A stretch of DNA of 64,000 nt from Burkholderiales bacterium (lineage in GTDB: Bacteria; Pseudomonadota; Gammaproteobacteria; Burkholderiales; WYBJ01), in NCBI GenBank assembly GCA_022841915.1, contig JALHQN010000012.1, positions 1 to 64,000 of the forward strand, in the 5' to 3' direction. Position 1 is the stretch's first letter. Each line of letters begins with the position of its first letter. The position numbers and the translations under genes are program-made. Under the pieces are notes generated by a model. That model saw only the letters and a list, made by a program, of their open reading frames with translations. It was not told the origin of the DNA and did no database searches. Shown here in pieces: positions 1 to 64,000 of this stretch.

Positions 1-944
1 ACCAGCTCGTTGCTCATCTCCGCCATCCGACGGTAGCTGCCCCCGAACTGCGTCGCATCGATCCGGTAACTGATCGTCCCGGCCTCGTGCTCGCGAGCCA
101 TCCGCTCCTGCGCCGCAACAAAGCGCTGGAGTTCCTGCTGCATCGAGCTCATCGCAGCCATGATGCTGATCGCATCTCCGGATTTGAGTTTGATCTCGCT
201 GCTGAGGTCGCCGCCTGCGACTGCTTGCGCCACTCGCGCTGCATCGCTGGGCTCGCCGCCGAGTTCCTTCAACACTTTGCGGCTCGTCATGATGGCCAGG
301 ACAACCGTGGCGCCGAGCGAGGCGACGAACAGCAGGACAACGATGATCAGGTTCGAGCGTATCGTCTGCGCCGCCATGGCTTCGGTGGCTTCATTGCGCT
401 TGGTGGCAAGCACGACGACTTTGTCGATTGCCGTTCGATGTTCGCCATACGCACTGCCGAGTTGATCGAGCGCGGCTTGGGCATCGGCGCGCTTGCCAGC
501 CAGCAGCGCCGGGAAGAACTGGGCGCCTGCGAGTTCGAAGAAGCGGCTTGCGGGCTTGTAGGACGTTTCCAGCAGGAGTGTACGTATTTCCGGCTCGAGA
601 TCCTGCTTGGCCCAGAACTCGTGTCGAACGATGTATTCCTTGCGCAGCTCTTCCATGCGCTTGGCGTATTGCTCGACCTCGGGGCCGCTCTTGGCCGCGT
701 TGGCCTGCATGGCCACCAGGTAGGATTCGATGATGTATTCGGGCGGCGGGAGAATATCCGCGATCAGATCCTTGCCCTGGACAACCCGCTCGTAGATCGG
801 GCCGTTGACCTGTACTTCCCGCAGCGTCTTCATCCCCCAGCCGGCCAGAACCAGAAAGCCCGCGACGAAGCAGGCGACGAGAAATGCGAAGCGATGCGAC
901 AATTTCATGCTGCTCGCGCTAGTACCGCGCGTTGATGCTGCCAT
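1..944 (-). CDS. Methyl-accepting chemotaxis protein (3' end outside window)
   Basis: Transmembrane chemoreceptor; only the first 314 residues lie in the window and the signalling hairpin is beyond base 1. Visible parts are a first membrane segment at about residues 19-37, a mostly helical periplasmic sensor at about 38-197, a second membrane segment at about 198-219 and a HAMP-like region (EPSDAARVAQAVAGGDLS) from about 230. The start chosen is the ATG at 944, preceded by GGGAG eight bases upstream; an in-frame ATG at 908 is the alternative. It is the last gene of a leftward chemotaxis cluster and probably feeds the CheW/CheA pair encoded upstream. The ligand cannot be told from sequence. 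The assignment as MCP rests on topology, HAMP and context because the conserved tip is missing. Confidence 0.8.
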   Translation of the reverse strand, partial: MAASTRGTSASSMKLSHRFAFLVACFVAGFLVLAGWGMKTLREVQVNGPIYERVVQGKDLIADILPPPEYIIESYLVAMQANAAKSGPEVEQYAKRMEELRKEYIVRHEFWAKQDLEPEIRTLLLETSYKPASRFFELAGAQFFPALLAGKRADAQAALDQLGSAYGEHRTAIDKVVVLATKRNEATEAMAAQTIRSNLIIVVLLFVASLGATVVLAIMTSRKVLKELGGEPSDAARVAQAVAGGDLSSEIKLKSGDAISIMAAMSSMQQELQRFVAAQERMAREHEAGTISYRIDATQFGGSYRRMAEMSNEL

Positions 945-1188
945 GAACGATCTCCCATTTGTCGGGGGCCTCTTGGCATGTACGAGTATCCCGTCGTATA
1001 CGCCTCAACACACTGCTTGCAACACTAGGGGCAGCGGTTACCGAGGATTGGTGAGACAAAGTGTATGTACCGAGCGTCCGGTCCTCGTGCGAACGATACG
1101 CGACGCGTCGGCTAGCCTTTACGGCTCGATGTTTCGCTTACTTGAGCCAGCGATGGGCGTTTATCTCTGGCATGGCCGGGACGATGGG

Positions 1189-3615
1189 CTAGAACTCCGC
1201 CCAATCGCCCTCGGTCCCGGTCTTGGCTGGGGCCAATCGCCGAAGTGCACCCGCCTGCGTACTCGCCCGGCCCGCTGCGTCGTTACCCTTGCGAGGGTGC
1301 ATGGGAGAGACCTTGCTCCCCCGGTTTGCGGCTCGCACTGCAGCGGACTCGGCGAGAGGCGATCGTATGGCCTCACCGCGCGCTTCCAGATGGAACTGCG
1401 CCACCGCCGTGAGCAATCCATCGGCCTGCTCCTGCAGCGACTCCGCCGCCGCCGCCGCTTCTTCGACGAGCGCCGCGTTCTGCTGCGTCGTCTCGTCCAT
1501 CTGCGTCACCGCCTGGTTCACCTGCTCGATCCCCGAACTCTGCTCCTGCGAGGCCACCGTGATCTCCGCCACAATGTCCGTCACCCGCTTGATCGAATCC
1601 ACCACCTGCGACATCGTCGCCCCAGCCTGGTCCACCAACTTCGTCCCCGAACCCACCTTCTCCACCGAGTCCGAAATCAGCGCCTTGATCTCCTTCGCCG
1701 CCGCCGCACTGCGTTGCGCCAGGTTGCGAACCTCCGTCGCCACCACCGCAAATCCACGTCCCTGCTCGCCCGCACGCGCAGCCTCCACCGCCGCGTTCAG
1801 CGCCAGAATGTTCGTCTGGAACGCGATCCCGTCGATCACCGCAATGATGTCCACGATCTTCTTGCTCGACTCGTTGATCGAGCCCATCGTCGTCACCACC
1901 TGATCGACCACCTCGCCCCCCTTCACCGCTACCTCCGCCGCACCGATCGCCAACTGATTGGCCTGCCGGGCGTTCTCCGCGTTCTGCTTCACCGTCGAGG
2001 TCAGCTCCTCCATGCTCGAGGCCGTCTCCTCCAGAGAACTCGCCTGCTCCTCCGTGCGACCCGACAGATCCGTGTTCCCCTGCGCAATCTCCTTCGACGC
2101 CGTCGTGATCGACTCCGTCGTCTCCCGGATCTGCGACACGATCCGGGTCAAGCCTTCGACGGTGCGATTGGCATCGTCCTTCAACTGTCCGAAGGTGCCT
2201 TCGAAGTCGGCCGTGATGCGCTTGGTCAGATCGCCTTCAGCCAGTGCGCTGAGCACCTGCGCGACTTCGTTCAATCCGGCCTGCGTGGCATCGAGCAAGC
2301 CATTCATGCCGGTACCCAACTGAGCGAAGAATCCTGCCTTGCCTGTCAGGTCGATGCGCTTGCTGAAGTCTCCCCTGGAAGCGCCGTCCACGATACTGGC
2401 GATCTCGCCCTCCACCGCCACTTCGTTGGTCCGGTCGATCCATTCGACCGCGGTGCCCAATCGGGTTCCCTGCGCATTGATGACGGGAGCAACCGTCAGT
2501 GCGAACGTGCGTCCGCCGAGCTTGACGGTTGCCCGATGCGTGGATGTCAGGCGATCGAGCATCTCACGCTGGTGGGAGGCCTGCTTGTGGAACGTATCGA
2601 TGCTCGCGCCGAGCAACTTGGCCGACTGAAACTGCGGCAGATCCTTGCGGATGTCGGCCTCGGCGATCTTGAACATCTCCACGATGGATTTGTTCATGTA
2701 GATGATGTTGCAATCCTTGTCGGCCACCATGACGTTGGTCGCGACATTGTCCAGGGCCGTCTGAATGCGCATGGAGGCGTCAGCGGTGCGCCGCGTGTCC
2801 GACAACTCGAAACCCAGCCGGGTCCGAAGCGCCTGCAGCGCACGCCTGACATCGGACAATTCGTCTGTGCCTCGCGCATCGAAGATCTCGTCGAAATCGC
2901 CCTGAGCCAGAGCCTGGATCTGGCGGCTCATTGCGCGCATGTCTCTTGCCATGCCGCTCGCCAGCGTAGCGCAGAACGCCGCACCCGCGAGCGACGTCGC
3001 GCCGAGCACCCAGCTCGCCGACCCTGTGAACGCGCCGAGCAGCCCGGGATACAGCATGGCGGCAGTCGCCAGCCATGCGGGCAACACCATCAGTGCGCTG
3101 GCGAGCACGAACCTGCTTCGCAGCGACATCCGCTCGGACACCTTGATCCAATCACGCCAGCCGGTCGGCACCACGCGCCCGTCGCGGATCGTGAGGCCTT
3201 GTGCACGCCCTTCCTTGAAGAGGCGATACGCCGCTGCAGCGCCATCGACCCGATCGCGACTCGGTTTGGAGCGCACCGACATGTAGCCTGTCACCGCGCC
3301 ACGCTCGACGATCGGCGTTGCGTTGGCCAGCACCCAATAGTGCTCGCCGTTCTTGCGCCTGTTCTTGACCATGCCCGTCCAAGGCTTGCCTTGCTTGAGC
3401 ACCGCCCACATGTCGCGGAAGGCTTCTTCCGGCATATCGGGATGGCGCACCAGGTTGTGCGCCTCGCCGATGAGTTCCGACTCGGCGAAACCGGAGGCTT
3501 CGACGAAGTCGTCGTTGACATAGGTGATGCGGCCCTTCAAATCGGTCTTCGATACGATGGCCATGCCATCGCGCAGAACCCACTCCTGCTGTGTCACGGG
3601 GAGATTGCTACGCAT
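1189..3615 (-). CDS. Aerotaxis-like MCP with PAS sensors and CheR-tether pentapeptide
   Basis: Chemoreceptor of 808 residues with a cytoplasmic sensor. Domains in order: an Aer-like PAS at about 10-110 ([43 protein letters not shown]), two closely spaced membrane segments at about 165-215, a HAMP-like stretch, a second PAS-like domain ([19 protein letters not shown]), a second HAMP-like unit, and the MCP signalling domain whose tip ([20 protein letters not shown]) is near residue 605. The protein ends in DWAEF, which fits the xWxxF pentapeptide used by receptors to tether CheR and CheB. The Aer-type PAS suggests redox, oxygen or energy sensing through a bound flavin; this is inference. It lies downstream of cheW in the same orientation. 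cheR and cheB are not in this window. Confidence 0.93.
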
Positions 3616-3643
3616 TCATGTCTCGTCGAATTAGCGTGGACGG

Positions 3644-3712
3644 AATTTGTCCAACTTGGTTGATGAACGCCGGTGCGCTCACGATCTGCGTTATCGCCTC
3701 GTAGCCCACGTT
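3644..3712 (-). pseudogene. Remnant of a duplicated cheW
   Basis: A short stretch translated on the minus strand as NVGYEAITQIVSAPAFINQV lines up with the [20 protein letters not shown] segment of the intact CheW about 700 bases away, and the DNA is also similar (GATCTGCGT and TCGTAGCC are shared in register). Flanking sequence in the same frame does not look like CheW. The rest of the 434-base gap between cheW and the PAS-MCP (3616-4049) holds no gene that can be supported. The likely history is duplication of cheW followed by decay, or a deletion within a second coupling-protein gene. The shared block is only about 23 residues, so the call is moderate. Confidence 0.55.
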
Positions 3713-4049
3713 CTTCTGTCGCTTGAGCCTGTGAAGGGCCCACTTGGCACTGACGTTCAATGCTGCTCCTTGAACCGCACACCGGGCCGCTACCCATGCA
3801 TGACGGTGTCTGAACATTGTCCAAGGACCCGGGGCGAAGACACCTTGCACAAGACTCGATAACGGCTTCGCGGGGAGCTGCCGTATGAGGAATTTGGTAA
3901 CTGCTAGGCGGTTCCTTCCCTCATTGAGCTTCGGTTGCCAAAGACCTGAGTGGGATCGCCAGCCCCATAGGAAATGCCCGGTGAATCGCGCCTGCTGCTG
4001 CAGCGAGATTTCCGGGCAGAGGGTAGAGCAACCCTCGAGGCAGGTCGCC

Positions 4050-4571
4050 CTACTCGATCATCGCGTCCACCAATCCCATGTCTGCACCGGCCATCAGCCG
4101 CTCGATATCGACCAGGATGAGCATCCTGCTGTCCAACGCGCCGATGCCGGTCACGTAACGCGTATCGACAGCCGAGCCGAACTCGGGGGCGGGTCGAATG
4201 TGATCGCTCGTGAGCGAGAGCACGTCGGACACGCTGTCGACCACGATACCCACCACGCGATCGGACAGGTTGAGAATGATCACGACAGTGAACTGGTCGT
4301 AATCCGCACGCCCGAGTTTGAACTTCAAACGCAAGTCGATGATGGGCACGATGATGCCGCGCAAGTTCGTCACGCCCTTGATGAAGTCGGGCGCATTGGC
4401 GATCTGCGTGACGGTATCGTAGCCGCGAATCTCTTGCACCTTCAGGATGTCTATCCCGTACTCTTCCGCCCCCAGGCGAAAGGTGAGGAATTCCCGGCCA
4501 CCTGCGATGTCGGGCATGCCGTTCATGTGGATGGGCTCGCTTCTGACATGGGCTTGTGCAGCGTGATTCAT
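4050..4571 (-). CDS. cheW: Chemotaxis coupling protein CheW
   Basis: Scaffold protein that joins receptors to the CheA kinase at the inner membrane. The 173-residue protein is a single CheW (SH3-like) domain with the usual signatures: [20 protein letters not shown], the [13 protein letters not shown] region, PIIDLRLK, and [12 protein letters not shown]. The first ~25 residues are a poorly conserved extension. The ATG at 4571 has AGGAG eight bases upstream; an internal Met at residue 16 or 19 would trim the extension. It follows cheA after 39 bases in the same direction, so the two are probably co-transcribed. Confidence 0.97.
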
Positions 4572-4610
4572 GAATGACTCCTAGCGGATGCTATTGCTTT
4601 GGCGGGATGA

Positions 4611-6812
4611 TCAGGCGGCCAACAGTTCGCGCGTGCGGGTCAGGCGCACCAGGCCAGCGACGTCGAGAATCAGCGCAACGCGCCCGTCGCCCATGATCGT
4701 GGCTCCCGATATGCCGTGAACACGACGATAGTTCGTCTCCAGACTCTTGATCACCACCTGGTGCTGTCCCACCAGAGCGTCCACGGCAAGCGCCATGCGC
4801 TGCCCTTCAGCCTCGACGATGACCATGATGTTCTGGTCGAACCGGTCGCACTCGCCGCCCACATTGAAGATGCGGGCCGCGGAAAGGACAGGGAGGTAGT
4901 CGCCGCGCACTTGCACAGTGAGTCCGTCACCCGCAACAGTGCGGATGTCCTGCGCGTTGGGCTGCAAGGACTCGACGATGTACGTGAGCGGAACGATGTA
5001 GATCTCTTGGCCGACTCTGACCGACAAACCATCCAGGATCGCCAGCGTGAGCGGCAGACGGATCGTGATTCGGGTGCCCTGCCCGGGAAAGGAATCGATC
5101 TCGACGCCGCCACCCATGGCTTCGATGTTGCGCTTCACGACATCCATGCCGACACCACGGCCAGAGACGTCGGTCACGACATCGGCGGTGGAGAAGCCGG
5201 GCGCGAAGATGAGCTTGAACACCTCCTGGTCTGACATGGTCTCGGAGACCGTCATGCCGCGTTCGGCCGCCTTGGCGAGAATGCGCTCGCGGTTCAGACC
5301 GCGGCCGTCATCGCTCACCTCCACCATGATGTTTCCGCCCTGATGGTAGGCCCGCAACGTCACTGTCCCGCGAGCAGGTTTGCCAGCGGCTACGCGCGCC
5401 TCCGGCATCTCGATGCCATGGTCGAGGCTATTGCGCACCAGATGCGTCAAAGGATCGGCGATCTTCTCGATCACGCCCTTGTCGAGTTCGGTGCCCTCGC
5501 CGACGGTCTTGAGCTCGACATCCTTGCCGAGCTTGCCGGCGACATCGCGCACCACGCGCGGAAAGCGGCTGAAGACGAAGGAGATCGGCAGCATGCGAAT
5601 GCTCATCACCGATTCCTGCAGATCGCGCGTGTTGCGCTCCAACTGATTGAGTCCGTCGTGCAGCCGCTCGAATGCCTCGCTGTTCACTTGCGAGGCTGTC
5701 TGCGCGAGCATCGACTGCGTGATCACCAGTTCACCGACGAGATTGATCAACTTGTCGACTTTGTCGATGCTCACGCGAATGGACGATTCCCCGTTGGTCG
5801 CGGCGACCGCCTTGTCCGTCTGCCGTCGACCGGCAATGCCGACGTCGACATCCGGACGGTCGGTTGCACGCCGGCCGTAAGGCGGGTGCGCGGGCGCGCT
5901 CGACGCTGCCTCGACCATCGGGGTCGGTGACTGCACAGCGGGGAGATCCGTGAAGAAGCCGTAGCTGCTGTCGCCTGCGCCTGCCGAGGCGGGCTCGGCA
6001 GCGCCAGCGACATCGGTGAAGAAGCCGTAGCTGGCATCGCCGCCGGCATCAGCAGCCGGTGCAAGCGAACCGACGGGCAGTTCTTCGCTATCGAACAGCC
6101 CGAAACTGCCATCCGAGGCGGCAGACGATTCTGCGGGAACGCAGGCTGTCGACTGCTCGATCTTGAGCGTACCCGCCACTGCGACGAACTCGATCAGTTC
6201 GCGCACGCGATCGGGCGAAGCATCGGCGGTCAGTTTGAGAACCCATTTGCCTGCCTTGGCCGGCGCCGTCTTTCGCGGGCGCGGGCGCTTGACGACCTCG
6301 ACCTCACCGAGGGTTCCCAGTTCGGCCAACAAGTTGGTCGCGCTTTCGTCCACGGGTGCGGAGAAGCAGATCGTCAGGATCGTCTTGACGCGAGTCGGGT
6401 GAAGTTCGACGCCAGGCTGGGCCTCTGGATCGCAGAGCTGCTCCAGCGTTGCACATACCGCCGTCGCTGCATCCGGATCGGCAGCACCTTCCCCACGATG
6501 GGCGCCGAGTTGTCCTCGGATCACGTCGCCGGCGCGAAGGAATGCGTCGACCATCGGTGCCGTCAACTGCAGTTCGTGCTTGCGAATCTTGTCGAGCAGC
6601 GTCTCCAGCACATGGGTGACTTCCGCCATGTCGGAAAAACCGAAAGTCCCCGCGCCGCCCTTGATCGAGTGCGCGCAGCGAAAGATCGCATTGAGATCGT
6701 CGTCCGTGGGCGCGGCTACGTCGAGCGCCAGCAGCAGGGACTCCATATTGGCCAGATGCTCTCCGGTTTCCTCGAAGAACACCTGGTAGAACTGGCTCAT
6801 ATCCACGGCCAT
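4611..6812 (-). CDS. cheA: Chemotaxis sensor kinase CheA
   Basis: Histidine kinase that phosphorylates CheY in response to receptors. The 733-residue protein has a P1 HPt domain with the phospho-acceptor His48 (CAHSIKGGAGTFGF), a P2-like CheY-docking domain at about 140-225, a low-complexity linker at about 226-330, a dimerisation helix pair (INLVGELVITQSMLAQT), the ATPase domain with N box (LTHLVRNSLDHGIE), G1 (VSDDGRGL) and G2 (VSGRGVGMDVV), and a C-terminal CheW-like P5 domain. The start at 6812 gives MAVDMSQFYQVFFEE, usual for the family, and begins 11 bases after the cheY stop; a longer frame to 6887 would run into cheY. The linker carries three copies of a short aromatic motif (SFGLFDS, SYGFFTD, SYGFFTD). 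Confidence 0.97.
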   Translation of the reverse strand: MAVDMSQFYQVFFEETGEHLANMESLLLALDVAAPTDDDLNAIFRCAHSIKGGAGTFGFSDMAEVTHVLETLLDKIRKHELQLTAPMVDAFLRAGDVIRGQLGAHRGEGAADPDAATAVCATLEQLCDPEAQPGVELHPTRVKTILTICFSAPVDESATNLLAELGTLGEVEVVKRPRPRKTAPAKAGKWVLKLTADASPDRVRELIEFVAVAGTLKIEQSTACVPAESSAASDGSFGLFDSEELPVGSLAPAADAGGDASYGFFTDVAGAAEPASAGAGDSSYGFFTDLPAVQSPTPMVEAASSAPAHPPYGRRATDRPDVDVGIAGRRQTDKAVAATNGESSIRVSIDKVDKLINLVGELVITQSMLAQTASQVNSEAFERLHDGLNQLERNTRDLQESVMSIRMLPISFVFSRFPRVVRDVAGKLGKDVELKTVGEGTELDKGVIEKIADPLTHLVRNSLDHGIEMPEARVAAGKPARGTVTLRAYHQGGNIMVEVSDDGRGLNRERILAKAAERGMTVSETMSDQEVFKLIFAPGFSTADVVTDVSGRGVGMDVVKRNIEAMGGGVEIDSFPGQGTRITIRLPLTLAILDGLSVRVGQEIYIVPLTYIVESLQPNAQDIRTVAGDGLTVQVRGDYLPVLSAARIFNVGGECDRFDQNIMVIVEAEGQRMALAVDALVGQHQVVIKSLETNYRRVHGISGATIMGDGRVALILDVAGLVRLTRTRELLAA

Positions 6813-6823
6813 GGCAGCGCGTC

Positions 6824-7189
6824 CTACCCGATGACTTTCTTCACCACTTCCAACAACTTGGGCGGATCGAAGGGCTTGACCAGCCAACCGGTCGCCCCCG
6901 CGGCCTTGCCCGCCGCCTTCATCGCATCGCCCGCCTCGGTGGTGAGCACCAGGATGGGCGCCGATTTATATTGCGGCATCGTACGCAGCGATTTGATCAA
7001 GGTGAGCCCGTCCATCTTGGGCATGTTCTGATCCGTCAGTACGAGGTTGACGGCCGTCGACTTCGCCTTCGCGAGCCCGTCTTCCCCATCCACGGCTTCG
7101 ACCACCTGATAACCGGCGCTCTTGAGCGTGAACGCGACCATCTGCCGGATCGATGCCGAGTCGTCGACTGCAAGTACGGTTTTCGCCAT
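6824..7189 (-). CDS. cheY: Chemotaxis response regulator CheY
   Basis: Single receiver domain of 121 residues that, when phosphorylated by CheA, binds the flagellar switch. Acidic pocket residues Asp9-Asp10 (AVDDS), phospho-acceptor Asp53 (LTDQNMPKMDG), the Thr83 switch residue (LVLTTEAG) and Lys105 (LVKPFDPPK) are all present. The start has AAGGAG close upstream. It lies between the MCP-like gene and cheA with gaps of 45 and 11 bases, consistent with one operon. There is no separate cheZ in the window; the upstream MCP-like protein may supply that activity. Confidence 0.96.
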   Translation of the reverse strand: MAKTVLAVDDSASIRQMVAFTLKSAGYQVVEAVDGEDGLAKAKSTAVNLVLTDQNMPKMDGLTLIKSLRTMPQYKSAPILVLTTEAGDAMKAAGKAAGATGWLVKPFDPPKLLEVVKKVIG

Positions 7190-7234
7190 TGCTATGCTCC
7201 TTGAATTACGACGCGCCCTGTGTGGGCCGGGCGC

Positions 7235-8506
7235 TCAAAACAGTTCAACGTTGCCGGTGCCCATCCCGGTCTGGCTGACCGGGTTATGAGCCGTGTGCTG
7301 ACGCGCGTCCTCGACGGCACGCGCGCAATGGGAAAGCTCTTCGAGTAGAGCGGGGTGCGCGCTTTCTGCATCGATGCCCGCGCCACGGGTCGCCACGCGT
7401 GCGAGCGCTGTGTTCAGCATGCCCAGCGCTTCCACGCGGCGGGTGAGATGGGACAGCAGCTGCGTGACCATGTCTTGAAACTGCAGCGCCGTCACCGAGG
7501 CATCCACGTCGCGTGCCAGCAGCGTCGCGATCTCGCCCATTCGGGCCACGCCCGACGTCATGCGCTCGTTGATGTGCTTGACTTCGCTCATGGTCTGGTC
7601 GACCTGCTGCTTGGCCTGCAGAGTGAAGTTCATGTCCTTGGACGCGACTTCATGGATCGCGCCTTCGGCGCTCACGACCGAATCGTTCACGCTGTCGACC
7701 TTGGTGCGAATCTCTTGGCTGAACTGATTGGTCCGCCCGGACAGATGCCGAACTTCGTCGGCCACCACGGCAAACCCCCTGCCTGCCTCGCCGGCCCGGG
7801 CCGCTTCGATCGCCGCATTGAGCGCAAGGAGGTTGGTTTGTTTCGAAATGCTCTCGATCTCGCCGAGAATGCTGCGGATGTCGGCAAGGCGCTCGCGAAT
7901 ATCCTCCATGCGCTCCACCAAGCCGACGGCACTGCGGCTGTTGGCGATGGTGTTCTCGACGAAATAATCGAGCGTGCGCGACGTGTCCTCGACGAATTGC
8001 TGGAATCCGGCCGAGGTACCGACTGCGCCGACATCCATGTTCGCGATGCCCAAGGCGACCTGCTGCTGTTGCTGAATCTGCTCGTTGATGCTGCCGAAGC
8101 TGCCGATCACTTTCTCGATCGCCTCGTGCAAGAGCACCTGGACTCGCTCGGCATCCTCACGCGCCGCGGCAACCTGCACTTCCTGCTCGCAGGCGGCGCT
8201 CTCGATGGCCTCGCAGGGCATGCCGGCCGCAACCGAAGCATGCGGCTCATCGGACGCCTGCGCAGGAATATGGTTGGCCATGTCAGCGCAGTCGGCGCGG
8301 TGCAGCTGAACTGCGATTCCCGACCAGATGATGCCGAAAGCGAAGGTGGCGAAGGCGACCCATAGCGAAGTCGGGTGATCCAACAACAGCGCTGCGCCCA
8401 ACGCGAGTCCAAATGTGAGCCCCGCACCCTGAGCGAGCGCTCGCCGCAGATGCAGCGACCGGGGGCCGCTTGCAGAATACGTGGAATGAAGCAATTGCGA
8501 ACTCAT
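7235..8506 (-). CDS. Membrane-anchored MCP-like protein with CheZ-type DxxxQ motif
   Basis: Chemoreceptor-like protein of 423 residues without a periplasmic sensor: two membrane segments at about 25-42 and 47-67 separated by a few residues, then a cytoplasmic helical region. The MCP hairpin tip is intact ([18 protein letters not shown], then [18 protein letters not shown]). After it comes a helix reading [14 protein letters not shown] in which Asp345 and Gln349 match the DxxxQ catalytic pair of CheZ (FQDLTGQVIKR in E. coli). The protein ends NVELF, short, acidic and aromatic like the CheY-binding tail of CheZ. It is the first gene of the cheY-cheA-cheW group. A TTG at 8536 is an alternative start. 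It is certainly MCP-like; the phosphatase role is inference. Confidence 0.88.
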
Positions 8507-8768
8507 GTTTCGATCGGTATCCCGTGCGTGCGTCAACCGCTACCCTGGCGGAGTCGTTTTCATCGTGCACGAATCGACAAGCAGGGCCAGCTTCCTGGCC
8601 GTGCTCCGGGCTTTGACCCGCCGCCGCTTTGGCGACATTGAATTCGCCCGGCATGCCACTCGTTTGCCAGGCAATTTGCGGCACGAGCCTGAAAAACTTG
8701 ATGGCGCGCGAACATCCACGAGCAATCGTGCTTGCGGCACACGGACTTTCCACGTAAATGCATCTCTT

Positions 8769-11700
8769 ATGGCAAACTCGCGGCGACGCGGAATGATCGG
8801 TGGTGCTGGCATGCCTTCCTTACGGAGGGCTGGATGGATTGATAAGCTCAAGTCGCTCGCCGGGGCGCAGCAACGTCACCGAGCGCGCCTCGCGCTGGTT
8901 GCGGGCGCGGTTTTCTCGGCGAGCGTGCTCGCCCTCACGGGCGCCGGCCTCTGGTACGAGCGTGACGGCGAATTGAGTCGCGTGCAGCGCGGCTTGGTCA
9001 ATTTGAGCCACTCGCACGCCGAACTCGTGGCGCAGCGACTCGAGACGATCGACCTCGGTCTGAAGGCAGCCCTAGGTCAGTTGCACGATCAAACCACGCC
9101 CTCCGCTGATGCGCTGCACAATATCCGCGTCCTGCGAGCCCATGCCGAAGCGCTGACGTCGGTGCCCGCCATCGGACTTTACGGGCCTTCGGGCGAGCAA
9201 ATGGCCGGCTCGACCGACGATACCTCGATCCTGCCCGTCTCGTTGGCCAATACGGAGCCCCATGCGGTGCATCGCTCGGGAAGACTGCTGGGGCTGCACG
9301 TCTCGTCCCCGATGCGCCACGCGCCCGGCGGCCCCTGGCGCATCGTTTTGTCCCGGCGGGTGACGGACCAGCGGGGCGACTTCCGCGGATTGATCGTCGC
9401 TATCTTCGAGCCTCACAGGCTCGCGGAAACCTATCGCACACTCGACCTGGGGCCGCATGCGAGCGTGGCCTTGCTCAGTTGGAACGGCACCCTGCTCGCC
9501 ACCTATCCCTGGCGGGACGACCTCGTCGGTCGCGCGTACGCCGGCTTCGGGCTGCATCCCGTCGGTGATGCGGAGGGCGGCCGTGCCATCGACGCAGTGC
9601 CGAGCCCCTTCGATGGTCGTCCGGTGCTCGCCGCCGACACCGCCCTGCGTGGGTTTCCCCTCACACTGAGCCTGATGGCAGACCGGCATGCGGTGTTGTC
9701 GACTTGGCGCCGGCATGCCGCGGCCGGAGGCACCGCCGCCGGGCTCATCAGCGTCTTGGCCCTTGCGCTAGCGCTGGTGCTCGACCGGCATCTGCGGCGC
9801 AGGGAAGAATCGGTCGCTCAGTTGCGCGCGAACCAGGCCGAGCTCACCGAAGCGCACCGCATGGCGCGGCTGGGCAGTTGGCGGATCGACGCAGCAACGG
9901 GCTCGATCAACTGGAGCCCGCAAGCTGCGGGGCTGCTCGGCATCTCGGCTCCGCTCGTTCCCGATCTGGAACGCCTGCTCGTTCATGTGTTCGAAGAAGA
10001 CCGCGGACGCCTCCGGCGCGCCTGGGAGGCACTGACGACGACTGGCTTTCTCGATGTCGAGTTCCGAACCACCCCGGTGGCGGGCGAAGTGCGCTGGCTG
10101 CGAGCGCGGGCCGAGGCCGCCGTCCAGAAGGAGAAAGCCGCTTTCCGCGTGCGCGGCACGCTGATCGACGTCAGCGACGAACGTCGGGCGGAGCAAGCTG
10201 TCCAGCATCTCGCAGCCGTGGTCGAATCGACCGAAGACGCCATTCTGAGCATTTCCGGCGACGGCCGGATTCTTTCCTGGAACCGAGGTGCGACCCGCAT
10301 GTTCGGTCATTCCGCCACCGAGGCCATCGATCGGCGCCTGTACGATCTGCTGCCGGCCGACGAAGCGGAGAAGGCGCTGGAACTGGTGGTGCGAAGCGCC
10401 AGCGGCGAGACCATCGAGGGCTTCGAAACGAAGCTGACTGCCAAGGATCAGCGCGTCATCCATATCGCAGTGACCTTGTCGCCTTTACGCGATGCCGCGG
10501 GTTGCGTCACGGCAGCCTCGGCCGTGGCGCGCGACATTACAGCACGTCGGGAGGCTGAGCTTCGGCGTCTGATGGAACATCGGGTCGCTCAGTTGTTGGC
10601 CGAATCGGCGCCGCTGGCGACCACCATGCCGCGCATCCTGGAGACCCTTTGCCAGTCCCTCGCCATGGACTGCGGAGTCCACTGGGAGCTCGACAACGAG
10701 GCAGCCGGATATCGGCGCGCTTGCCTTTGGTGCGCTCAGCCCCACGATCACGCCGCACTGTGTGGGCAGTTGGCGGCGCAATTGCCGGCCACCGGGCCGT
10801 GCGAACGGATATGGAAAACGTCGTCGCCGCAATGGGTCGGCCTTGGTGAACTGCAGTCCTGTCGTCTGGCCGCGGCAGAGGCATCGATCCCCTTCGTGAA
10901 TGCCCTGTTCATACCGATCACGATGGGCAGCCGCGTCGTCTGCGTGCTGCAACTGCTGACCGCGCAGACGCAACCCTACGACGAGGAGCTGCTCTCGTCG
11001 GCGCGGGCGATCGGCAGCCAAATAGGGCAGTACATGGAGCGCAAGCGAGCCGAGAACGACTTGCGCGCAGAAAAGGAATACATCGGGCACGTCATTGCGA
11101 CCGCCCCCACCCTCATCGCTTCCATCGCGACAGATGGCACCACGCGCTCGGTCAATCCGTCGATTCGCGACATCACCGGCTACCTCCCGGCGGACCTGCA
11201 AGGTCGGAATTTCTGGCACGTTCTGCATGAGGGAGACCACAGCGAAGTAGAACTTCTGCTCGCAGCGGCCGGAAACGGCGGAGTTGCAGATCATCACCTC
11301 GCGATCAGGACGCGCGGTGGCGAGATCAGGGATCTTTCCGTGAGCGCGGCCGCGCGGCGCGCAGCCGACGGCAGCATCGTGGAGTTCATCGTCGTCGGCG
11401 CTGACGTGACGGCGCGGCGGCTCGACGAAGCCCGCAGAGCCGCGGAGTACGCCGTGGCGCGGGCGCTGAGCGAGGAGCAATCCGAAGGCGAAGCGGTCGA
11501 GCGCGTTCTCGGCACGGTGTGCGAGGTGTTGGGATGGGAATGCGGGGTGTTCCGGGTATTCGACCCCGCGACCCGGCAGGTGTCCTGCCGATACCACTGG
11601 AGCAAACCCGAGCTGCCGTTCGTGGCGCTCGCCGAGGCGTTGCGCGAGCCTCGGCACCTCGATGGGAACACGCTTTACTGGCGCACCGTCGAGACCGGGT

Positions 11701-13082
11701 CGGCTCAATGGGACAATCAGTTTCGCCAACTGGCGACCGAGCGCCTGAGACCCAAGCTGGACGACGCGAAGATATGCTCGGCGTTATGCGTTCCAGTCCA
11801 ATCGGGGGAACGCTTCCTGGGTGCATTGCAGTTCTTCGGGCGCTCGAACAACCGGCCGGAACATGTGCTACTCGAGGCCATGCAGGCCATCGGTCACCAG
11901 GTCGGCCAGTTCATCGAGCGCAAGCGTGTAGAAGCCGCCCGGCAGCAAGCCGACGAGCGCCTGCGCAGCATCGCAGCCAACATCCCGGGCATCGTGTTCG
12001 AATACCGGTTGCGTCCCGATCAGTCCGCCTCGTTCGACTTCGTCAGCGAACGGGCGCTGGACATCCTCGAGGAATCGCCCGAGAGCCTGATGGGCGACCC
12101 GCACCTCATGTTCGGATTGGTGGACCCGCATTATCGCCGGCAGCTCCTGCGTTCGATGCGCGTTTCCCGGCACACCCGGTCACTGTGGCTGAATGAAATG
12201 CCGATCCGTACCCGCAGCGGTCGAATACGCTGGGTCAGGGGTCAGTCGATGCCGAAGTATCTCGACGACGGGTCGGTGGTCTGGGACGGCGTCATCGTCG
12301 ATGTCACGGCACAGAAGCAGGCCGAGCATGCCATCCAGCAAATGAACGAACAGTTGGAGCGGCGCGTCGCCGACCGCACCGCCCAGCTCTCGGCGGCCAA
12401 CCGCGAACTCGAATCCTTCGCCTATTCGGTCTCGCACGACCTCAGAGCGCCCTTGCGCTCGATCGAGGGCTTCTCGCGCATACTGATGGAAGAGTATGGC
12501 AGCACGCTCGAGCCGACTGCGGCGGACTACCTGACTCGTGTGAGGAACGCGAGCCAACGCATGGGCCACCTGATCGACGATCTTCTGTCGCTGTCTCGCG
12601 TCACACGCAGCGAGCTCAAGCGCGTGCGCACCGACTTGTCGGCCATCGCGGAGGCGGTCATGCAGGAGTTACGTGCCGAATCGCCCACACGGCAGGTCGA
12701 CATCAGCATACATCCGGGCATGTTCTGCCTCGCGGATCCCAGTCTGATCCGCATTGCGCTCTATAATCTGCTCGGCAACGCCTGGAAGTTTACGTCCAAG
12801 CGGGCAGACGCTAGCATTGAATTCGGCGCGCTCACTCAGCGCAACAAGACGGTCTACTACGTCCGTGACAATGGCGCAGGCTTCGACATGGAACATGCTG
12901 GAAAGCTCTTCGGTGCGTTCCAACGCCTTCATTCGCCCCGAGAGTTCGAGGGCACCGGCGTGGGGCTCGCGACCGTGAGCCGTATCATCGATCGCCATGG
13001 CGGCACGGTATGGGCAGAATCGATTCCCGACAAGGGCGCGACGTTCTACTTCACGATGGCTGGGGGAGGAGCGCGCTCGTGA
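8769..13082 (+). CDS. Giant multi-PAS/GAF sensor histidine kinase
   Basis: Membrane sensor kinase of about 1,437 residues. An N-terminal membrane segment (ALVAGAVFSASVLALTGAG), a Cache-like periplasmic sensor and a second membrane segment (AAGLISVLALALALVLD) are followed by a series of cytoplasmic modules: PAS (ARLGSWRIDAATGSINWS), PAS (VVESTEDAILSISGDGRIL), GAF, PAS (ATAPTLIASIATDG), GAF, PAS (IAANIPGIVFEYRL), a short coiled coil, HisKA with His1223 (SVSHDLRAPLRSIEGF) and HATPase_c (LLGNAWKF, VRDNGAGFD, FEGTGVGLATV). There is no receiver on the protein; the next gene encodes one and overlaps by four bases (GTGA). HisKA plus a separate small receiver resembles phytochrome-type pairs, but no chromophore-binding domain is seen. 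Start uncertain: ATG at 8769, 8793 or 8811. It is divergent from the MCP-like gene. Confidence 0.93.
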   Translation: MANSRRRGMIGGAGMPSLRRAGWIDKLKSLAGAQQRHRARLALVAGAVFSASVLALTGAGLWYERDGELSRVQRGLVNLSHSHAELVAQRLETIDLGLKAALGQLHDQTTPSADALHNIRVLRAHAEALTSVPAIGLYGPSGEQMAGSTDDTSILPVSLANTEPHAVHRSGRLLGLHVSSPMRHAPGGPWRIVLSRRVTDQRGDFRGLIVAIFEPHRLAETYRTLDLGPHASVALLSWNGTLLATYPWRDDLVGRAYAGFGLHPVGDAEGGRAIDAVPSPFDGRPVLAADTALRGFPLTLSLMADRHAVLSTWRRHAAAGGTAAGLISVLALALALVLDRHLRRREESVAQLRANQAELTEAHRMARLGSWRIDAATGSINWSPQAAGLLGISAPLVPDLERLLVHVFEEDRGRLRRAWEALTTTGFLDVEFRTTPVAGEVRWLRARAEAAVQKEKAAFRVRGTLIDVSDERRAEQAVQHLAAVVESTEDAILSISGDGRILSWNRGATRMFGHSATEAIDRRLYDLLPADEAEKALELVVRSASGETIEGFETKLTAKDQRVIHIAVTLSPLRDAAGCVTAASAVARDITARREAELRRLMEHRVAQLLAESAPLATTMPRILETLCQSLAMDCGVHWELDNEAAGYRRACLWCAQPHDHAALCGQLAAQLPATGPCERIWKTSSPQWVGLGELQSCRLAAAEASIPFVNALFIPITMGSRVVCVLQLLTAQTQPYDEELLSSARAIGSQIGQYMERKRAENDLRAEKEYIGHVIATAPTLIASIATDGTTRSVNPSIRDITGYLPADLQGRNFWHVLHEGDHSEVELLLAAAGNGGVADHHLAIRTRGGEIRDLSVSAAARRAADGSIVEFIVVGADVTARRLDEARRAAEYAVARALSEEQSEGEAVERVLGTVCEVLGWECGVFRVFDPATRQVSCRYHWSKPELPFVALAEALREPRHLDGNTLYWRTVETGSAQWDNQFRQLATERLRPKLDDAKICSALCVPVQSGERFLGALQFFGRSNNRPEHVLLEAMQAIGHQVGQFIERKRVEAARQQADERLRSIAANIPGIVFEYRLRPDQSASFDFVSERALDILEESPESLMGDPHLMFGLVDPHYRRQLLRSMRVSRHTRSLWLNEMPIRTRSGRIRWVRGQSMPKYLDDGSVVWDGVIVDVTAQKQAEHAIQQMNEQLERRVADRTAQLSAANRELESFAYSVSHDLRAPLRSIEGFSRILMEEYGSTLEPTAADYLTRVRNASQRMGHLIDDLLSLSRVTRSELKRVRTDLSAIAEAVMQELRAESPTRQVDISIHPGMFCLADPSLIRIALYNLLGNAWKFTSKRADASIEFGALTQRNKTVYYVRDNGAGFDMEHAGKLFGAFQRLHSPREFEGTGVGLATVSRIIDRHGGTVWAESIPDKGATFYFTMAGGGARS

Positions 13083-13546
13083 ATTCCGCAGTCCCGGCCA
13101 TCCTGTTGGTCGAAGACAACCCCGACGACGAGGCGCTCACGCTGCGTGCGCTGACCCGCAGCGGATTCGGCGATCGAGTCAAGGTCGTTCGCGACGGTGC
13201 CGAAGCGCTCGACTTCATGTTTGCCGCCGGCCAGTACAACGACCGCGACCCGGCACGCCTGCCCGGGCTCGTTCTGCTCGACCTGAAACTGCCCCGCATC
13301 GACGGACTGGAAGTCCTCCGGAGGCTACGCGCGGATCCTCGCACCACCCTCGCCTGCGTGGTGGTGTTCACGTCCTCCGGCGAGCAGCGCGACATCCATC
13401 GCGCATACGAGAACCGCGCCAACAGCTTCGTGCGCAAACCCGTCGCCTTCGAGAGCTTTTCCCAGACGGTCGAGCAACTGGCGCGATACTGGCTGCAGAT
13501 CAACGAACCGGAGTCTTCGCTTGGCCCCAACCACGCGCAGCCCTGA
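13079..13546 (+). CDS. Single-domain response regulator (Rcp1/CheY-like)
   Basis: Stand-alone receiver of 155 residues. The GTG start overlaps the TGA of the kinase gene as GTGA and has GGGGGAGGAG upstream, so translation is probably coupled. Receiver residues are conserved: VEDNPDDE acidic pocket, phospho-acceptor Asp68 (VLLDLKLPRIDG), Ser in FTSSGE and Lys in VRKPVAF. The longer sequence between strand 2 and strand 3 (YNDRDPARLPG) is typical of receivers paired with PAS/GAF or phytochrome kinases. With no output domain it presumably passes the phosphate on or acts by binding; the next gene, a kinase with its own receiver, is a plausible partner. Confidence 0.95.
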   Translation: MNSAVPAILLVEDNPDDEALTLRALTRSGFGDRVKVVRDGAEALDFMFAAGQYNDRDPARLPGLVLLDLKLPRIDGLEVLRRLRADPRTTLACVVVFTSSGEQRDIHRAYENRANSFVRKPVAFESFSQTVEQLARYWLQINEPESSLGPNHAQP

Positions 13547-13547
13547 G

Positions 13548-15092
13548 ATGGCCGACCCCCGTCCCTCCAGTCCCACTGCCCCCGAGGCGCGCACGATCCG
13601 AGTCCTCATCGTGGAGGATTCCGAAGATGACGTGCTGTTGTTGGTCTGGGAACTGAAGCGGGGCGGGTACCAGGTCAATTACGAGGCCGTGGACACGCGC
13701 GCCGCCATGGCCACCGCACTGCGAACCGGCCCCTGGGACATCGTCATCTCCGATTATTCGATGCCGGACTTCAGCGGTCTGGAAGCACTGGCCACCCTGC
13801 GTGCGCAAGCGCTCGACGTGCCCTTCATCATCGTCTCCGGAAATATCGGCGAGGACGTTGCGGTCGAGGCCATGAAGGCCGGCGCGCACGACTACGTCAT
13901 GAAGAAAAACCTCTCCCGCCTGATCCCGGCGCTCGATCGCGAACTGCGCGAGGCCGATGTCAGGCGCGCGAGACTGCGAGCCGAACACGAGTTGCGCGAG
14001 AACGAAGCCCGATTTCGCGCCATTGCGTCCAACATTCCGGGAACGGTTTATCAGTTCATGCTGCGCGAGGACGGCACCAAATCCTTTCCCTATGTGAGCG
14101 GTGACTGCCTGCGCCTGCTCGGGGTAGGCCCTCATGCGCTGCTGGCCAATGCCGCCGTGTTCCGGGAACTGCTCTACCCCGGCGATCGGGAGGGCTATGA
14201 ATCCGCGCTCGCGCGCTCAGCGAAGAACCTGACCGATCTGAACTGGGAAGGACGCATCCAGTTGCCCGGCAGCGACGAGATCAAGTGGATCAACTTGCGC
14301 TCGAGCCCCCGACGTCTGGATGACGGCGCGCTGCTGTGGGAAGGCGTCATCTGGAACATCACGCAAAGCAAGCTCGCGGAGATCGAGATCCGTCGCTCGC
14401 GAGAGCAGTTGCAGGAATTGTCCGCGCACGTGCAGAAGGTGAAGGAAGACGAGCGAGCGCGCATCGCCCGGGAAATTCACGACGATATCGGCGGCAACCT
14501 CACTGCGATCAAGATCGACCTGCTTTGGCTCACCAATCGGCTGTCCCCGGAGTCGAAGGCCATGCACGAGAAGGCGCACGCGATCGAAAGGCTCGTGGAT
14601 CGCACCATGGAGACGACGCAGCGCATCTCGCGCGATCTGCGCCCGGGCATCCTGGATCTCGGCCTGATTGCCGCCATCGAATGGCAGGCGGAGGAATTCC
14701 AGCGCCGGATGGGCATCCCCTGCGAACTGGTCACCTCGGACGACGAGTTGTACCTCGACCAGGATTTGTGCGTTGCGATTTTCCGCATTTTCCAGGAAAC
14801 TTTGACAAACATAAGCAAGTACGCGGAGGCAACGCGAGTCGATGTCAGCCTCGTCGCAGGGGAGGATGTGGTCGTGCTGGAAGTCGTCGACGATGGCCGC
14901 GGCATAGCGCGCGACCAGTTGTCGAAACCCGGCTCGTTCGGTATCCGCGGGATCCAGGAGCGCGCGCGATCACTGCACGGCGACGTGGAGATCGAAAGCA
15001 TGCCGGGGTCCGGCACCCGGATCAAGGTCGAGATACCCCTCGTGACGTCGGACCCCGAGACAGCCCCGCTGACGCAGAAAGCGCTCTTCTAG
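13548..15092 (+). CDS. REC-PAS-HisKA_3 sensor kinase (NarX/DesK type)
   Basis: Soluble kinase of 514 residues. An N-terminal receiver (IVEDSEDD, Asp69 in VISDYSMPDFSG, Lys in VMKKNLS) is followed by a PAS domain at about 155-280 similar to the last PAS of the giant kinase upstream, a HisKA_3 dimerisation domain with His311 (REIHDDIGGNLTAIK) and an HATPase_c domain (DDGRGIARDQLS, GSFGIRGIQERA). The receiver suggests it is itself regulated by phosphorylation. The HisKA_3 class normally partners LuxR-type regulators, and such a gene follows. The ATG at 13548 sits one base after the preceding stop; a TTG at 13521 is an alternative. Confidence 0.94.
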   Translation: MADPRPSSPTAPEARTIRVLIVEDSEDDVLLLVWELKRGGYQVNYEAVDTRAAMATALRTGPWDIVISDYSMPDFSGLEALATLRAQALDVPFIIVSGNIGEDVAVEAMKAGAHDYVMKKNLSRLIPALDRELREADVRRARLRAEHELRENEARFRAIASNIPGTVYQFMLREDGTKSFPYVSGDCLRLLGVGPHALLANAAVFRELLYPGDREGYESALARSAKNLTDLNWEGRIQLPGSDEIKWINLRSSPRRLDDGALLWEGVIWNITQSKLAEIEIRRSREQLQELSAHVQKVKEDERARIAREIHDDIGGNLTAIKIDLLWLTNRLSPESKAMHEKAHAIERLVDRTMETTQRISRDLRPGILDLGLIAAIEWQAEEFQRRMGIPCELVTSDDELYLDQDLCVAIFRIFQETLTNISKYAEATRVDVSLVAGEDVVVLEVVDDGRGIARDQLSKPGSFGIRGIQERARSLHGDVEIESMPGSGTRIKVEIPLVTSDPETAPLTQKALF

Positions 15093-15295
15093 AGCTCCTG
15101 AGCAAGGTCGCCGCAAATCATGTCGAGAATCGATGTTCCATATCGTCGTCCCCAGGCGGATGGCGGGCCCGAGGATGCCCGGCCTCGCCTCGAGGACCGA
15201 CAGTCCGGCGCTTGCGACCGTTCGCCCCGAGCCTCGGCCAGTCCGCTGCGCCGGGCCGCTGTTCCACCCTACCCCGGCGTTGCCGTGAGCCCGCG

Positions 15296-15928
15296 ATGAT
15301 TCGTGTCCTGATAGCCGACGACCACGCGATCCTGCGCCGCGGACTCAAACAGATTCTCGCCGAGACCGAAGACATGACGGTGGCCGGCGAAGCAGAGAAC
15401 AGTCAGCAGGCGCTCCAACTCGTGCGGGAAGCGGAATGGGACGTGGTGCTGCTGGACATCTCCATGCCGGACCGCAACGGCATCGACACCCTGAAACTCA
15501 TCAAGAAAGAAAAGCCCAAGCTTGCCGTATTGATGCTCTCCATGCACCCGGAGAACCAATACGCCATCCGCGCACTAAAGGCCGGTGCATCGGGCTATCT
15601 CACGAAACAAAGCGCGCCGGCGCAGCTCGTCACCGCGATCCGGCAAGTCAAGCAAGGCCGCAAATACGTCAGCCCTACGCTCGCCGAGCAGCTGGCTGCC
15701 CGCCTGGGCGAGGACATGGAGAGCGCCCCGCACGAGGCCCTTTCCAACCGCGAATACCAAACACTTACCCTGCTTTCGTCCGGCAAGACGCTCTCGGAAG
15801 TCGCGGTCGAACTGAAGCTTTCGGTGAAGACCGTCAGCGTCTATCGCTCTCGCCTGCTGGACAAACTTCAGCTCAAGAACAACGCCGAGCTGACGCACTA
15901 CGCCATCAAGAACGGCTTGGTGGAATAG
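15296..15928 (+). CDS. LuxR/NarL-family response regulator
   Basis: DNA-binding regulator of 210 residues and the likely output of the relay. The receiver has ADDHAI, phospho-acceptor Asp54 (VLLDISMPDRNG), and YLTKQSAP with the conserved Lys. The C-terminal LuxR helix-turn-helix is complete (LSNREYQTLTLLSSGKTLSE, then LKLSVKTVSVYRSRLLDKL). The ATG at 15296 gives the canonical MIRVLIADDH start. A gap of about 200 bases after the kinase gene holds no visible gene and may carry a promoter. Target genes are not shown by the sequence; the flagellar and c-di-GMP genes immediately downstream are candidates only by position. Confidence 0.95.
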   Translation: MIRVLIADDHAILRRGLKQILAETEDMTVAGEAENSQQALQLVREAEWDVVLLDISMPDRNGIDTLKLIKKEKPKLAVLMLSMHPENQYAIRALKAGASGYLTKQSAPAQLVTAIRQVKQGRKYVSPTLAEQLAARLGEDMESAPHEALSNREYQTLTLLSSGKTLSEVAVELKLSVKTVSVYRSRLLDKLQLKNNAELTHYAIKNGLVE

Positions 15929-16074
15929 ACCAGACGCGCCGGCGGTCCCAGAACCCCGGTGAATACGCGCAATCCGTACCACTTTAGTAGCATGTTACGC
16001 ACTCGCTTTTGACCTGAGCGGTGCCAATCGCCTCCCCGCCGATGTCACCGTCCCCCGCAAGAATCGGACACGAC

Positions 16075-16102
16075 TAAAGTCGCCGCCACTGGCCACCGTT
16101 AT
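16075..16102 (+). promoter_or_regulatory. Sigma-28 (FliA)-like promoter before the first diguanylate cyclase
   Basis: TAAAG, a 15-base spacer, then ACCGTTAT resembles the flagellar sigma-28 consensus (TAAAGTTT, 11 bases, GCCGATAA) and ends about 30 bases before the GTG start. A small palindrome CGACT-AA-AGTCG overlaps the -35 part. If real, it places the cyclase in the late flagellar regulon. Visual match only. Confidence 0.45.
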
Positions 16103-16132
16103 TCACACGTCCATCTGAAGATTAGCGGCCCT

Positions 16133-17929
16133 GTGAACGCCCCAACCAAGATCAACATCAAAGATGTAGCGCGCGAGGCGCTGCGGGCGCTGGTCCTGCG
16201 TCGGCTCGATCCATCGCCAGACAACTACCGACGTCTGTTCAACGAGATCGCTGGCATCGAAGCCGAGCCGGACGCTGCGGCAGCCGAAGAAGCGCTGGGG
16301 CGCATCTGCTCGGGGTTCCCGAGAACTTCACCCGAACTGCTGCGGCTCGCGAAAGGCTTGGAGCGTGCGGTCGCCAAGCGCGATTGGATCCAGTACACCG
16401 GCTTGATCGGCGAGGCGACTGCGAATCTCGCTCGTCACCAGAACACGGCCGAAACCTGGCGCGTCCTCATCGTCGACATGCTGCGTCAGCTCGATGCGGG
16501 CCACAAGGGCTTGACCCGGGCGCGAAAGAAAGAGCGCCTGGAGCGCGCGCTGGAAATGTCGGCCAGCAGCCCCGAGCAGCTGCAGAGCAAGCTGGCCGCG
16601 ATCGTGAAGGCCTGGTCGGAGTTCTCGCTTGACACCGTCGGGATCGAACCGGCACAAGCCGCTCAACCGGCCGAGGAGCCGGCCAATCGCAATCCCTCGC
16701 ACGTACTGGCGGCTGCACTGGCTCAAGACGACTCCGCGCAACTGTGCGACCTGCTCGGACAGGTCCTGGAAGTCGGCGTTGCCGGACTGCTCGCGTACGA
16801 ACCGACCCTGGTCACCGAGGCCGAGGAAATCGCCCGCAAGGCTCGCTCGGCGCGATCGTCGAACGATATTGCGAAGGTCCGAGAGAACACGGCGGCATTC
16901 CTGCTCAGAGTCGAGCTGACGACAACCAATGCAGCCGATCTTCATCAAGGCATGCTGCGGCTGTTGCGACTCGTCATCGACAACGTTGCCGAACTGGTCG
17001 GCGAGGATCAGTGGCTGCAGGGCCAGATCGGTGCACTGGCCGAGATCGTCTCGCAACCGCTCGACATCGTCATGATCGAGCACGCCGAGCGCAGCATGAA
17101 GGATACGATCCTGCGCCAAGGAAACCTGCGTCACAGCCTCACTGAGGCCAAGAGCGCCTTCAAGACCATGGTTTCCGGCTTCATCGAACGCCTGGGAGAT
17201 TTTTCCAGCAGCACAGGCGACTATCACGACACGATCGAGGTGCTGTCGCAGAAGATCAGCCAGACGGATGACATCTCCCAATTGGGGCAACTGCTCGACG
17301 AAGTGTCGATCGCGACCCGAAACGTTCAGGCGGCGACCCTGCGCTCGCGCGAGGAGACACTGCGAACGCAGCAGGAAGTCCAGGCTGCCGAGCAGAAAGT
17401 TCGCGACCTGCAAAAGGAACTCGAGCGCGTCAGCGCCAAGGTGAAGGAAGACCAGCTCACGGGCGCGCTGAATCGGCGCGGCCTGGAAGAAGAGTACGAA
17501 CGCTCCTGTTCCGCCGCCGATCGTCGCAAGGAGCCGATGAGCGTGGCGCTTCTGGACATCGACAACTTCAAGTCGCTGAACGATACCCACGGACACCAGG
17601 CCGGCGACGGCGCGCTGGTTCATTTGGCCAAAGTCATCAAGGCGTCCATCCGGCCGACCGATGTAGTGTGCCGCTATGGTGGGGAAGAATTCGTCATCCT
17701 GCTCCCGGGCACCGGTCTGCAGGATTCCGTCATGGTCATCTCGCGCCTGCAGCGCGAACTCACGAAACGATTCTTCCTGCACGACAACCAGCGCCTGCTC
17801 ATCACCTTCAGCGCTGGCGTGGCAGAGCGCCGCGCCGGGGAGAACCGCGACGAAACCATCGGTCGCGCCGACGCGGCCATGTACACGGCCAAGCGCTCCG
17901 GCAAGAATCGGGTCGTAGTCGCGGACTGA
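16133..17929 (+). CDS. Diguanylate cyclase with long helical N-terminus
   Basis: Makes the second messenger cyclic di-GMP from two GTP. The C-terminal GGDEF domain of this 598-residue protein is intact: ALLDIDNFKSLNDTHGHQAG, the GGEEF active-site loop at residues 516-520, and an inhibitory RxxD site (RPTD) exactly five residues before it, so product feedback is expected. The ~430 residues before it are helical, soluble and without a recognisable sensor; a coiled coil (EEVQAAEQKVRDLQKELERV-like) leads into the GGDEF domain. The start is a GTG with a weak upstream AGA-rich site. The protein shares its coiled-coil/GGDEF arrangement with the next cyclase gene, suggesting duplication. Confidence 0.93.
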   Translation: MNAPTKINIKDVAREALRALVLRRLDPSPDNYRRLFNEIAGIEAEPDAAAAEEALGRICSGFPRTSPELLRLAKGLERAVAKRDWIQYTGLIGEATANLARHQNTAETWRVLIVDMLRQLDAGHKGLTRARKKERLERALEMSASSPEQLQSKLAAIVKAWSEFSLDTVGIEPAQAAQPAEEPANRNPSHVLAAALAQDDSAQLCDLLGQVLEVGVAGLLAYEPTLVTEAEEIARKARSARSSNDIAKVRENTAAFLLRVELTTTNAADLHQGMLRLLRLVIDNVAELVGEDQWLQGQIGALAEIVSQPLDIVMIEHAERSMKDTILRQGNLRHSLTEAKSAFKTMVSGFIERLGDFSSSTGDYHDTIEVLSQKISQTDDISQLGQLLDEVSIATRNVQAATLRSREETLRTQQEVQAAEQKVRDLQKELERVSAKVKEDQLTGALNRRGLEEEYERSCSAADRRKEPMSVALLDIDNFKSLNDTHGHQAGDGALVHLAKVIKASIRPTDVVCRYGGEEFVILLPGTGLQDSVMVISRLQRELTKRFFLHDNQRLLITFSAGVAERRAGENRDETIGRADAAMYTAKRSGKNRVVVAD

Positions 17930-17974
17930 TCCAGCCGCATCGGCGAAGATGCGCAAGCGCTGGCCTCGTTCGAG

Positions 17975-18190
17975 CGGCCCCACCATACCGACCCGCTGCA
18001 GAACCTGGCACTTATGCATGAAGGTCACGGCCGGCTGACCGAAGCCCATCGCATGCTACGAGCCGGCGCTCACGCTGGGCGAAAGAACGCTGGCGCTGCT
18101 AGTCACCCCTGGCCCTTGCGCTTCAGACCGATGACCGAGCCACTGAGGCACTTTCCCCGTTCTACGAAGCCACGGCTCAAGAACCCGCTC
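17975..18190 (+). pseudogene. Decayed kinesin-light-chain-type TPR gene fragment
   Basis: One frame reads DPLQNLALMHEGHGRLTEAH, and after a one-base shift a second frame continues YEPALTLGERTLALL; joined, these match the TPR_12 pattern (LNNLALLYxxQGRxxEAExLYERALxIxEKxLG). A third frame then gives DDRATEALSPFYEA, the start of another repeat. The frameshifts and the lack of a start or stop context show the gene is broken. In intact relatives such TPR arrays are often fused to CHAT or NB-ARC modules and bind protein partners. Confidence 0.55.
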
Positions 18191-18723
18191 CCCTGCCCGC
18201 GCTGCCCGGGCGCGCTGTGAACTCGCATGGTGCTAGCAGAAGTCGACGTTAGACTCGACGAGCAGGCGCTTTCCTACCCCGCGCCGAGACTCGGATCCAC
18301 TCGATTGTCGGACCCTGCTGCTTTGACGCGCACAAGGCCTCGCCGACGAGATCTTTTCTTGCTCGATGCTCGGTAAGGTCCAAGACCGGATGCCGCGCAG
18401 CATCGTTGAAAGCGCTCCCGGCCTCATGCCCTTGCCAAGGCGCTCGTTTCCCGGTATCGAAGACATCGCGGCCGGCCACCCGCCCCGCCCGAAAACGGCA
18501 TCGCGATCTCCGCACCTGGCACAGTCCGCATACTGGCGGGCGCTTTGGGAACCCCCACGTGGCCACTGACCAGCGGCGCCGATTGGCACGCGCTCGGCAA
18601 GCAGCACGCATCATGGCTGCCGAAAGGTGCGGCGGCTCTATCGACCTTGGCAGACCTCGTGGCCCCCGGTGCGCAAAGAGATCGAGACGGCATTGCAAGC
18701 ATGGGGGCGCAACAGACGCCGCT

Positions 18724-18742
18724 AAATGAGGCCAAATGAGGC
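18724..18742 (+). repeat. Nine-base direct repeat AAATGAGGC
   Basis: AAATGAGGC occurs twice, separated by one base, about 70-90 bases before the start of the second diguanylate cyclase. It could be a regulator half-site pair or simple slippage. Confidence 0.4.
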
Positions 18743-18813
18743 GGCTAATCGACGCTTGCCCAGCATGACGAAATGCTAACGTACTCGAACTTCGTATCGC
18801 ATGCGAAAAGAAC

Positions 18814-19608
18814 ATGAACAATCCGGCAACCCTGCGTCGAACAAAAGCGTCAGCTGCAAAGACAGAAGACTACCGCTCGGCGGACAAGACGGGCAAGGCG
18901 GACATAAGCAGCTACCGCGACCGCGTCAGCGCCCTCGCAGAGCGGATCCGGGGCACGGATGACGTCTCGGCGATCATCGGAATCCTCAACCAGGCCTTGA
19001 CCGAGACCCGAAGACTGCGCGTGCGCGAGGATGCCTTGGCAGCGGCGCAGCGCAAAGTGGCTGAAGCCGAGCGCAGCATCGAGACGATGCGCAACGAACT
19101 CGAGCAAGTGAAGGCCATGCTGCATCAGGATCCACTGACCGGCACATTGAACAGGCGCGGCATAGACGACGCCTTCCGCCAGGAAGCCTCGCGATGCGAT
19201 CGTCATGGCAGCAGCTTATGCATTGCGTTGATCGACATCGACAACTTCAAACACCTCAACGACACGCTCGGTCATCAGGCCGGGGACCGCGCACTGATTC
19301 ATATCGCCGGCATCGTCGTGAACAGCTTGCGCCCCACCGATCGTGTGGGGCGTTTCGGCGGTGAAGAGTTCATGCTGCTGCTGCCGGACACCCGACTTGC
19401 CCAGAGCGCTTCGGTGATGACGCGCATCAAGCGCGAACTCGCGGCCCGTCCGCTGGAAGACGGCGGTGCCCGCATCACCGTCACCTTCAGCGGCGGCGTC
19501 GCGCAGCGCGGCGACCAGGAGACTCTGGACGACCTCGTCGCACGCGCGGATGCCGCACTCTATCGAGCCAAGCACGCGGGCAAGAACCGCGTCGTACTCG
19601 ACCGCTAA
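18814..19608 (+). CDS. Diguanylate cyclase (short paralogue)
   Basis: A 264-residue protein made of an N-terminal helical region (about 1-105, with a coiled coil RKVAEAERSIETMRNELEQV) and a GGDEF domain. The active loop is GGEEF at residues 182-186, with the substrate-site DIDNFKHLNDTLGHQAGD and an I-site RPTD five residues before it. It is clearly related to the C-terminal half of the larger cyclase upstream (HQDPLTGTLNRRG against KEDQLTGALNRRG), so one probably arose from the other. A terminator-like hairpin follows. Soluble, without a recognisable sensor; its position just upstream of fliC suggests a role in motility or surface switching. Confidence 0.94.
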   Translation: MNNPATLRRTKASAAKTEDYRSADKTGKADISSYRDRVSALAERIRGTDDVSAIIGILNQALTETRRLRVREDALAAAQRKVAEAERSIETMRNELEQVKAMLHQDPLTGTLNRRGIDDAFRQEASRCDRHGSSLCIALIDIDNFKHLNDTLGHQAGDRALIHIAGIVVNSLRPTDRVGRFGGEEFMLLLPDTRLAQSASVMTRIKRELAARPLEDGGARITVTFSGGVAQRGDQETLDDLVARADAALYRAKHAGKNRVVLDR

Positions 19609-19640
19609 AGGTTCCGGCCTTCCCTTCCGTTATCCCGGGG

Positions 19641-19661
19641 CTTGGCCTTAGGCGGGCCAAG
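19641..19661 (+). terminator. Probable rho-independent terminator after the second cyclase
   Basis: Perfect seven-base stem CTTGGCC / GGCCAAG around a seven-base loop, 32 bases after the stop codon, followed by a weak T-rich run (TCCTTGTT). It would separate cyclase transcription from fliC. Confidence 0.6.
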
Positions 19662-19683
19662 TCCTTGTTACCTCAGGCATTCC

Positions 19684-19710
19684 TCAAGTTGCTCAAGGAC
19701 CCGTCGTAAA
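19684..19710 (+). promoter_or_regulatory. Sigma-28-like promoter of fliC
   Basis: TCAAG, 14 bases, then GTCGTAAA, about 100 bases before the flagellin start. This resembles the TCAAG/TAAAG and GCCGATAA elements of flagellar late promoters. The spacing is right and the gene is a classic target, but the -10 element is imperfect. Confidence 0.5.
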
Positions 19711-19808
19711 TGGGTTCAGACAGCGGTGTCGCGCTCCAAAAGATAGAGCAACCGTAGTCAACGGCAGACGCCGTTTTGATAACCGCACACTCGGAAGGAG
19801 TGTTTGAG

Positions 19809-21311
19809 ATGCCTCAAGTCATTACTACCAACCTTGCGTCCCTCAACGCGCAACGTAACCTCAATTCTTCGCAGTCGAGCCTGTCTACCGCCTTGCAACG
19901 GTTGTCTTCAGGCTTACGTATCAACAGCGCCCGTGACGACGCGGCCGGCCTGGCGATTTCGCAGCGCTTTACCTCCCAGATCAATGGCCTGAACCAGGCC
20001 GCCCGGAATGCCAACGATGGAATCTCGCTGGCCCAGACGGCTGAAGGCGCGCTCCAGGAAAGCGGCAACATCCTGCAGCGTATCCGCCAACTCGCAGTCC
20101 AGTCGGCCAACGACTCGAACAGCGCAGGCGACCGCAAGGCGCTTCAGGCCGAGGTGTCGCAGCTCACCAGCGAATTGAACCGGATCGCGAACACGACCAC
20201 GTTCAACGGCAAGAAAGTGCTCGACGGCTCCTTCGCCGGCCAGAAGTTCCAGGTCGGTGCAGACGCCAACCAGACGATCAACGTCACGATCTCAGACGCT
20301 CGCGCGACTGCCCTGGGCAACTACGCGCGCAACACCACGAACGCCACCGCTGGCCAAGGGATCGAGGTCGCAACTGCTGCCGCAGCGTCACTTGCCAACA
20401 ACAACTTCCAAGCACAAGACATCACGATCAACGGTTCGCTCGGCCAAGCCACGGTCACGGCAACAACGCTAGTCGCCGGCTCGACGGCTCGTACCATTGC
20501 CAGCGAAGTCAACAATGTGACCGGATCCACCGGCGTTACCGCCGCCGCGCGCACGGAAGCCACGATCAGCAACGTATCAGCGGCAGGTACGGTTAACTTC
20601 AACCTCTATGGCCAGAATACCGGCCCTATCCAGATACAGGCGACCGTAAGCAGCACCTCGGACCTGACTGCGGTCCGCGACGCCATCAACGCGCAGACCG
20701 GACTCACCGGCATCACCGCCGAAGGCACGGGCTCGTCGCTGAAGCTGGTTCAAGCCGAGGGCTATAACATCGCACTGGAGGGTGTCACCATCACCGGCGG
20801 CGCCACTCTGGACCTCACGGGCGGCGAAGGCGCTGCGGCCACACTGGGCGCCGCCGCGGGTACGGACTCGTCCACTGTCGGCGGTCAGGTGACCTTCAAC
20901 TCCGAGAACGCGTTCACCGTAAGCTCGAACGTGGCCGCTGCGGCAGGTAGCTTGTTCGGTACGGCCGCAAACGCGGGTGTGACTGGAACCTTGGCCGCGG
21001 TCGGCTCGGCCAGCGTCGCCACACAGGAGGGCGCGAACTCGACGATCTCGGTACTCGACGCCGCGATTCAGAAGCTCAACTCCATTCGTGCCGACCTGGG
21101 CGCGGTCCAGAACCGTTTCGGTTCGACGATCTCCAACCTGGAGACCACTTCGGAGAACCTGGAAGCCGCACGTTCACGGGTTCGCGATGCCGACTTCGCC
21201 GCAGAGACCGCAGCGCTCACGCGCGGTCAGATTCTGCAGCAGGCGGGTACTGCGATTCTCGCTCAGGCGAACGCGCTGCCCAACGGCGTGCTCTCCCTGC
21301 TGCGCGGCTAA
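19809..21311 (+). CDS. fliC: Flagellin
   Basis: Filament subunit of 500 residues exported through the flagellar type III apparatus. The conserved N-terminal D0/D1 region ([39 protein letters not shown]) and C-terminal D1/D0 region ([20 protein letters not shown], ending LSLLRG) bracket a variable Ala/Thr/Gly-rich centre of roughly 250 residues that forms the outer surface. The start is the ATG at 19809 after GGAAGGAG; an in-frame upstream ATG at 19776 would add 11 non-flagellin residues. Only one flagellin copy is present in this window. A hairpin follows before flaG. Confidence 0.97.
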
Positions 21312-21329
21312 TCACCGACGTAAGCTGAA

Positions 21330-21353
21330 GCGGCCGGCCATGTGGCCGGTCGC
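21330..21353 (+). terminator. Hairpin between fliC and flaG
   Basis: Ten-base stem GCGGCCGGCC / GGCCGGTCGC (one G-T pair) with a four-base loop, starting 19 bases after the fliC stop. No T run follows, so it may be a partial attenuator or a 3' stabiliser for the abundant fliC mRNA rather than a strong terminator. Confidence 0.5.
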
Positions 21354-21376
21354 AGTACCCAGACACTGGAATCGTC

Positions 21377-21721
21377 ATGTACGTCCAGGCTCCGAACCTC
21401 GACCCGTCCCAAAGCGCGTCAAGCAGAAGTACCGGCCCCACGCCTGTGCGGGATCCGCCCGGTACAACCGCGGCAGCGTCTGTCGAAACCAACCAAGGCA
21501 CACCTGGACTGCGGGCCGCTGTCGCGGCCATCAATCGGGCGGCCAAGTCGCTCACGCACAGCGTGGAGCTGGTCCTCGACGATCGCTCCGAACACCCCGT
21601 GGTTCGCGTCGTCGACTCCGAAACCGGGCAGCTGGTGCGTCAGATCCCCACGGAGGAAGTTCTCGAACTGCGGCGAGCGATCGATCGGATTACCGGTCTG
21701 TTGATCAACAGGACGGCATGA
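21377..21721 (+). CDS. flaG: FlaG family flagellar protein
   Basis: Small protein of 114 residues with a disordered N-terminus and the FlaG fold at the C-terminus (VELVLDDRSEHPVVRVVDSE, TGQLVRQIPTEEVLELRRAI). FlaG proteins influence filament length and sit next to fliD in many polar-flagellated bacteria. Here it lies between fliC and fliD. Its TGA overlaps the ATG of a 23-codon reading frame (ATGA). No membrane segment or signal peptide. Confidence 0.93.
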   Translation: MYVQAPNLDPSQSASSRSTGPTPVRDPPGTTAAASVETNQGTPGLRAAVAAINRAAKSLTHSVELVLDDRSEHPVVRVVDSETGQLVRQIPTEEVLELRRAIDRITGLLINRTA

Positions 21722-21789
21722 TCATTGCTCTCATTGCGCTAGATGCATCGTTGCTATGCGCCTGCATCGGCGCCATTTGCTTTCTGTGA
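21718..21789 (+). CDS. Possible 23-residue hydrophobic peptide between flaG and fliD
   Basis: The frame ATG...TGA overlaps the flaG stop as ATGA and ends six bases before the fliD start. The product, MIIALIALDASLLCACIGAI followed by CFL, is almost entirely hydrophobic with three cysteines. It could be a small membrane peptide, or translation through it could simply carry ribosomes from flaG to fliD. No family is recognised and it may be fortuitous. Confidence 0.3.
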   Translation: MIIALIALDASLLCACIGAICFL

Positions 21790-21795
21790 GCTCGC

Positions 21796-23802
21796 ATGGC
21801 CATCTCCTCCCCTGGAATCGGTTCGAACCTCGATGTCAACAGCATCGTCAGTCAGCTCATGGCGCTCGAGCAGCGACCGCTGCAGGCCTTGAACCGTAAA
21901 GAGGCGAGCTTTCAAGCGCAGCTCTCGGCATTCGGAACGCTCAAAGGCGCACTATCCACATTTCAAACCTCGCTGAAGGGCTTGAACGACCTCACCAAGT
22001 TTCAAGCTTTCAAGGCCACCAGCAGCGACGCCAGCGTCGCCACCGTGGCGGCGGCAAATACTGCCGTGCCCGGCAATTATTCGCTGGAAGTCGGCAAGCT
22101 CGCTCAGTCGCAGAAGCTCGTCGCAGCCGGCCAAGCCAGTGCGACGGCCGCCATCGGCACGGGGACGTTGACCTTCGAGTTCGGCACCATCAGCGGCGGC
22201 GCCTTCGACAGCCAGACCGGCCGCTATACCGGCGCGAGCTTCGCCGCCGACGGAGCCGGGGCCAAGAACGTGACCATCGGCTCATCGAACAACACGCTGG
22301 GCGGTATTCGGGATGCGATCAATGCCGCGAAGATCGGCGTCACCGCCTCCATCATCAACGACGGCAGCGGCACGCCCTACAGACTCGCGCTGAGCGTGAA
22401 CGATCCTGGCGCGGCCAAGAGCTTGCGCATCTCGACGAGCGGTGATGCAGCGCTTTCGACCCTGCTCGCGCAAAACCCCGCCGGCACGCAAAGCCTGACT
22501 GAAACCGTGAGCGCGAGCAACGCCGAGTTCAAGGTGGACGGAGTCGCCATCAGCAAGCCCAAGAACTCGGTCTCGGACGTGATCGAAGGCGTGACGCTCA
22601 ACCTGCTCAAGACCAACGTCGGCAGTTCGACGTCGATCACGGTAACCCGGGACAGCGGCTCGATCAGGAGTTCGGCCGATGCCCTGGTCAAGGCCTACAA
22701 CGACCTCAACAACACGCTGAAGAATCTCTCGGCCTACAATCCAGCGACGCGGCAAGGCACCGTACTACAGGGCGATGTGACCCTGATTACTCTGCAGGCT
22801 CGCATTCGCGCCACTCTGAGCGAGACATTGAAGGGGGTCGCCGGCAGCTATGACAACCTCGCGCAGATAGGCATCTCCTTCACCAAGGAAGGCCCGCTGG
22901 CGCTCGACGCGGCCAAGTTCACCGCAGCGCTCGAAGAGGCGCCCAACGACATCGCTGCCTTGTTCGCGACAGCCGGACGGACGAGCGACGCAGCCATTAC
23001 CTACGCGGGTGCAACCGACGCTACTCGGCCCGGCGCCTACGGCATCGCCGTGAGTCGCCTCGCCTCACAAGGCACGCAAGTCGGATCGGCGGCCGCAGCT
23101 CTGACAATCAGTGCCGGCGTGAACGACCAGTTCACCGTGACGGTCGACGGCGAGAGTGCCTTGGTGACCCTGGCCGCGCGGACTTACGCCAGCGCAGCCG
23201 AGCTCGCGCTCGAGGTGCAATCGAAGATCAACGGCGCGAGCGGCATCGCCGCCGCAGGTTCGAACGTATCGGTCAGCGAAAGCGGGGGGATACTCACCCT
23301 CAGTTCCGCGCGCTACGGATCTACCTCGAGTGTTCAAATCAGCAGTGGCAATGCTTTGGCAGATCTTCTTGGCGGCGCTCCAGTGAGCACAACAGGTCAA
23401 GATGTGGAGGGAACGATCAACGGTGTCGCGGCCACAGGCTCGGGGCGGATTCTGACCGACTTGTCCTCGGGCGGCTCGGCCGGCCTGAGGGTCGAAGTGA
23501 CCGGTGGTGCGCTAGGCGATCGCGGCACCGTGAGCTATTCGCAGGGGTATGCAGCGAGTCTCGACAAGATCATGGAAAGTTTCCTCGCATCGAATGGCGC
23601 CATCAAGGCAAGAACCGACGGTATCGACACATCGATCAAGGGCATAGATACGCGTCGAGAAGAAATCGGGCGGCGCCTGCAAGACGTCGAGACCCGCATC
23701 CGCGCGCAGTTCACCGCACTCGATACGCTTCTCGGCAGAATGAGTTCGACCAGTTCGTTTCTCACGCAGCAGCTGTCCATATTGAACAGGCAGACCAACT
23801 AA
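21796..23802 (+). CDS. fliD: Flagellar hook-associated protein 2 (filament cap)
   Basis: Forms the cap that guides flagellin assembly at the filament tip. The 668-residue protein starts with the FliD N-terminal signature (SSPGIGSNLDVNSIVSQLMA, LEQRPLQALNRKEASFQAQL) and ends with the FliD C-terminal helices (LDKIMESFLASNGAIKARTD, RRLQDVETRIRAQFTALDTL, MSSTSSFLTQQLSIL). The variable centre is larger than in many relatives (about 450-500 residues is common), with an insertion at roughly residues 390-560 that resembles repeated flagellin-hook-like modules (ITYAGATDATRPGAYGIAVS). It is followed after 17 bases by fliS. Confidence 0.96.
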   Translation: MAISSPGIGSNLDVNSIVSQLMALEQRPLQALNRKEASFQAQLSAFGTLKGALSTFQTSLKGLNDLTKFQAFKATSSDASVATVAAANTAVPGNYSLEVGKLAQSQKLVAAGQASATAAIGTGTLTFEFGTISGGAFDSQTGRYTGASFAADGAGAKNVTIGSSNNTLGGIRDAINAAKIGVTASIINDGSGTPYRLALSVNDPGAAKSLRISTSGDAALSTLLAQNPAGTQSLTETVSASNAEFKVDGVAISKPKNSVSDVIEGVTLNLLKTNVGSSTSITVTRDSGSIRSSADALVKAYNDLNNTLKNLSAYNPATRQGTVLQGDVTLITLQARIRATLSETLKGVAGSYDNLAQIGISFTKEGPLALDAAKFTAALEEAPNDIAALFATAGRTSDAAITYAGATDATRPGAYGIAVSRLASQGTQVGSAAAALTISAGVNDQFTVTVDGESALVTLAARTYASAAELALEVQSKINGASGIAAAGSNVSVSESGGILTLSSARYGSTSSVQISSGNALADLLGGAPVSTTGQDVEGTINGVAATGSGRILTDLSSGGSAGLRVEVTGGALGDRGTVSYSQGYAASLDKIMESFLASNGAIKARTDGIDTSIKGIDTRREEIGRRLQDVETRIRAQFTALDTLLGRMSSTSSFLTQQLSILNRQTN

Positions 23803-23819
23803 GTAAGCGAAAGGCACCG

Positions 23820-24248
23820 ATGTTCTCGAGCGCACGAAAGGCAGTCGACGCATATGCTCAGGTCGGCGTGGAGACCGGCGTGGCAAGCGCGGATCCGCAT
23901 AAGCTCATTCTCATGCTCTACGATGGCGCGCTGGCCGCAATATGCGCTGCGCGTCTGGCGATCAATCGAAGCGAAATTCCCGCCAAAGGCGCAGCGATAT
24001 CGAAAGCGATCGCGATCGTCGACGGCGGCCTGAAGGCCAGCCTGGACGTCGAGGCCGGCGGCGCGCTCGCCGAGCAACTCGCCGACTTGTACGACTACAT
24101 GCTCAACCGCCTGCTGGCGGCGAATCTGCGCAACGACACGGCCCTGCTGGACGAAGTAGCGCACCTGCTGGACGAGCTGCGCAGCGCTTGGGCGCAGATC
24201 GGGCAACGCACCGCCGCCACGAATGCCAGCGAGGCCAGCACGAAGTGA
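23820..24248 (+). CDS. fliS: Flagellin export chaperone FliS
   Basis: Cytosolic chaperone of 142 residues that binds the C-terminus of flagellin before export. Typical features are AVDAYAQVGVETGVASADPH, KLILMLYDGALAAICAARLA and LADLYDYMLNRLLAANLRND. It follows fliD by 17 bases, and its stop codon overlaps the start of the next gene as GTGA. Confidence 0.95.
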   Translation: MFSSARKAVDAYAQVGVETGVASADPHKLILMLYDGALAAICAARLAINRSEIPAKGAAISKAIAIVDGGLKASLDVEAGGALAEQLADLYDYMLNRLLAANLRNDTALLDEVAHLLDELRSAWAQIGQRTAATNASEASTK

Positions 24249-24589
24249 ACGCCGCCGATACCGAAACACTGCTGAGCGCCTACGATGCCTTGTCGGTGAC
24301 GACGGGCCGAATGCTGACGGCAGCGCGCTCCGGCGATTGGGATCGACTCGTCAGTCTGGAGCAGGACTGCGCCAGCCTTGTCGCCAGCCTCGCGTCGCTC
24401 GAAGCAGACGATCCGCTCCCGGTGACTTTGCGCGAGCGCAAATCCGCTCTCATACGCAAAGTACTGGCCGACGACGCTGCAATCCGCGATATCACAGAGC
24501 CTTACATGAAGCGCCTGGAGAGCATGCTCGGAGCCAATCGCTGCGAGCAGCGCCTACTCGGCACCTATGGCCCGTCACTCGGCGCCTGA
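24245..24589 (+). CDS. fliT: FliT-like flagellar chaperone
   Basis: All-helical protein of 114 residues in the position of fliT. The GTG start overlaps the fliS stop (GTGA), implying coupled translation. The pattern LLSAYDALSVTTGRMLTAAR, GDWDRLVSLEQDC and a C-terminal helix with YMKRLESMLGANRC fit the FliT family, which holds the cap protein FliD before export and can bind FlhDC. Sequence conservation in this family is weak, so position carries much of the call. Confidence 0.8.
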   Translation: MNAADTETLLSAYDALSVTTGRMLTAARSGDWDRLVSLEQDCASLVASLASLEADDPLPVTLRERKSALIRKVLADDAAIRDITEPYMKRLESMLGANRCEQRLLGTYGPSLGA

Positions 24590-24644
24590 TAGAGGGCGCA
24601 TGGGGTGCGACGCCTGCAACAATGACGACGGGTAGGACAGCGTG

Positions 24645-25730
24645 ATGGATACGAGGCTGGTCGCACAAATTCTGGGGACGGCACGCACCGTGAGTCCGGT
24701 GCTGCCGGCCAGCGCCTCGGAGTTCGACCTCAATCGTTCGCTGGCCTCGGGTGGCATGCGAGCACACGTGGCTGCACGCCTGGCCGACGGAACCTTTCGG
24801 GTCTTCATCGACGGCAAGGCCCTGAAGCTCGCACTGCCGCCCGACGTCAAGGCTGGCGACGTCCTGGAGTTGCGTGTTGCCGGAAACGTCGGCGAATCCG
24901 GCATGGTGTCGGGCATGCCCTCGAATCTGTCCGGCAAAGGCTTGAGCCATGCCGGGCAGCTGGTCGCCACCCTGGTGAATCAGCCCCCGACCGCGCCCCC
25001 GCGTCAGAGCCATCCGGTGCTCGAATTGCCGCCCAGCACGCCGGCCGATCTTCCCGAACCCCTGGCCCGCGCGGTGGAGCGCAGCGGCTTGTTCTACGAA
25101 TCGCACCAAGCCCGTTGGGTCAGCGGCGACTATCCTCTGGAGCGTCTGCTCGAAGAGCCGCAAGCCGCGATAAACCGTCATGAGACAGGCCCTGTGCAGC
25201 AAGAGGCCGCGCCGGTCGATCCCGACATCAACCCTGTGTTGATGCACAAGCCCGTCGTTTCGGCGAACGAACCGCCAGCGGTCGAAGAGCCGGCGATGCC
25301 GCAGGCGAGCCAGACGAAAGGCTCCGAGGGCAAGGAGTTGGAGACGCGCCCTGAACTCGTCGCGCGCGAAGCGCTGGTGTTCGTGCGGCAACAACTCGAT
25401 ACCCTGGAGACCCGCCAACTCGCGTGGCTGGGCGAGATCTGGCCCGGTCAAACCATGCACTGGGAGATCGCCGAGGATACGCAGTCTCAGTCTGGCGAAG
25501 ACCCGATTCGCGAATGGACCAGTCGATTCGAGATGAGCCTGCCCGCACTGGGCGACATCGGGGCGGAGTTGGCCTTGAGCGGAACGAGGCTGCGGATCCG
25601 ACTGAGCGCGCTAGATGCCGACACCGCGGCCATGATGCGCGAGTTCTCCCGCGAACTCACCGACGCGCTTGCGGCAGCCGGCGTCGAACCCATCTCGTTC
25701 GAGGTCAAGCAACGTGATCCAGCCCTCTGA
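24645..25730 (+). CDS. FliK-like flagellar hook-length control protein
   Basis: Protein of 361 residues. The C-terminal ~120 residues form a FliK-type C-terminal domain (MSLPALGDIGAELALSGTRL, then FSRELTDALAAAGVEPISFE), the part that contacts FlhB in true FliK. The centre is Pro/Glu-rich and low in structure. It is followed, with a 17-base overlap, by a stand-alone FlhB C-terminal-like gene, so the pair mirrors the FliK-FlhB switch. A canonical fliK usually lies with fliE-J, so this may be a second, specialised member. A GTG at 24642 directly before the ATG is an equivalent start. Confidence 0.8.
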   Translation: MDTRLVAQILGTARTVSPVLPASASEFDLNRSLASGGMRAHVAARLADGTFRVFIDGKALKLALPPDVKAGDVLELRVAGNVGESGMVSGMPSNLSGKGLSHAGQLVATLVNQPPTAPPRQSHPVLELPPSTPADLPEPLARAVERSGLFYESHQARWVSGDYPLERLLEEPQAAINRHETGPVQQEAAPVDPDINPVLMHKPVVSANEPPAVEEPAMPQASQTKGSEGKELETRPELVAREALVFVRQQLDTLETRQLAWLGEIWPGQTMHWEIAEDTQSQSGEDPIREWTSRFEMSLPALGDIGAELALSGTRLRIRLSALDADTAAMMREFSRELTDALAAAGVEPISFEVKQRDPAL

Positions 25731-26010
25731 GCGCCGCTCCGCGGTCGCGCTGGCTTACGCCGCCAACGCCCCGGCGCCCAAAGTGGTGGCCAAGGGGCGC
25801 GGCCTGATCGCCGAAGCGATCATCGAGCGCGCGCGTGCCGCAGGCGTCTACGTGCACGATTCGCCCGAACTGGTCGGGCTGCTCATGCAGGTCGATCTGG
25901 ATCGCCACATTCCGCCACAGCTTTACGTCGCCGTCGCCGAAATCCTTGCCTGGCTGTATCGCCTCGAGCAACGCCGCGACGCAGTCGGCAAGGAGGAAGC
26001 CCATGAATGA
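25714..26010 (+). CDS. Stand-alone FlhB C-terminal-like protein
   Basis: A 98-residue soluble protein equivalent to the cytoplasmic domain of the export switch protein FlhB (VALAYAANAPAPKVVAKGRG, IIERARAAGVYVHDSPELVG, QVDLDRHIPPQLYVAVAEIL). It lacks the membrane half, and the autocleavage NPTH motif is absent: the equivalent region begins just after that point. Such proteins can partly replace the FlhB C-terminal fragment in other bacteria. The GTG start overlaps the FliK-like gene, and the stop overlaps the ycgR-like start, so three genes are translationally linked. Confidence 0.9.
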   Translation: MIQPSERRSAVALAYAANAPAPKVVAKGRGLIAEAIIERARAAGVYVHDSPELVGLLMQVDLDRHIPPQLYVAVAEILAWLYRLEQRRDAVGKEEAHE

Positions 26011-26782
26011 AGCGATCATCGAACCGGCTGTGCCCGACACCAGCCTGACAGCCCCGCAAGCCGAAGACGAATCCCCCTTCTGGCTGCACTCGCGCATGGA
26101 TATCGTCGCCGTGCTGCGCGACATCATACGCACCCGAACGCTGTCGAACGTCAACTTCGGCTCCGGCAGCGAGGCGCTGCTGACCCCGCTGCTGGCCGTC
26201 GACACAGAAGCCGAAGAACTTCTGTTCGACTGCAGCGGCAGCGAGACCATCAACCGCGGTGTGCTGCAGGCTCGCAAGCTGCTCTTCTACTGCCTGCATG
26301 ACAAAATCAAGGTGCGCTTCACCACCAAGCTGGCACGCGTGGTGCAATGGCAAAATCGCGACGCGTTCGCGGTGCGCCTGCCCGAGTCGATGCTACGCCT
26401 GCAGCGGCGCGAGCTCTACCGGGTGCCCGCACCGATCTCGCGGCCGATACGCTGCGTGATTCCAGTACAGAAGGACGACCGGACGCACCACGTCGAAACC
26501 CGGCTGCACGACATCAGCCAAGGCGGCGTGGCCTTGATCGTTCAACCGGGCGACCTGCAGCCCGAACCCGGGATGAGTTTCCCCAACTGCCGCATCGTGC
26601 TGCCCGACGCGGGCAATGCAGTCGTCATGCTGGAAATCGTGCATGCGCGCGAAATGACGCTGCTCAACGACAAGACCGTGCTGCGGATCGGCTGCAAGTT
26701 CGTGCGTCCGTCGATGGCCGCGCTCGCCCTGATCCAGCGCCAGATGATGAAGCTCGAGCGCGAGCTCAAAGCCAAGCAATAA
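26003..26782 (+). CDS. YcgR/FlgZ-type PilZ flagellar brake protein
   Basis: A 259-residue c-di-GMP receptor. An N-terminal YcgR domain (about 30-125) precedes a PilZ domain with the two binding motifs intact: RxxxR in RRELYR (Arg136 to Arg140) and D/NxSxxG as DISQGG (170-175). Proteins of this family bind the stator or rotor and slow the flagellum when c-di-GMP rises. The ATG follows a near-perfect AAGGAGGA site and overlaps the preceding gene. With two diguanylate cyclases 7-10 kb upstream, a local c-di-GMP-to-motility circuit is plausible. Confidence 0.94.
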   Translation: MNEAIIEPAVPDTSLTAPQAEDESPFWLHSRMDIVAVLRDIIRTRTLSNVNFGSGSEALLTPLLAVDTEAEELLFDCSGSETINRGVLQARKLLFYCLHDKIKVRFTTKLARVVQWQNRDAFAVRLPESMLRLQRRELYRVPAPISRPIRCVIPVQKDDRTHHVETRLHDISQGGVALIVQPGDLQPEPGMSFPNCRIVLPDAGNAVVMLEIVHAREMTLLNDKTVLRIGCKFVRPSMAALALIQRQMMKLERELKAKQ

Positions 26783-26808
26783 GCCCGCGACGAGCCGACT
26801 GCAACCGA

Positions 26809-27096
26809 CTACTTGAGTTCGATCTCGACGAAACGAAACTCGAAGTCGTTGACGTTCACCACGTCGTGCTCGACGCCGACCGCGCGATTGTAGGAAACGC
26901 CGAGCGTCAGCTCGACGACCCGCGAACCGCCTGGCTCGTCCAGTCGCAGCTTGCCGCTCGTCAAGGGCACGACCACGTAGTCGTGCGCATGCTTGTGCCA
27001 GCCCGTCGCGGCACCCGGCGCAAAGCGCCATTCGGTGACTTTCACCCGCGCGTCGTCGATCTGCACGATGCCCTGGGCCTGGATGGTGGAATTCAT
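26809..27096 (-). CDS. Small cupin-domain protein
   Basis: Single-domain cupin of 95 residues with the metal-binding HxH...E/H arrangement (GWHKHAHDYVVVPLTSGKL; second motif around NRAVGVEHDVVN). Function unknown; relatives include metal-dependent isomerases, dioxygenases and simple small-molecule binders. Its ribosome site GGAGG lies within the last codons of the sirtuin gene five bases upstream, so its translation probably depends on the sirtuin being translated. It converges on the ycgR-like gene with a 26-base gap. Confidence 0.85.
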   Translation of the reverse strand: MNSTIQAQGIVQIDDARVKVTEWRFAPGAATGWHKHAHDYVVVPLTSGKLRLDEPGGSRVVELTLGVSYNRAVGVEHDVVNVNDFEFRFVEIELK

Positions 27097-27101
27097 CGGG
27101 T

Positions 27102-27878
27102 TTACGCCTCCATTGCGCAAATGCGCGGCAGCACCTCGCCGATCGGCGCGCGGACAACCGCGTCCGCGATCGAGTCGAACTGCGTGGGTTGAGCATTGAT
27201 GATCACGATGCGTGCTCCATGGGCACGAGCGATGGGCACGGCGTGAGCGACGGGATAGACTTGCAGCGTCGTCCCTACCGCCAGCATGAGATCCGCTTGC
27301 TCGGCGGCCCTCATCGCCCGCTCGATGACCTCGGGCACCAGTGCCTGCCCGAACGAGATCGTGTCGCTTTTGAGTATGCCGCCGCACTCGCGGCATTGCG
27401 GATCCGGCTCGCCGTTTCGCACCCGCTCCAGCGTCGAAAGCATCGACCCTCGCCAACCGCACTGCATGCAGACGGCCGAATGGACGTTGCCATGAACTTC
27501 GATCACCTTGTCGACCGAATTGCCTGCCCGTGCATGCAGCCCATCGATGTTCTGCGTGATCAACGCATGCAGCTTGCCTCGCTGCTCGAGATGCGCCAGC
27601 GCCGCGTGACCGGTGTTGGGGCTGGCGCTGAACGCAGGATGATGCAGGCGGCCCTGCCAGGAGGCCTTGCGGATCTCGGGATCGGCCAAGTAATTTTGCA
27701 GGGTCGCGAGCTTCTCCGCCGCGGGATTGCGCGTCCACACGCCGTTCGGACCGCGGAAATCAGGAATGCCTGAATCGGTCGAGATGCCGGCCCCAGTCAG
27801 CGCCACGACACGCGTGGCCGCATCCAGCCAGCCGCGCAGTGTGTCGAGGATGTCGAGTTGTGAGGGGGCATGGGCCAT
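27102..27878 (-). CDS. Sir2-family NAD-dependent protein deacylase
   Basis: Sirtuin of 258 residues. NAD-binding GAGISTDSGIPDFRG (29-43), TQNIDGLH (108-115), catalytic His129 (EVHGNVHS), a zinc ribbon with Cys137, Cys140, Cys162 and Cys165, and the GTTLQVYP and IINAQPT motifs are all present. It removes acyl groups from lysines using NAD and releases nicotinamide and O-acyl-ADP-ribose. The Ala-Tyr-Arg signature of SIRT5-like desuccinylases is not evident, so deacetylation is the best guess. It is transcribed just ahead of a cupin gene. Confidence 0.96.
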   Translation of the reverse strand: MAHAPSQLDILDTLRGWLDAATRVVALTGAGISTDSGIPDFRGPNGVWTRNPAAEKLATLQNYLADPEIRKASWQGRLHHPAFSASPNTGHAALAHLEQRGKLHALITQNIDGLHARAGNSVDKVIEVHGNVHSAVCMQCGWRGSMLSTLERVRNGEPDPQCRECGGILKSDTISFGQALVPEVIERAMRAAEQADLMLAVGTTLQVYPVAHAVPIARAHGARIVIINAQPTQFDSIADAVVRAPIGEVLPRICAMEA

Positions 27879-28106
27879 TGCGTGCTCCTTCGAACTGCCT
27901 GCTGAAGGTCGAGCCTCCTGCGCGGTCGACCGTGGTCGTTTGCTTCGCTAGAGCGTCGTCGTCGGATGAAGATGTCGTCACCGTACTTTGGAAGGCGTAG
28001 GCGCCGAAACTGCGGTCCGGGTTGGATACTCGACAAGCGTATCCGGACGAATCGGGAAAACCGGCTTCCGACGACGGCGCAGCGAATTTATCCGCGAGAC
28101 GCTCGA

Positions 28107-29915
28107 TCAGGATACACGAGCGAAGGGCCAGCGTTCCAGCGAGCGCACAGCATATTCGTACGCCGCCGCTTCCACCCGATCGAGCATCTTGAAGTCGAGC
28201 AGGCTGACGCCACGAAGCGGCGGCCGCAAATAGAACTCCACACGCTCGGCGACATCGCGCTCACCCGCGATCGAGCCCAACATGGCGCCACGGAACAAGA
28301 TCTCCAGAATGGTGGGAATGCGCAAGCCCCGGCGGCGCCACGGGCGTGCGGCAAGCAGGCGCGACGGGGGCGGGAAGTCGGTCCAGCTTTGATCGACGCT
28401 GAGATCCTTGTCAGCGCTGACATCCACCGCCACCACTTTGCCCTGACACACTTCGCGCATGACATCGACGGGCAGGTTGGTCAGCACGCTGCCGTCGATC
28501 AACAGGTCCCCCTTCTCGCAAGTCGGCGGACCGATGCCCGGTATCGATATGCTGGCTCCGATACCGCGCCAGATCAGGCCACGATCATGCACATGCATGG
28601 TCGCCCGGCTCAAATTGGCGGACAGGCAGAAGAAACGCGTCGGCAGGTCTTCGATTCCCTTCTGATCGAACAATCGGGTCAGCATGCCCGCAAAGCGCCT
28701 GCCCTTGATCAGCGAAACGATGGGGACCGTATAGTCCATCAACGATCCCCGTGCGATGAACTCGTCCCGGGTGCGCTCCTTGATCTCTTCCGGGCTGGCT
28801 CCAGCCGCATACTGTGCGCCGATGATCGCGCCACCGCTGACCCCGCCGATGGCATCGATCGCGATGCCCGCTTCGCGCATCGCGCGCAGAATGCCGATGT
28901 GCGCGAACGCCCTGGCGCCTCCGCCCCCGAGCAGCAAGCCCACGCTCTGCCCGACCAATAAACGACCGAGCCGGGCAACGTCGGCCAGCGAGCCGAACCG
29001 TACGTGATGCCAAGCCTGCACGTGGGGAAACGCATCCAGCCAGCGGCGCATGGCGCCTACGACCGGACCGTTGTCGTTGAGCAGAACCAACTCCCGCCGC
29101 GCGTTGCCGCCAATCGGCTTGACGGGCTGACCGGTGCCTGCGCTTCTGGGCACCTGGGCATGCCCGGAGGCCACCAGCACCACGCGATCCGCCTGGCGCT
29201 CGCAGAGATTGGACCAGGCAGGATCAGCATCGTCCGCCTCGTACACCACGTAGGCGTAGCGTTCTTCCTGCTCGTTGAGCCAGGCGAGCAGCCGTGTGTC
29301 GTCCGCGCCCAATCCGGGTAGATCGAGACCTCCGGCAGACAAGGCCGCGTTGGCGCCGTGGCGCGTCAGGTGCAGCGTGGGCCCGATCATGCCCAGCGCC
29401 AGCGCGAGCCGCTCGCAGAAATCGCCGATAGGCAAGCCCGCGACCGCGGGAAGCACGCACAGGGTGGAGAGCACATGGCGCGCGGGCGCCCCGCGCAAAC
29501 TGCCCTTCAATCGCGTCACCAACTGCCGTGCCAGCTGCGTCATGACTCGTGGATACTGTTCGACGACCCGCTCGAAGGCCGAGCGCGACAAGGCGAGCAT
29601 CAGGCTGTCCCGAATCGCCTCGACCCGCGCCGAGCGTCGCTCGCCGGTGAGCAGCGCCATTTCACCGACGCTCTCGCCACGACCGAGTTCGGCGACGACC
29701 CGCCTGCCCCCCTGGGAGGCGGTTACCGAGACGCAGAGCCGTCCGTGCACGACGATATAGAGGGTGTCACCGAGGTCGCCCTCGTCGAACAACATCGCAC
29801 CGCCCGCCAACCTCACCGGGTGCATGACAGCGGCGACTTCCTGCAACGCGTACGCGTCGAGGTCGGCCAGCACGCCAACGCTTTCCAGTGCAAGTCCGGA
29901 GGCTTGCATATTCAT
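28107..29915 (-). CDS. Cyclic-nucleotide-gated patatin-like phospholipase (NTE type)
   Basis: A 602-residue serine hydrolase. An N-terminal cyclic-nucleotide-binding domain (about 15-135; EGDLGDTLYIVVHGRLCVSV, GRGESVGEMALLTGERRSA) precedes a linker and a patatin domain with the oxyanion GGGGAR (330-335), nucleophile Ser360 in GVSGG and catalytic Asp474 (LIDGSVLTNLPV). The layout is that of neuropathy-target-esterase-like lysophospholipases (bacterial RssA/YchK relatives with a sensor added). No signal peptide is seen; it probably acts on the cytoplasmic face of the membrane. A 21-base perfect palindrome lies 30 bases upstream of the start. Confidence 0.94.
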   Translation of the reverse strand: MNMQASGLALESVGVLADLDAYALQEVAAVMHPVRLAGGAMLFDEGDLGDTLYIVVHGRLCVSVTASQGGRRVVAELGRGESVGEMALLTGERRSARVEAIRDSLMLALSRSAFERVVEQYPRVMTQLARQLVTRLKGSLRGAPARHVLSTLCVLPAVAGLPIGDFCERLALALGMIGPTLHLTRHGANAALSAGGLDLPGLGADDTRLLAWLNEQEERYAYVVYEADDADPAWSNLCERQADRVVLVASGHAQVPRSAGTGQPVKPIGGNARRELVLLNDNGPVVGAMRRWLDAFPHVQAWHHVRFGSLADVARLGRLLVGQSVGLLLGGGGARAFAHIGILRAMREAGIAIDAIGGVSGGAIIGAQYAAGASPEEIKERTRDEFIARGSLMDYTVPIVSLIKGRRFAGMLTRLFDQKGIEDLPTRFFCLSANLSRATMHVHDRGLIWRGIGASISIPGIGPPTCEKGDLLIDGSVLTNLPVDVMREVCQGKVVAVDVSADKDLSVDQSWTDFPPPSRLLAARPWRRRGLRIPTILEILFRGAMLGSIAGERDVAERVEFYLRPPLRGVSLLDFKMLDRVEAAAYEYAVRSLERWPFARVS

Positions 29916-30380
29916 CTCGTTGCTAACTCCCTGGCGGGGTGGCCGCTCGTCGGCTGCCGACGAGCAGTGACGCCTCTATGAATCTGATCCGTGTGGCGCG
30001 CGGGCCACCAAGGCACCAGAATCGAGGGGCCGAAGCGCGCTAAACATAGCACAATGCCGTGCGGTACGACCGAGCTCTGAACTCGTGCATCGAGCCGGGA
30101 ACATGTGCATCGTATGCTAGCAGTCGAAACAGGGTGCCATGAGCGGAACAAGGCGCGCCGGAGGCCCTATATCCGCTGGCCGGACAGCAGGGTAAGCTTT
30201 CGATAGCGCGCACCGGGAAGCCGCATGATCCCCATCTGGAACGCGTCTGCGTCGCGCGGGCGCGTGGATTGCAGCGGCTAGCCTTGGACTGCGCGCAATG
30301 GTTGCGCGCTCGGTGCGTGCGAATCGCACGAAAAAGTGCACAACGGGAACGAGCACCCCAACGACATTACGATCGGCTGC
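29916..30380 (+). other. 465-base divergent intergenic region
   Basis: Separates the patatin gene (minus) from the hybrid kinase gene (plus) and probably carries both promoters. It holds a perfect 21-base palindrome (listed separately) and a smaller GTGGC...GCCAC pair at 29993-30008. No gene is supported. Confidence 0.6.
29945..29965 (-). promoter_or_regulatory. 21-base perfect palindrome upstream of patatin gene
   Basis: Arms GCTCGTCGGC and GCCGACGAGC are exact reverse complements around a single central base, 30-50 bases before the patatin start. The one-base centre disfavours an RNA hairpin and suits a dimeric DNA-binding protein. Operator identity unknown. Confidence 0.55.
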
Positions 30381-32639
30381 ATGGGAATTCGCGCGTACCT
30401 GGCGGCGATGGCGGCCGTCCTCCTCATACCGTTGATCGTGCTTTCCGGCTTCGGACTGGATCGCCTGCTGCTGACCGAGCGAGCTACGGCCATACGCGGC
30501 GTACTCGAGACAGCGCGAGCCGTATCGCTCGCTGTCGATCAGGAACTGGCGTCCGCCGAGGCCGTTTTGCACGTGCTCGGCAAGTCGAGCTACCTCGCGT
30601 CGGGCGACTACGCAGCGTTCCATGCCCAGGCCACCGAGGCGGTGACGACGCCCTCTGCTTCTATCCTGCTGCTCGACGACGAGGGTCGTGTCATCCTGGA
30701 CACCGCCGAGGCCTATGGCAGGAACTCGATGAACTCCCATGTCCGTAGCGCCGAATTTCGGGCACCTTCGGGGCGCGCTCCGAGCACGCTGGACCTTGCC
30801 CGCTCGCCCCAATCCGGCGGCTATACCGTGGGCGTCGCCGTGCCCCTCGAGTTGGCGCAGGGTCGCCATGTGCTCGTTAAATCGATTGCCAGCGATCATT
30901 TCTCTCGCATATTCGTCGAGCGCAAACTGCCGAGTGATTGGATTGCCGGCGTATTCGATCGTCGTTTTCTCACCATTGCCCGCAGTCAGCCGCCTCTGGA
31001 ATTCATCGGGCAACCCGGATCGGACGACATACGGCGTGCGGCGTCCAGCGCTTCGGAGGGTCAGGTACGGCACCCGAGCCGGGAGGGCATCGACATCTAT
31101 GACGTGTTCACGCGCTCGCCACGATCGGGATGGCTGGTGGCGATCGGCGTGCCGGCCGCCTCCCTCGATGCCACCGCGCGCAAAGCCGTGGCCTTCGCCG
31201 CCTTCGGCACCCTCGCGACCATCGGCCTCGCGGGGGCCATCGTGTTTGCGCTTGGCCGTCGGTTGGGCAATTCGATAGGCAGCCTCATGGACGCCGCGAC
31301 GGCGCTCGGACGAGGCGAAGCGCTGCCACCCCATGTCTCCTCGGCGCGCGAAATCGGCAACGTTCGCACAGCGCTCGAATCGGCGCATGCCGCGCTCGGG
31401 CGCGAAAGCGAGGCGCGGGCGCGCGCCGAGGCCGAGCGGCTGCAACTGTTGGAAAGCGAGCAGGCCGCCCGCCAGACGGCCGAGCAGCAGAACCGGGCCA
31501 AGGACGAATTCCTCGCAATGCTCGGTCATGAGCTGCGCAATCCGCTAAGCGCGATCAGTGGCGCGGTGGCGCTGATGAAGGTATCCCCCTGCCCGGATGA
31601 CCATGGTCACCAGGCACGAGACGTCATCGGCCGGCAGACGCAGCATCTGAGCCGGATCGTCGACGACCTGCTCGATCTGAGCCGAGTGATGACAGGCAAA
31701 GTCAACCTGGCCCTCGCCCCCCTGGATCTCGCGCAGGTCTGCAACCACTGTGTCGAGACCATGCGAGCGGCCGGGCGCTTCGGCGCGCACGCCGTCATGC
31801 TCCATGCCGAGCCCGTCTGGATCGACGCGGATACGACCCGTCTGGAGCAGATCATCGTGAATCTGCTTTCGAACGCCCTCAAATACACTCCTCACGACGG
31901 ACGCATCGAACTGCATGTGACAGCCGAGGCGGATGAGGCCGTCCTGCGCGTGCGGGATACGGGTCTTGGCATCCCCGAACATCTCCTTCCGCACGTGTTC
32001 GAAGTCTTCGTGCAGGGCGAGCAAGCGCTCGATCGTGCAAAAGGGGGCCTGGGGGTCGGACTCGCGCTGGTGCAGCGACTCATCCAATTGCACGGCGGCA
32101 CGGTGCAGGCGCAAAGCCCGGGGAACGGTCGAGGCAGCGTGTTCACGGTACGTCTGCCTCGCAGAGCGCCGCCCAACGAGGACGCAGCGAATTGCGCACC
32201 GCCGAGCCCTCCGCCGCCCCACCTGCGCGTACTCGTCGTGGACGATCACGACGACTCCAGAACGATGCTGGGCTTGCTGTTGCAGCAAAACGGCCACGAG
32301 GCCATCGAGGCTGTCGACGGGATCGATGCCGTGCAGCTTGCGCTCACCCGGCGTCCGGATGTCGCCGTCGTGGATATCGGATTGCCGGGCATCAACGGCT
32401 ACGAGGTGGCGCGACGGCTGCGAGCACTGCCGAACGGCAAACAGACGGCACTCATCGCCCTCACGGGCTATGGCCAGGATGAAGACAAGGAACGCGCCTT
32501 CAAGGCCGGATTCGATCTGCATCTGGTGAAGCCACTCGATGCCGAACGGCTGGCTCGGGCGCTGCTCGAGGTCACGCACACGCGCCCGCCCGATGGCGGC
32601 GGGACAGATCACGGATCGCCTCCCCCCTCCTCGACCTGA
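30381..32639 (+). CDS. Membrane hybrid sensor histidine kinase with C-terminal receiver
   Basis: A 752-residue kinase. A first membrane segment (AAMAAVLLIPLIVLSGFG), a periplasmic Cache-like sensor (SILLLDDEGRVILDTAEAYG), a second membrane segment (AFGTLATIGLAGAIVFALG) and HAMP lead to HisKA with His383 (MLGHELRNPLSAISGAV), HATPase_c (NLLSNALKYTPHDG, VRDTGLGIPEHL, GGLGVGLALV) and a receiver with Asp665 (VAVVDIGLPGINGYEVA). The start at 30381 places the membrane segment near the N-terminus as in relatives; a GTG at 30336 would add 15 residues. No partner regulator is adjacent, so it is an orphan whose phosphate may pass to a distant HPt protein. Confidence 0.93.
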   Translation: MGIRAYLAAMAAVLLIPLIVLSGFGLDRLLLTERATAIRGVLETARAVSLAVDQELASAEAVLHVLGKSSYLASGDYAAFHAQATEAVTTPSASILLLDDEGRVILDTAEAYGRNSMNSHVRSAEFRAPSGRAPSTLDLARSPQSGGYTVGVAVPLELAQGRHVLVKSIASDHFSRIFVERKLPSDWIAGVFDRRFLTIARSQPPLEFIGQPGSDDIRRAASSASEGQVRHPSREGIDIYDVFTRSPRSGWLVAIGVPAASLDATARKAVAFAAFGTLATIGLAGAIVFALGRRLGNSIGSLMDAATALGRGEALPPHVSSAREIGNVRTALESAHAALGRESEARARAEAERLQLLESEQAARQTAEQQNRAKDEFLAMLGHELRNPLSAISGAVALMKVSPCPDDHGHQARDVIGRQTQHLSRIVDDLLDLSRVMTGKVNLALAPLDLAQVCNHCVETMRAAGRFGAHAVMLHAEPVWIDADTTRLEQIIVNLLSNALKYTPHDGRIELHVTAEADEAVLRVRDTGLGIPEHLLPHVFEVFVQGEQALDRAKGGLGVGLALVQRLIQLHGGTVQAQSPGNGRGSVFTVRLPRRAPPNEDAANCAPPSPPPPHLRVLVVDDHDDSRTMLGLLLQQNGHEAIEAVDGIDAVQLALTRRPDVAVVDIGLPGINGYEVARRLRALPNGKQTALIALTGYGQDEDKERAFKAGFDLHLVKPLDAERLARALLEVTHTRPPDGGGTDHGSPPPSST

Positions 32640-33013
32640 GCGCTGCCAGCCCGATCGTTCAGGCCCCTCGGTGTCGGCGGACGCATGCCTGAGGGATGTC
32701 GTTACAAATCAGCGTTTGCTATCGAGACGCAATAGGTCCAGAGTGCGCGCCAGCCAGACTGCCCTGACGGCGCCCCTCCAAATGGCTGACCTGGGCCTGG
32801 GGCTTCTGCAGCGCTGCCGCCCGCTAGTGCACTGCACCTTGCCTACGGTTCACCAGCTCGATGACCGCCTGCTGACCGCGAAGCGCGATTCGGCTACCTT
32901 GCTTAGGCGAAACACGATCGTGACGACGCCGCAGATCCCGAACGGACACAACAGCGCATTGCCTCGGAGCCTGCACTGAACTCGCCACGCATCATGCCGA
33001 ATCGGAAACAATC
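32640..33013 (+). other. 374-base intergenic region, nothing recognised
   Basis: Between the hybrid kinase and the methyltransferase gene, both on the plus strand. Some frames are open but none has a ribosome site or recognisable product. No terminator or operator stands out. Confidence 0.5.
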
Positions 33014-33688
33014 GTGAACCCTCACGATGAGCGCCCGCCCGGCTACGCGGTCAAGATCGAGCGCATCGAAATCGTCGGGGGCGAAGCGTTGGAGGTTCGC
33101 TCGCTGCTCGATCGTCGGCAGCACGCCGATCCGGACGGGCTCGCCGAAGCGGCCGGCATCTCCCCCGCTTCGTGGCCCTTGTTCGGCCAGCTCTGGCCAT
33201 CGGCGAGAATCCTGGCCAACACCATGCAGACATGGCACCTGGGCGCCAGCCGCATTCTGGAAATCGGCTGCGGCCTCGCGATCGCCAGCATGGTCGTCCA
33301 TCGGCGTTCGGGCGACATCACAGCCAGCGATCGACATCCGCTGGTCGCGGGTTTCATTGCCGACAATCTGCGCCGCAATCACCTCCCGCCCATGAAGTAC
33401 GCGAATGGCAACTGGACAGGGCTCAATCCGGGCTTGGGGGAATTCGACCTCATCATCGGCAGCGACGTGCTGTACGAACGCGATCATCCGGTGATGGTCT
33501 CGAGCTTCGTCCGCCGACATGCCGCGCCGCATGCCGAGATCGTGCTCGTGGACCCGGAAAGAGGCAACCGAGCGAGCTTCACGCGCCTGCTGGGGCAGAT
33601 CGACTTCGAGCTGACCGAGCGCAAGGCCTTCATGACGGTCGTCGACGGCATCACTCATCGCGGCAGCCTGTTGCGCTATCGTCGCTGA
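33014..33688 (+). CDS. Class I SAM methyltransferase (METTL21/NNT1-like)
   Basis: A 224-residue methyltransferase of the lysine-methyltransferase/nicotinamide N-methyltransferase-like group. The SAM motif I is ILEIGCGLAIASMV, motif II region TASDRHPLVAGFI, and the post-I motif is followed by DLIIGSDVLYERDHP, which corresponds to the family's acidic catalytic-pocket segment. Pairs of this fold methylate protein lysines or small amines; the substrate is unknown. GTG start with GGAAA upstream. It converges on the TauD-like gene with a 38-base gap. Confidence 0.85.
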   Translation: MNPHDERPPGYAVKIERIEIVGGEALEVRSLLDRRQHADPDGLAEAAGISPASWPLFGQLWPSARILANTMQTWHLGASRILEIGCGLAIASMVVHRRSGDITASDRHPLVAGFIADNLRRNHLPPMKYANGNWTGLNPGLGEFDLIIGSDVLYERDHPVMVSSFVRRHAAPHAEIVLVDPERGNRASFTRLLGQIDFELTERKAFMTVVDGITHRGSLLRYRR

Positions 33689-33726
33689 TCGCTCACGAGA
33701 GCGCTCGACACGAGGGGGCTGACCCT

Positions 33727-34623
33727 TCAGACCGGAACGGCCAGCCCCTCCTGTATGCAGGAATTCGCATGGTCGCTCACCGTGGCTCGGCGCATATCCC
33801 GCACCCAACGCAAGTCGTCGAAATCGGTGCCCCGATGCAGGGTGCAGCGGTTGTCCCACATCACCAGATCGTTGGGCCGCCAGCGGTGCGTGTACACGAA
33901 CTGGCGCTGCGTGACATGCGCGATCAACTGATCGATCAGCACGGTGGCTTCCGCCTGGGGCATGCCGAAGATGCGCCCGATGTGCGAGGCCACGTATAGG
34001 GTCTTGCGTCCGGATTCGGGCAGGGTGCGGACCAGCGCTTGCGGCACGGGCGGCAGGCGCTTGGCTTCATCGTCGGTGAACTCGTGAAATCCGCTGCGTC
34101 GGCGCGAATGGGCGATGCAATGTTCGGCGACGAGACCTTCGAGCTTGCGCTTCGCGTCATCGGGCAAGGCATCGTAGGCGGCACGCTGGTCGGCGAATTC
34201 GGTGTGCCCGCCGATGGGGACCACGGTCCGCGCATAGAGCAGCGAGCACAGGCCAGGCGTGTATTTGAACGAACTGTCCGTGTGCCAAAGCTTGTTGCCT
34301 GCTTTGTACATGCGCTGCCGGCTGCTTTCGCCCCAGATTCGGCCTTGCGCATCGAGATTGGAAATATCGGCGAACTTCGGATCGATACGGTGCGGATGCA
34401 GGCTCGTGTCGAGCACACGATCGACCTCGACCGGACCGAATTGCCGAGCGAAGTCGTAATGCCGGTCGGCATCGAGCTGCTGATCGGGGAAGATCAATAC
34501 CGCGTACTTCCAGAACGCCTGCTTGATAGCCGCGAGATCGTCCGCGGCGATCGGCTGGGCCAGATCGACGTCGCCCACTTCCGCGGCGAATGCCGACGTG
34601 ATGGGGCTCAGAGTGATGGTCAC
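33727..34623 (-). CDS. TauD/TfdA-family alpha-ketoglutarate dioxygenase
   Basis: Non-haem iron oxygenase of 298 residues. The iron triad is visible as His114-x-Asp116 (LWHTDSSF) and His263 (NRCTLHRGTDFDD), with the arginine that binds 2-oxoglutarate in RDMRRATVS. The family opens C-S, C-O or C-P compounds (taurine, 2,4-D, phosphonates); the exact substrate cannot be read. GTG start with GGAGGAG upstream. The next gene in the same direction upstream is a small VOC protein, so the two may act in one catabolic step series. No sulfonate transporter is adjacent. Confidence 0.93.
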   Translation of the reverse strand: MTITLSPITSAFAAEVGDVDLAQPIAADDLAAIKQAFWKYAVLIFPDQQLDADRHYDFARQFGPVEVDRVLDTSLHPHRIDPKFADISNLDAQGRIWGESSRQRMYKAGNKLWHTDSSFKYTPGLCSLLYARTVVPIGGHTEFADQRAAYDALPDDAKRKLEGLVAEHCIAHSRRRSGFHEFTDDEAKRLPPVPQALVRTLPESGRKTLYVASHIGRIFGMPQAEATVLIDQLIAHVTQRQFVYTHRWRPNDLVMWDNRCTLHRGTDFDDLRWVRDMRRATVSDHANSCIQEGLAVPV

Positions 34624-34754
34624 GGCTAGGGCTCCTCCGTCCGTGTGTCCGAGAGCAATTTATAGCCCTCGTGCGAGTCGGGCGTCAAGGCGACGAATCC
34701 GTTCGTCTGCGCAGCGAAGCGAGGGCGGATCGCGCGGCGCAACACCCCACCCGA

Positions 34755-35147
34755 TCAAGCCTGCGAGGCATGCTCCACGGCATCGAAATCGAGTTCGATG
34801 CGGGCATTGTTCGGGTCGTGAAAGAACAACTGCCACGTGCCCCAGTCGGGCAGACGGCGCAACTCGTAATCGATGCCGCTCGCCTTGAGTTTCTTCAGCG
34901 TGCCGTCCAGATCGCGGCTCGTGAATGCCATGTGGTCGATCACACCGCTGTTGAGAACGCTCCGGTCCCGCCCGGCAATGACATGCAGGATGGCCTCCTT
35001 GCCCTCGACGGCGTACAGCCATGCGCCCGGAAACGCGAAGGGCGGTCGGGCGCCTGGATGCAGATCGAGGAAATCCGCGTAGAAGGCGATCGTCGCATCC
35101 AGGTCGTCGGTAAGGATGGTGAAGTGATTCATGGCCGTTGCTGGCAT
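34755..35147 (-). CDS. VOC (glyoxalase/extradiol dioxygenase) superfamily protein
   Basis: A 130-residue protein with two beta-alpha-beta-beta-beta modules. Candidate metal ligands are His8 (NHFTIL), His of VIDHMAFTS and Glu of ARIELDF, the usual H-H-E pattern. Likely to be a lyase, isomerase or dioxygenase on a small molecule; lactoylglutathione lyase is not specifically supported. AAGGAG precedes the ATG at 35147; a second Met at residue 6 is possible. It lies upstream of the TauD-like gene in the same direction. Confidence 0.9.
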   Translation of the reverse strand: MPATAMNHFTILTDDLDATIAFYADFLDLHPGARPPFAFPGAWLYAVEGKEAILHVIAGRDRSVLNSGVIDHMAFTSRDLDGTLKKLKASGIDYELRRLPDWGTWQLFFHDPNNARIELDFDAVEHASQA

Positions 35148-35402
35148 GGCGTCTCCTTCGCAGTAGGGTCATCCTGACGATGCCGTCATTCTACGCTCGG
35201 TTCGCGCAGCCCTGCCTGGCAGATCACCGATGCACTGCCTGTCTGGAATCCGAATGTCGGCCACTCGATGATATCGCGTACGTGGCTTGCTCATTGTGGC
35301 ACCAGCAAGCATCGGAGTAGGCTTCCTCACGCACAAGAGGAGAAACATTTTCGCCCGGATTCGCGCAGGAACGGCCATGACAACGACCTGAGGAGGTGCG
35401 CC

Positions 35403-36386
35403 ATGAATGTCTCCACCGCAGCAGCAGGCGGCGCTTGCGTCGCATTGCTTTCGACGTTCTCAGACGGTGCGATTGCCCAGTCGGACTACCCGAACCGTCC
35501 GGTAAGAATCATCGTGCCCTTCCCGCCCGGAGGCAGCACGGATCCTGTGGCCAGGCTGGTGGCGCACAAGTTGGGAGAGCGCTGGAACGATGCCACCGTC
35601 GTTGTCGACAACCGCCCGGGCGGCAACACCCTCATCGGCACGCAGATCGTCGCCAAGGCCACCCCGGATGGCTACACGATGGGTTATTGCGGCGCATCGA
35701 CCTTCAGCACGCCCAGTCTCATCCAGCACATCCCCTACAACGTCCTGACCGATTTCGTCGGTGTCACGGCGATCGCCAAATCCCGGATCGTGCTGGTCGT
35801 GCATCCCTCCGTACCGGCGCAAAACCTGAAGGAGCTGATCGCTCTGGCCAAATCGAAACCGGGAGAATTGAACTATGGCTCGTCGGGTATCGGTACCAAT
35901 ACGCACCTTTCTGCCGAACTGTTCACGAGAATCACCGGCACCAAGCTGCTGCATGTTCCCTACAAGGGATCAGGACCACTGACCAACGATCTGCTGGGTG
36001 GAAGAGTCAATCTGTCGTTCCAAGTTTCGATCACGCAGATACCCAACATCAATTCCAAGAAAGTGCGACCGATCGCGATCACGGGAGAAGGACGCATCAA
36101 GGCGCTGCCTCATGTGCCCACCTTCGACGAAGCGGGCCTGCCCGGATACGGCCTGAAGGGCTGGACATGCCTGCTCGCCCCGACAGGCACGCCGATGAAT
36201 GTACGCACCAAGGTCGCGAATACATGGGCGGAAATCATCAAGTCGCCGGACATGGAGGCACTGATGGAGAAGCAAGGCTTGGAATCTTATGCCCTCCCGC
36301 CCGACGAGACCACGGCGCTGATCAAGGAATCGGTTGCGAGCTATGGCAAGGTGATCACGGATTCGAATATCGTCTGGAAACCCTAG
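35403..36386 (+). CDS. Bug/TctC-type tricarboxylate-binding periplasmic protein (1)
   Basis: Periplasmic binding protein of 327 residues with an N-terminal signal peptide (cut near GAIAQ-SDYPNRPV). Family motifs: RIIVPFPPGGSTDPVARLVA, VVVDNRPGGNTLIGTQIVAK, PDGYTMGY, LLHVPYKGSGPLTNDLLGG. Bug proteins capture carboxylates such as citrate, glutamate or aromatic acids; some work with TctAB permeases and others act as sensors. No TctA or TctB gene is nearby. AGGAGG precedes the ATG. Two further Bug proteins are encoded in the window. Confidence 0.95.
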   Translation: MNVSTAAAGGACVALLSTFSDGAIAQSDYPNRPVRIIVPFPPGGSTDPVARLVAHKLGERWNDATVVVDNRPGGNTLIGTQIVAKATPDGYTMGYCGASTFSTPSLIQHIPYNVLTDFVGVTAIAKSRIVLVVHPSVPAQNLKELIALAKSKPGELNYGSSGIGTNTHLSAELFTRITGTKLLHVPYKGSGPLTNDLLGGRVNLSFQVSITQIPNINSKKVRPIAITGEGRIKALPHVPTFDEAGLPGYGLKGWTCLLAPTGTPMNVRTKVANTWAEIIKSPDMEALMEKQGLESYALPPDETTALIKESVASYGKVITDSNIVWKP

Positions 36387-36507
36387 CCTTCGCGCCAGCG
36401 GTCGCCAGGGTCGTTCAAGCTGGCAACGCTCGCCGACCCCACCCAGACGTCCCGACACTGAAGCGCTCTCCACACCAGACCGACCCGTGCCGAGTCGCCG
36501 GCGAACC

Positions 36508-37494
36508 TCACTCCAGGCGTATGCCGGCTTGCGCAATCACCTTGCGCCAGCGGTCCATCTCGGAGCGCATATACGCCTCCAGCTCCGCCGAAGTGCTGGG
36601 CGCCGGTTCGACGCCGATGGTCTCGAACGACCGTGCAATCTCGGCCGTCCCGAGCACCTTCGCGAGTTCGGCCTGCATGCGCGTCACGATCTGGGTCGGC
36701 ACCCGCTTCGGATAGTACATGGCATACCAGGTCAGCAAGTCGTAACCGGGAATCGTCTCGTTGATGGCGGGTACGTCGGGAATCGCCGCCGTACGCTTGC
36801 GCGCCCCCGTGGCCAGTATCTTCACCCGCCCGGCCTTCACATGAGGCTGCACGCTGGGCAAGCTCACGAACAGCAAATGTACTTGGCCGGAGATCAGATC
36901 GACCAGCGCCGGCGCTCCGCCCTTGTAGGGCACATGCAACATGTCGATCCCCGTGCGCTGTTTGAGCAGCTCCATCCCGAGGTGCCCCGTGCCGCCTGTC
37001 GCCACCGACGCATAGTTGATCACCCCGGGACGCTGCTTCGCATAGGCCACCAGCTCACCGACCGTATTGGCCGGCAGCTTCGGATGGGCGAACAGCACTT
37101 GGGGCGACTCGATCAATCGTGTGATGGGCGCGAAATCCGCGAATGGGTCGTACGGCAGTTTCTTCATCAGGAGCGGAAGCGTGACGAGCTGCCCGGGCGT
37201 GCCGAGCAGCATCGTATAGCCGTCCGGATTGGCACGCGCGACGATCTCTGTCGCGATTGCACCGCTGCCGCCGGCCCGATTGTCGATGACGAATTGCTGC
37301 CCGAAGACCTCCTGCAGCCGCTGTGCCAGCAGACGACCGACGAAATCGGTCGGGCCGCCGGGCGTATACGGAATCAGCATCCTGATCGGTCGGTTCGGAT
37401 AGTCTTCAGGTGCGGAGCGCTGTGCATGAGCAACGGGTGACGCCAGCAGGATGACGGCTGCGGCAGCGCTCCAATGGCGACGTTTGAATGACAT
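36508..37494 (-). CDS. Bug/TctC-type tricarboxylate-binding periplasmic protein (2)
   Basis: Second member of the family, 328 residues, convergent with the first. The start at 37494 (MSFKRRHWSAAAAVILLASP) gives a clean signal peptide and has GGAGGAG upstream; a longer frame adds 21 residues of no known function. Motifs include RMLIPYTPGGPTDFVGRLLA, FVIDNRAGGSGAIATEIVA and MLHVPYKGGAPALVDLISG. It diverges from the first in the ligand pocket, so the carboxylate bound may differ. It lies about 100 bases downstream of pyruvate kinase in the same direction. Confidence 0.95.
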   Translation of the reverse strand: MSFKRRHWSAAAAVILLASPVAHAQRSAPEDYPNRPIRMLIPYTPGGPTDFVGRLLAQRLQEVFGQQFVIDNRAGGSGAIATEIVARANPDGYTMLLGTPGQLVTLPLLMKKLPYDPFADFAPITRLIESPQVLFAHPKLPANTVGELVAYAKQRPGVINYASVATGGTGHLGMELLKQRTGIDMLHVPYKGGAPALVDLISGQVHLLFVSLPSVQPHVKAGRVKILATGARKRTAAIPDVPAINETIPGYDLLTWYAMYYPKRVPTQIVTRMQAELAKVLGTAEIARSFETIGVEPAPSTSAELEAYMRSEMDRWRKVIAQAGIRLE

Positions 37495-37596
37495 GAACTC
37501 CTCCTCGTTTGTTCTTCTCGCATAGCGAGGCATCGACCTTGCACGACTTGGCCGCAATCCCGCTGCACCCTATCGCATCCAATCCTAGCCCATCTG

Positions 37597-39003
37597 CTAC
37601 GTCAAGAGAACTGTCTGCACCGTATCCGCTTCGCCGAACGCGCTCGACGACGCGTATAGAAGCACAGCCCGATCGCCCGGACGCGCCAGGGAGCGCGCAT
37701 AAAGCCAAGCGCATACCTGTGGTAGACAGCTCCGAGCATCGGGGGCAGCCTCGGGGAAATGCAGGGGAGCGACCCCGCGCAAGACGGTGAGCTCACGGGC
37801 AAGGCGCGCGGAATCGGTCAGGACGACCAGAGGCGCTGCCGGCCTGAAACGCGCCATGGCGGCGGCAGCGCCGAAATCCTGCCCCACCGTGACGATCGCG
37901 CTCGCGCCCTGACGCATCGCAAGCTGACAAGCAGCCAGGCTCATCGCATCCGTCCGCTGGGCCAGCGCGGGCTCGGCGCCGATAGGGGCGCGCTGCGCCT
38001 CCGTTGCCCGCAATACCCGATCCAGGATCTCGACTGCGGCGACCGGATGACGCCCGATGGCCGTCTCTCCCGACAGCATCACGGCGTCGGTGCCATCGAG
38101 CACGGCATTGGCGACATCGGTCACTTCGGCGCGCGTCGGGTGCTCGTGTTCTATCATCGACTCCAGCATCTGGGTGGCCGTCACGACCGGCCGCGCCTGC
38201 GCATTGGCCGCTGCGATGATGCGCTTCTGCACCAGCGGGATGTGAGCAAGGTCGGTCTCCACCCCCAGATCGCCTCGGGCCACCATCACGCCATCGGCCG
38301 CGCCAATGATCGCATCGAGATCGGCCAGCGCGCGCCGCTTTTCGATCTTGGCCATCAGCCTGGCCTGCCCGGACGTACCGAAGCACTCGCGCACTCGCTC
38401 GATATCCGAGGCGCTTTGGACGAAAGAGACGCCCACCCATTCCACGCCTTGATCCAATGCGAATGCAAGATGCCGCCGATCGGCCTCGGTGGGAACGAGC
38501 CCGCCAAGTTCGGACTCCGGCACGTTGATCCCCGAGCCGGAGCTGACGGTCCCACCGATCAGCACTTCGCAACTGACCGTTGCCCCGTTGCGGCTCAGGA
38601 CACGAAGCTCGATGGCACCGTCGGCGAGAAAGACCGTTTCGCCTGCCTTCAACGCGCCGAGCAGTTCCGGATTGCGCACCGACAGCGCTGCGGCGCCGCC
38701 CGGGTCGGGGACCAACGCGATCACCTCGCCCTCGTCAAGCTTGCGAGCACCCGACGGGATTTCCCCGAGCCGAAACTTCGGCCCCGGCAAGTCTGCCAGC
38801 ACAGCGACCGGATGCCCGATCCGAGCCGCAACTTCGCGAACCTCTTCGATGCGGCGAGCATGATCGGCATCGCTGCCGTGCGACATGTTTACCCGCGCGA
38901 CGTCCATGCCTGCGCCGATCATCTTCGCGAGCACCCCCGGCGCATCGGTCGCCGGACCGAGGGTGCAGACGATCTTGGTGCGGTGCCAGGATAAGGGCTT
39001 CAA
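37597..39003 (-). CDS. pyk: Pyruvate kinase
   Basis: Last step of glycolysis: phosphoenolpyruvate plus ADP to pyruvate plus ATP. The 468-residue protein has TKIVCTLGPATDAPGV, substrate-binding VNMSHGS, the catalytic Lys in LMAKIEKRRALADLD, metal/phosphate site MVARGDLGVE and the signature VTATQMLESMIEHEHPTRAE. The C-terminal domain is shorter than in allosteric E. coli enzymes. It appears to start with TTG at 39003, chosen because AAAGGAC lies at proper distance and the sequence begins within a few residues of TKIVCTLGPA; no in-frame ATG fits as well. Confidence 0.95.
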   Translation of the reverse strand: MKPLSWHRTKIVCTLGPATDAPGVLAKMIGAGMDVARVNMSHGSDADHARRIEEVREVAARIGHPVAVLADLPGPKFRLGEIPSGARKLDEGEVIALVPDPGGAAALSVRNPELLGALKAGETVFLADGAIELRVLSRNGATVSCEVLIGGTVSSGSGINVPESELGGLVPTEADRRHLAFALDQGVEWVGVSFVQSASDIERVRECFGTSGQARLMAKIEKRRALADLDAIIGAADGVMVARGDLGVETDLAHIPLVQKRIIAAANAQARPVVTATQMLESMIEHEHPTRAEVTDVANAVLDGTDAVMLSGETAIGRHPVAAVEILDRVLRATEAQRAPIGAEPALAQRTDAMSLAACQLAMRQGASAIVTVGQDFGAAAAMARFRPAAPLVVLTDSARLARELTVLRGVAPLHFPEAAPDARSCLPQVCAWLYARSLARPGDRAVLLYASSSAFGEADTVQTVLLT

Positions 39004-39396
39004 GGGCTTGTCCTTTCATTGAACGGGGCAATGAGATACGGACGAGCAGCGTACCTGCGTCATTGGCTGAAGGCCACTGATTGCCGCCACGCTTACCGCT
39101 TTCCGGCAAGAACGGCTCCGTGGCCTCCGGGCTGGGAACAGGGTTTCGAGGGCGCCAGCGCGGGTCCGGCATGTGCGTCCGCGCACATACACCGTGATGA
39201 CTCCGAGGTAGCTTACAGCCTGTTGTTGCGGACTCCTTTCTAGGTCCTTTCGGCGCATCGACCGGTTCGCTGGCCGCTGCGCCGTGCTGCCTGGTGCGTC
39301 CTCATCGATGCTGGCCTCAACGTACACACGCATCGCTGACGTGCTTATCCCGTCGTGCGTCCTTCATCCATGCACTCTACGAAGGAGAGCTCGCAC
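39004..39396 (+). other. 393-base divergent region between pyk and the glucan synthase
   Basis: Probably carries promoters for both directions. A 7-4-7 palindrome at 39171-39188 is the only clear structured element. No gene is supported. Confidence 0.55.
39171..39188. promoter_or_regulatory. Palindrome ATGTGCG-N4-CGCACAT
   Basis: Perfect seven-base inverted repeat with a four-base spacer, roughly midway between pyk and the glucan synthase. The 18-base span is typical of sites for dimeric helix-turn-helix regulators. Possible operator controlling either gene; no regulator gene is adjacent. Confidence 0.4.
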
Positions 39397-42300
39397 TTGC
39401 AGCTGACAAAAAAGGTACGTGACGCTTGCCAGCGTCTCATGGCGGGGGCGCAGCGTGCGCACGGATCGGATTCGAGCACGGAACTGCCCGTGGTGGAGCC
39501 GCCGCTCAGGTCGGAACTGTTCAGCATCGAGCAGATGCAAAGCCATGGGCGACACCTCGCCACCACCCATGTCCTCGCCCCGGGTCATCCCTCGGATCAG
39601 CTCCTGGCGCGCCTGGGCGAGAACGAACGTGCCCTGACGCACACTTTCGGACTGCTGTCGGTCGCGGCCAAGGCCAACCGCCGGATCACGCCAGCCGGTG
39701 AATGGCTGCTCGACAATTTCTACCTGATCGACGAGCAGGTTCGCACGGCCCGCCGCCATTTGCCCAAAGGATATAGCCGCGAGCTGCCGCGCCTGGCCGC
39801 CGGCCCCTCCGCCGGGAATCCGCGCGTGTACGACATTGCTCTGGAGACCATCGCCCACGGCGACGGCCACGTCGACCCCGAGAGTCTGAGCAGCTTCGTG
39901 GCTGCCTACCAGAGCGTGAGCACGCTGCACATCGGAGAACTCTGGGCCATCCCCATCATGCTGCGTCTGGCTTTGATCGAGAACCTGCGCCGTGTCAGCA
40001 CGCGGATTGCGGCCGACCGAATCGCCCGGGATTGTGCCCACCGCTGGGCCGAGCAGATGACGCAGATCGCCGAGACCGACCCCAAGAGCCTCATTCTATC
40101 GATCGCCGACATGGCTCGATCGCAGCCGCCGATGGTGAGTTCCTTCGTCGCGGAGTTCTCTCGCCGTTTGCAGGGCAGAAGTCCTGCCCTGGCGCTGCCG
40201 CTGACCTGGATCGAGCAGCTGCTTGCCGAATCCGGCCAGACGATCGAGCAGTCCGTGCAGCAGGAGATCCAGCACCAGGCGGCCGATCAAGCCTCCATCA
40301 GCAACAGCATCGGCAGCCTGCGCTTCCTCGAAGCGATGGATTGGCGCAAGTTCGTCGAGACGATGAGCGTCGTCGAGCAGAAGCTGCGGGAAGATCCGAT
40401 GGGCGTCTACGCCCGCATGGATTTCACCAGTCGCGACCGGTATCGGCACGTCGTCGAGGAAACGGCCAAGCTCGGCACGGTCACGGAAGCCGATGTCGCG
40501 CGCAAGGCTGTTCAGCTGGCACATGAGGCCGCTGCGTCGAGGGGGACGAGCGATCGCACTACCCACGTCGGCTACTACCTCGTCGACCAAGGCGTGCCTG
40601 CGCTCGAACGCGCGCTGCAGATTCGATTGCCGCTCGGGAAGGCCTTGCAGCGATCATGCAGAAGGCATCCTCTGGCGCTATACCTCGGCGCGACGACCCT
40701 GATCTCGGCGCTTCTGACCGGCCTGCTGGCGCAGCAGGCAAGCCTCAGTGGCCTGAGCGGCTGGCCGCTCGCCTTGGTCGGGTGTCTGATTCTGCTGTGC
40801 GTCAGTCAGCTCGCGGTGTCGTTGGTCAACCTCGTGGCAACGCTGTTGGTGACGCCGCGCCCGTTGCCGCGCATGGACTTCTCGACAGGCATACCCGCCG
40901 AATCGCGCACTCTGGTCGTCATTCCATCACTGCTGACCCATGCCGCCGGCATCGACGACCTGCTAGAGGCCCTGGAAGTCCGATTCGTGGCCAATCGCAG
41001 CGAGCACCTTCATTTCGGACTGCTGACCGATTTTTCCGATGCGGAGGCGGAAACGATTCCCGAAGACGTGCTCCTGCTGGAGCGCGCGCGTACGGGCATC
41101 GAGAGCCTGAATGCCAAGTACCCGGGGGCGCGAGGCGACAGCTTCTTTCTGTTCCACCGCCCACGCCGCTGGAATGCCCGCGAGGTACGGTGGATGGGCT
41201 ACGAGCGCAAGCGCGGCAAGCTGGCGGACTTGAACGCGTTCCTTCGCGGAGCAGGGACGGACCGCTTCCAGCTCGTGAGCGGACGCACTCAGGAGCTCGC
41301 CGAGGTGTGCTACGTCATCACTCTGGATACCGATACCCGGCTCCCGCGCGATGCCGCTCGCCAGTTCATCGGCGTGATGGCACACCCGCTGCACCGGCCC
41401 CAGTACGACGCAGCCAGGCAACTGATCAGCGCCGGCTACGGCATCCTGCAGCCGCGGGTAGCGGCCACCCTGCCGGGTGCGAACCGCTCGCGCTATGCAC
41501 GCGTCTCCGGTGCAGAGGCCGGGATCGATCAATACACCCGCGCCGTTTCGGACGTGTACCAGGATCTCTTCCGCCAAGGCTCCTTCGTCGGCAAAGGCAT
41601 CTACGACGTGGACGCGTTCGAACGGACGCTGAAGGATCGCTTCCCCGAGAACCGGATCCTCAGTCACGACTTGCTGGAGGGCTGTTATGCCCGCTCCGGT
41701 CTGCTGAGCGATGTACAACTCTACGAAGAGGATCCTCACAGCTATCTCGCGGACGCAACCCGTCGACACCGCTGGATACGCGGTGACTGGCAACTGTTGC
41801 GCTGGCTGTTTCCGGCTGTGCCCGGCAAAGACGGCCTGCGGCAACGAAACCCGCTTTCGGGCCTCTCCCGCTGGAAGCTCTTCGACAATCTCCGGCGCAG
41901 CCTCGTGCCCGCGGGCTTGACCGTGCTGATGCTGCTCGGATGGACCGTACTGGCGCCGGCGTGGCTCTGGACCTTGGCGGTCGTCGCCATCGTCGCCCTG
42001 CCGCCGCTGGTGTCGTTGGCGATCGAGTTCGCGCAGAAGCCGCGGGAAATGCTGATCGACCAGCATCTGCGCGCCATCGCCCATACCGCAGCTCAGCGCT
42101 GGGCGCAGATCGCGTTTACCCTCATATGTTTGCCGTACGAGGCTTATCGCAACACGGACGCCATCGTACGCACTCTGTGGCGCCTGGCGATCTCTCGCAC
42201 CCGTCTGCTGGAATGGACTGCGTCGGGCGAGCATCGGCGCAACGCTACTTCGGAACTCGCCCACTACCTCGGTTCCATGTGGCCCGCCGTGGCGATCGCT

Positions 42301-45300
42301 GCGGCTGTGGGCATCCTCATCCCTGCGACGGCCCAGCCGCCGGCATCGTGGCTCGTGGCATGGCCCATGCTGGCGCTTTGGCTGCTGTCGCCCATCATTG
42401 CCTGGTGGGTCAGCCGCCCGCTCGACGAGCGCGCAGCGGGACTGCCACGCACCGAGACGCTCTTCCTGCGCAAATGCGCCCGCCGGACCTGGGCCTTCTT
42501 CGATACGTTCGTCGGCCCGAACGACCACTGGCTGCCGCCAGACAACTATCAGGAGCAGCCCGCCACCGGCGTGGCCCACCGCACTTCGCCGACCAACATC
42601 GGCATTGCGTTGCTGTCGAATCTGTCGGCGCACGACTTCGGCTATCTGAGCACCAGCGGGCTCATCGAGCGTACCGGCCACACACTCTCCACCCTTGCAA
42701 CCCTCGAGAGACACCGCGGCCACTTCTACAACTGGTACGACACGCAGACGCTCGCGCCGCTGCCGCCTGCTTACGTCTCGACCGTGGACAGCGGCAACCT
42801 CGCGGGTTTCCTGCTCACGCTGGGCCCCGGTTTGCAGCAGATTCCAGACCGCAGCATCGTCAGTCCTCGCCTGTTCGAAGGCTTGAGCGATACCTTGAGC
42901 GTTCTGATCGATCAGCTCTCCCACCGGTCCCCGCCCGATGCACTACTGCGGCTGCAGAAGCTTTTCGAATCGGCCTACGATGCCTATCCCACGACGCTGA
43001 GCGCCACCTGGCTGTGGCTCGACCGATTAACCCAATCCGCCGAGACCTTGCCCGCGAGTCTTGGCGACGAAGCCGACAGCGAAGCGCTCTGGTGGGCCCA
43101 TTGCCTCGCACGCGACTGCCGGGCTGCGCTCGAAGACCTCGCATTCCTCTCCCCCTGGGCGACAAGCCCCGATGCGTACGAGGGCGCTCGGATCAACGGC
43201 GCAATCGATCACATTCCCACACTGCGACAGCTGGCGACGCTCGGATCGCAAACATCGCCGGCGCTTGCAGATCCGATGGCATCGAGCGCCTCGCTTTCGC
43301 AAGATGACCCCACCGAACCGACCGCTGAAACGCGCACGCTCCTCGCCCTGGGCAGCCAGCGCGCACGCGAACGCATTCAAACCATCGAACGACTGGCGCG
43401 GGAGGCACGCTCGTTCGCCGACATGGAGCACGATTTTCTGTACGACGAGGAACGCCGGCTGCTGGCGATCGGCTACAACGTGAACGAACGTCGACGCGAT
43501 TCGAGCTGCTACGACCTGCTGGCCTCGGAGGCACGCCTGGGCAACTTCGTGGCGATCGCCCAAGGCAAGCTGCCGCAGGAAAGCTGGTTCGCGCTGGGGC
43601 GCCTGCTGACGACAGCCGGCGGCAAGCCTGTCCTCATTTCTTGGAGCGGCTCGATGTTCGAGTACCTGATGCCGCTGCTCGTCATGCCGACCTACGACAA
43701 CTCCCTGCTCGACCAGACGTGCAAGGCGGTCATCGAGCGGCAAGTCGAATACGGCAAGCAACGAGGCGTCCCCTGGGGGATCTCGGAGTCGGGCTACAAC
43801 AGCATCGATACCCGCCTCAACTATCAGTACCGCGCGTTCGGCGTACCAGGCCTGGGACTCAAGCGCGGCCTGGGGGAAGACTTGGTCATCGCACCCTATG
43901 CATCAGTCATGGCGCTGATGGTGGCACCCGAGGAATCCTGCGCCAATCTCCAACGCCTGGTTGCAGAGGGCATCGAAGGTCGCTACGGCTTCTACGAAGC
44001 GGTCGATTACACAGCGGCACGACTGCCTCGGCGCAATACCCGCGCGGTCGTGCGCTCCTTCATGGCGCACCACGTCGGGATGAGCCTGCTGTCGCTTGCC
44101 CATCACCTGCTCGACCGTCCGATGCAGCAGCGCTTCGAAGCCGATCCGCTGTTTCGCGCCACGACCCTGCTGCTGCAGGAGCGCATCCCGAAGGCGACGG
44201 CCTTCCATCCCCATACCGGCGAGTTCTCGGAGATGAGATCCGAAGCCGACGAGGGGCGTTCGCCGCTGCGCGTGTTCACGGATCCGAACTCGCCGTCGCC
44301 CGAAGTGCAGTTGCTCTCGAACGGCCGCTACCACGTGATGCTCACGCACTCGGGGGGAGGCTACAGCCGTTGGAAGGACCTCGCTGTCACCCGCTGGCGC
44401 GAAGACAGCACGTGCGACAACTGGGGAAGCTTCTGCTATTTGCGCGACGTAACGAGTGGAGAAGTCTGGTCCACGACGCATCAACCCACCCTCAAGCAGG
44501 CCGACAAGTACGAAGCGATCTTCTCCGAGGCACGCGCAGAATTCAGACGCACCGACTTCGATCTGGACACGCACACCGAAATCGCCGTCTCGGCCGAGGA
44601 CGATGTGGAAATGCGCCGCATCACGATCACCAACCGCTCACGCAAGGCGAGGACGATCGAGGTGACTAGCTACGCCGAAGTGGTATTGGCGCCCCTGGCC
44701 GCCGATGCGCTGCATCCTGCTTTCAGCAACCTGTTCGTGCAGACGGAAATCATCCGGCACCGCCAGGCCATTCTCGGCACCCGCCGCCCCCGCTCCCAGA
44801 CCGAAGCGGCGCCGTGGATGATGCACCAGATGGCTGCACATGGCGCGATCATCGAGGACATCTCGTACGAAACCGATCGCATGCGCTTCATCGGCCGCGG
44901 CAATACCGTTGCCGACCCAAGCGCGATGAACGCCGCGGGCGCGCTATCGGGAACGGACGGATCGGTGCTCGACCCGATCGTCGCCATCCGCTATCGGATC
45001 AAAATCGAAGCAGAGCGCTCTGCCATCATCAACATCGCGTCCGGCATCAGCGAAAGCCGGGACGGCGTATTGAGCCTGGTGGAGAAGTACCAGGATCGGC
45101 GCCTTGCCGATCGCGTCTTCGAGCTGGCATGGACGCATAGCCAGGCGATCCTGCAGCAGATCAACGCAACGGAAGCCGAGGCACAGCTCTATGGGTGTCT
45201 GGCGGGCAAGATCATCTATGCGAGCCCATCGTTGCGGGCAGACCCCGCCCTGCTGATGCAGAACCATCGCGGACAATCGGGCCTGTGGGGCTACTCGATC

Positions 45301-48135
45301 TCGGGCGATCTGCCGATCGTTTTGCTGAAGATCGGCGACCCGGACAAGATCGATCTCGTCCGCCAGTTGGTGCGCGCACACGCGTACTGGCGCCTGAAGG
45401 GACTCGCCGCCGACCTCGTCATATGGAACGAAGACCACACGGGATACCGGCAGCAGCTGAACGATCAGATCATGGGCTTGATCGCGGCGGGCGTAGAAGC
45501 GCATGTCATCGATCGACCAGGTGGTATCTTCGTGAGGTCCGCGGAGCACATATCCCACGAGGACCGCATCCTGCTGCAAACCGTCGCGCGGGCGATCATC
45601 GCGGACAACCAAGGCGGCTTGGCCGATCAGATTCACCGCAACGACCCTCGCACGAGCATGCCGGCTCGCCTGGAGCCCTCACGCCCGCATGTCACGGAAC
45701 CGTCCGTGGAAGGCGGCGCGACGCGCTCCGATCTGATGTCGTTCAACGGCCTGGGCGGGTTCACCCCCGACGGGCGCGAGTACGTGATGTCGACCACTCA
45801 CGCGCTCGTCACGCCAGCGCCTTGGGTCAACGTCCTCGCCAACCCGAATTTCGGCACCGTGGTTTCCGAAAGCGGGCGCGCGTACACCTGGAGCGAGAAT
45901 GCCCACGAATACCGCCTCACGCCCTGGCACAACGACCCGGTCAGCGATTCGAGCGGCGAGGCGCTCTATCTGCGCGACGAGGAAAGCGGCCACTACTGGT
46001 CCCCCATGCCTTTGCCTTGCCGCGGAGCGGCCGGCTATGTGACTCGGCATGGTTTCGGTTACAGCGTGTTCGAGCACTCGGAAGACGGCATCCATTCCGA
46101 GACCTGGGTCTATGTCGCCACCGACGATACCGTCAAGTACACGGTCATCAAGCTTCGCAATGACTCCGGTCGCCCCCGCCGACTCTCCGCGACCGGCTAC
46201 GTCGAGTGGGTGCTGGGTGACTTGCGCCCAAAGACCGTGATGCACGTGATCACCGAGGTCGATGCCGACAGCGGTGCGCTGCTCGCCCGCAACCCCTACA
46301 ACACGGAATTCTCCGACCGAATCGCGTTCTTTTATTGCGGCGAGCCGGCACAAAGCATCAGCGGCGACCGGGCGGAGTTCCTCGGACGCAACGGGACGCC
46401 GAAGCATCCGGCTGCCATGTCCAGGCAGCGACTTTCCGGGAGAACCGGCGCGGGCCTCGATCCCTGCGCAGCAATCCACGCACCCTTCGATCTCGCCGTC
46501 GGGCAAGAGCGCGAGGTGGTGTTCGCGCTCGGGTTCGGGCGGGACATGCATGATGTCGTGCAGGTGCTCAGACGCGTGCGCGACTCAGCGAGCGCGCGCA
46601 AGGCCTTGGAAAACGTGTGGGAGCACTGGAATCGCACGCTCGGCGCCGTGCAGGTCGAAACCCCGGATCCCATGCTCAATGTCCTCGCCAATGGCTGGCT
46701 TGTCTACCAGACCTTGGCCTGCCGACTGTGGGCACGCAGCGGCTACTATCAATCGGGCGGCGCCTTCGGCTTCCGCGACCAACTGCAGGACACGATGGCG
46801 CTCGTTCACACCGAGCCCGGCCTGCTTCGCGCTCAACTGCTGCTGTGTGCAGGACGCCAGTTCATCGAGGGCGATGTTCAGCACTGGTGGCATCCGCCCT
46901 CGGGACGGGGCGTACGCACGCATTGCTCCGACGATTACCTCTGGCTGCCGCTGGCCACATGCCGCTACGTGTTGGCCACGGCGGACACCGGCGTGCTCGA
47001 CGAACGCGCCCAGTATCTCGAGGGACGTCCTGTCCCAGCCGAGACCGATTCGTACTACGACCTCCCGGCTCGCTCCGAGCAATCGGGGACTCTCTACGAG
47101 CACTGCGTGCGCGCCCTGTTGAAGGGGCTGAATTTCGGCGAGCGAGGCTTGCCGCTGATCGGCTCGGGAGACTGGAACGACGGCATGAATACCGTCGGCG
47201 AGCATGGCAAAGGCGAAAGCGTGTGGCTAGGGTTCTTCCTGTACCACATACTCACCCAATTCATCGAATTGGCCCGGATGCGCGGAGACGACGATCTGAT
47301 CGCCCGCTGTCAGAACGAAGCGGTGCAACTGCGCCGCAATCTGGACCAGAACGGCTGGGACGGCGAATGGTATCGACGGGCTTACTTCGACGATGGCACC
47401 CCTCTCGGATCCGCGCAGAACATCGAGTGCCAGATCGACTCGATCGCGCAAAGCTGGTCGGTACTGTCGGGAGCGGGGGATCTCGCCCGCACTCGCGAGG
47501 CCATGGATTCTCTGGACAAGCGTCTGGTGCGGCGTGAACACGCCCTGATCCAGTTGCTCGATCCGGCGTTCGACAAGACGGATCTCAATCCGGGCTATAT
47601 CCGAGGCTACGTACCCGGTGTGCGCGAGAACGGTGGGCAATACAGCCACGCCGCCATCTGGGCCGCGATGGCCTTCGCGCGCTTGGGCGATAGCCAGCGC
47701 GCGTGGGAACTCACCGGCATGCTCAATCCGGCGAATCACGCTCGCTCGCCGAGCGAGGTAGCCACCTACAAGGTGGAACCTTATGTCATGGCTGCCGACC
47801 TGTACGCGGTCGCGCCGCATTCGGGTCGCGGAGGCTGGACGTGGTACACCGGCTCTGCAGGATGGATGTATCAGCTGATCGTGGAGTCGCTGCTGGGGCT
47901 TCGTCTCGAAGGATCGAAGCTGAGGGTGGCGCCGTGTTGGCCCGAGGGATGGCAGGGCTACAAGATCCACTACCGGTATCGAGATACCCTCTATCACATC
48001 CGCGTCCTACCCGCAGAGCACGCTGGCGCTCAGCGCTACCTCGCCATCGACGGCGTTGAACAAGCTGCGGATTTCATCCCGCTGACCGACGATCATCGGG
48101 TCCATGAAGTCGAGATGCGTCCGGGCTTGCCGTGA
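39397..48135 (+). CDS. ndvB: Cyclic beta-1,2-glucan synthase
   Basis: Very large inner-membrane enzyme (2,912 residues, close to the ~2,830 of Agrobacterium ChvB and rhizobial NdvB) that builds periplasmic cyclic beta-1,2-glucan from UDP-glucose. Order: a helical N-terminal region, membrane segments near 430-480, a GT84 transferase with DTDTRLP (from residue 644) and the HRWIRGDWQ motif (791-799), further membrane segments near 840-1010, a central glucoamylase-like transglycosylase domain (about 1369-1600; LLASEARLGNF, WGISESGYNS), and C-terminal GH94 phosphorylase-like modules with GSGDWNDGM (2589-2597). The TTG at 39397 is preferred because GAAGGAG lies nine bases before it; GTG 39355 or ATG 39370 are alternatives. 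The stop overlaps nhaA. Confidence 0.95.
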   Translation: MQLTKKVRDACQRLMAGAQRAHGSDSSTELPVVEPPLRSELFSIEQMQSHGRHLATTHVLAPGHPSDQLLARLGENERALTHTFGLLSVAAKANRRITPAGEWLLDNFYLIDEQVRTARRHLPKGYSRELPRLAAGPSAGNPRVYDIALETIAHGDGHVDPESLSSFVAAYQSVSTLHIGELWAIPIMLRLALIENLRRVSTRIAADRIARDCAHRWAEQMTQIAETDPKSLILSIADMARSQPPMVSSFVAEFSRRLQGRSPALALPLTWIEQLLAESGQTIEQSVQQEIQHQAADQASISNSIGSLRFLEAMDWRKFVETMSVVEQKLREDPMGVYARMDFTSRDRYRHVVEETAKLGTVTEADVARKAVQLAHEAAASRGTSDRTTHVGYYLVDQGVPALERALQIRLPLGKALQRSCRRHPLALYLGATTLISALLTGLLAQQASLSGLSGWPLALVGCLILLCVSQLAVSLVNLVATLLVTPRPLPRMDFSTGIPAESRTLVVIPSLLTHAAGIDDLLEALEVRFVANRSEHLHFGLLTDFSDAEAETIPEDVLLLERARTGIESLNAKYPGARGDSFFLFHRPRRWNAREVRWMGYERKRGKLADLNAFLRGAGTDRFQLVSGRTQELAEVCYVITLDTDTRLPRDAARQFIGVMAHPLHRPQYDAARQLISAGYGILQPRVAATLPGANRSRYARVSGAEAGIDQYTRAVSDVYQDLFRQGSFVGKGIYDVDAFERTLKDRFPENRILSHDLLEGCYARSGLLSDVQLYEEDPHSYLADATRRHRWIRGDWQLLRWLFPAVPGKDGLRQRNPLSGLSRWKLFDNLRRSLVPAGLTVLMLLGWTVLAPAWLWTLAVVAIVALPPLVSLAIEFAQKPREMLIDQHLRAIAHTAAQRWAQIAFTLICLPYEAYRNTDAIVRTLWRLAISRTRLLEWTASGEHRRNATSELAHYLGSMWPAVAIAAAVGILIPATAQPPASWLVAWPMLALWLLSPIIAWWVSRPLDERAAGLPRTETLFLRKCARRTWAFFDTFVGPNDHWLPPDNYQEQPATGVAHRTSPTNIGIALLSNLSAHDFGYLSTSGLIERTGHTLSTLATLERHRGHFYNWYDTQTLAPLPPAYVSTVDSGNLAGFLLTLGPGLQQIPDRSIVSPRLFEGLSDTLSVLIDQLSHRSPPDALLRLQKLFESAYDAYPTTLSATWLWLDRLTQSAETLPASLGDEADSEALWWAHCLARDCRAALEDLAFLSPWATSPDAYEGARINGAIDHIPTLRQLATLGSQTSPALADPMASSASLSQDDPTEPTAETRTLLALGSQRARERIQTIERLAREARSFADMEHDFLYDEERRLLAIGYNVNERRRDSSCYDLLASEARLGNFVAIAQGKLPQESWFALGRLLTTAGGKPVLISWSGSMFEYLMPLLVMPTYDNSLLDQTCKAVIERQVEYGKQRGVPWGISESGYNSIDTRLNYQYRAFGVPGLGLKRGLGEDLVIAPYASVMALMVAPEESCANLQRLVAEGIEGRYGFYEAVDYTAARLPRRNTRAVVRSFMAHHVGMSLLSLAHHLLDRPMQQRFEADPLFRATTLLLQERIPKATAFHPHTGEFSEMRSEADEGRSPLRVFTDPNSPSPEVQLLSNGRYHVMLTHSGGGYSRWKDLAVTRWREDSTCDNWGSFCYLRDVTSGEVWSTTHQPTLKQADKYEAIFSEARAEFRRTDFDLDTHTEIAVSAEDDVEMRRITITNRSRKARTIEVTSYAEVVLAPLAADALHPAFSNLFVQTEIIRHRQAILGTRRPRSQTEAAPWMMHQMAAHGAIIEDISYETDRMRFIGRGNTVADPSAMNAAGALSGTDGSVLDPIVAIRYRIKIEAERSAIINIASGISESRDGVLSLVEKYQDRRLADRVFELAWTHSQAILQQINATEAEAQLYGCLAGKIIYASPSLRADPALLMQNHRGQSGLWGYSISGDLPIVLLKIGDPDKIDLVRQLVRAHAYWRLKGLAADLVIWNEDHTGYRQQLNDQIMGLIAAGVEAHVIDRPGGIFVRSAEHISHEDRILLQTVARAIIADNQGGLADQIHRNDPRTSMPARLEPSRPHVTEPSVEGGATRSDLMSFNGLGGFTPDGREYVMSTTHALVTPAPWVNVLANPNFGTVVSESGRAYTWSENAHEYRLTPWHNDPVSDSSGEALYLRDEESGHYWSPMPLPCRGAAGYVTRHGFGYSVFEHSEDGIHSETWVYVATDDTVKYTVIKLRNDSGRPRRLSATGYVEWVLGDLRPKTVMHVITEVDADSGALLARNPYNTEFSDRIAFFYCGEPAQSISGDRAEFLGRNGTPKHPAAMSRQRLSGRTGAGLDPCAAIHAPFDLAVGQEREVVFALGFGRDMHDVVQVLRRVRDSASARKALENVWEHWNRTLGAVQVETPDPMLNVLANGWLVYQTLACRLWARSGYYQSGGAFGFRDQLQDTMALVHTEPGLLRAQLLLCAGRQFIEGDVQHWWHPPSGRGVRTHCSDDYLWLPLATCRYVLATADTGVLDERAQYLEGRPVPAETDSYYDLPARSEQSGTLYEHCVRALLKGLNFGERGLPLIGSGDWNDGMNTVGEHGKGESVWLGFFLYHILTQFIELARMRGDDDLIARCQNEAVQLRRNLDQNGWDGEWYRRAYFDDGTPLGSAQNIECQIDSIAQSWSVLSGAGDLARTREAMDSLDKRLVRREHALIQLLDPAFDKTDLNPGYIRGYVPGVRENGGQYSHAAIWAAMAFARLGDSQRAWELTGMLNPANHARSPSEVATYKVEPYVMAADLYAVAPHSGRGGWTWYTGSAGWMYQLIVESLLGLRLEGSKLRVAPCWPEGWQGYKIHYRYRDTLYHIRVLPAEHAGAQRYLAIDGVEQAADFIPLTDDHRVHEVEMRPGLP

Positions 48136-49472
48136 CGAACGGCAAGGCAGCCGCTCTGCGGCGGCTGCCTGAGGAGCCTGTCGACCGACTTGTTCGTCCA
48201 TTCACGCGCTTCCTGCGCATCGAGGCAGCCGCCGGCGCCGTCCTGCTCGTTTGCGCGACGGCTGCGCTGATCCTGTCGAACTCGCCTTGGTCGCGTGCAT
48301 TCCTCGAGATATGGGAGATCAGAATCAGCCTGCGGGTCGGATCGATCGACTTCGGCCGCTCGATCCGGGAGTGGATCAACGATGGATTGATGACGCTGTT
48401 CTTCTTCCTGGTCGCGCTCGAACTCAAGCGAGAGTTGGTTCTCGGAGAACTGAACAAACCTCGCATGGCAGCCTTGTCAGTCGCGGCGGCGTTGGGGGGC
48501 ATGGTCGTACCCGCGGGCGTATATCTTCTGTTCCGCTTCGGGGAGGTTGGCGCGGGCGGCTGGGGCACCGTCATGGCGACAGATACCGCGTTCGTACTCG
48601 GCTGCCTGGCCCTGCTGGGCTCGCGTATCCCGCACAGCCTGCGCGTCTTCATGCTCTCCATGGCAGTCATCGATGACCTCGGTGCGGTCGTCGTCGTGGC
48701 GATCGGATATGGGGGCGAATTGAACTGGGTCGCTCTCGCCCTCGGTGCTCTGGGTATCGCCACCGTGCGCGCCCTGGCGATTCTAGGGGTGCGAAGCATT
48801 CCGCTGTTCTATCTGATAGGCGGCGCAATCTGGCTCGCCGTAGATGCATCCGGGGTTCACGCCACGATCACCGGCGTGATCCTCGGTCTGCTGACGCCCG
48901 CACGGCGCTGGGTCAGCGATCGACGTCTCTATGCGATATTGGACCGCGTAATCGCACACCCGTACGACCCGGAGCCGGGCAGCGGTGACACGAAAGACCG
49001 CACCTCGCTGCAGCGCGCCGAAATCGCTGCTCGGGAAACGCTGTCTCCCTTGGAACGACTCGAGATGGGGCTTCATCCCTGGGTCGGCTTCGTCATCATG
49101 CCGTCGTTCGCCCTTGCCAATGCCGGGGAGTCGCTCTCGCTCTCCAACTTCGGAGACCCCATCGCGCTAGCTGTATTCGCAGGATTCATCCTGGGCAAGC
49201 CGATCGGTGTACTGAGCTTCACCTGGATTGCACTACGCGCCGGGATCGCGACGCGCCCTGAGGATCTTGCCTGGGGACATCTCGTCGGGGGCGCCATCCT
49301 GGCTGGTATCGGTTTCACGATGGCGCTGTTCATCGCGAGCCTGGCTTTCGGGGCCGACCTGCTCGCGGGCGCAAAGCTCGGCATCTTCGTGGCCTCGATC
49401 GTGGCGGCGATCACGGGCACGAGCGTGCTGTACGCTGTCAGCCACAGCAGGCCGCGCGTCGAGATCGGATAA
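48132..49472 (+). CDS. nhaA: NhaA Na+/H+ antiporter
   Basis: Electrogenic exchanger that expels sodium in return for protons. The 446-residue protein has the NhaA layout of about 12 membrane segments; the ion-binding pair is Asp181-Asp182 (AVIDDLGAVVVVA), with Asp151 in MATDTAFVLG and the pore helix segment FFFLVALELKRELV also conserved. A hydrophilic insertion at about 275-310 is longer than in E. coli. The GTG start overlaps the glucan synthase stop (GTGA), so the two are translationally coupled, linking osmotic glucan synthesis to sodium export. Confidence 0.96.
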   Translation: MTNGKAAALRRLPEEPVDRLVRPFTRFLRIEAAAGAVLLVCATAALILSNSPWSRAFLEIWEIRISLRVGSIDFGRSIREWINDGLMTLFFFLVALELKRELVLGELNKPRMAALSVAAALGGMVVPAGVYLLFRFGEVGAGGWGTVMATDTAFVLGCLALLGSRIPHSLRVFMLSMAVIDDLGAVVVVAIGYGGELNWVALALGALGIATVRALAILGVRSIPLFYLIGGAIWLAVDASGVHATITGVILGLLTPARRWVSDRRLYAILDRVIAHPYDPEPGSGDTKDRTSLQRAEIAARETLSPLERLEMGLHPWVGFVIMPSFALANAGESLSLSNFGDPIALAVFAGFILGKPIGVLSFTWIALRAGIATRPEDLAWGHLVGGAILAGIGFTMALFIASLAFGADLLAGAKLGIFVASIVAAITGTSVLYAVSHSRPRVEIG

Positions 49473-49662
49473 GCGATCTGGCTTGCCCTCCGACACCGCG
49501 ACTAATGAACCGGCGGTTACAGCCAGTCAGCGACGCCACACGCTTAGTCTGGTGGGCTGATGGGCCTCGGCCAAGGGAAGTCGAGCCGCGATCCTGTCAG
49601 ACCCAGCGCCCTCGGCCGCACGATTGAACGCGGCGGTTCTGGGCGGGTGAATCGCACACGTG

Positions 49663-49884
49663 CTATTCTTTGCGAGCCCCGACCAAGACCAGGGCTCCCC
49701 CGATGACGATCGCCCCGATTCCGGCCCAAACGGGCACGTTCACCGTCTGCCTCTCGGTGACAGCAAGTTCGATCGGTCCCAGCTTTGCCTGGTGAGTGGC
49801 TTTGGTATAGCTGAAGCCGCCGTAAGCCAGCCCCAACGCGCCCGCAAAGATCAATGCGATGCCGACGATTCTGATGGTGCTCAT
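49663..49884 (-). CDS. Small two-TM membrane protein
   Basis: A 73-residue protein with membrane segments at about 6-24 (VGIALIFAGALGLAYGGFS) and 51-69 (VWAGIGAIVIGGALVLVG) and a short polar loop (ATHQAKLGPIELAV) between them. Similar small proteins occur in many betaproteobacteria near stress genes; no function is known. The start at 49884 follows AAAGGCGGG; a longer frame to 49944 would add 20 residues. It is convergent with nhaA. Confidence 0.8.
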   Translation of the reverse strand: MSTIRIVGIALIFAGALGLAYGGFSYTKATHQAKLGPIELAVTERQTVNVPVWAGIGAIVIGGALVLVGARKE

Positions 49885-49975
49885 GCTGCCCGCCTTTCGA
49901 GTGGAGTCTTGCTTGCCGAAGAGAGCGTGCAAATGCACGCGCACTTGAAACCCTCAGGCGCGCGCGCCTGAGCCA

Positions 49976-50575
49976 TCAGGAAGGCGCCGCGTACACCAGT
50001 AACACCGTTCCGAGACGAGCGGTGAGCCCTTGTATGGGAAGCACCAAGCGGATGCGCTCACCCTCTCCGGATCGAACGACCACGTTCTCGACCTTGAGAA
50101 ACTCCTCAGGAAAGTGCGTCGAGAACTGGCCATCCAGATACTTCCTATCCGTCGTGCGCAACACCTTGCCATCGACGTCGGCAAGCAGCACGAGGGCAAT
50201 GCGTGGATTCTTCACGAGCTCGCCGAAGTATTGGTCGATCTCGTCGAGGTTGTTGCGCAGCATGGCGCTTCGCACCGACCATGCGAGCGCGGTGCCGAAA
50301 AGCAGCTGCATCTCCTGGGTCTGGCGAGCAACGGTTTCCTGCGCCTCGCGGCGCAATGCGCTCGTGTCCGCTTCGAGCTTCTGCTCGAATTGCTGCCGCT
50401 CCTGAGTCAGTCGGCGCTCTGCGCCCGAAATCGCGAACGCCGCCCACGCTGCCACGATGCCGAGCGCAAGCAGGAGCAGCAAGCTCACCCACACGGGCAA
50501 CTTGGTCTGTTGCAGCCGCGCCAGCGGGGATGGCTTCCGGGAGTAATCGGGAGAGGTGTTTGGTTCGGAATCCAT
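49976..50575 (-). CDS. Membrane-anchored protein with Cache-like extracytoplasmic domain
   Basis: A 199-residue protein: a short Pro-rich cytoplasmic end, one membrane segment at about 28-50, a coiled coil at about 51-95 (ERRLTQERQQFEQKLEADTS), and a domain at about 95-199 (MLRNNLDEIDQYFGELVKNP, RIALVLLADVDGKVLRTTDR) that resembles the single Cache/PDC folds of sensor kinases. No kinase, GGDEF or MCP output follows, so it looks like a sensor without its own output and may work through a partner. GGAG precedes the start at 50575. It is in line with the BON and OmpA-like genes upstream. Confidence 0.75.
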   Translation of the reverse strand: MDSEPNTSPDYSRKPSPLARLQQTKLPVWVSLLLLLALGIVAAWAAFAISGAERRLTQERQQFEQKLEADTSALRREAQETVARQTQEMQLLFGTALAWSVRSAMLRNNLDEIDQYFGELVKNPRIALVLLADVDGKVLRTTDRKYLDGQFSTHFPEEFLKVENVVVRSGEGERIRLVLPIQGLTARLGTVLLVYAAPS

Positions 50576-50764
50576 GACAGAGATCTCCATTGCGTGCCGC
50601 GCGAGGCCGCGCGTAACCTTTACAGCAAACGTCCGTACGGCCGATGCTTGGGCTCACCCCTCGCAGTTGCGAGGTCTGTCGAATATATCCGCCCGAACAT
50701 TTATCGGTCCAGTACCGTTGGACCAGCTCCGCCGCCGAAATGGAGCTGGCCCGTTGCCTGCGCT

Positions 50765-51076
50765 CTACTTCAGACGCATATCGTTCTTCACGGCGGTAAC
50801 CCCGGCGACACCGCGGGTCACCTCGACCGCCTTGGCGATATCCGATTGGGAGTTCACGAAGCCGCTCAGTTGCACGGTGCCCTTGAACGTCTCGACGTTG
50901 ATCTCCGCGGACTTGAGGGTCGGCTCGTTGAAGATCGCCGCTTTGACCTTGCTTGTGACTACCGTGTCATCGACATACTCGCCAGTCCCCGACGTCGTGG
51001 CTGTGCCTGCGCATCCCAGGAGAGAGGCTAGCAACAAGGCGCCGACAACTGCAGAAAATCGTTTGGCTGAAATCAT
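50765..51076 (-). CDS. BON-domain lipoprotein (OsmY-like)
   Basis: A 103-residue lipoprotein: lipobox LLGC with the modified Cys at residue 22, then one BON domain (VVTSKVKAAIFNEPTLKSAE, INVETFKGTVQLSGFVNSQS, VTRGVAGVTAVKNDMRL). BON proteins such as OsmY are periplasmic, bind phospholipid and rise under osmotic stress. AAAGGAC precedes the ATG. Its place beside the glucan synthase/nhaA pair and other envelope genes supports a stress role. Confidence 0.92.
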   Translation of the reverse strand: MISAKRFSAVVGALLLASLLGCAGTATTSGTGEYVDDTVVTSKVKAAIFNEPTLKSAEINVETFKGTVQLSGFVNSQSDIAKAVEVTRGVAGVTAVKNDMRLK

Positions 51077-51349
51077 GATTATTAGTCCTTTGTAAAACGT
51101 TGGAATCGGAAACTCGTATTGCACGATAAACGCTCTCCGCTGCGGGAGCCTGCCGCTAGCCGGGAACATCATTATTGCGCCCTTCACCACCTGCGCAAAA
51201 GAAGTCCGCGCCGTCGCCTCGCGCAGGCGGAGCGAGCAGCTTTCGAAGCAGGCGACCCTCACTGGGGATATACGCGCGCCAGCGGGCGTCCGAGAAAGCA
51301 TGTGTCCCCTGTTCGATGTCCTCGAGTTTCGCGGCCACCGCGTCCGCCG

Positions 51350-51847
51350 CTAATCGCTCATGCGCAGCAACACATCGACGCTGTGCCCATCCGTCACGCG
51401 AGACCGATTGAATCTGCCGATCTCTATCAGATACGCCGGCACTCCAGCGCTAATCAGCGTTTCCCGCACGACTTCGACGCGCCGGTCCCTAAGACCTTGA
51501 CTGTAGGGCCCGATCCCACGCGCGTTCGTTGAGCCATCCACACCTATGCGCAGAGCGGCATTGCTGCCGACGCGGGCCGAGATCCGCGTGGCCATGCGCA
51601 CGTCCGCCTCACGCACGCTCGCCTCGTCGTAATCGAAGGTGAACGTGCCCACAATCGTCCAGGCATGGCCCGAAAGCTCCGAGGCACCCGAGGAAGATCG
51701 GCCATCGACCTGCGCACTCGCAGAAGAAACCTCAGGAGGCTGCCCACCCATTGCCGCCACGCCCAAACTCTGCCCCGCTGCGCAAAGCGCCGCGAGCATC
51801 ATGGCGAACCGCGTTCTGCGCATCTTCTTCACCGACTTCTTTGACAT
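51350..51847 (-). CDS. OmpA-like periplasmic protein
   Basis: A 165-residue protein with a signal peptide (MMLAALCAAGQSLGVAAMG) and a C-terminal OmpA-like fold (FTFDYDEASVREADVRMATR, SQGLRDRRVEVVRETLISAG). The usual peptidoglycan-binding Asp and Arg positions are only partly matched (DGSTNARG, LRDRR), so cell-wall binding is likely but not certain. There is no beta-barrel. The ribosome site is weak. Two hairpins lie about 150 and 340 bases upstream of the start on this strand. Confidence 0.82.
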   Translation of the reverse strand: MSKKSVKKMRRTRFAMMLAALCAAGQSLGVAAMGGQPPEVSSASAQVDGRSSSGASELSGHAWTIVGTFTFDYDEASVREADVRMATRISARVGSNAALRIGVDGSTNARGIGPYSQGLRDRRVEVVRETLISAGVPAYLIEIGRFNRSRVTDGHSVDVLLRMSD

Positions 51848-51993
51848 GCCACACCGCCGTCGTCTTTGTTCGCCGATTGCATCGCAGCGAGAAGAAAAGA
51901 GACACGAATGAGGCCGACCTCAGTCTGCTGCCGAAAACTCACTCAGCGTTCTCGCACCGTGCCGCCTCGTCTTTCCGATGACGTCGACACGAT

Positions 51994-52019
51994 CGCTGTC
52001 TAAGAGCACACAGACAGCG
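51994..52019. promoter_or_regulatory. Palindrome CGCTGTCT-N10-AGACAGCG
   Basis: Perfect eight-base inverted repeat with a ten-base spacer, 147 bases upstream of the OmpA-like start. It could form an RNA hairpin in that gene's leader or be an operator. The AT-rich stretch next to it is a likely promoter area. Confidence 0.45.
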
Positions 52020-52137
52020 CTACATTACTTTGTCATTATTATCGACGACGATTAAGACGTCTGTGCGCAGACGAACAAAGTCGCCTTCACCATCCCAGGA
52101 GCGAACTCCACGCGCAGCGTTTGTCGCAGGAGTGAAT

Positions 52138-52191
52138 ATGTCGCCTGCAGTTTCTTTGCAGAACCTCGACCACTACGAACAAGGACAATAG
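52138..52191 (+). CDS. Possible 17-residue peptide with strong ribosome site
   Basis: AGGAG lies six bases before ATG; the product reads MSPAVSLQNLDHYEQGQ. The frame contains a small CTGCA...TGCAG inverted repeat and ends inside the next palindrome (52182-52200), an arrangement like a leader peptide ahead of an attenuator, but no gene follows closely. Could be chance. Confidence 0.25.
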   Translation: MSPAVSLQNLDHYEQGQ

Positions 52192-52200
52192 CATTGTCCT
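52182..52200. promoter_or_regulatory. Palindrome AGGACAAT-AGC-ATTGTCCT
   Basis: Perfect eight-base arms with a three-base loop. No T run follows on either strand, so termination is unlikely; an RNA hairpin or protein site is possible. Overlaps the stop of a 17-codon frame. Confidence 0.5.
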
Positions 52201-52663
52201 AGGGAGAAACGAGCGGCAAGGGGCGCCGGCTCGACCTCGACGATTGGATTAGCACATGCCATGCCCGTCTTCGAAGCCTCTTGATCACCCTACTTCACCC
52301 GCTAGACAGCCGCCCCGCGACCAACAGGGATGAATCGGGGGGCCGCAGCATGGAATGGCATCGTGCCGAAAACGAGTAGCCGCGGTTGAGCGCGATTGCT
52401 CAAGGGCCGTGGAACGCTCTGAGTCAGGTTCGTCTCGCTGCGATCGATGGCCGGCTCGGCGCCAACTCGCTCTCCCGCGCCGAGGGGAAGGAAAGCGACG
52501 CGCTCGACCCAGAGGCAATCGAGCCAGTCCGATTTTGCGGGTCTACGCTACGCGGCAAGACCTACGCGCGGGCCCGGCGTGTGCGTCGGTAAGCGCGAAT
52601 GTGCCGAACGATCGTAGCTGGAAGGCGTTCTCACGGCGTCGTTCGCCCTAAGGAGTCGCTCGC

Positions 52664-52909
52664 ATGAAACCACCGTACCTGTTCTCCACTCTATCAGCCA
52701 GGGTCAGGGGCACGCGCCGAAGCATTGCAGTCGTGGAACGGACAAGTTCGCCGCCCACGCCAGAATCCGTGCCGTTGCCGTCTTCCCCTGTAGGATCACC
52801 CCCTGCGGCTTATCTGATGGCCGCCTACTCGGCTTGGGCGACGGCCTGCTCGCGCTCCGTGAACGCACAGCGAGCAAGCGCACTTCGCCACAAAGACCGT
52901 CCCTCCTAG
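52664..52909 (+). CDS. Hypothetical 81-residue frame with AAGGAG site
   Basis: AAGGAG is placed eight bases before the ATG. The product (starting MKPPYLFSTLSARVRGTRRS) is Ser/Pro-rich with no family recognised and no membrane or signal features. Composition is like shadow frames elsewhere in this genome, so it may not be a gene. Confidence 0.2.
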   Translation: MKPPYLFSTLSARVRGTRRSIAVVERTSSPPTPESVPLPSSPVGSPPAAYLMAAYSAWATACSRSVNAQRASALRHKDRPS

Positions 52910-53316
52910 GCCGCGCACACCGCGCTCTTGGGGTGGGGCCGAGCTCGCCCGCCGGTCTAGTTCGTCGCAACTACACCGACAAGCGACCAAGCGCTCGCCG
53001 AAGCTCGAATGCTCGGCGAGCGGATAGGGTGCCGGCTAAAGACGTTCGATTCGTAGCTCGCCAAGATCCAGCGAGTGCGCGCCTGCAAGTTGCAGCGACT
53101 GCATCGGATCCAGGCTAAGGTGGGCAACGATTCGTCAGACAGCGCCTGCGCCGACGGCACGAATCAACGCCTAGGATCGCGCCCGGGCATTCCTTGAGAG
53201 CCCAATCGCATGGAGGCAAGAGCGAACTTGCGTTCATACGCGTCGTGCCTCCCCGGGCATCGAAGTCACGCACGCTGTATCCTCGCTACAGACCAGACGT
53301 CATCCCGGAGGGGACC

Positions 53317-54261
53317 ATGAAGCAACCGATATTCACACTTATCATCGTGGCGCTCGCGGCTCAGGGGGCATGGGCCCAGTCCTACCCAACGCGCGCCGTG
53401 CGTGTGGTTGTGCCCGCCTCTCCTGGCGGCGGCACGGATATTCTGGCGCGCACGCTCGCACCCCCGGTCAGCGAATCGCTCGGGCAGTCGATGGTCATAG
53501 ACAACCGTCCTGGCGGATCGACCAACATCGGTACCGAGTTCGTCGCCCGGGCAGCGCCCGACGGCTACACGGTGCTGATGGCGAGCACCCCGCACGCGAT
53601 CAACGCGAGCCTCTTCCCGAAGCTGACTTTTCACCCGACCAAGGACTTCACGGCGATAACCCATCTCGCTACCGTGCAGACCGTGCTCGTCGTTCACCCC
53701 TCGCTGCCGGTATCGAACGTCAAGGAATTGATCGCCCTCGCGCGCAAGCGGCCGAGTGAACTCGCCGCTGGAAGCTCGGCAGGCACATCGCAATTTCTGG
53801 CCGTCGAGCTGCTCAAGTCGATGGCGAAAATCGACATCCTCAACGTGCCGTACAAGGGCGCGGGCGCAGCGATGAACGATCTCATCGCTGGCCACGTGCA
53901 ACTGCAGGTCAACACGCTGCTGTCAGCCCGCCCATTCCTCGAGGCGAAGCGTCTTAAACCGCTGGCGGTATGCGGTGCGAAGCGCGCCGGATCGCTACCG
54001 GACGTGCCCACCGTGAGCGAGACCCTCCCGGGATTCGAGACGGCCGGTTGGTATGTGCTGCTCGGGCCAAGCGGGATGCCGCGCAACACGGTCGATCGGC
54101 TGCAGGCGACCTTCGCCAACACATTGAACACGCCCGCCATTCGCGATCGTCTTGCGTCTCAGGGCGTCGAGGTCGTGGGTAGCACGCCCGAAGCGTTGGC
54201 AACGTTCCTCGACCAAGAGATTCCGAAATGGGGCAAAGTGGTCAAGGCGGCGCAACGCTGA
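53317..54261 (+). CDS. Bug/TctC-type tricarboxylate-binding periplasmic protein (3)
   Basis: Third Bug protein, 314 residues, with signal peptide MKQPIFTLIIVALAAQGAWA. Motifs: VRVVVPASPGGGTDILARTL, MVIDNRPGGSTNIGTEFVAR, ILNVPYKGAGAAMNDLIAGH, and FETAGWYVLLGPSGMP near the C-terminal lobe. GGAGGGG precedes the ATG. It stands alone between the gene-poor region and the convergent pst operon, with no permease or regulator beside it. Confidence 0.95.
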   Translation: MKQPIFTLIIVALAAQGAWAQSYPTRAVRVVVPASPGGGTDILARTLAPPVSESLGQSMVIDNRPGGSTNIGTEFVARAAPDGYTVLMASTPHAINASLFPKLTFHPTKDFTAITHLATVQTVLVVHPSLPVSNVKELIALARKRPSELAAGSSAGTSQFLAVELLKSMAKIDILNVPYKGAGAAMNDLIAGHVQLQVNTLLSARPFLEAKRLKPLAVCGAKRAGSLPDVPTVSETLPGFETAGWYVLLGPSGMPRNTVDRLQATFANTLNTPAIRDRLASQGVEVVGSTPEALATFLDQEIPKWGKVVKAAQR

Positions 54262-54551
54262 CGCAGACAGCCGAATAAGCGCCCTGCCTCCGATAACGCG
54301 CGCGTTTCGGCGACCAGTCTTCGCTGACTTGACCACAGGAGGACCGAAACGCATCCGTCGGGATCCGCCAAGGGTTGGGCGGGTCGGTCCAATGCAGCCG
54401 GCCTTGATTCCCGGTCCACACGCCCGCCATCAAGCCTCGGCAGTGCGCGCCGGATGCCTCGTACGACGTGCGCTATCTCGACGAGAAGCGCACGCAAGAG
54501 CATCGAGCCGCCCTGCCCGGCAAACTGCATCTGAGGCAACCCGCTGCAGGC

Positions 54552-55373
54552 CTAGCCGAACCGCCCGGTGATGTAGTCCTCCGTCTGCTTCTTCTTCGGC
54601 TTGACGAAGATGGTCTGGGTGCGGTCGAACTCGATGAGTTCGCCCAGATACATGTAGGCCGTGTAGTCCGACACCCGTGCGGCCTGCTGCATGTTGTGGG
54701 TAACGATCAGGATCGTGACTTTCGACCGGAGATCGGCAATGAGTTCCTCGATGCTGGCAGTGGCGATGGGATCCAGCGCCGATGTCGGCTCATCGAACAA
54801 GAGAATCTCCGGATCGGTGGCAAGCGCCCGTGCAATGCAAAGGCGTTGCTGCTGACCACCCGAAAGGTTGAAAGCCAGCTCCGCCAGCCGATCCTTGACT
54901 TCATCCCAGAGGGCGGCGCCGCGCAATGCCTCCTCGACCTTGTCTGTGAGCACGGCACGATTGCGAATACCGCGAACCCGCAATCCGTACGCGACGTTCT
55001 CGAATATGGATTTGGGGAACGGATTCGGCTTTTGAAACACCATCCCGATGCGCATCCGGACCTCGATCGGATCGACCTCGCGGTGGAGAATATTGACGTT
55101 GTCCGGCATGAGCACGATCCGACCGTCGTACCGGGTGTTCGGGTAAAGGTCGTGCATGCGATTGAAGCAACGCAGGAAGGTCGACTTGCCGCATCCCGAA
55201 GGCCCAATGAGCGCGGTCACGAGATGCTTGTATATCGGGATCGAGATGCCCTTCAAAGCCCGCAGCTCGCCGTAGAAGAAGTTCAAATCGTGCACCTGGG
55301 CCTTTGCCACCGGAGGCACCACCGGTTCCGTCGCACCACCTGGGAATACGGGAGAGCTTGTTTCGGTCACCAT
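54552..55373 (-). CDS. pstB: Phosphate ABC transporter ATP-binding protein
   Basis: ATPase of the high-affinity phosphate importer, 273 residues. Walker [10 protein letters not shown] (57-65), Q loop ([14 protein letters not shown]), signature [15 protein letters not shown], Walker [13 protein letters not shown] and switch His (VTHNMQQA) are present. The first ~25 residues are an unconserved extension. It overlaps pstA by seven bases and is the last gene of the operon; phoU, which often follows pstB, is missing. Confidence 0.97.
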
Positions 55374-56314
55374 TTGATCTTCTTTCGCACGGTATAGCGG
55401 ATGTAGATGGCGAGCCCGTTCATCAAGAGGGTCATTGCCAAAAGAATCACCCCGGCGGCAGCGGCGTTAAGCTGAAATGCCTTGTCGGGCCGCGACACCC
55501 AGTTGTACATCTGGATCGGGAGCACGGTGAACTCGGAGAAGAGCCAGGAGAAGTTGATGAACGGCGGAGATCCGCCGAACGGCGAATCGGGCAGAAAGGC
55601 AATGAACGTGAGCGCACCGATGCAGATGATCGGCGCGGTCTGACCGATCGCTTCGGCCATCCCGAGAATGACACCTGTCAATATTCCACCGGTCGAGTAG
55701 GGCAGGAGGTGGTTCGACACCATTTGCCAGCGTGTCGCACCCATGGCATATGCGCCTTCCCGGATATTGCCGGGAATGGTGCGCAACGCCTCGCGCGTGG
55801 ACACGATGATGATCGGGAGAATCAGCAACGCGAGCGTGAGCCCGGCAGAAAGCACGCTCTCGCCGAATCCGAACTGATAAACGAACAGACCGAGCGCGAG
55901 CAGACCGTAGACGATCGACGGCACACCCGCAAGATTGGTTACGTTGATCTCGATGAGATCGGTAAGCCAATTCCTGGGCGCGTACTCTTCAAGATACACG
56001 GCGGCACCGACGCCGACCGGCACTGCCGCCAGCATGGTGACCACCATCACCATCGCGCTGCCCACCCAGGCCGAGAGAATGCCAGCCTGAGTTGCATGAC
56101 GCGATGGGAAGTTCGTCAGGAAATCCCAGGAAAGACGCGGCAACCCATCGATCAGCAATTGGAGAAACGCCGCCAGAAGCGTTAGGAGTGCGATCATCGT
56201 GCACGTCAGGCCGGCGATGGCGAAAAGAAGCTGCTTGCGCTTCCCGCTGGTAACGAGGGCACGGATATGCGCCTGATCGACTTCCGTACGGGAAGACATC
56301 GAGCCAGGATTCAT
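55367..56314 (-). CDS. pstA: Phosphate ABC transporter permease PstA
   Basis: Inner-membrane permease of 315 residues with six membrane segments and the EAA-type loop for PstB ([20 protein letters not shown]). Family markers: [20 protein letters not shown] and [20 protein letters not shown]. The start at 56314 ([18 protein letters not shown]) is two bases after the pstC stop; a longer frame to 56626 lies inside pstC and is rejected. It overlaps pstB by seven bases. Confidence 0.96.
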
Positions 56315-56316
56315 TG

Positions 56317-57267
56317 TCAATATGCCTCTCTGTAGCGCCGGCGCAGTACGTGACCGATCACGTTGAGCACGAGCGTCATGACCAAGAGCACCAATCCGCA
56401 CGCGAAAATGCTTCGGTACCCCACGGATCCGTGGGGAAGATCGCCGAGGCTGACCTGCGCGATGAAGGCGGTGAGTGTGGCCGCCCCTTCGGTCGGGTTG
56501 AATGTGAACACAGCATTCTGGCCGGCTGCGATTGCAACGATCATCGTCTCGCCGATGGCACGCGCTGCAGCCAGCACGTAGGCTGCGATGACGCCAGAAA
56601 TGGCGCTTGGCATGACGATCTTCCATGCCACGCCCAGCTTATGCGCGCCCAGCGCATAAGCCCCTTCGCGTACACTCATGGGCACCGCCCGCATCGCGTC
56701 TTCCGAAAGCGAGGCGATGGTCGGCACCGTCGCAATTCCGATGACCAAGCCTGCCGCCAGCATATTGAAGCCGGCCAGCCCGGGCATGATCGTATCCTGA
56801 AGCAAAGGAGTCACGAACAGCAGGGCGAAGTACCCGAACACGATGGTCGGCACAGCCTGGATCAGTTCCAACAACGGCTTGACGACTTCGCGCACCGAGT
56901 GAGGCGCGAACTCGGAGAGATAAATCGCAATGGTCGTCCCCATGGGAACCGCGACGGCCAGCGCGATCGCGGTAACGGTGAGCGTTCCGGATATGAGCGG
57001 CAGGACTCCGTAGTTCGGCTCCGCGAACAGCGGCGTCCATACCGTACCGGTAAGAAAATCCCACAGCGATACGAACTCGAAAAAGCCGAGTGACTCGTAG
57101 ACCAGGACAACGGTGATCGCAATCGTGGTGAACACCGCCACGAGCGCAGCCCCCAACAGGACGAACTCGATCAGCTTCTCTTTCAAATGGCGAAAAGGCG
57201 CTCTACGCAGCGCCGTTCCCGGGGCCAGATGCCCCGAAGAGACCGCAAGGGAATTCGATTGCGACAT
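56317..57267 (-). CDS. pstC: Phosphate ABC transporter permease PstC
   Basis: Partner permease of PstA, 316 residues with six membrane segments. EAA-loop MRAVPMSVREGAYALGAHKL, plus GTTIAIYLSEFAPHSVREVV and AAARAIGETMIVAIAAG, which are typical of PstC. The ATG at 57267 has AAGGAC seven bases upstream. A longer frame to 57354 extends toward pstS and adds no conserved sequence. Gap to pstS is 124 bases. Confidence 0.96.
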   Translation of the reverse strand: MSQSNSLAVSSGHLAPGTALRRAPFRHLKEKLIEFVLLGAALVAVFTTIAITVVLVYESLGFFEFVSLWDFLTGTVWTPLFAEPNYGVLPLISGTLTVTAIALAVAVPMGTTIAIYLSEFAPHSVREVVKPLLELIQAVPTIVFGYFALLFVTPLLQDTIMPGLAGFNMLAAGLVIGIATVPTIASLSEDAMRAVPMSVREGAYALGAHKLGVAWKIVMPSAISGVIAAYVLAAARAIGETMIVAIAAGQNAVFTFNPTEGAATLTAFIAQVSLGDLPHGSVGYRSIFACGLVLLVMTLVLNVIGHVLRRRYREAY

Positions 57268-57391
57268 AGAAAAGTCCTTGGGGGAGCGCCGTTTCAAGAA
57301 ATCCGAGGGATGAATACCCGCTGCTATAAACCCGCGGCACGCGCGGTTAGGCACGTGCTGCGGGTTGCCATCATGACAAAGGAACGTCCGG

Positions 57392-58396
57392 CTAGTTCTT
57401 CGCTTCCAACTTCATCAACTGCTCGATGGTCACGCCGACCAGATTCTCTCCGCCGAACTTCGTTCCCGTGCGCATTTTAGCAACTGCGGCCGCGTTGTCG
57501 GTGTACGCCACGGCGGGCAACGGCACATACTTGACTTCACGAATCAGCTTGTCCGCATTCTTGTTGAAGAACTCGAGGAAGGACCGCACCTCGGGGCGCT
57601 TGGCCGAATCGGCCTTGACGTAGATGAAGATCGGCCGGGACAACGGCTGATACGTTCCGTTCAAGACTGTATCCATGCTCGGCTGCACCCCGGCCCCGCC
57701 TTTCCAGGAAATCGGCAGCGAGCGCAGCTTATCCCTATTCTCGGCATAGTACGCAAAGCCAAAGAACCCGATGGCATCGACGTCGCGCGAGATGCCCTGC
57801 ACGAGCACGTTATCGTCCTCGGAGGCGGTGAAATCCCCACGGCTGGACTTCGACTTGCCCGTGACCGCTTCGGTGAAGTAATCGAAGGTGCCCGAGTCGG
57901 TACCAGCACCGAACAGCTTGATCGCCCGATCGGGCCAAGCCGGGTTGACCTGATTCCAGCGAGTGATCTTGCCCTGTGCCGCCGGTTCCCACATGCGCTT
58001 CAACTCGTCGATCGAAATTTGCTTGAGCCACGTGTTCTTGGGGTGGACCACCACCGAGAGCGCGTCGAACGCGACCGGCATTTCGATAAAAGAGACCCCA
58101 TTCTTGCGGCAGTCCTCGATCTCGGACTTACTGATCGGCCGCGAGGCGTTGGAAGCATCCGTCTCGCCGCGGCAAAATTTCTTGAAACCGCCTCCGGTCC
58201 CCGAGATGCCGACGGTAACTTTGACCTTTCCCTTCGTTGACTTTTGAAACTCTTCCGCCACAGCCTCCGTGATGGGGAACACCGTGCTGGAGCCGTCGAT
58301 CCTGATGGTTTGCGCAGTGGCAGCACCTGTGGCAGCCAGCAATCCGATTGTCGCCAGCGCCGATGCAACGCGGCCTGTTCCGCAAATTCTGAGCAT
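57392..58396 (-). CDS. pstS: Periplasmic phosphate-binding protein PstS
   Basis: High-affinity phosphate receptor for PstCAB, 334 residues. A signal peptide ends near GAATAQ-TIRIDG. Phosphate-site segments are visible: RIDGSSTVFPITEAV, SNASRPISKSEIEDCR, FGAGTDSGTFDYFTEAV and SEDDNVLVQGI. AAAGGAG precedes the ATG. A Pho box 60 bases upstream indicates control by PhoB under phosphate limitation. Confidence 0.97.
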   Translation of the reverse strand: MLRICGTGRVASALATIGLLAATGAATAQTIRIDGSSTVFPITEAVAEEFQKSTKGKVKVTVGISGTGGGFKKFCRGETDASNASRPISKSEIEDCRKNGVSFIEMPVAFDALSVVVHPKNTWLKQISIDELKRMWEPAAQGKITRWNQVNPAWPDRAIKLFGAGTDSGTFDYFTEAVTGKSKSSRGDFTASEDDNVLVQGISRDVDAIGFFGFAYYAENRDKLRSLPISWKGGAGVQPSMDTVLNGTYQPLSRPIFIYVKADSAKRPEVRSFLEFFNKNADKLIREVKYVPLPAVAYTDNAAAVAKMRTGTKFGGENLVGVTIEQLMKLEAKN

Positions 58397-58440
58397 ACCT
58401 GTCTCCTTTGAGCTTGGGTCAGCGACCCGGGAAGTGGCCG

Positions 58441-58474
58441 ATACTAGTCGGCCAGGATTACAGGTCTGTGACAG
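58441..58474 (-). promoter_or_regulatory. Pho box and -10 of the pst operon
   Basis: Read on the minus strand: CTGTCAC, four bases, CTGTAAT, which are the two direct half-sites of the PhoB box in correct 11-base register; ten bases farther is TAGTAT as a -10, and pstS starts about 45 bases later. The -10 lies inside a GGCCGA...TCGGCC palindrome (58436-58453). Together these form a canonical PhoB-activated promoter. Confidence 0.8.
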
Positions 58475-58941
58475 TCATGGACGGCGATGACTGGTCGGCA
58501 ACTCGGCGCCGTGAATCGCAGCCACTCTGGCGGTCACTGATCCACGGCATCCCCGGGGCCGAGGCGCCCGGGTCGGCCGTACGAAATCGCCCGAAAACCC
58601 GATATACTCCGTGCGGTTGCGCTGCCGAGAGGCCGCGCCGAAACATCCATCGAACGAGCGCCCGTGCAGGATGAACTTAGGTTCCTGTCCCGCGTCGTGC
58701 TCGTCGGCACGGACCCATGGCAGTTGCCGCAGGAGCAGCGCGACTCCGGGACGACACGATGGGTCGCAGATCCGGCCGGGGCGATTCGCCCGGGCCGATG
58801 AGGCACGAGAGCGCTGGCTGCCTCTAGCGAGCGCACAGGCCAGCGAAGTCTCTCGGTTGTGCGGTTGGCGAGACGGCCGCGACACCGAGCCTGAAGCTTC
58901 CGCGGATGGCGTGCTTGCGTCCGACCGGGAAGAGGGCAGTA
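58475..58941 (+). other. 467-base region between pstS promoter and LPS-type methyltransferase
   Basis: A frame from about 58663 (QDELRFLSRVVLVGTDPWQL) runs to a TGA at 58801, and a neighbouring frame continues ADEARERWLPLASAQASEVS. The sequence looks protein-like and may be a frameshifted remnant of a larger gene, but the family is not recognised. No intact gene is supported. Confidence 0.35.
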
Positions 58942-59730
58942 ATGAGCAAGACGGTTCATGCGCTGGACAAGAAGCAACTCTACCGGCTGGGCGTAGAGAT
59001 GCGCAACGATGGCCGTCTGCACGATTTCTCCGATCCGGTGCTGGACGAGGTATTCACCGGCAGCATCGACCGTTTCTCCGACATCGCGTTCAAGTTGCGC
59101 GAGAGCCCTCGGGTGCTGGATATCGGGTCCGGGCACGGAATGCTGATCTCCTTCCTGAGCGAACTGGGGCACGAATGCCACGCGATCGACTTCGTCGATC
59201 AGTCGGAACGGCATCCTGCCGTCTACAAGCGTCGTTCGATCGACTATCGGGTGAGCAACGCCGAGGTGGATCCGCTCCCGTACCCGTCCGACTTCTTCGA
59301 CGCGGTCACCTGTTGCCAGGTGCTGGAACACTTCACGCACTCGCATCTGCCGCTGGTAAGGGAAATCAGGCGCGTATTGAAGCCTGGCGGCATTGCCGAG
59401 ATCGATGTTCCGAACGCCGCCAGCTACCGAAACCGCAGCCGAATGCTGCGCGGCAAGCACATCACCAACGACTACAAGTCCCACTACCTCTACGCGGAGC
59501 CGGTACTCTACAAAGGCATGTCGTTCTTCCCCGTGCGCCATAACCGCGAGTTCACCGCGGCCGAGCTGCAGCTACTCCTGGAAGAAGCCGGTTTTCGGCA
59601 GATCGAGGTCTCGTTCCTCAGAGGCAGGCGGCACAGGCAGGGCTTTCGCGGTGCGCTCGCCCTCGGGTCGATACTTCGCGACGCCGTACCGTCGCTGCGC
59701 AAGTTTCTCATCGCATTCGCAAAAAAGTGA
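58942..59730 (+). CDS. Class I SAM-dependent methyltransferase (surface polysaccharide type)
   Basis: A 262-residue Methyltransf_11-like enzyme. Motif I is VLDIGSGHGMLISFL, the motif II acidic residue is in CHAIDFVDQSER, and CQVLEHFTHSHLPLVREIRR then RVLKPGGIAEIDVPN form motifs III-IV. Such enzymes in LPS clusters methylate sugars or their carriers, but quinone or small-molecule methylation cannot be excluded. The ATG at 58942 follows AGAGGG. Its stop overlaps the next gene as GTGA, so it is coupled to the O-antigen ligase. Confidence 0.88.
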   Translation: MSKTVHALDKKQLYRLGVEMRNDGRLHDFSDPVLDEVFTGSIDRFSDIAFKLRESPRVLDIGSGHGMLISFLSELGHECHAIDFVDQSERHPAVYKRRSIDYRVSNAEVDPLPYPSDFFDAVTCCQVLEHFTHSHLPLVREIRRVLKPGGIAEIDVPNAASYRNRSRMLRGKHITNDYKSHYLYAEPVLYKGMSFFPVRHNREFTAAELQLLLEEAGFRQIEVSFLRGRRHRQGFRGALALGSILRDAVPSLRKFLIAFAKK

Positions 59731-61013
59731 GCGGCATGCTCTCTATCGCGAGCCTGCGCGCGAGAGCCCGGACGGGCGCCATCTGTGCCGCGATCGGTCT
59801 GGGCGCGTCCATTCCCGTCTCGGTGGCGCTGGACAACATGCTGCTTGCACTGACGTTGCTCCTTTGGCTCGCATCCGGCCCCCGCTGGGTGGAAATCTGC
59901 CAGTTGCGCAGCGCGCCGGTGGCGCTAGCAGCGGTGGGTCTGTTCCTGCTTTGCGCAGCGGGTTTGTTGTACGGTGAAGGCGCCGCGGAGAACGGGCCGG
60001 TGTACTTGAAGAAGTACCTGGATCTGTTGTTCGTGCCGATCTTCGTCCTGCTGTTCCGCGATGCATGGGCTCGCAGAGCCGGCATCCGTGCGTTCGAACT
60101 CGCCATGCTCGTCACGCTGTGCGTATCGTATCTGCTTGCATTGGGAATTTTGCCCTGGGAGGAGCCCTTCACGGCGAGTGCACTCAGCGGCGCCACGGCA
60201 TTCAAGCTCCAGATCGCGCACGGCACTTTCATGGCGTTCGCCGCGTACCTGTTCGCTGCACGTGCCAGGACGGCGACCTCGTCGAAGGCCAGGATCCTAT
60301 GGGGCACGGTTTGCGGCCTGGCCATCGTCAATGTGCTGTTCATGGTGTCGGGCCGCACCGGCTATCTCGTGCTGGGCGTGCTGGCGCTGCTCTACTGGTG
60401 GCAGATCTACGGGGCGCGAGGCCTCGCGCTCGCCACCGTTGCCGTGGCCGCTACCGGCGCCGTTGCGCTGATGGGGTCGAACAACTTCTCTGACCGAGTC
60501 AGGCTTGCCGCGCACGAACTGGAGAATTGGAACTACGGCGAAGGGGTGGGCACTTCCGTCGGAGACCGGCTGAACTTCTACGCTACCAGTGCTGGGATCG
60601 TGCGCCAGCATCCCGTGTTCGGGGCCGGGCTGGGCGGATTTCCCGAGGCGTTTCGCGCGCAGGTCGCAGGCACCGACATCAAACCCACGCACAATCCCCA
60701 CAACCAGTACCTGCTGTTCGGCGCCCAGCTCGGGCTCGTAGGGCTGGGCGCGTTTCTGTGGTTGCTTTGGACGCTGTGGCGCCACAGCAACCACATAGCG
60801 AGCGGGTTGGAACGCGCGGCGGCGCAGGGGCTGTTCGCGACGGCCCTGGTCGGCAGTGCAGTGAACTCCTTTCTCCTCGATCACACCGAAGGCCTGTTCT
60901 TCGCCTGGCTTGCGGGCTTGGCGTGCGCGCAGCTCGTCGACATGCGGACTGACCCTCGCGCTGATGATCCCGGAACGGCGATCACCACGAACACGTCTAC
61001 GACGGCGCGATGA
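59727..61013 (+). CDS. O-antigen ligase family protein (WaaL-like)
   Basis: Inner-membrane protein of 428 residues with about 11-12 membrane segments. The Wzy_C/O-antigen ligase region is visible: FMVSGRTGYLVLGVLALL and a large periplasmic loop ending PTHNPHNQYLLFGAQLGLVG with the conserved His. WaaL moves O-antigen from undecaprenyl phosphate to lipid A-core; polymerases share the fold. GTG start overlaps the methyltransferase stop; ATG at 59736 is an alternative. A decayed kinase-like gene and a glycosyltransferase follow. Confidence 0.9.
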   Translation: MSGMLSIASLRARARTGAICAAIGLGASIPVSVALDNMLLALTLLLWLASGPRWVEICQLRSAPVALAAVGLFLLCAAGLLYGEGAAENGPVYLKKYLDLLFVPIFVLLFRDAWARRAGIRAFELAMLVTLCVSYLLALGILPWEEPFTASALSGATAFKLQIAHGTFMAFAAYLFAARARTATSSKARILWGTVCGLAIVNVLFMVSGRTGYLVLGVLALLYWWQIYGARGLALATVAVAATGAVALMGSNNFSDRVRLAAHELENWNYGEGVGTSVGDRLNFYATSAGIVRQHPVFGAGLGGFPEAFRAQVAGTDIKPTHNPHNQYLLFGAQLGLVGLGAFLWLLWTLWRHSNHIASGLERAAAQGLFATALVGSAVNSFLLDHTEGLFFAWLAGLACAQLVDMRTDPRADDPGTAITTNTSTTAR

Positions 61014-61386
61014 CCGAGCACTCGCATGATCGAATCGGTGATTCCACGATCATGGAGCACCCCCGCATCTGTTTTTCCGAAACGGGCGCAGCCGAGCGCC
61101 CTGCCATTGCGTGGCTGTCTGACGGCTGCATTCGCGGGTACCATCTCGCGGAGGAAGGACGGCCTCGGGCCAGGCATCGTCCTGCACATGCCGAACGAGC
61201 TGCCGCGCAGACCTCCTGTTTGAGCGGTACTCGCGGAACGAGCAACCGCGGCTCACCCGCGCTCGCGGCACGAGGGAGTCCTCCACCTCGCTCGGGGGCC
61301 TGCGCCGAGAAGAGGCAGCCGATCCCGCCGTTCTGCTCTCGGCCAGAGGCGGGCCATGCACGCTGCGTCGGGCTGCTCGCGGAGCA
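61010..61386 (+). pseudogene. Decayed LPS-kinase-like (WaaP/InaA type) gene
   Basis: The ATG at 61010 overlaps the ligase stop as ATGA, as expected for a real downstream gene, but the frame gives only an Arg/Pro-rich 128-residue product. In another frame, about 61201-61386, the translation LLFERYSRNEQPRLTRARGT, then PAVLLSARGG, resembles the N-lobe of LPS/Kdo kinase proteins (LLKRYxxNEQPRLxRARGTRE). Frame changes and loss of the catalytic lobe suggest a broken gene. Confidence 0.4.
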
Positions 61387-62451
61387 ATGCCCGTGACCGT
61401 TCTCGGGGCGGTGTGGGTGGTTCGCCGGTTCGGCCCCGTTGGGGGCATGGAGCGCTATGTCTGGGAGACGGCTCAGGCGTTGAGCGCAATCGGTGTCACC
61501 ATCGAGGTCGTATGCGAGGCATTGCACGCCCCGCCGCCCGCGGGCATCCGTGTGCATGTCCTGGGAACGATTGCACCAAGGCCACGGTGGCTATCGCTGA
61601 TGCGCTTCTCGCGCAGGGTACGCCGATGGTTGCAGGCCAATCCGCGGCCCGGCTTCATCGTGCACAGTCACGAACGCCTCGGCGTACACGACGTCACGAC
61701 GTTTCATGGCCCCCCCTTCTCGACGATTCGCGAGCGTGAATGGTGGCGCCGCGTGTCGATTCGCGTGGCGGCCCAGCTCTGGCTAGAGCGGCGCGAGGTG
61801 TGCGGGCGGTCAGTCCGGGCTGTGGTTCCCAATTCCGGCCTGATCGCGGAACGCTTGAGCCACTACTACCCTTGCGCTCAGGAACGTCTGGTCGCGCCGA
61901 TCGTTCCGGGCGTTGCGCCGGGCCCGATGCGTCCGACTCGCACCGTACCCGCGGACGGCGGAACCGTGGGCTTCGTCGGGCGCGAATGGAAACGCAAGGG
62001 GCTGGACGTCGCTCTGCGCATCGCCACCGGCATTCAACGCGTGCGGCCCGGGCTTCGCGTCATCGTGGCGGGTCCGGAAGCCCGCGACATCGCGCACCTG
62101 ACCGCCGGCTATCCCGGCGAGTTGCGGATTGCGGGGTGGGTCGACAGCGCGAATCTCTATTCCGAACTGGACCTTCTGATCCATCCGGCTCGGGCCGAAC
62201 CTTACGGCATGGTCGTGGCGGAAGCGATGGCTGCCGGTGTGCCGGTCGTCGTCTCGGATGCTTGTGGCATTGCACCGGAGATCGGTGAAGAAAACGGTTC
62301 GGTCGTGCCCATCGGCGCGCCGATCACAACCTGGATCGCGGCGTGCGAGGCGCAACTCACCCGGACCGCCCCCGTGCCGGTGTACTCCCGTCGCTGGGCC
62401 CAGGTTGCGAGCGAATATCAGTTGCTCTACGACAACTTGCGCGTGCGTTGA
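61387..62451 (+). CDS. GT4-family glycosyltransferase (LPS core type)
   Basis: A 354-residue retaining transferase with two Rossmann domains. N-domain start VLGAVWVVRRFGPVGGMERY has the glycine-rich acceptor loop; the C-domain has GFVGREWKRKGLDVALRIAT and the E-x7-E nucleotide-sugar motif in EPYGMVVAEAMAAGVPVVVS. The W(K/E)RKGLD segment is typical of WaaG-like LPS core enzymes. The sugar donor cannot be read. ATG at 61387. Likely the last gene of the LPS block. Confidence 0.92.
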   Translation: MPVTVLGAVWVVRRFGPVGGMERYVWETAQALSAIGVTIEVVCEALHAPPPAGIRVHVLGTIAPRPRWLSLMRFSRRVRRWLQANPRPGFIVHSHERLGVHDVTTFHGPPFSTIREREWWRRVSIRVAAQLWLERREVCGRSVRAVVPNSGLIAERLSHYYPCAQERLVAPIVPGVAPGPMRPTRTVPADGGTVGFVGREWKRKGLDVALRIATGIQRVRPGLRVIVAGPEARDIAHLTAGYPGELRIAGWVDSANLYSELDLLIHPARAEPYGMVVAEAMAAGVPVVVSDACGIAPEIGEENGSVVPIGAPITTWIAACEAQLTRTAPVPVYSRRWAQVASEYQLLYDNLRVR

Positions 62452-62835
62452 GGCTCGCAGCGCAACGCTCTGATCGCCGCGAGCCGCCTCGCAAGCCAAG
62501 CCGCGATCGAGCGCACCCGACCAGATGACCAGGCCATGCCCACAGTTGGGCCGCGGCACGGCAGGGACGTATGAAGCTGACGGGCTTTGTCCAGTATAAC
62601 GGCATAGCCTCGCAGGCAGCCCGGTTTTTGGCTGAGACCTTGTAAGCGTTGCAAGAACTACCTCCCATCGTTCGGCACTTAGTCTAGTGGTCACTCGCCG
62701 CGTCCCTTCCGACCGGGCGGCATAGTCCGTTTGGCACCGGTCAGGAATTGCACCCCTGTAATGGTACGGCCCTAGCCTTCGCCATGCGCGCTGGATATCT
62801 CCGGCGCACGAACTCGACAAGACAGGGAGACCCCA
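62452..62835 (+). other. 384-base intergenic region before phoX
   Basis: An imperfect hairpin (GAGGCTCGC with GCGAGCCGCCTC, 62451-62507) directly after the glycosyltransferase may end its transcript. A single Pho-box-like half-site CTGTAAT lies at 62754-62760, but no second half is in register. No gene is supported. Confidence 0.45.
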
Positions 62836-64000
62836 GTGACCACAAGATCGATCAATACCACGCGCCGTAGCCTGCTCAAAAGCTCGGCGTCGCTGACCGT
62901 CGCACCGTTCGTAGCGACGTTCGGCATGATGGCCGCCCGCAGTGCGCAGGCGCAGAGTTGCAACCGCTATACCGAAATGCAACGCAGCCCCTACGGCCCG
63001 TTGGTTGAGGCACGCGATCTCGTCACCGGACTGCCGCTGCTCCATCTGCCCATGGGCTTCAGCTACAAGTCCATGGGATGGCGCGACGATCCCATGGTGG
63101 GCGGCATCCCCTGCCCGTCCAACCACGATGGCATGGGCGTGGTGCAGAGCCGCCGCGTCGGCCGCAGCACCGAGATCTACCTGATCCGCAATCACGAGAT
63201 CGGCATGAGCGGCACCCGCCGCCTGATCGACAGCAGCGCCCCCATTTACGACAAGGACGGCACCGGGAACCTGCCCGCGGGCGGCACGACCATCCTCGTC
63301 GTGCGCGACGGTAATCTGGTGGAAGTGCGCCCGGGCCTGGGCGGCACGATGGTGAACTGTGCGGGCGGCGTCACGCCGTGGGGCACCTGGCTCACCTGCG
63401 AGGAAAACACGACTGATCGCACTGCGGTCGGCGGCCGCAAACACGGCTATGTGTTCGAGGTGGACGTCGACCCGACCAACACGACCGCTCAGCCGATCAT
63501 CCCGATGGGGCGCTTTCGCCACGAATCGGTCGGCATCGACCCGACCAACAACTTCTGCTACCAGACCGAGGACTTGAGCCCCGTCTCCGGCCTTTATCGC
63601 TACGAGCCCGACAACACGATCGGCGGCGTCAACGCCTATGCCGACGGCGGCAAGCTCAAAGCGGCCCGCATCGCATCGATCGTGCGCTCGGGCTCGACGA
63701 CGCTGGAGGAGGCGAACCAAACGGGCTTCGGCTCACCTTGCCTAGGCGACGAGTATGTCCTGGAGTGGGTCGAGATTGCCGATCCGGACGCTGCTCCGGT
63801 CACGATCAACGTGCTCGGCACGAATCGCAACGTCAGCGGCCCGTTCGCCCAGGCATGGGCGGCTGGCTGCGCGCGCATGCTGCGCGGCGAAGGTGTCTGG
63901 TATCACGCCGGCAAGATGTACTTCGTCGATACCTCGGCGGGCGGTGAAGGGTGCGTGTGGGAGTTGCTGCTCGCCACCCAGCGCATCCGCTGCATCTACG
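62836..64000 (+). CDS. PhoX-type alkaline phosphatase, DUF839 family (3' end outside window)
   Basis: The first 388 residues of a Tat-exported enzyme. The twin-arginine signal TRRSLLKSS (Arg10-Arg11) with a cleavage region SAQAQS leads to the PhoX/DUF839 beta-propeller: GFSYKSMGWRDDPM, IYLIRNHEIGM, GGVTPWGTWLTCEENTTD, GRFRHESVGIDPT, CYQTEDLSPVSGLYRY and LEEANQTGFGSPCLGDEY. PhoX uses calcium and iron to hydrolyse phosphate esters. The GTG start has AGGGAG upstream. Nearby pstSCAB fits a phosphate role, but only a half Pho box is seen here. Confidence 0.93.
   Translation, partial: MTTRSINTTRRSLLKSSASLTVAPFVATFGMMAARSAQAQSCNRYTEMQRSPYGPLVEARDLVTGLPLLHLPMGFSYKSMGWRDDPMVGGIPCPSNHDGMGVVQSRRVGRSTEIYLIRNHEIGMSGTRRLIDSSAPIYDKDGTGNLPAGGTTILVVRDGNLVEVRPGLGGTMVNCAGGVTPWGTWLTCEENTTDRTAVGGRKHGYVFEVDVDPTNTTAQPIIPMGRFRHESVGIDPTNNFCYQTEDLSPVSGLYRYEPDNTIGGVNAYADGGKLKAARIASIVRSGSTTLEEANQTGFGSPCLGDEYVLEWVEIADPDAAPVTINVLGTNRNVSGPFAQAWAAGCARMLRGEGVWYHAGKMYFVDTSAGGEGCVWELLLATQRIRCIY

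Follow-up and report, generated by a model that had tools for sequence, protein, structure and literature searches.

An McpA-like receptor at the head of an F7-type chemosensory operon may carry a CheZ-like phosphatase module

How is the signal of an F7 chemosensory system ended when the system itself contains cheY and lacks cheZ? The excerpted text of Ortega et al. (2020, PMC7184735) describes stages 1-2, in which cheY is present in both F6 and F7 and cheZ in F6 only, followed by stage 3, in which mcpA is lost and the F6 cheY/cheZ pair is recruited; the F7 cheY outlasts mcpA through stages 3-4 and disappears in stage 5 only. The same excerpts place McpA-like receptors (PA0180, VCA1088) next to F7 clusters, and they describe the McpA C-terminus as highly conserved and important, with a role that is unclear. 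The question arises here from an operon in the window, which is the whole stretch of 64,000 nucleotides analysed from contig JALHQN010000012.1 of a Burkholderiales bacterium. For this operon the original prediction proposed a receptor fused to a CheY-P phosphatase, based on a CheZ-type DxxxQ pair near the receptor C-terminus.

The receptor gene stands first on its strand and is followed by cheY, cheA, cheW and an Aer2-type receptor gene (Table 1), so the proposed place at the head of a cheY-cheA-cheW operon was borne out by Pfam. The operon is F7-type (cheY-cheA-cheW-aer2) and is headed by an McpA-like (CttP-type) receptor. The start of cheA probably lies further in than that of its longest ORF, because this ORF overlaps cheY, and the operon may be cut, because the window begins at base 1 of its contig. 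The receptor matches Pfam MCPsignal (PF00015) at 1.6e-30, and residues 223-256 presumably form the tip that binds CheA and CheW, as in the MCP literature. Two hydrophobic stretches and the lack of any Pfam sensor family agree with the predicted membrane anchor without a periplasmic sensor. Translation likewise confirmed D345 and Q349 in the C-terminal helix, as the sole DxxxQ of the protein, and an NVELF end within the C-terminal GNVELF. Pfam CheZ (PF04344) gave no match in the receptor at E values up to 1, and its gathering score was not reached. What was seen of the window is consistent with the claimed absence of cheZ. At the far end of the operon, the predicted GDWAEF terminus of the Aer2-type receptor fits the pentapeptide pattern of a CheR tether. 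On the opposite strand, a divergent frame for a large PAS/GAF sensor histidine kinase overlaps, in its longest ORF, the start of the receptor ORF.

Table 1 Positions of the features discussed, in the window and in other sequences.
Feature	Sequence	Positions	Strand	Basis or remark
McpA-like (CttP-type) receptor gene, 423 aa, ATG start	window	7235-8506	-	ORF, Pfam, homologues
Two predicted membrane-spanning stretches, residues about 23-68	window	8303-8440	-	Kyte-Doolittle scan
MCP signalling tip, residues 223-256	window	7739-7840	-	invariant block in alignment A1
CheZ-like helix, 14 residues	window	7445-7486	-	translation, homologue alignment
D345 codon	window	7472-7474	-	
Q349 codon	window	7460-7462	-	
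Conserved C-terminal tail, 14 residues, candidate CheY-docking peptide	window	7238-7279	-	alignment
cheY, likely substrate	window	6824-7189	-	Pfam Response_reg; N59 and E89 (E. coli numbering)
cheA, longest ORF	window	4611-6887	-	Pfam Hpt, H-kinase_dim, HATPase_c, CheW
cheW	window	4050-4571	-	Pfam CheW
Aer2-type PAS-HAMP receptor, ending GDWAEF	window	1189-3615	-	Pfam and NCBIfam Aer2 match
PAS/GAF sensor histidine kinase frame	window	8505-13082	+	
Standard cheZ, own genome	C25	10107-10700		250 bits
T2 receptor, own genome	C45	777-1949		
Homologue lacking the Gln, 291-aa frame	L198	654-1526	+	
T2-like receptor lacking helix motif and FF tail	L167	682-1836	+	
Tip-less relatives, GDVELF-type tail	L177; L178; L179; L180; L181	6650-7693; 7577-8626; 7939-8931; 4697-5731; 3528-4529		
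Free-standing protein, 163 aa	L193	7370-7858	-	
Free-standing proteins, 190-231 aa	L182; L188; L189; L190	7562-8152; 7309-8001; 7646-8248; 7701-8270		
Third receptor-like type	L141; L183; L184	10558-11886; 6586-8151; 5746-7911		

A bare DxxxQ is uninformative by itself, because shuffles of the window protein contain 1.25 such motifs on average; a chance origin was ruled out by conservation among homologues. Whole-protein similarity (E 1e-30) over 185 genomes of the class, with one further member (L032) added, gave a set of 45 homologues; the class search, which scored up to 9 candidates in each genome, had returned at least 44 matches in at least 39 genomes, window protein included. The added member, from a Burkholderiales MAG, was the one family member among three loci found in a scan of genome contigs, and a tblastn search of plasmids gave no match. 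In the 41 homologues that were aligned, the Asp, Gln349 and the Gln three residues before the Asp are kept throughout (41/41 each), and the Phe of the helix is kept in 40, with Tyr in the other one. The tail keeps its final Phe in all 41, Leu and Gly in 38 each and Gln in 37. All four homologues outside the alignment end in Phe, and three of them have both Asp and Gln, one with Tyr in place of Phe. Over the whole set, this amounts to Asp in 45/45, Gln in 44/45 and a terminal Phe in 45/45. Outside the tip, the invariant columns of alignment A1 (40 rows) are F137, Q342, D345, Q349 and F423. The one exception at the Gln (L198) reads LQSEDVVRR, in which the first Gln, the Asp and the tail are kept, Phe is replaced by Ser and Gln349 by Arg; the sole CheA match of its genome is a 1025-aa frame. 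Full invariance of the motif was dropped for this reason. Asp345, Gln349 and the terminal Phe thus passed the proposed conservation test with this one exception. Most family tails have Val or Ile at the second pentapeptide position. A profile run over the loci fetched, with the four homologues outside the alignment left out, found the helix motif and final Phe in 48/48 McpA-like proteins and no motif in the last 110 residues of 55 other matches, fragments included; some circularity enters the 48/48 count, since the motif is part of the profile and a C-terminal profile supplied some of the loci.

The genome that holds the window has three CheA genes, and each has a different neighbour. The CheA on C25 lies with a standard CheZ, the window CheA with the McpA-like receptor, and the CheA on C45 with a second short receptor, here called T2, which carries LQFQDRMSQ and ends in ISFF. 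The search for a separate cheZ in this genome was therefore positive; it does not refute the idea of a receptor phosphatase, because that cheZ adjoins a different cheA and because the window cheA and the third cheA each have a DxxxQ receptor alongside. The LQF.D...Q helix was absent from the remaining MCP frames of this genome that were inspected. A profile of the T2 C-terminus retrieved T2 and the window protein (4.0e-9) from it, the next match having an E of 0.567.

T2 receptors occur at 13 loci in 12/185 genomes by whole-protein search, all 13 with QFQDR plus the Gln. Among 14 T2 neighbourhoods (L079, L129-L140, L194), CheA is present in 12, where T2 stands beside cheY-cheA. Over the loci fetched, 25/26 T2-like proteins carry the motif; one T2-like receptor (L167) has neither the DxxxQ helix nor the FF tail, and two further matches to the T2 profile (L166, L175) were not confirmed as motif carriers. 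The C-termini of McpA-like receptors and T2 are related, as judged from profile alignment (hhalign 96.7%; 98% with the unselected set). Both share the module (QFQDR..QI in T2) and its spacing from the tip, but T2 has an Arg after the Asp and a distinct tail that ends in FF in most cases. T2 also resembles the F9-linked VC1394, which has the McpA layout according to excerpts of PMC7534058; this likeness is one of described layout only.

A CheA census (120 matches in 42 genomes, neighbours within a 15 kb radius) contained 100 frames below 1000 aa, of which 37 are near CheZ, 15 near McpA and 13 near T2 (one of them of the related L084 type), one is near both CheZ and McpA, and 34 are near none. 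Hence a single frame out of the 66 near any of the three is near two of them, and in that case (G025) two CheA genes lie 5 kb apart. The 20 frames of 1000 aa or more include one near CheZ. CheZ is present in 37/39 McpA genomes and was not found in G068 and G101; searches of the window, L032 and 31 McpA neighbourhoods, over the stretches fetched, gave no cheZ match. McpA therefore comes on top of CheZ and, when it has a CheA nearby, pairs with a different CheA. The pairing is not obligatory: no CheA lies within 15 kb of 27/44 McpA genes, some of them on short contigs, and the 34 CheA frames without a partner also include some near contig ends. Three further genomes (6.0-6.7 Mb) have the same gene order as the window, with an LQFQDMSSQ helix and an EVELF end.

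How far does the likeness to CheZ extend? We take D143 and Q147 to be the catalytic residues of CheZ, with D143 contacting CheY K92. Like CheZ, the receptor has DxxxQ in an amphipathic helix after F-[QE], a matching hydrophobic register, about 78 residues from there to a conserved tail, and a gene beside cheY/cheA. Unlike CheZ, it has an MCP tip and a membrane anchor, lacks a Pfam CheZ match, ends in a GxVELF tail rather than DDLLSSLGF, and its CheY partner has no K/R92. Alignment of the McpA profile with CheZ by hhalign gave 53.9% (P 1.3e-4) with Asp and Gln in register, and T2, after removal of CheZ-selected members (10 unselected), gave 32% (P 4.8e-4). With the motif masked, the match fell to 2.3% for T2 and 0.5% for McpA, so the profile similarity is mainly motif-based. 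An earlier strong T2-CheZ homology (95.4%) was withdrawn, since the CheZ model itself had retrieved 4/5 of the members behind it. Pfam CheZ matched 8/13 T2 C-termini at E up to 1 (best 2.2e-6); five of the 10 unselected T2 scored 11.6-14.7 bits (cut-off 30.7) with E values of 0.028-0.26, which are no better than those of several unrelated helical families, and the T2 profile found no CheZ in the PDB. Run over the 185 genomes, the Pfam CheZ model gave nine matches below cut-off, and the five of these that were examined comprise four MCP-like proteins with QFQD...Q and one unrelated protein. Next to DxxxQ, CheZ has an AXXF(Y)Q motif, according to excerpts of PMC7750401; the window protein has ALQFQ at this place, with Glu for the Gln in 33 of the 41 aligned homologues.

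Other measures of this likeness, namely tip distance, heptad register and Asp-to-end spacing, draw on more than the motif letters. The hydrophobic pattern, compared with the motif and six residues either side left out, fits CheZ best at shift 0 of 29 (r 0.56 for McpA, 0.66 for unselected T2), and ordinary MCPs reach 0.35, best at shift 14. The distance from the Asp to the C-terminus has a median of 78 residues in McpA (range 55-94), 73.5 in T2 (66-85) and 77 in CheZ (71-89). The predicted CheZ-like C-terminus is thus retained for the distance from the Asp and given up for the sequence of the tail. The predicted fusion of receptor and phosphatase is partly supported: the conserved Asp and Gln speak for it, and the wider CheZ similarity is lost once the motif is masked.

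We consider it probable, judging from these sequence features, that the window receptor is a receptor-scaffold CheY-P phosphatase with a CheZ-like module in its C-terminal 80 residues. As a membrane-anchored dimeric bundle, the receptor would be able to join the CheA/CheW array by its tip and, by its heptad register, would present D345 and Q349 on its outer face. The tail (VSQ..M..GNVELF) would capture CheY-P of the same operon, after which Q349 would enter the CheY active site and position the attacking water, and D345 would contact a CheY lysine. The receptor would in this manner end the signal of the F7 system and may be the missing off-switch of the second chemosensory system. Dephosphorylation of receiver domains by a helix-borne Gln is also a property of HisKA_3 sensor kinases and Rap proteins, whose scaffolds are unrelated to the receptor.

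The McpA group yielded 17 receivers, of which five were of another type and set apart and 12 were kept, some of the latter from beside an F7-type CheA and not McpA itself. N59 and E89 are kept in F7-type (12/12), T2-linked (11/11) and CheZ-linked CheYs (28/28). Residue 92, however, is Lys or Arg in 28/28 CheZ-linked CheYs and in none of the F7 (0/12) or T2-linked ones (0/11), and residue 106 is Trp in all F7 and T2 CheYs and Tyr in CheZ-linked ones. A salt bridge of D345, if any, must therefore use another lysine (K95 is present in 12/12 F7 and 7/11 T2 CheYs), and a copy of the E. coli contact between CheZ and K92 is unsupported. The five receivers set apart (beside McpA at L089, L090, L091, L096 and L107) have an ISGGGG loop and lack N59; they are possibly another partner of McpA, and because of them CheY need not be the sole partner everywhere.

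These receivers also lend weight to the alternative that CheY or another receiver docks on helix and tail without being dephosphorylated, the receptor being a scaffold, a sink or a localisation site. Tail and helix are equally well conserved, the L198 protein keeps the tail and the Asp in the absence of the Gln, and excerpts of PMC7184735 report McpA with F6 arrays. Docking leaves unexplained, however, why the Asp and, four residues on, the Gln are kept almost always and in the CheZ register, and why these receptors are separated from CheZ-bearing clusters; we regard it as unlikely, though the strongest of the rivals.

A second alternative, to which we give a low probability, is that the tail acts as a variant tether for CheR/CheB, with the helix as an adaptation region and the CheZ of the other cluster serving all CheYs. 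The presence of cheZ in nearly all McpA genomes would allow this, and the tail does resemble the pentapeptide with Val for the aromatic. In excerpts of PMC7184735, however, McpA-like tails lack the aromatic of the CheR pentapeptide, having Val at position 2, and this form showed no interaction with four CheR homologues tested in P. aeruginosa. Residues 92 and 106, at which F7 and CheZ-linked CheYs differ, also speak against a shared CheZ. Several results nevertheless count against the phosphatase reading itself: the CheZ of those genomes might serve all CheYs; the F7 CheY residue 92 is not K/R, the tail is unlike that of CheZ and the likeness is mainly motif-based; L198 has lost the Gln and many McpA genes have no nearby CheA. 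In the excerpts of PMC7184735, moreover, F7 arrays form without McpA (its deletion did not abolish them), McpA is found with F6 arrays and the F7 CheY outlasts mcpA.

A conserved DxxTQ stands in the C-terminal helix of ordinary receptors too, and the remaining alternative, that the helix is this adaptation-helix motif (MDxxTQQNA) with a structural coiled-coil role only, is very improbable, given that the motif lies 111 rather than 96 residues from the tip and in another register, that ordinary MCP C-terminal helices reach 0.3% against the CheZ profile (27 sequences), and that motif and tail exist in proteins without a tip. The distance from tip to Asp is exactly 111 residues in 41/41 McpA and 13/13 T2 receptors, and DxxTQ lies 96 residues from the tip in 12/13 ordinary receptors measured. 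By this spacing and register, the ordinary MCP motif was rejected as the identity of the helix.

With the CttP/McpA receptors PA0180 and VCA1088, likened here through published descriptions (excerpts), the window receptor shares operon position, membrane anchor, MCP tip, conserved C-terminus and Val at the second pentapeptide position. A phosphatase role for McpA/CttP-like receptors was not found in open-licence PMC text, and within the literature searched a connection between such receptors and CheZ-type chemistry appears to be new. If true, it would answer both the missing F7 cheZ and the conserved McpA C-terminus through residues that can be mutated, would give a reason for the loss of mcpA at the point where F6 cheY and cheZ are recruited, and would make the receptor scaffold itself the site at which the signal is ended.

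Helix and tail also occur in proteins without the MCP tip. One family outside the class consists of five proteins of 331-350 aa with the McpA C-terminal half, helix and tail and no tip by pattern (MCPsignal had no match in the two scanned). All five genes follow a CheB-sized receiver gene, and three are near an Aer2-type gene; because these proteins were found by a helix-and-tail profile, the informative part is the missing tip. A QF.D...Q helix, together with a tail that ends in DLF or ELF, is also present in free-standing proteins of 163-231 aa. The shortest (L193) is CheZ-sized, lies between cheY and cheA, has MQFQDATRQ and a DSIDLF tail, and matches NCBIfam CheZ weakly (0.0086). Four others (L182, L188, L189, L190) have QFYD[KR]L[TS]Q and a DDIELF tail, with no CheA, CheW or CheZ match in the stretches fetched around them. 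If helix and tail served receptor signalling alone, the existence of tip-less and free-standing carriers would be difficult to account for.

We tentatively hypothesize that the signalling state of the array gates the phosphatase, since the catalytic pair would sit in the C-terminal helix where other receptors carry adaptation helices, that the receptor would thereby gain a second enzymatic output beyond control of CheA, in that CheY-P is erased at the array, that McpA and T2 form a class of receptor phosphatases for CheZ-less CheA systems across Proteobacteria, and that the tip-less relatives mark a route between receptor and free-standing forms. Separately, a third receptor-like type (L141, L183, L184) was observed, with QFQDITRQ and an end in ELF, ILF or QLF.
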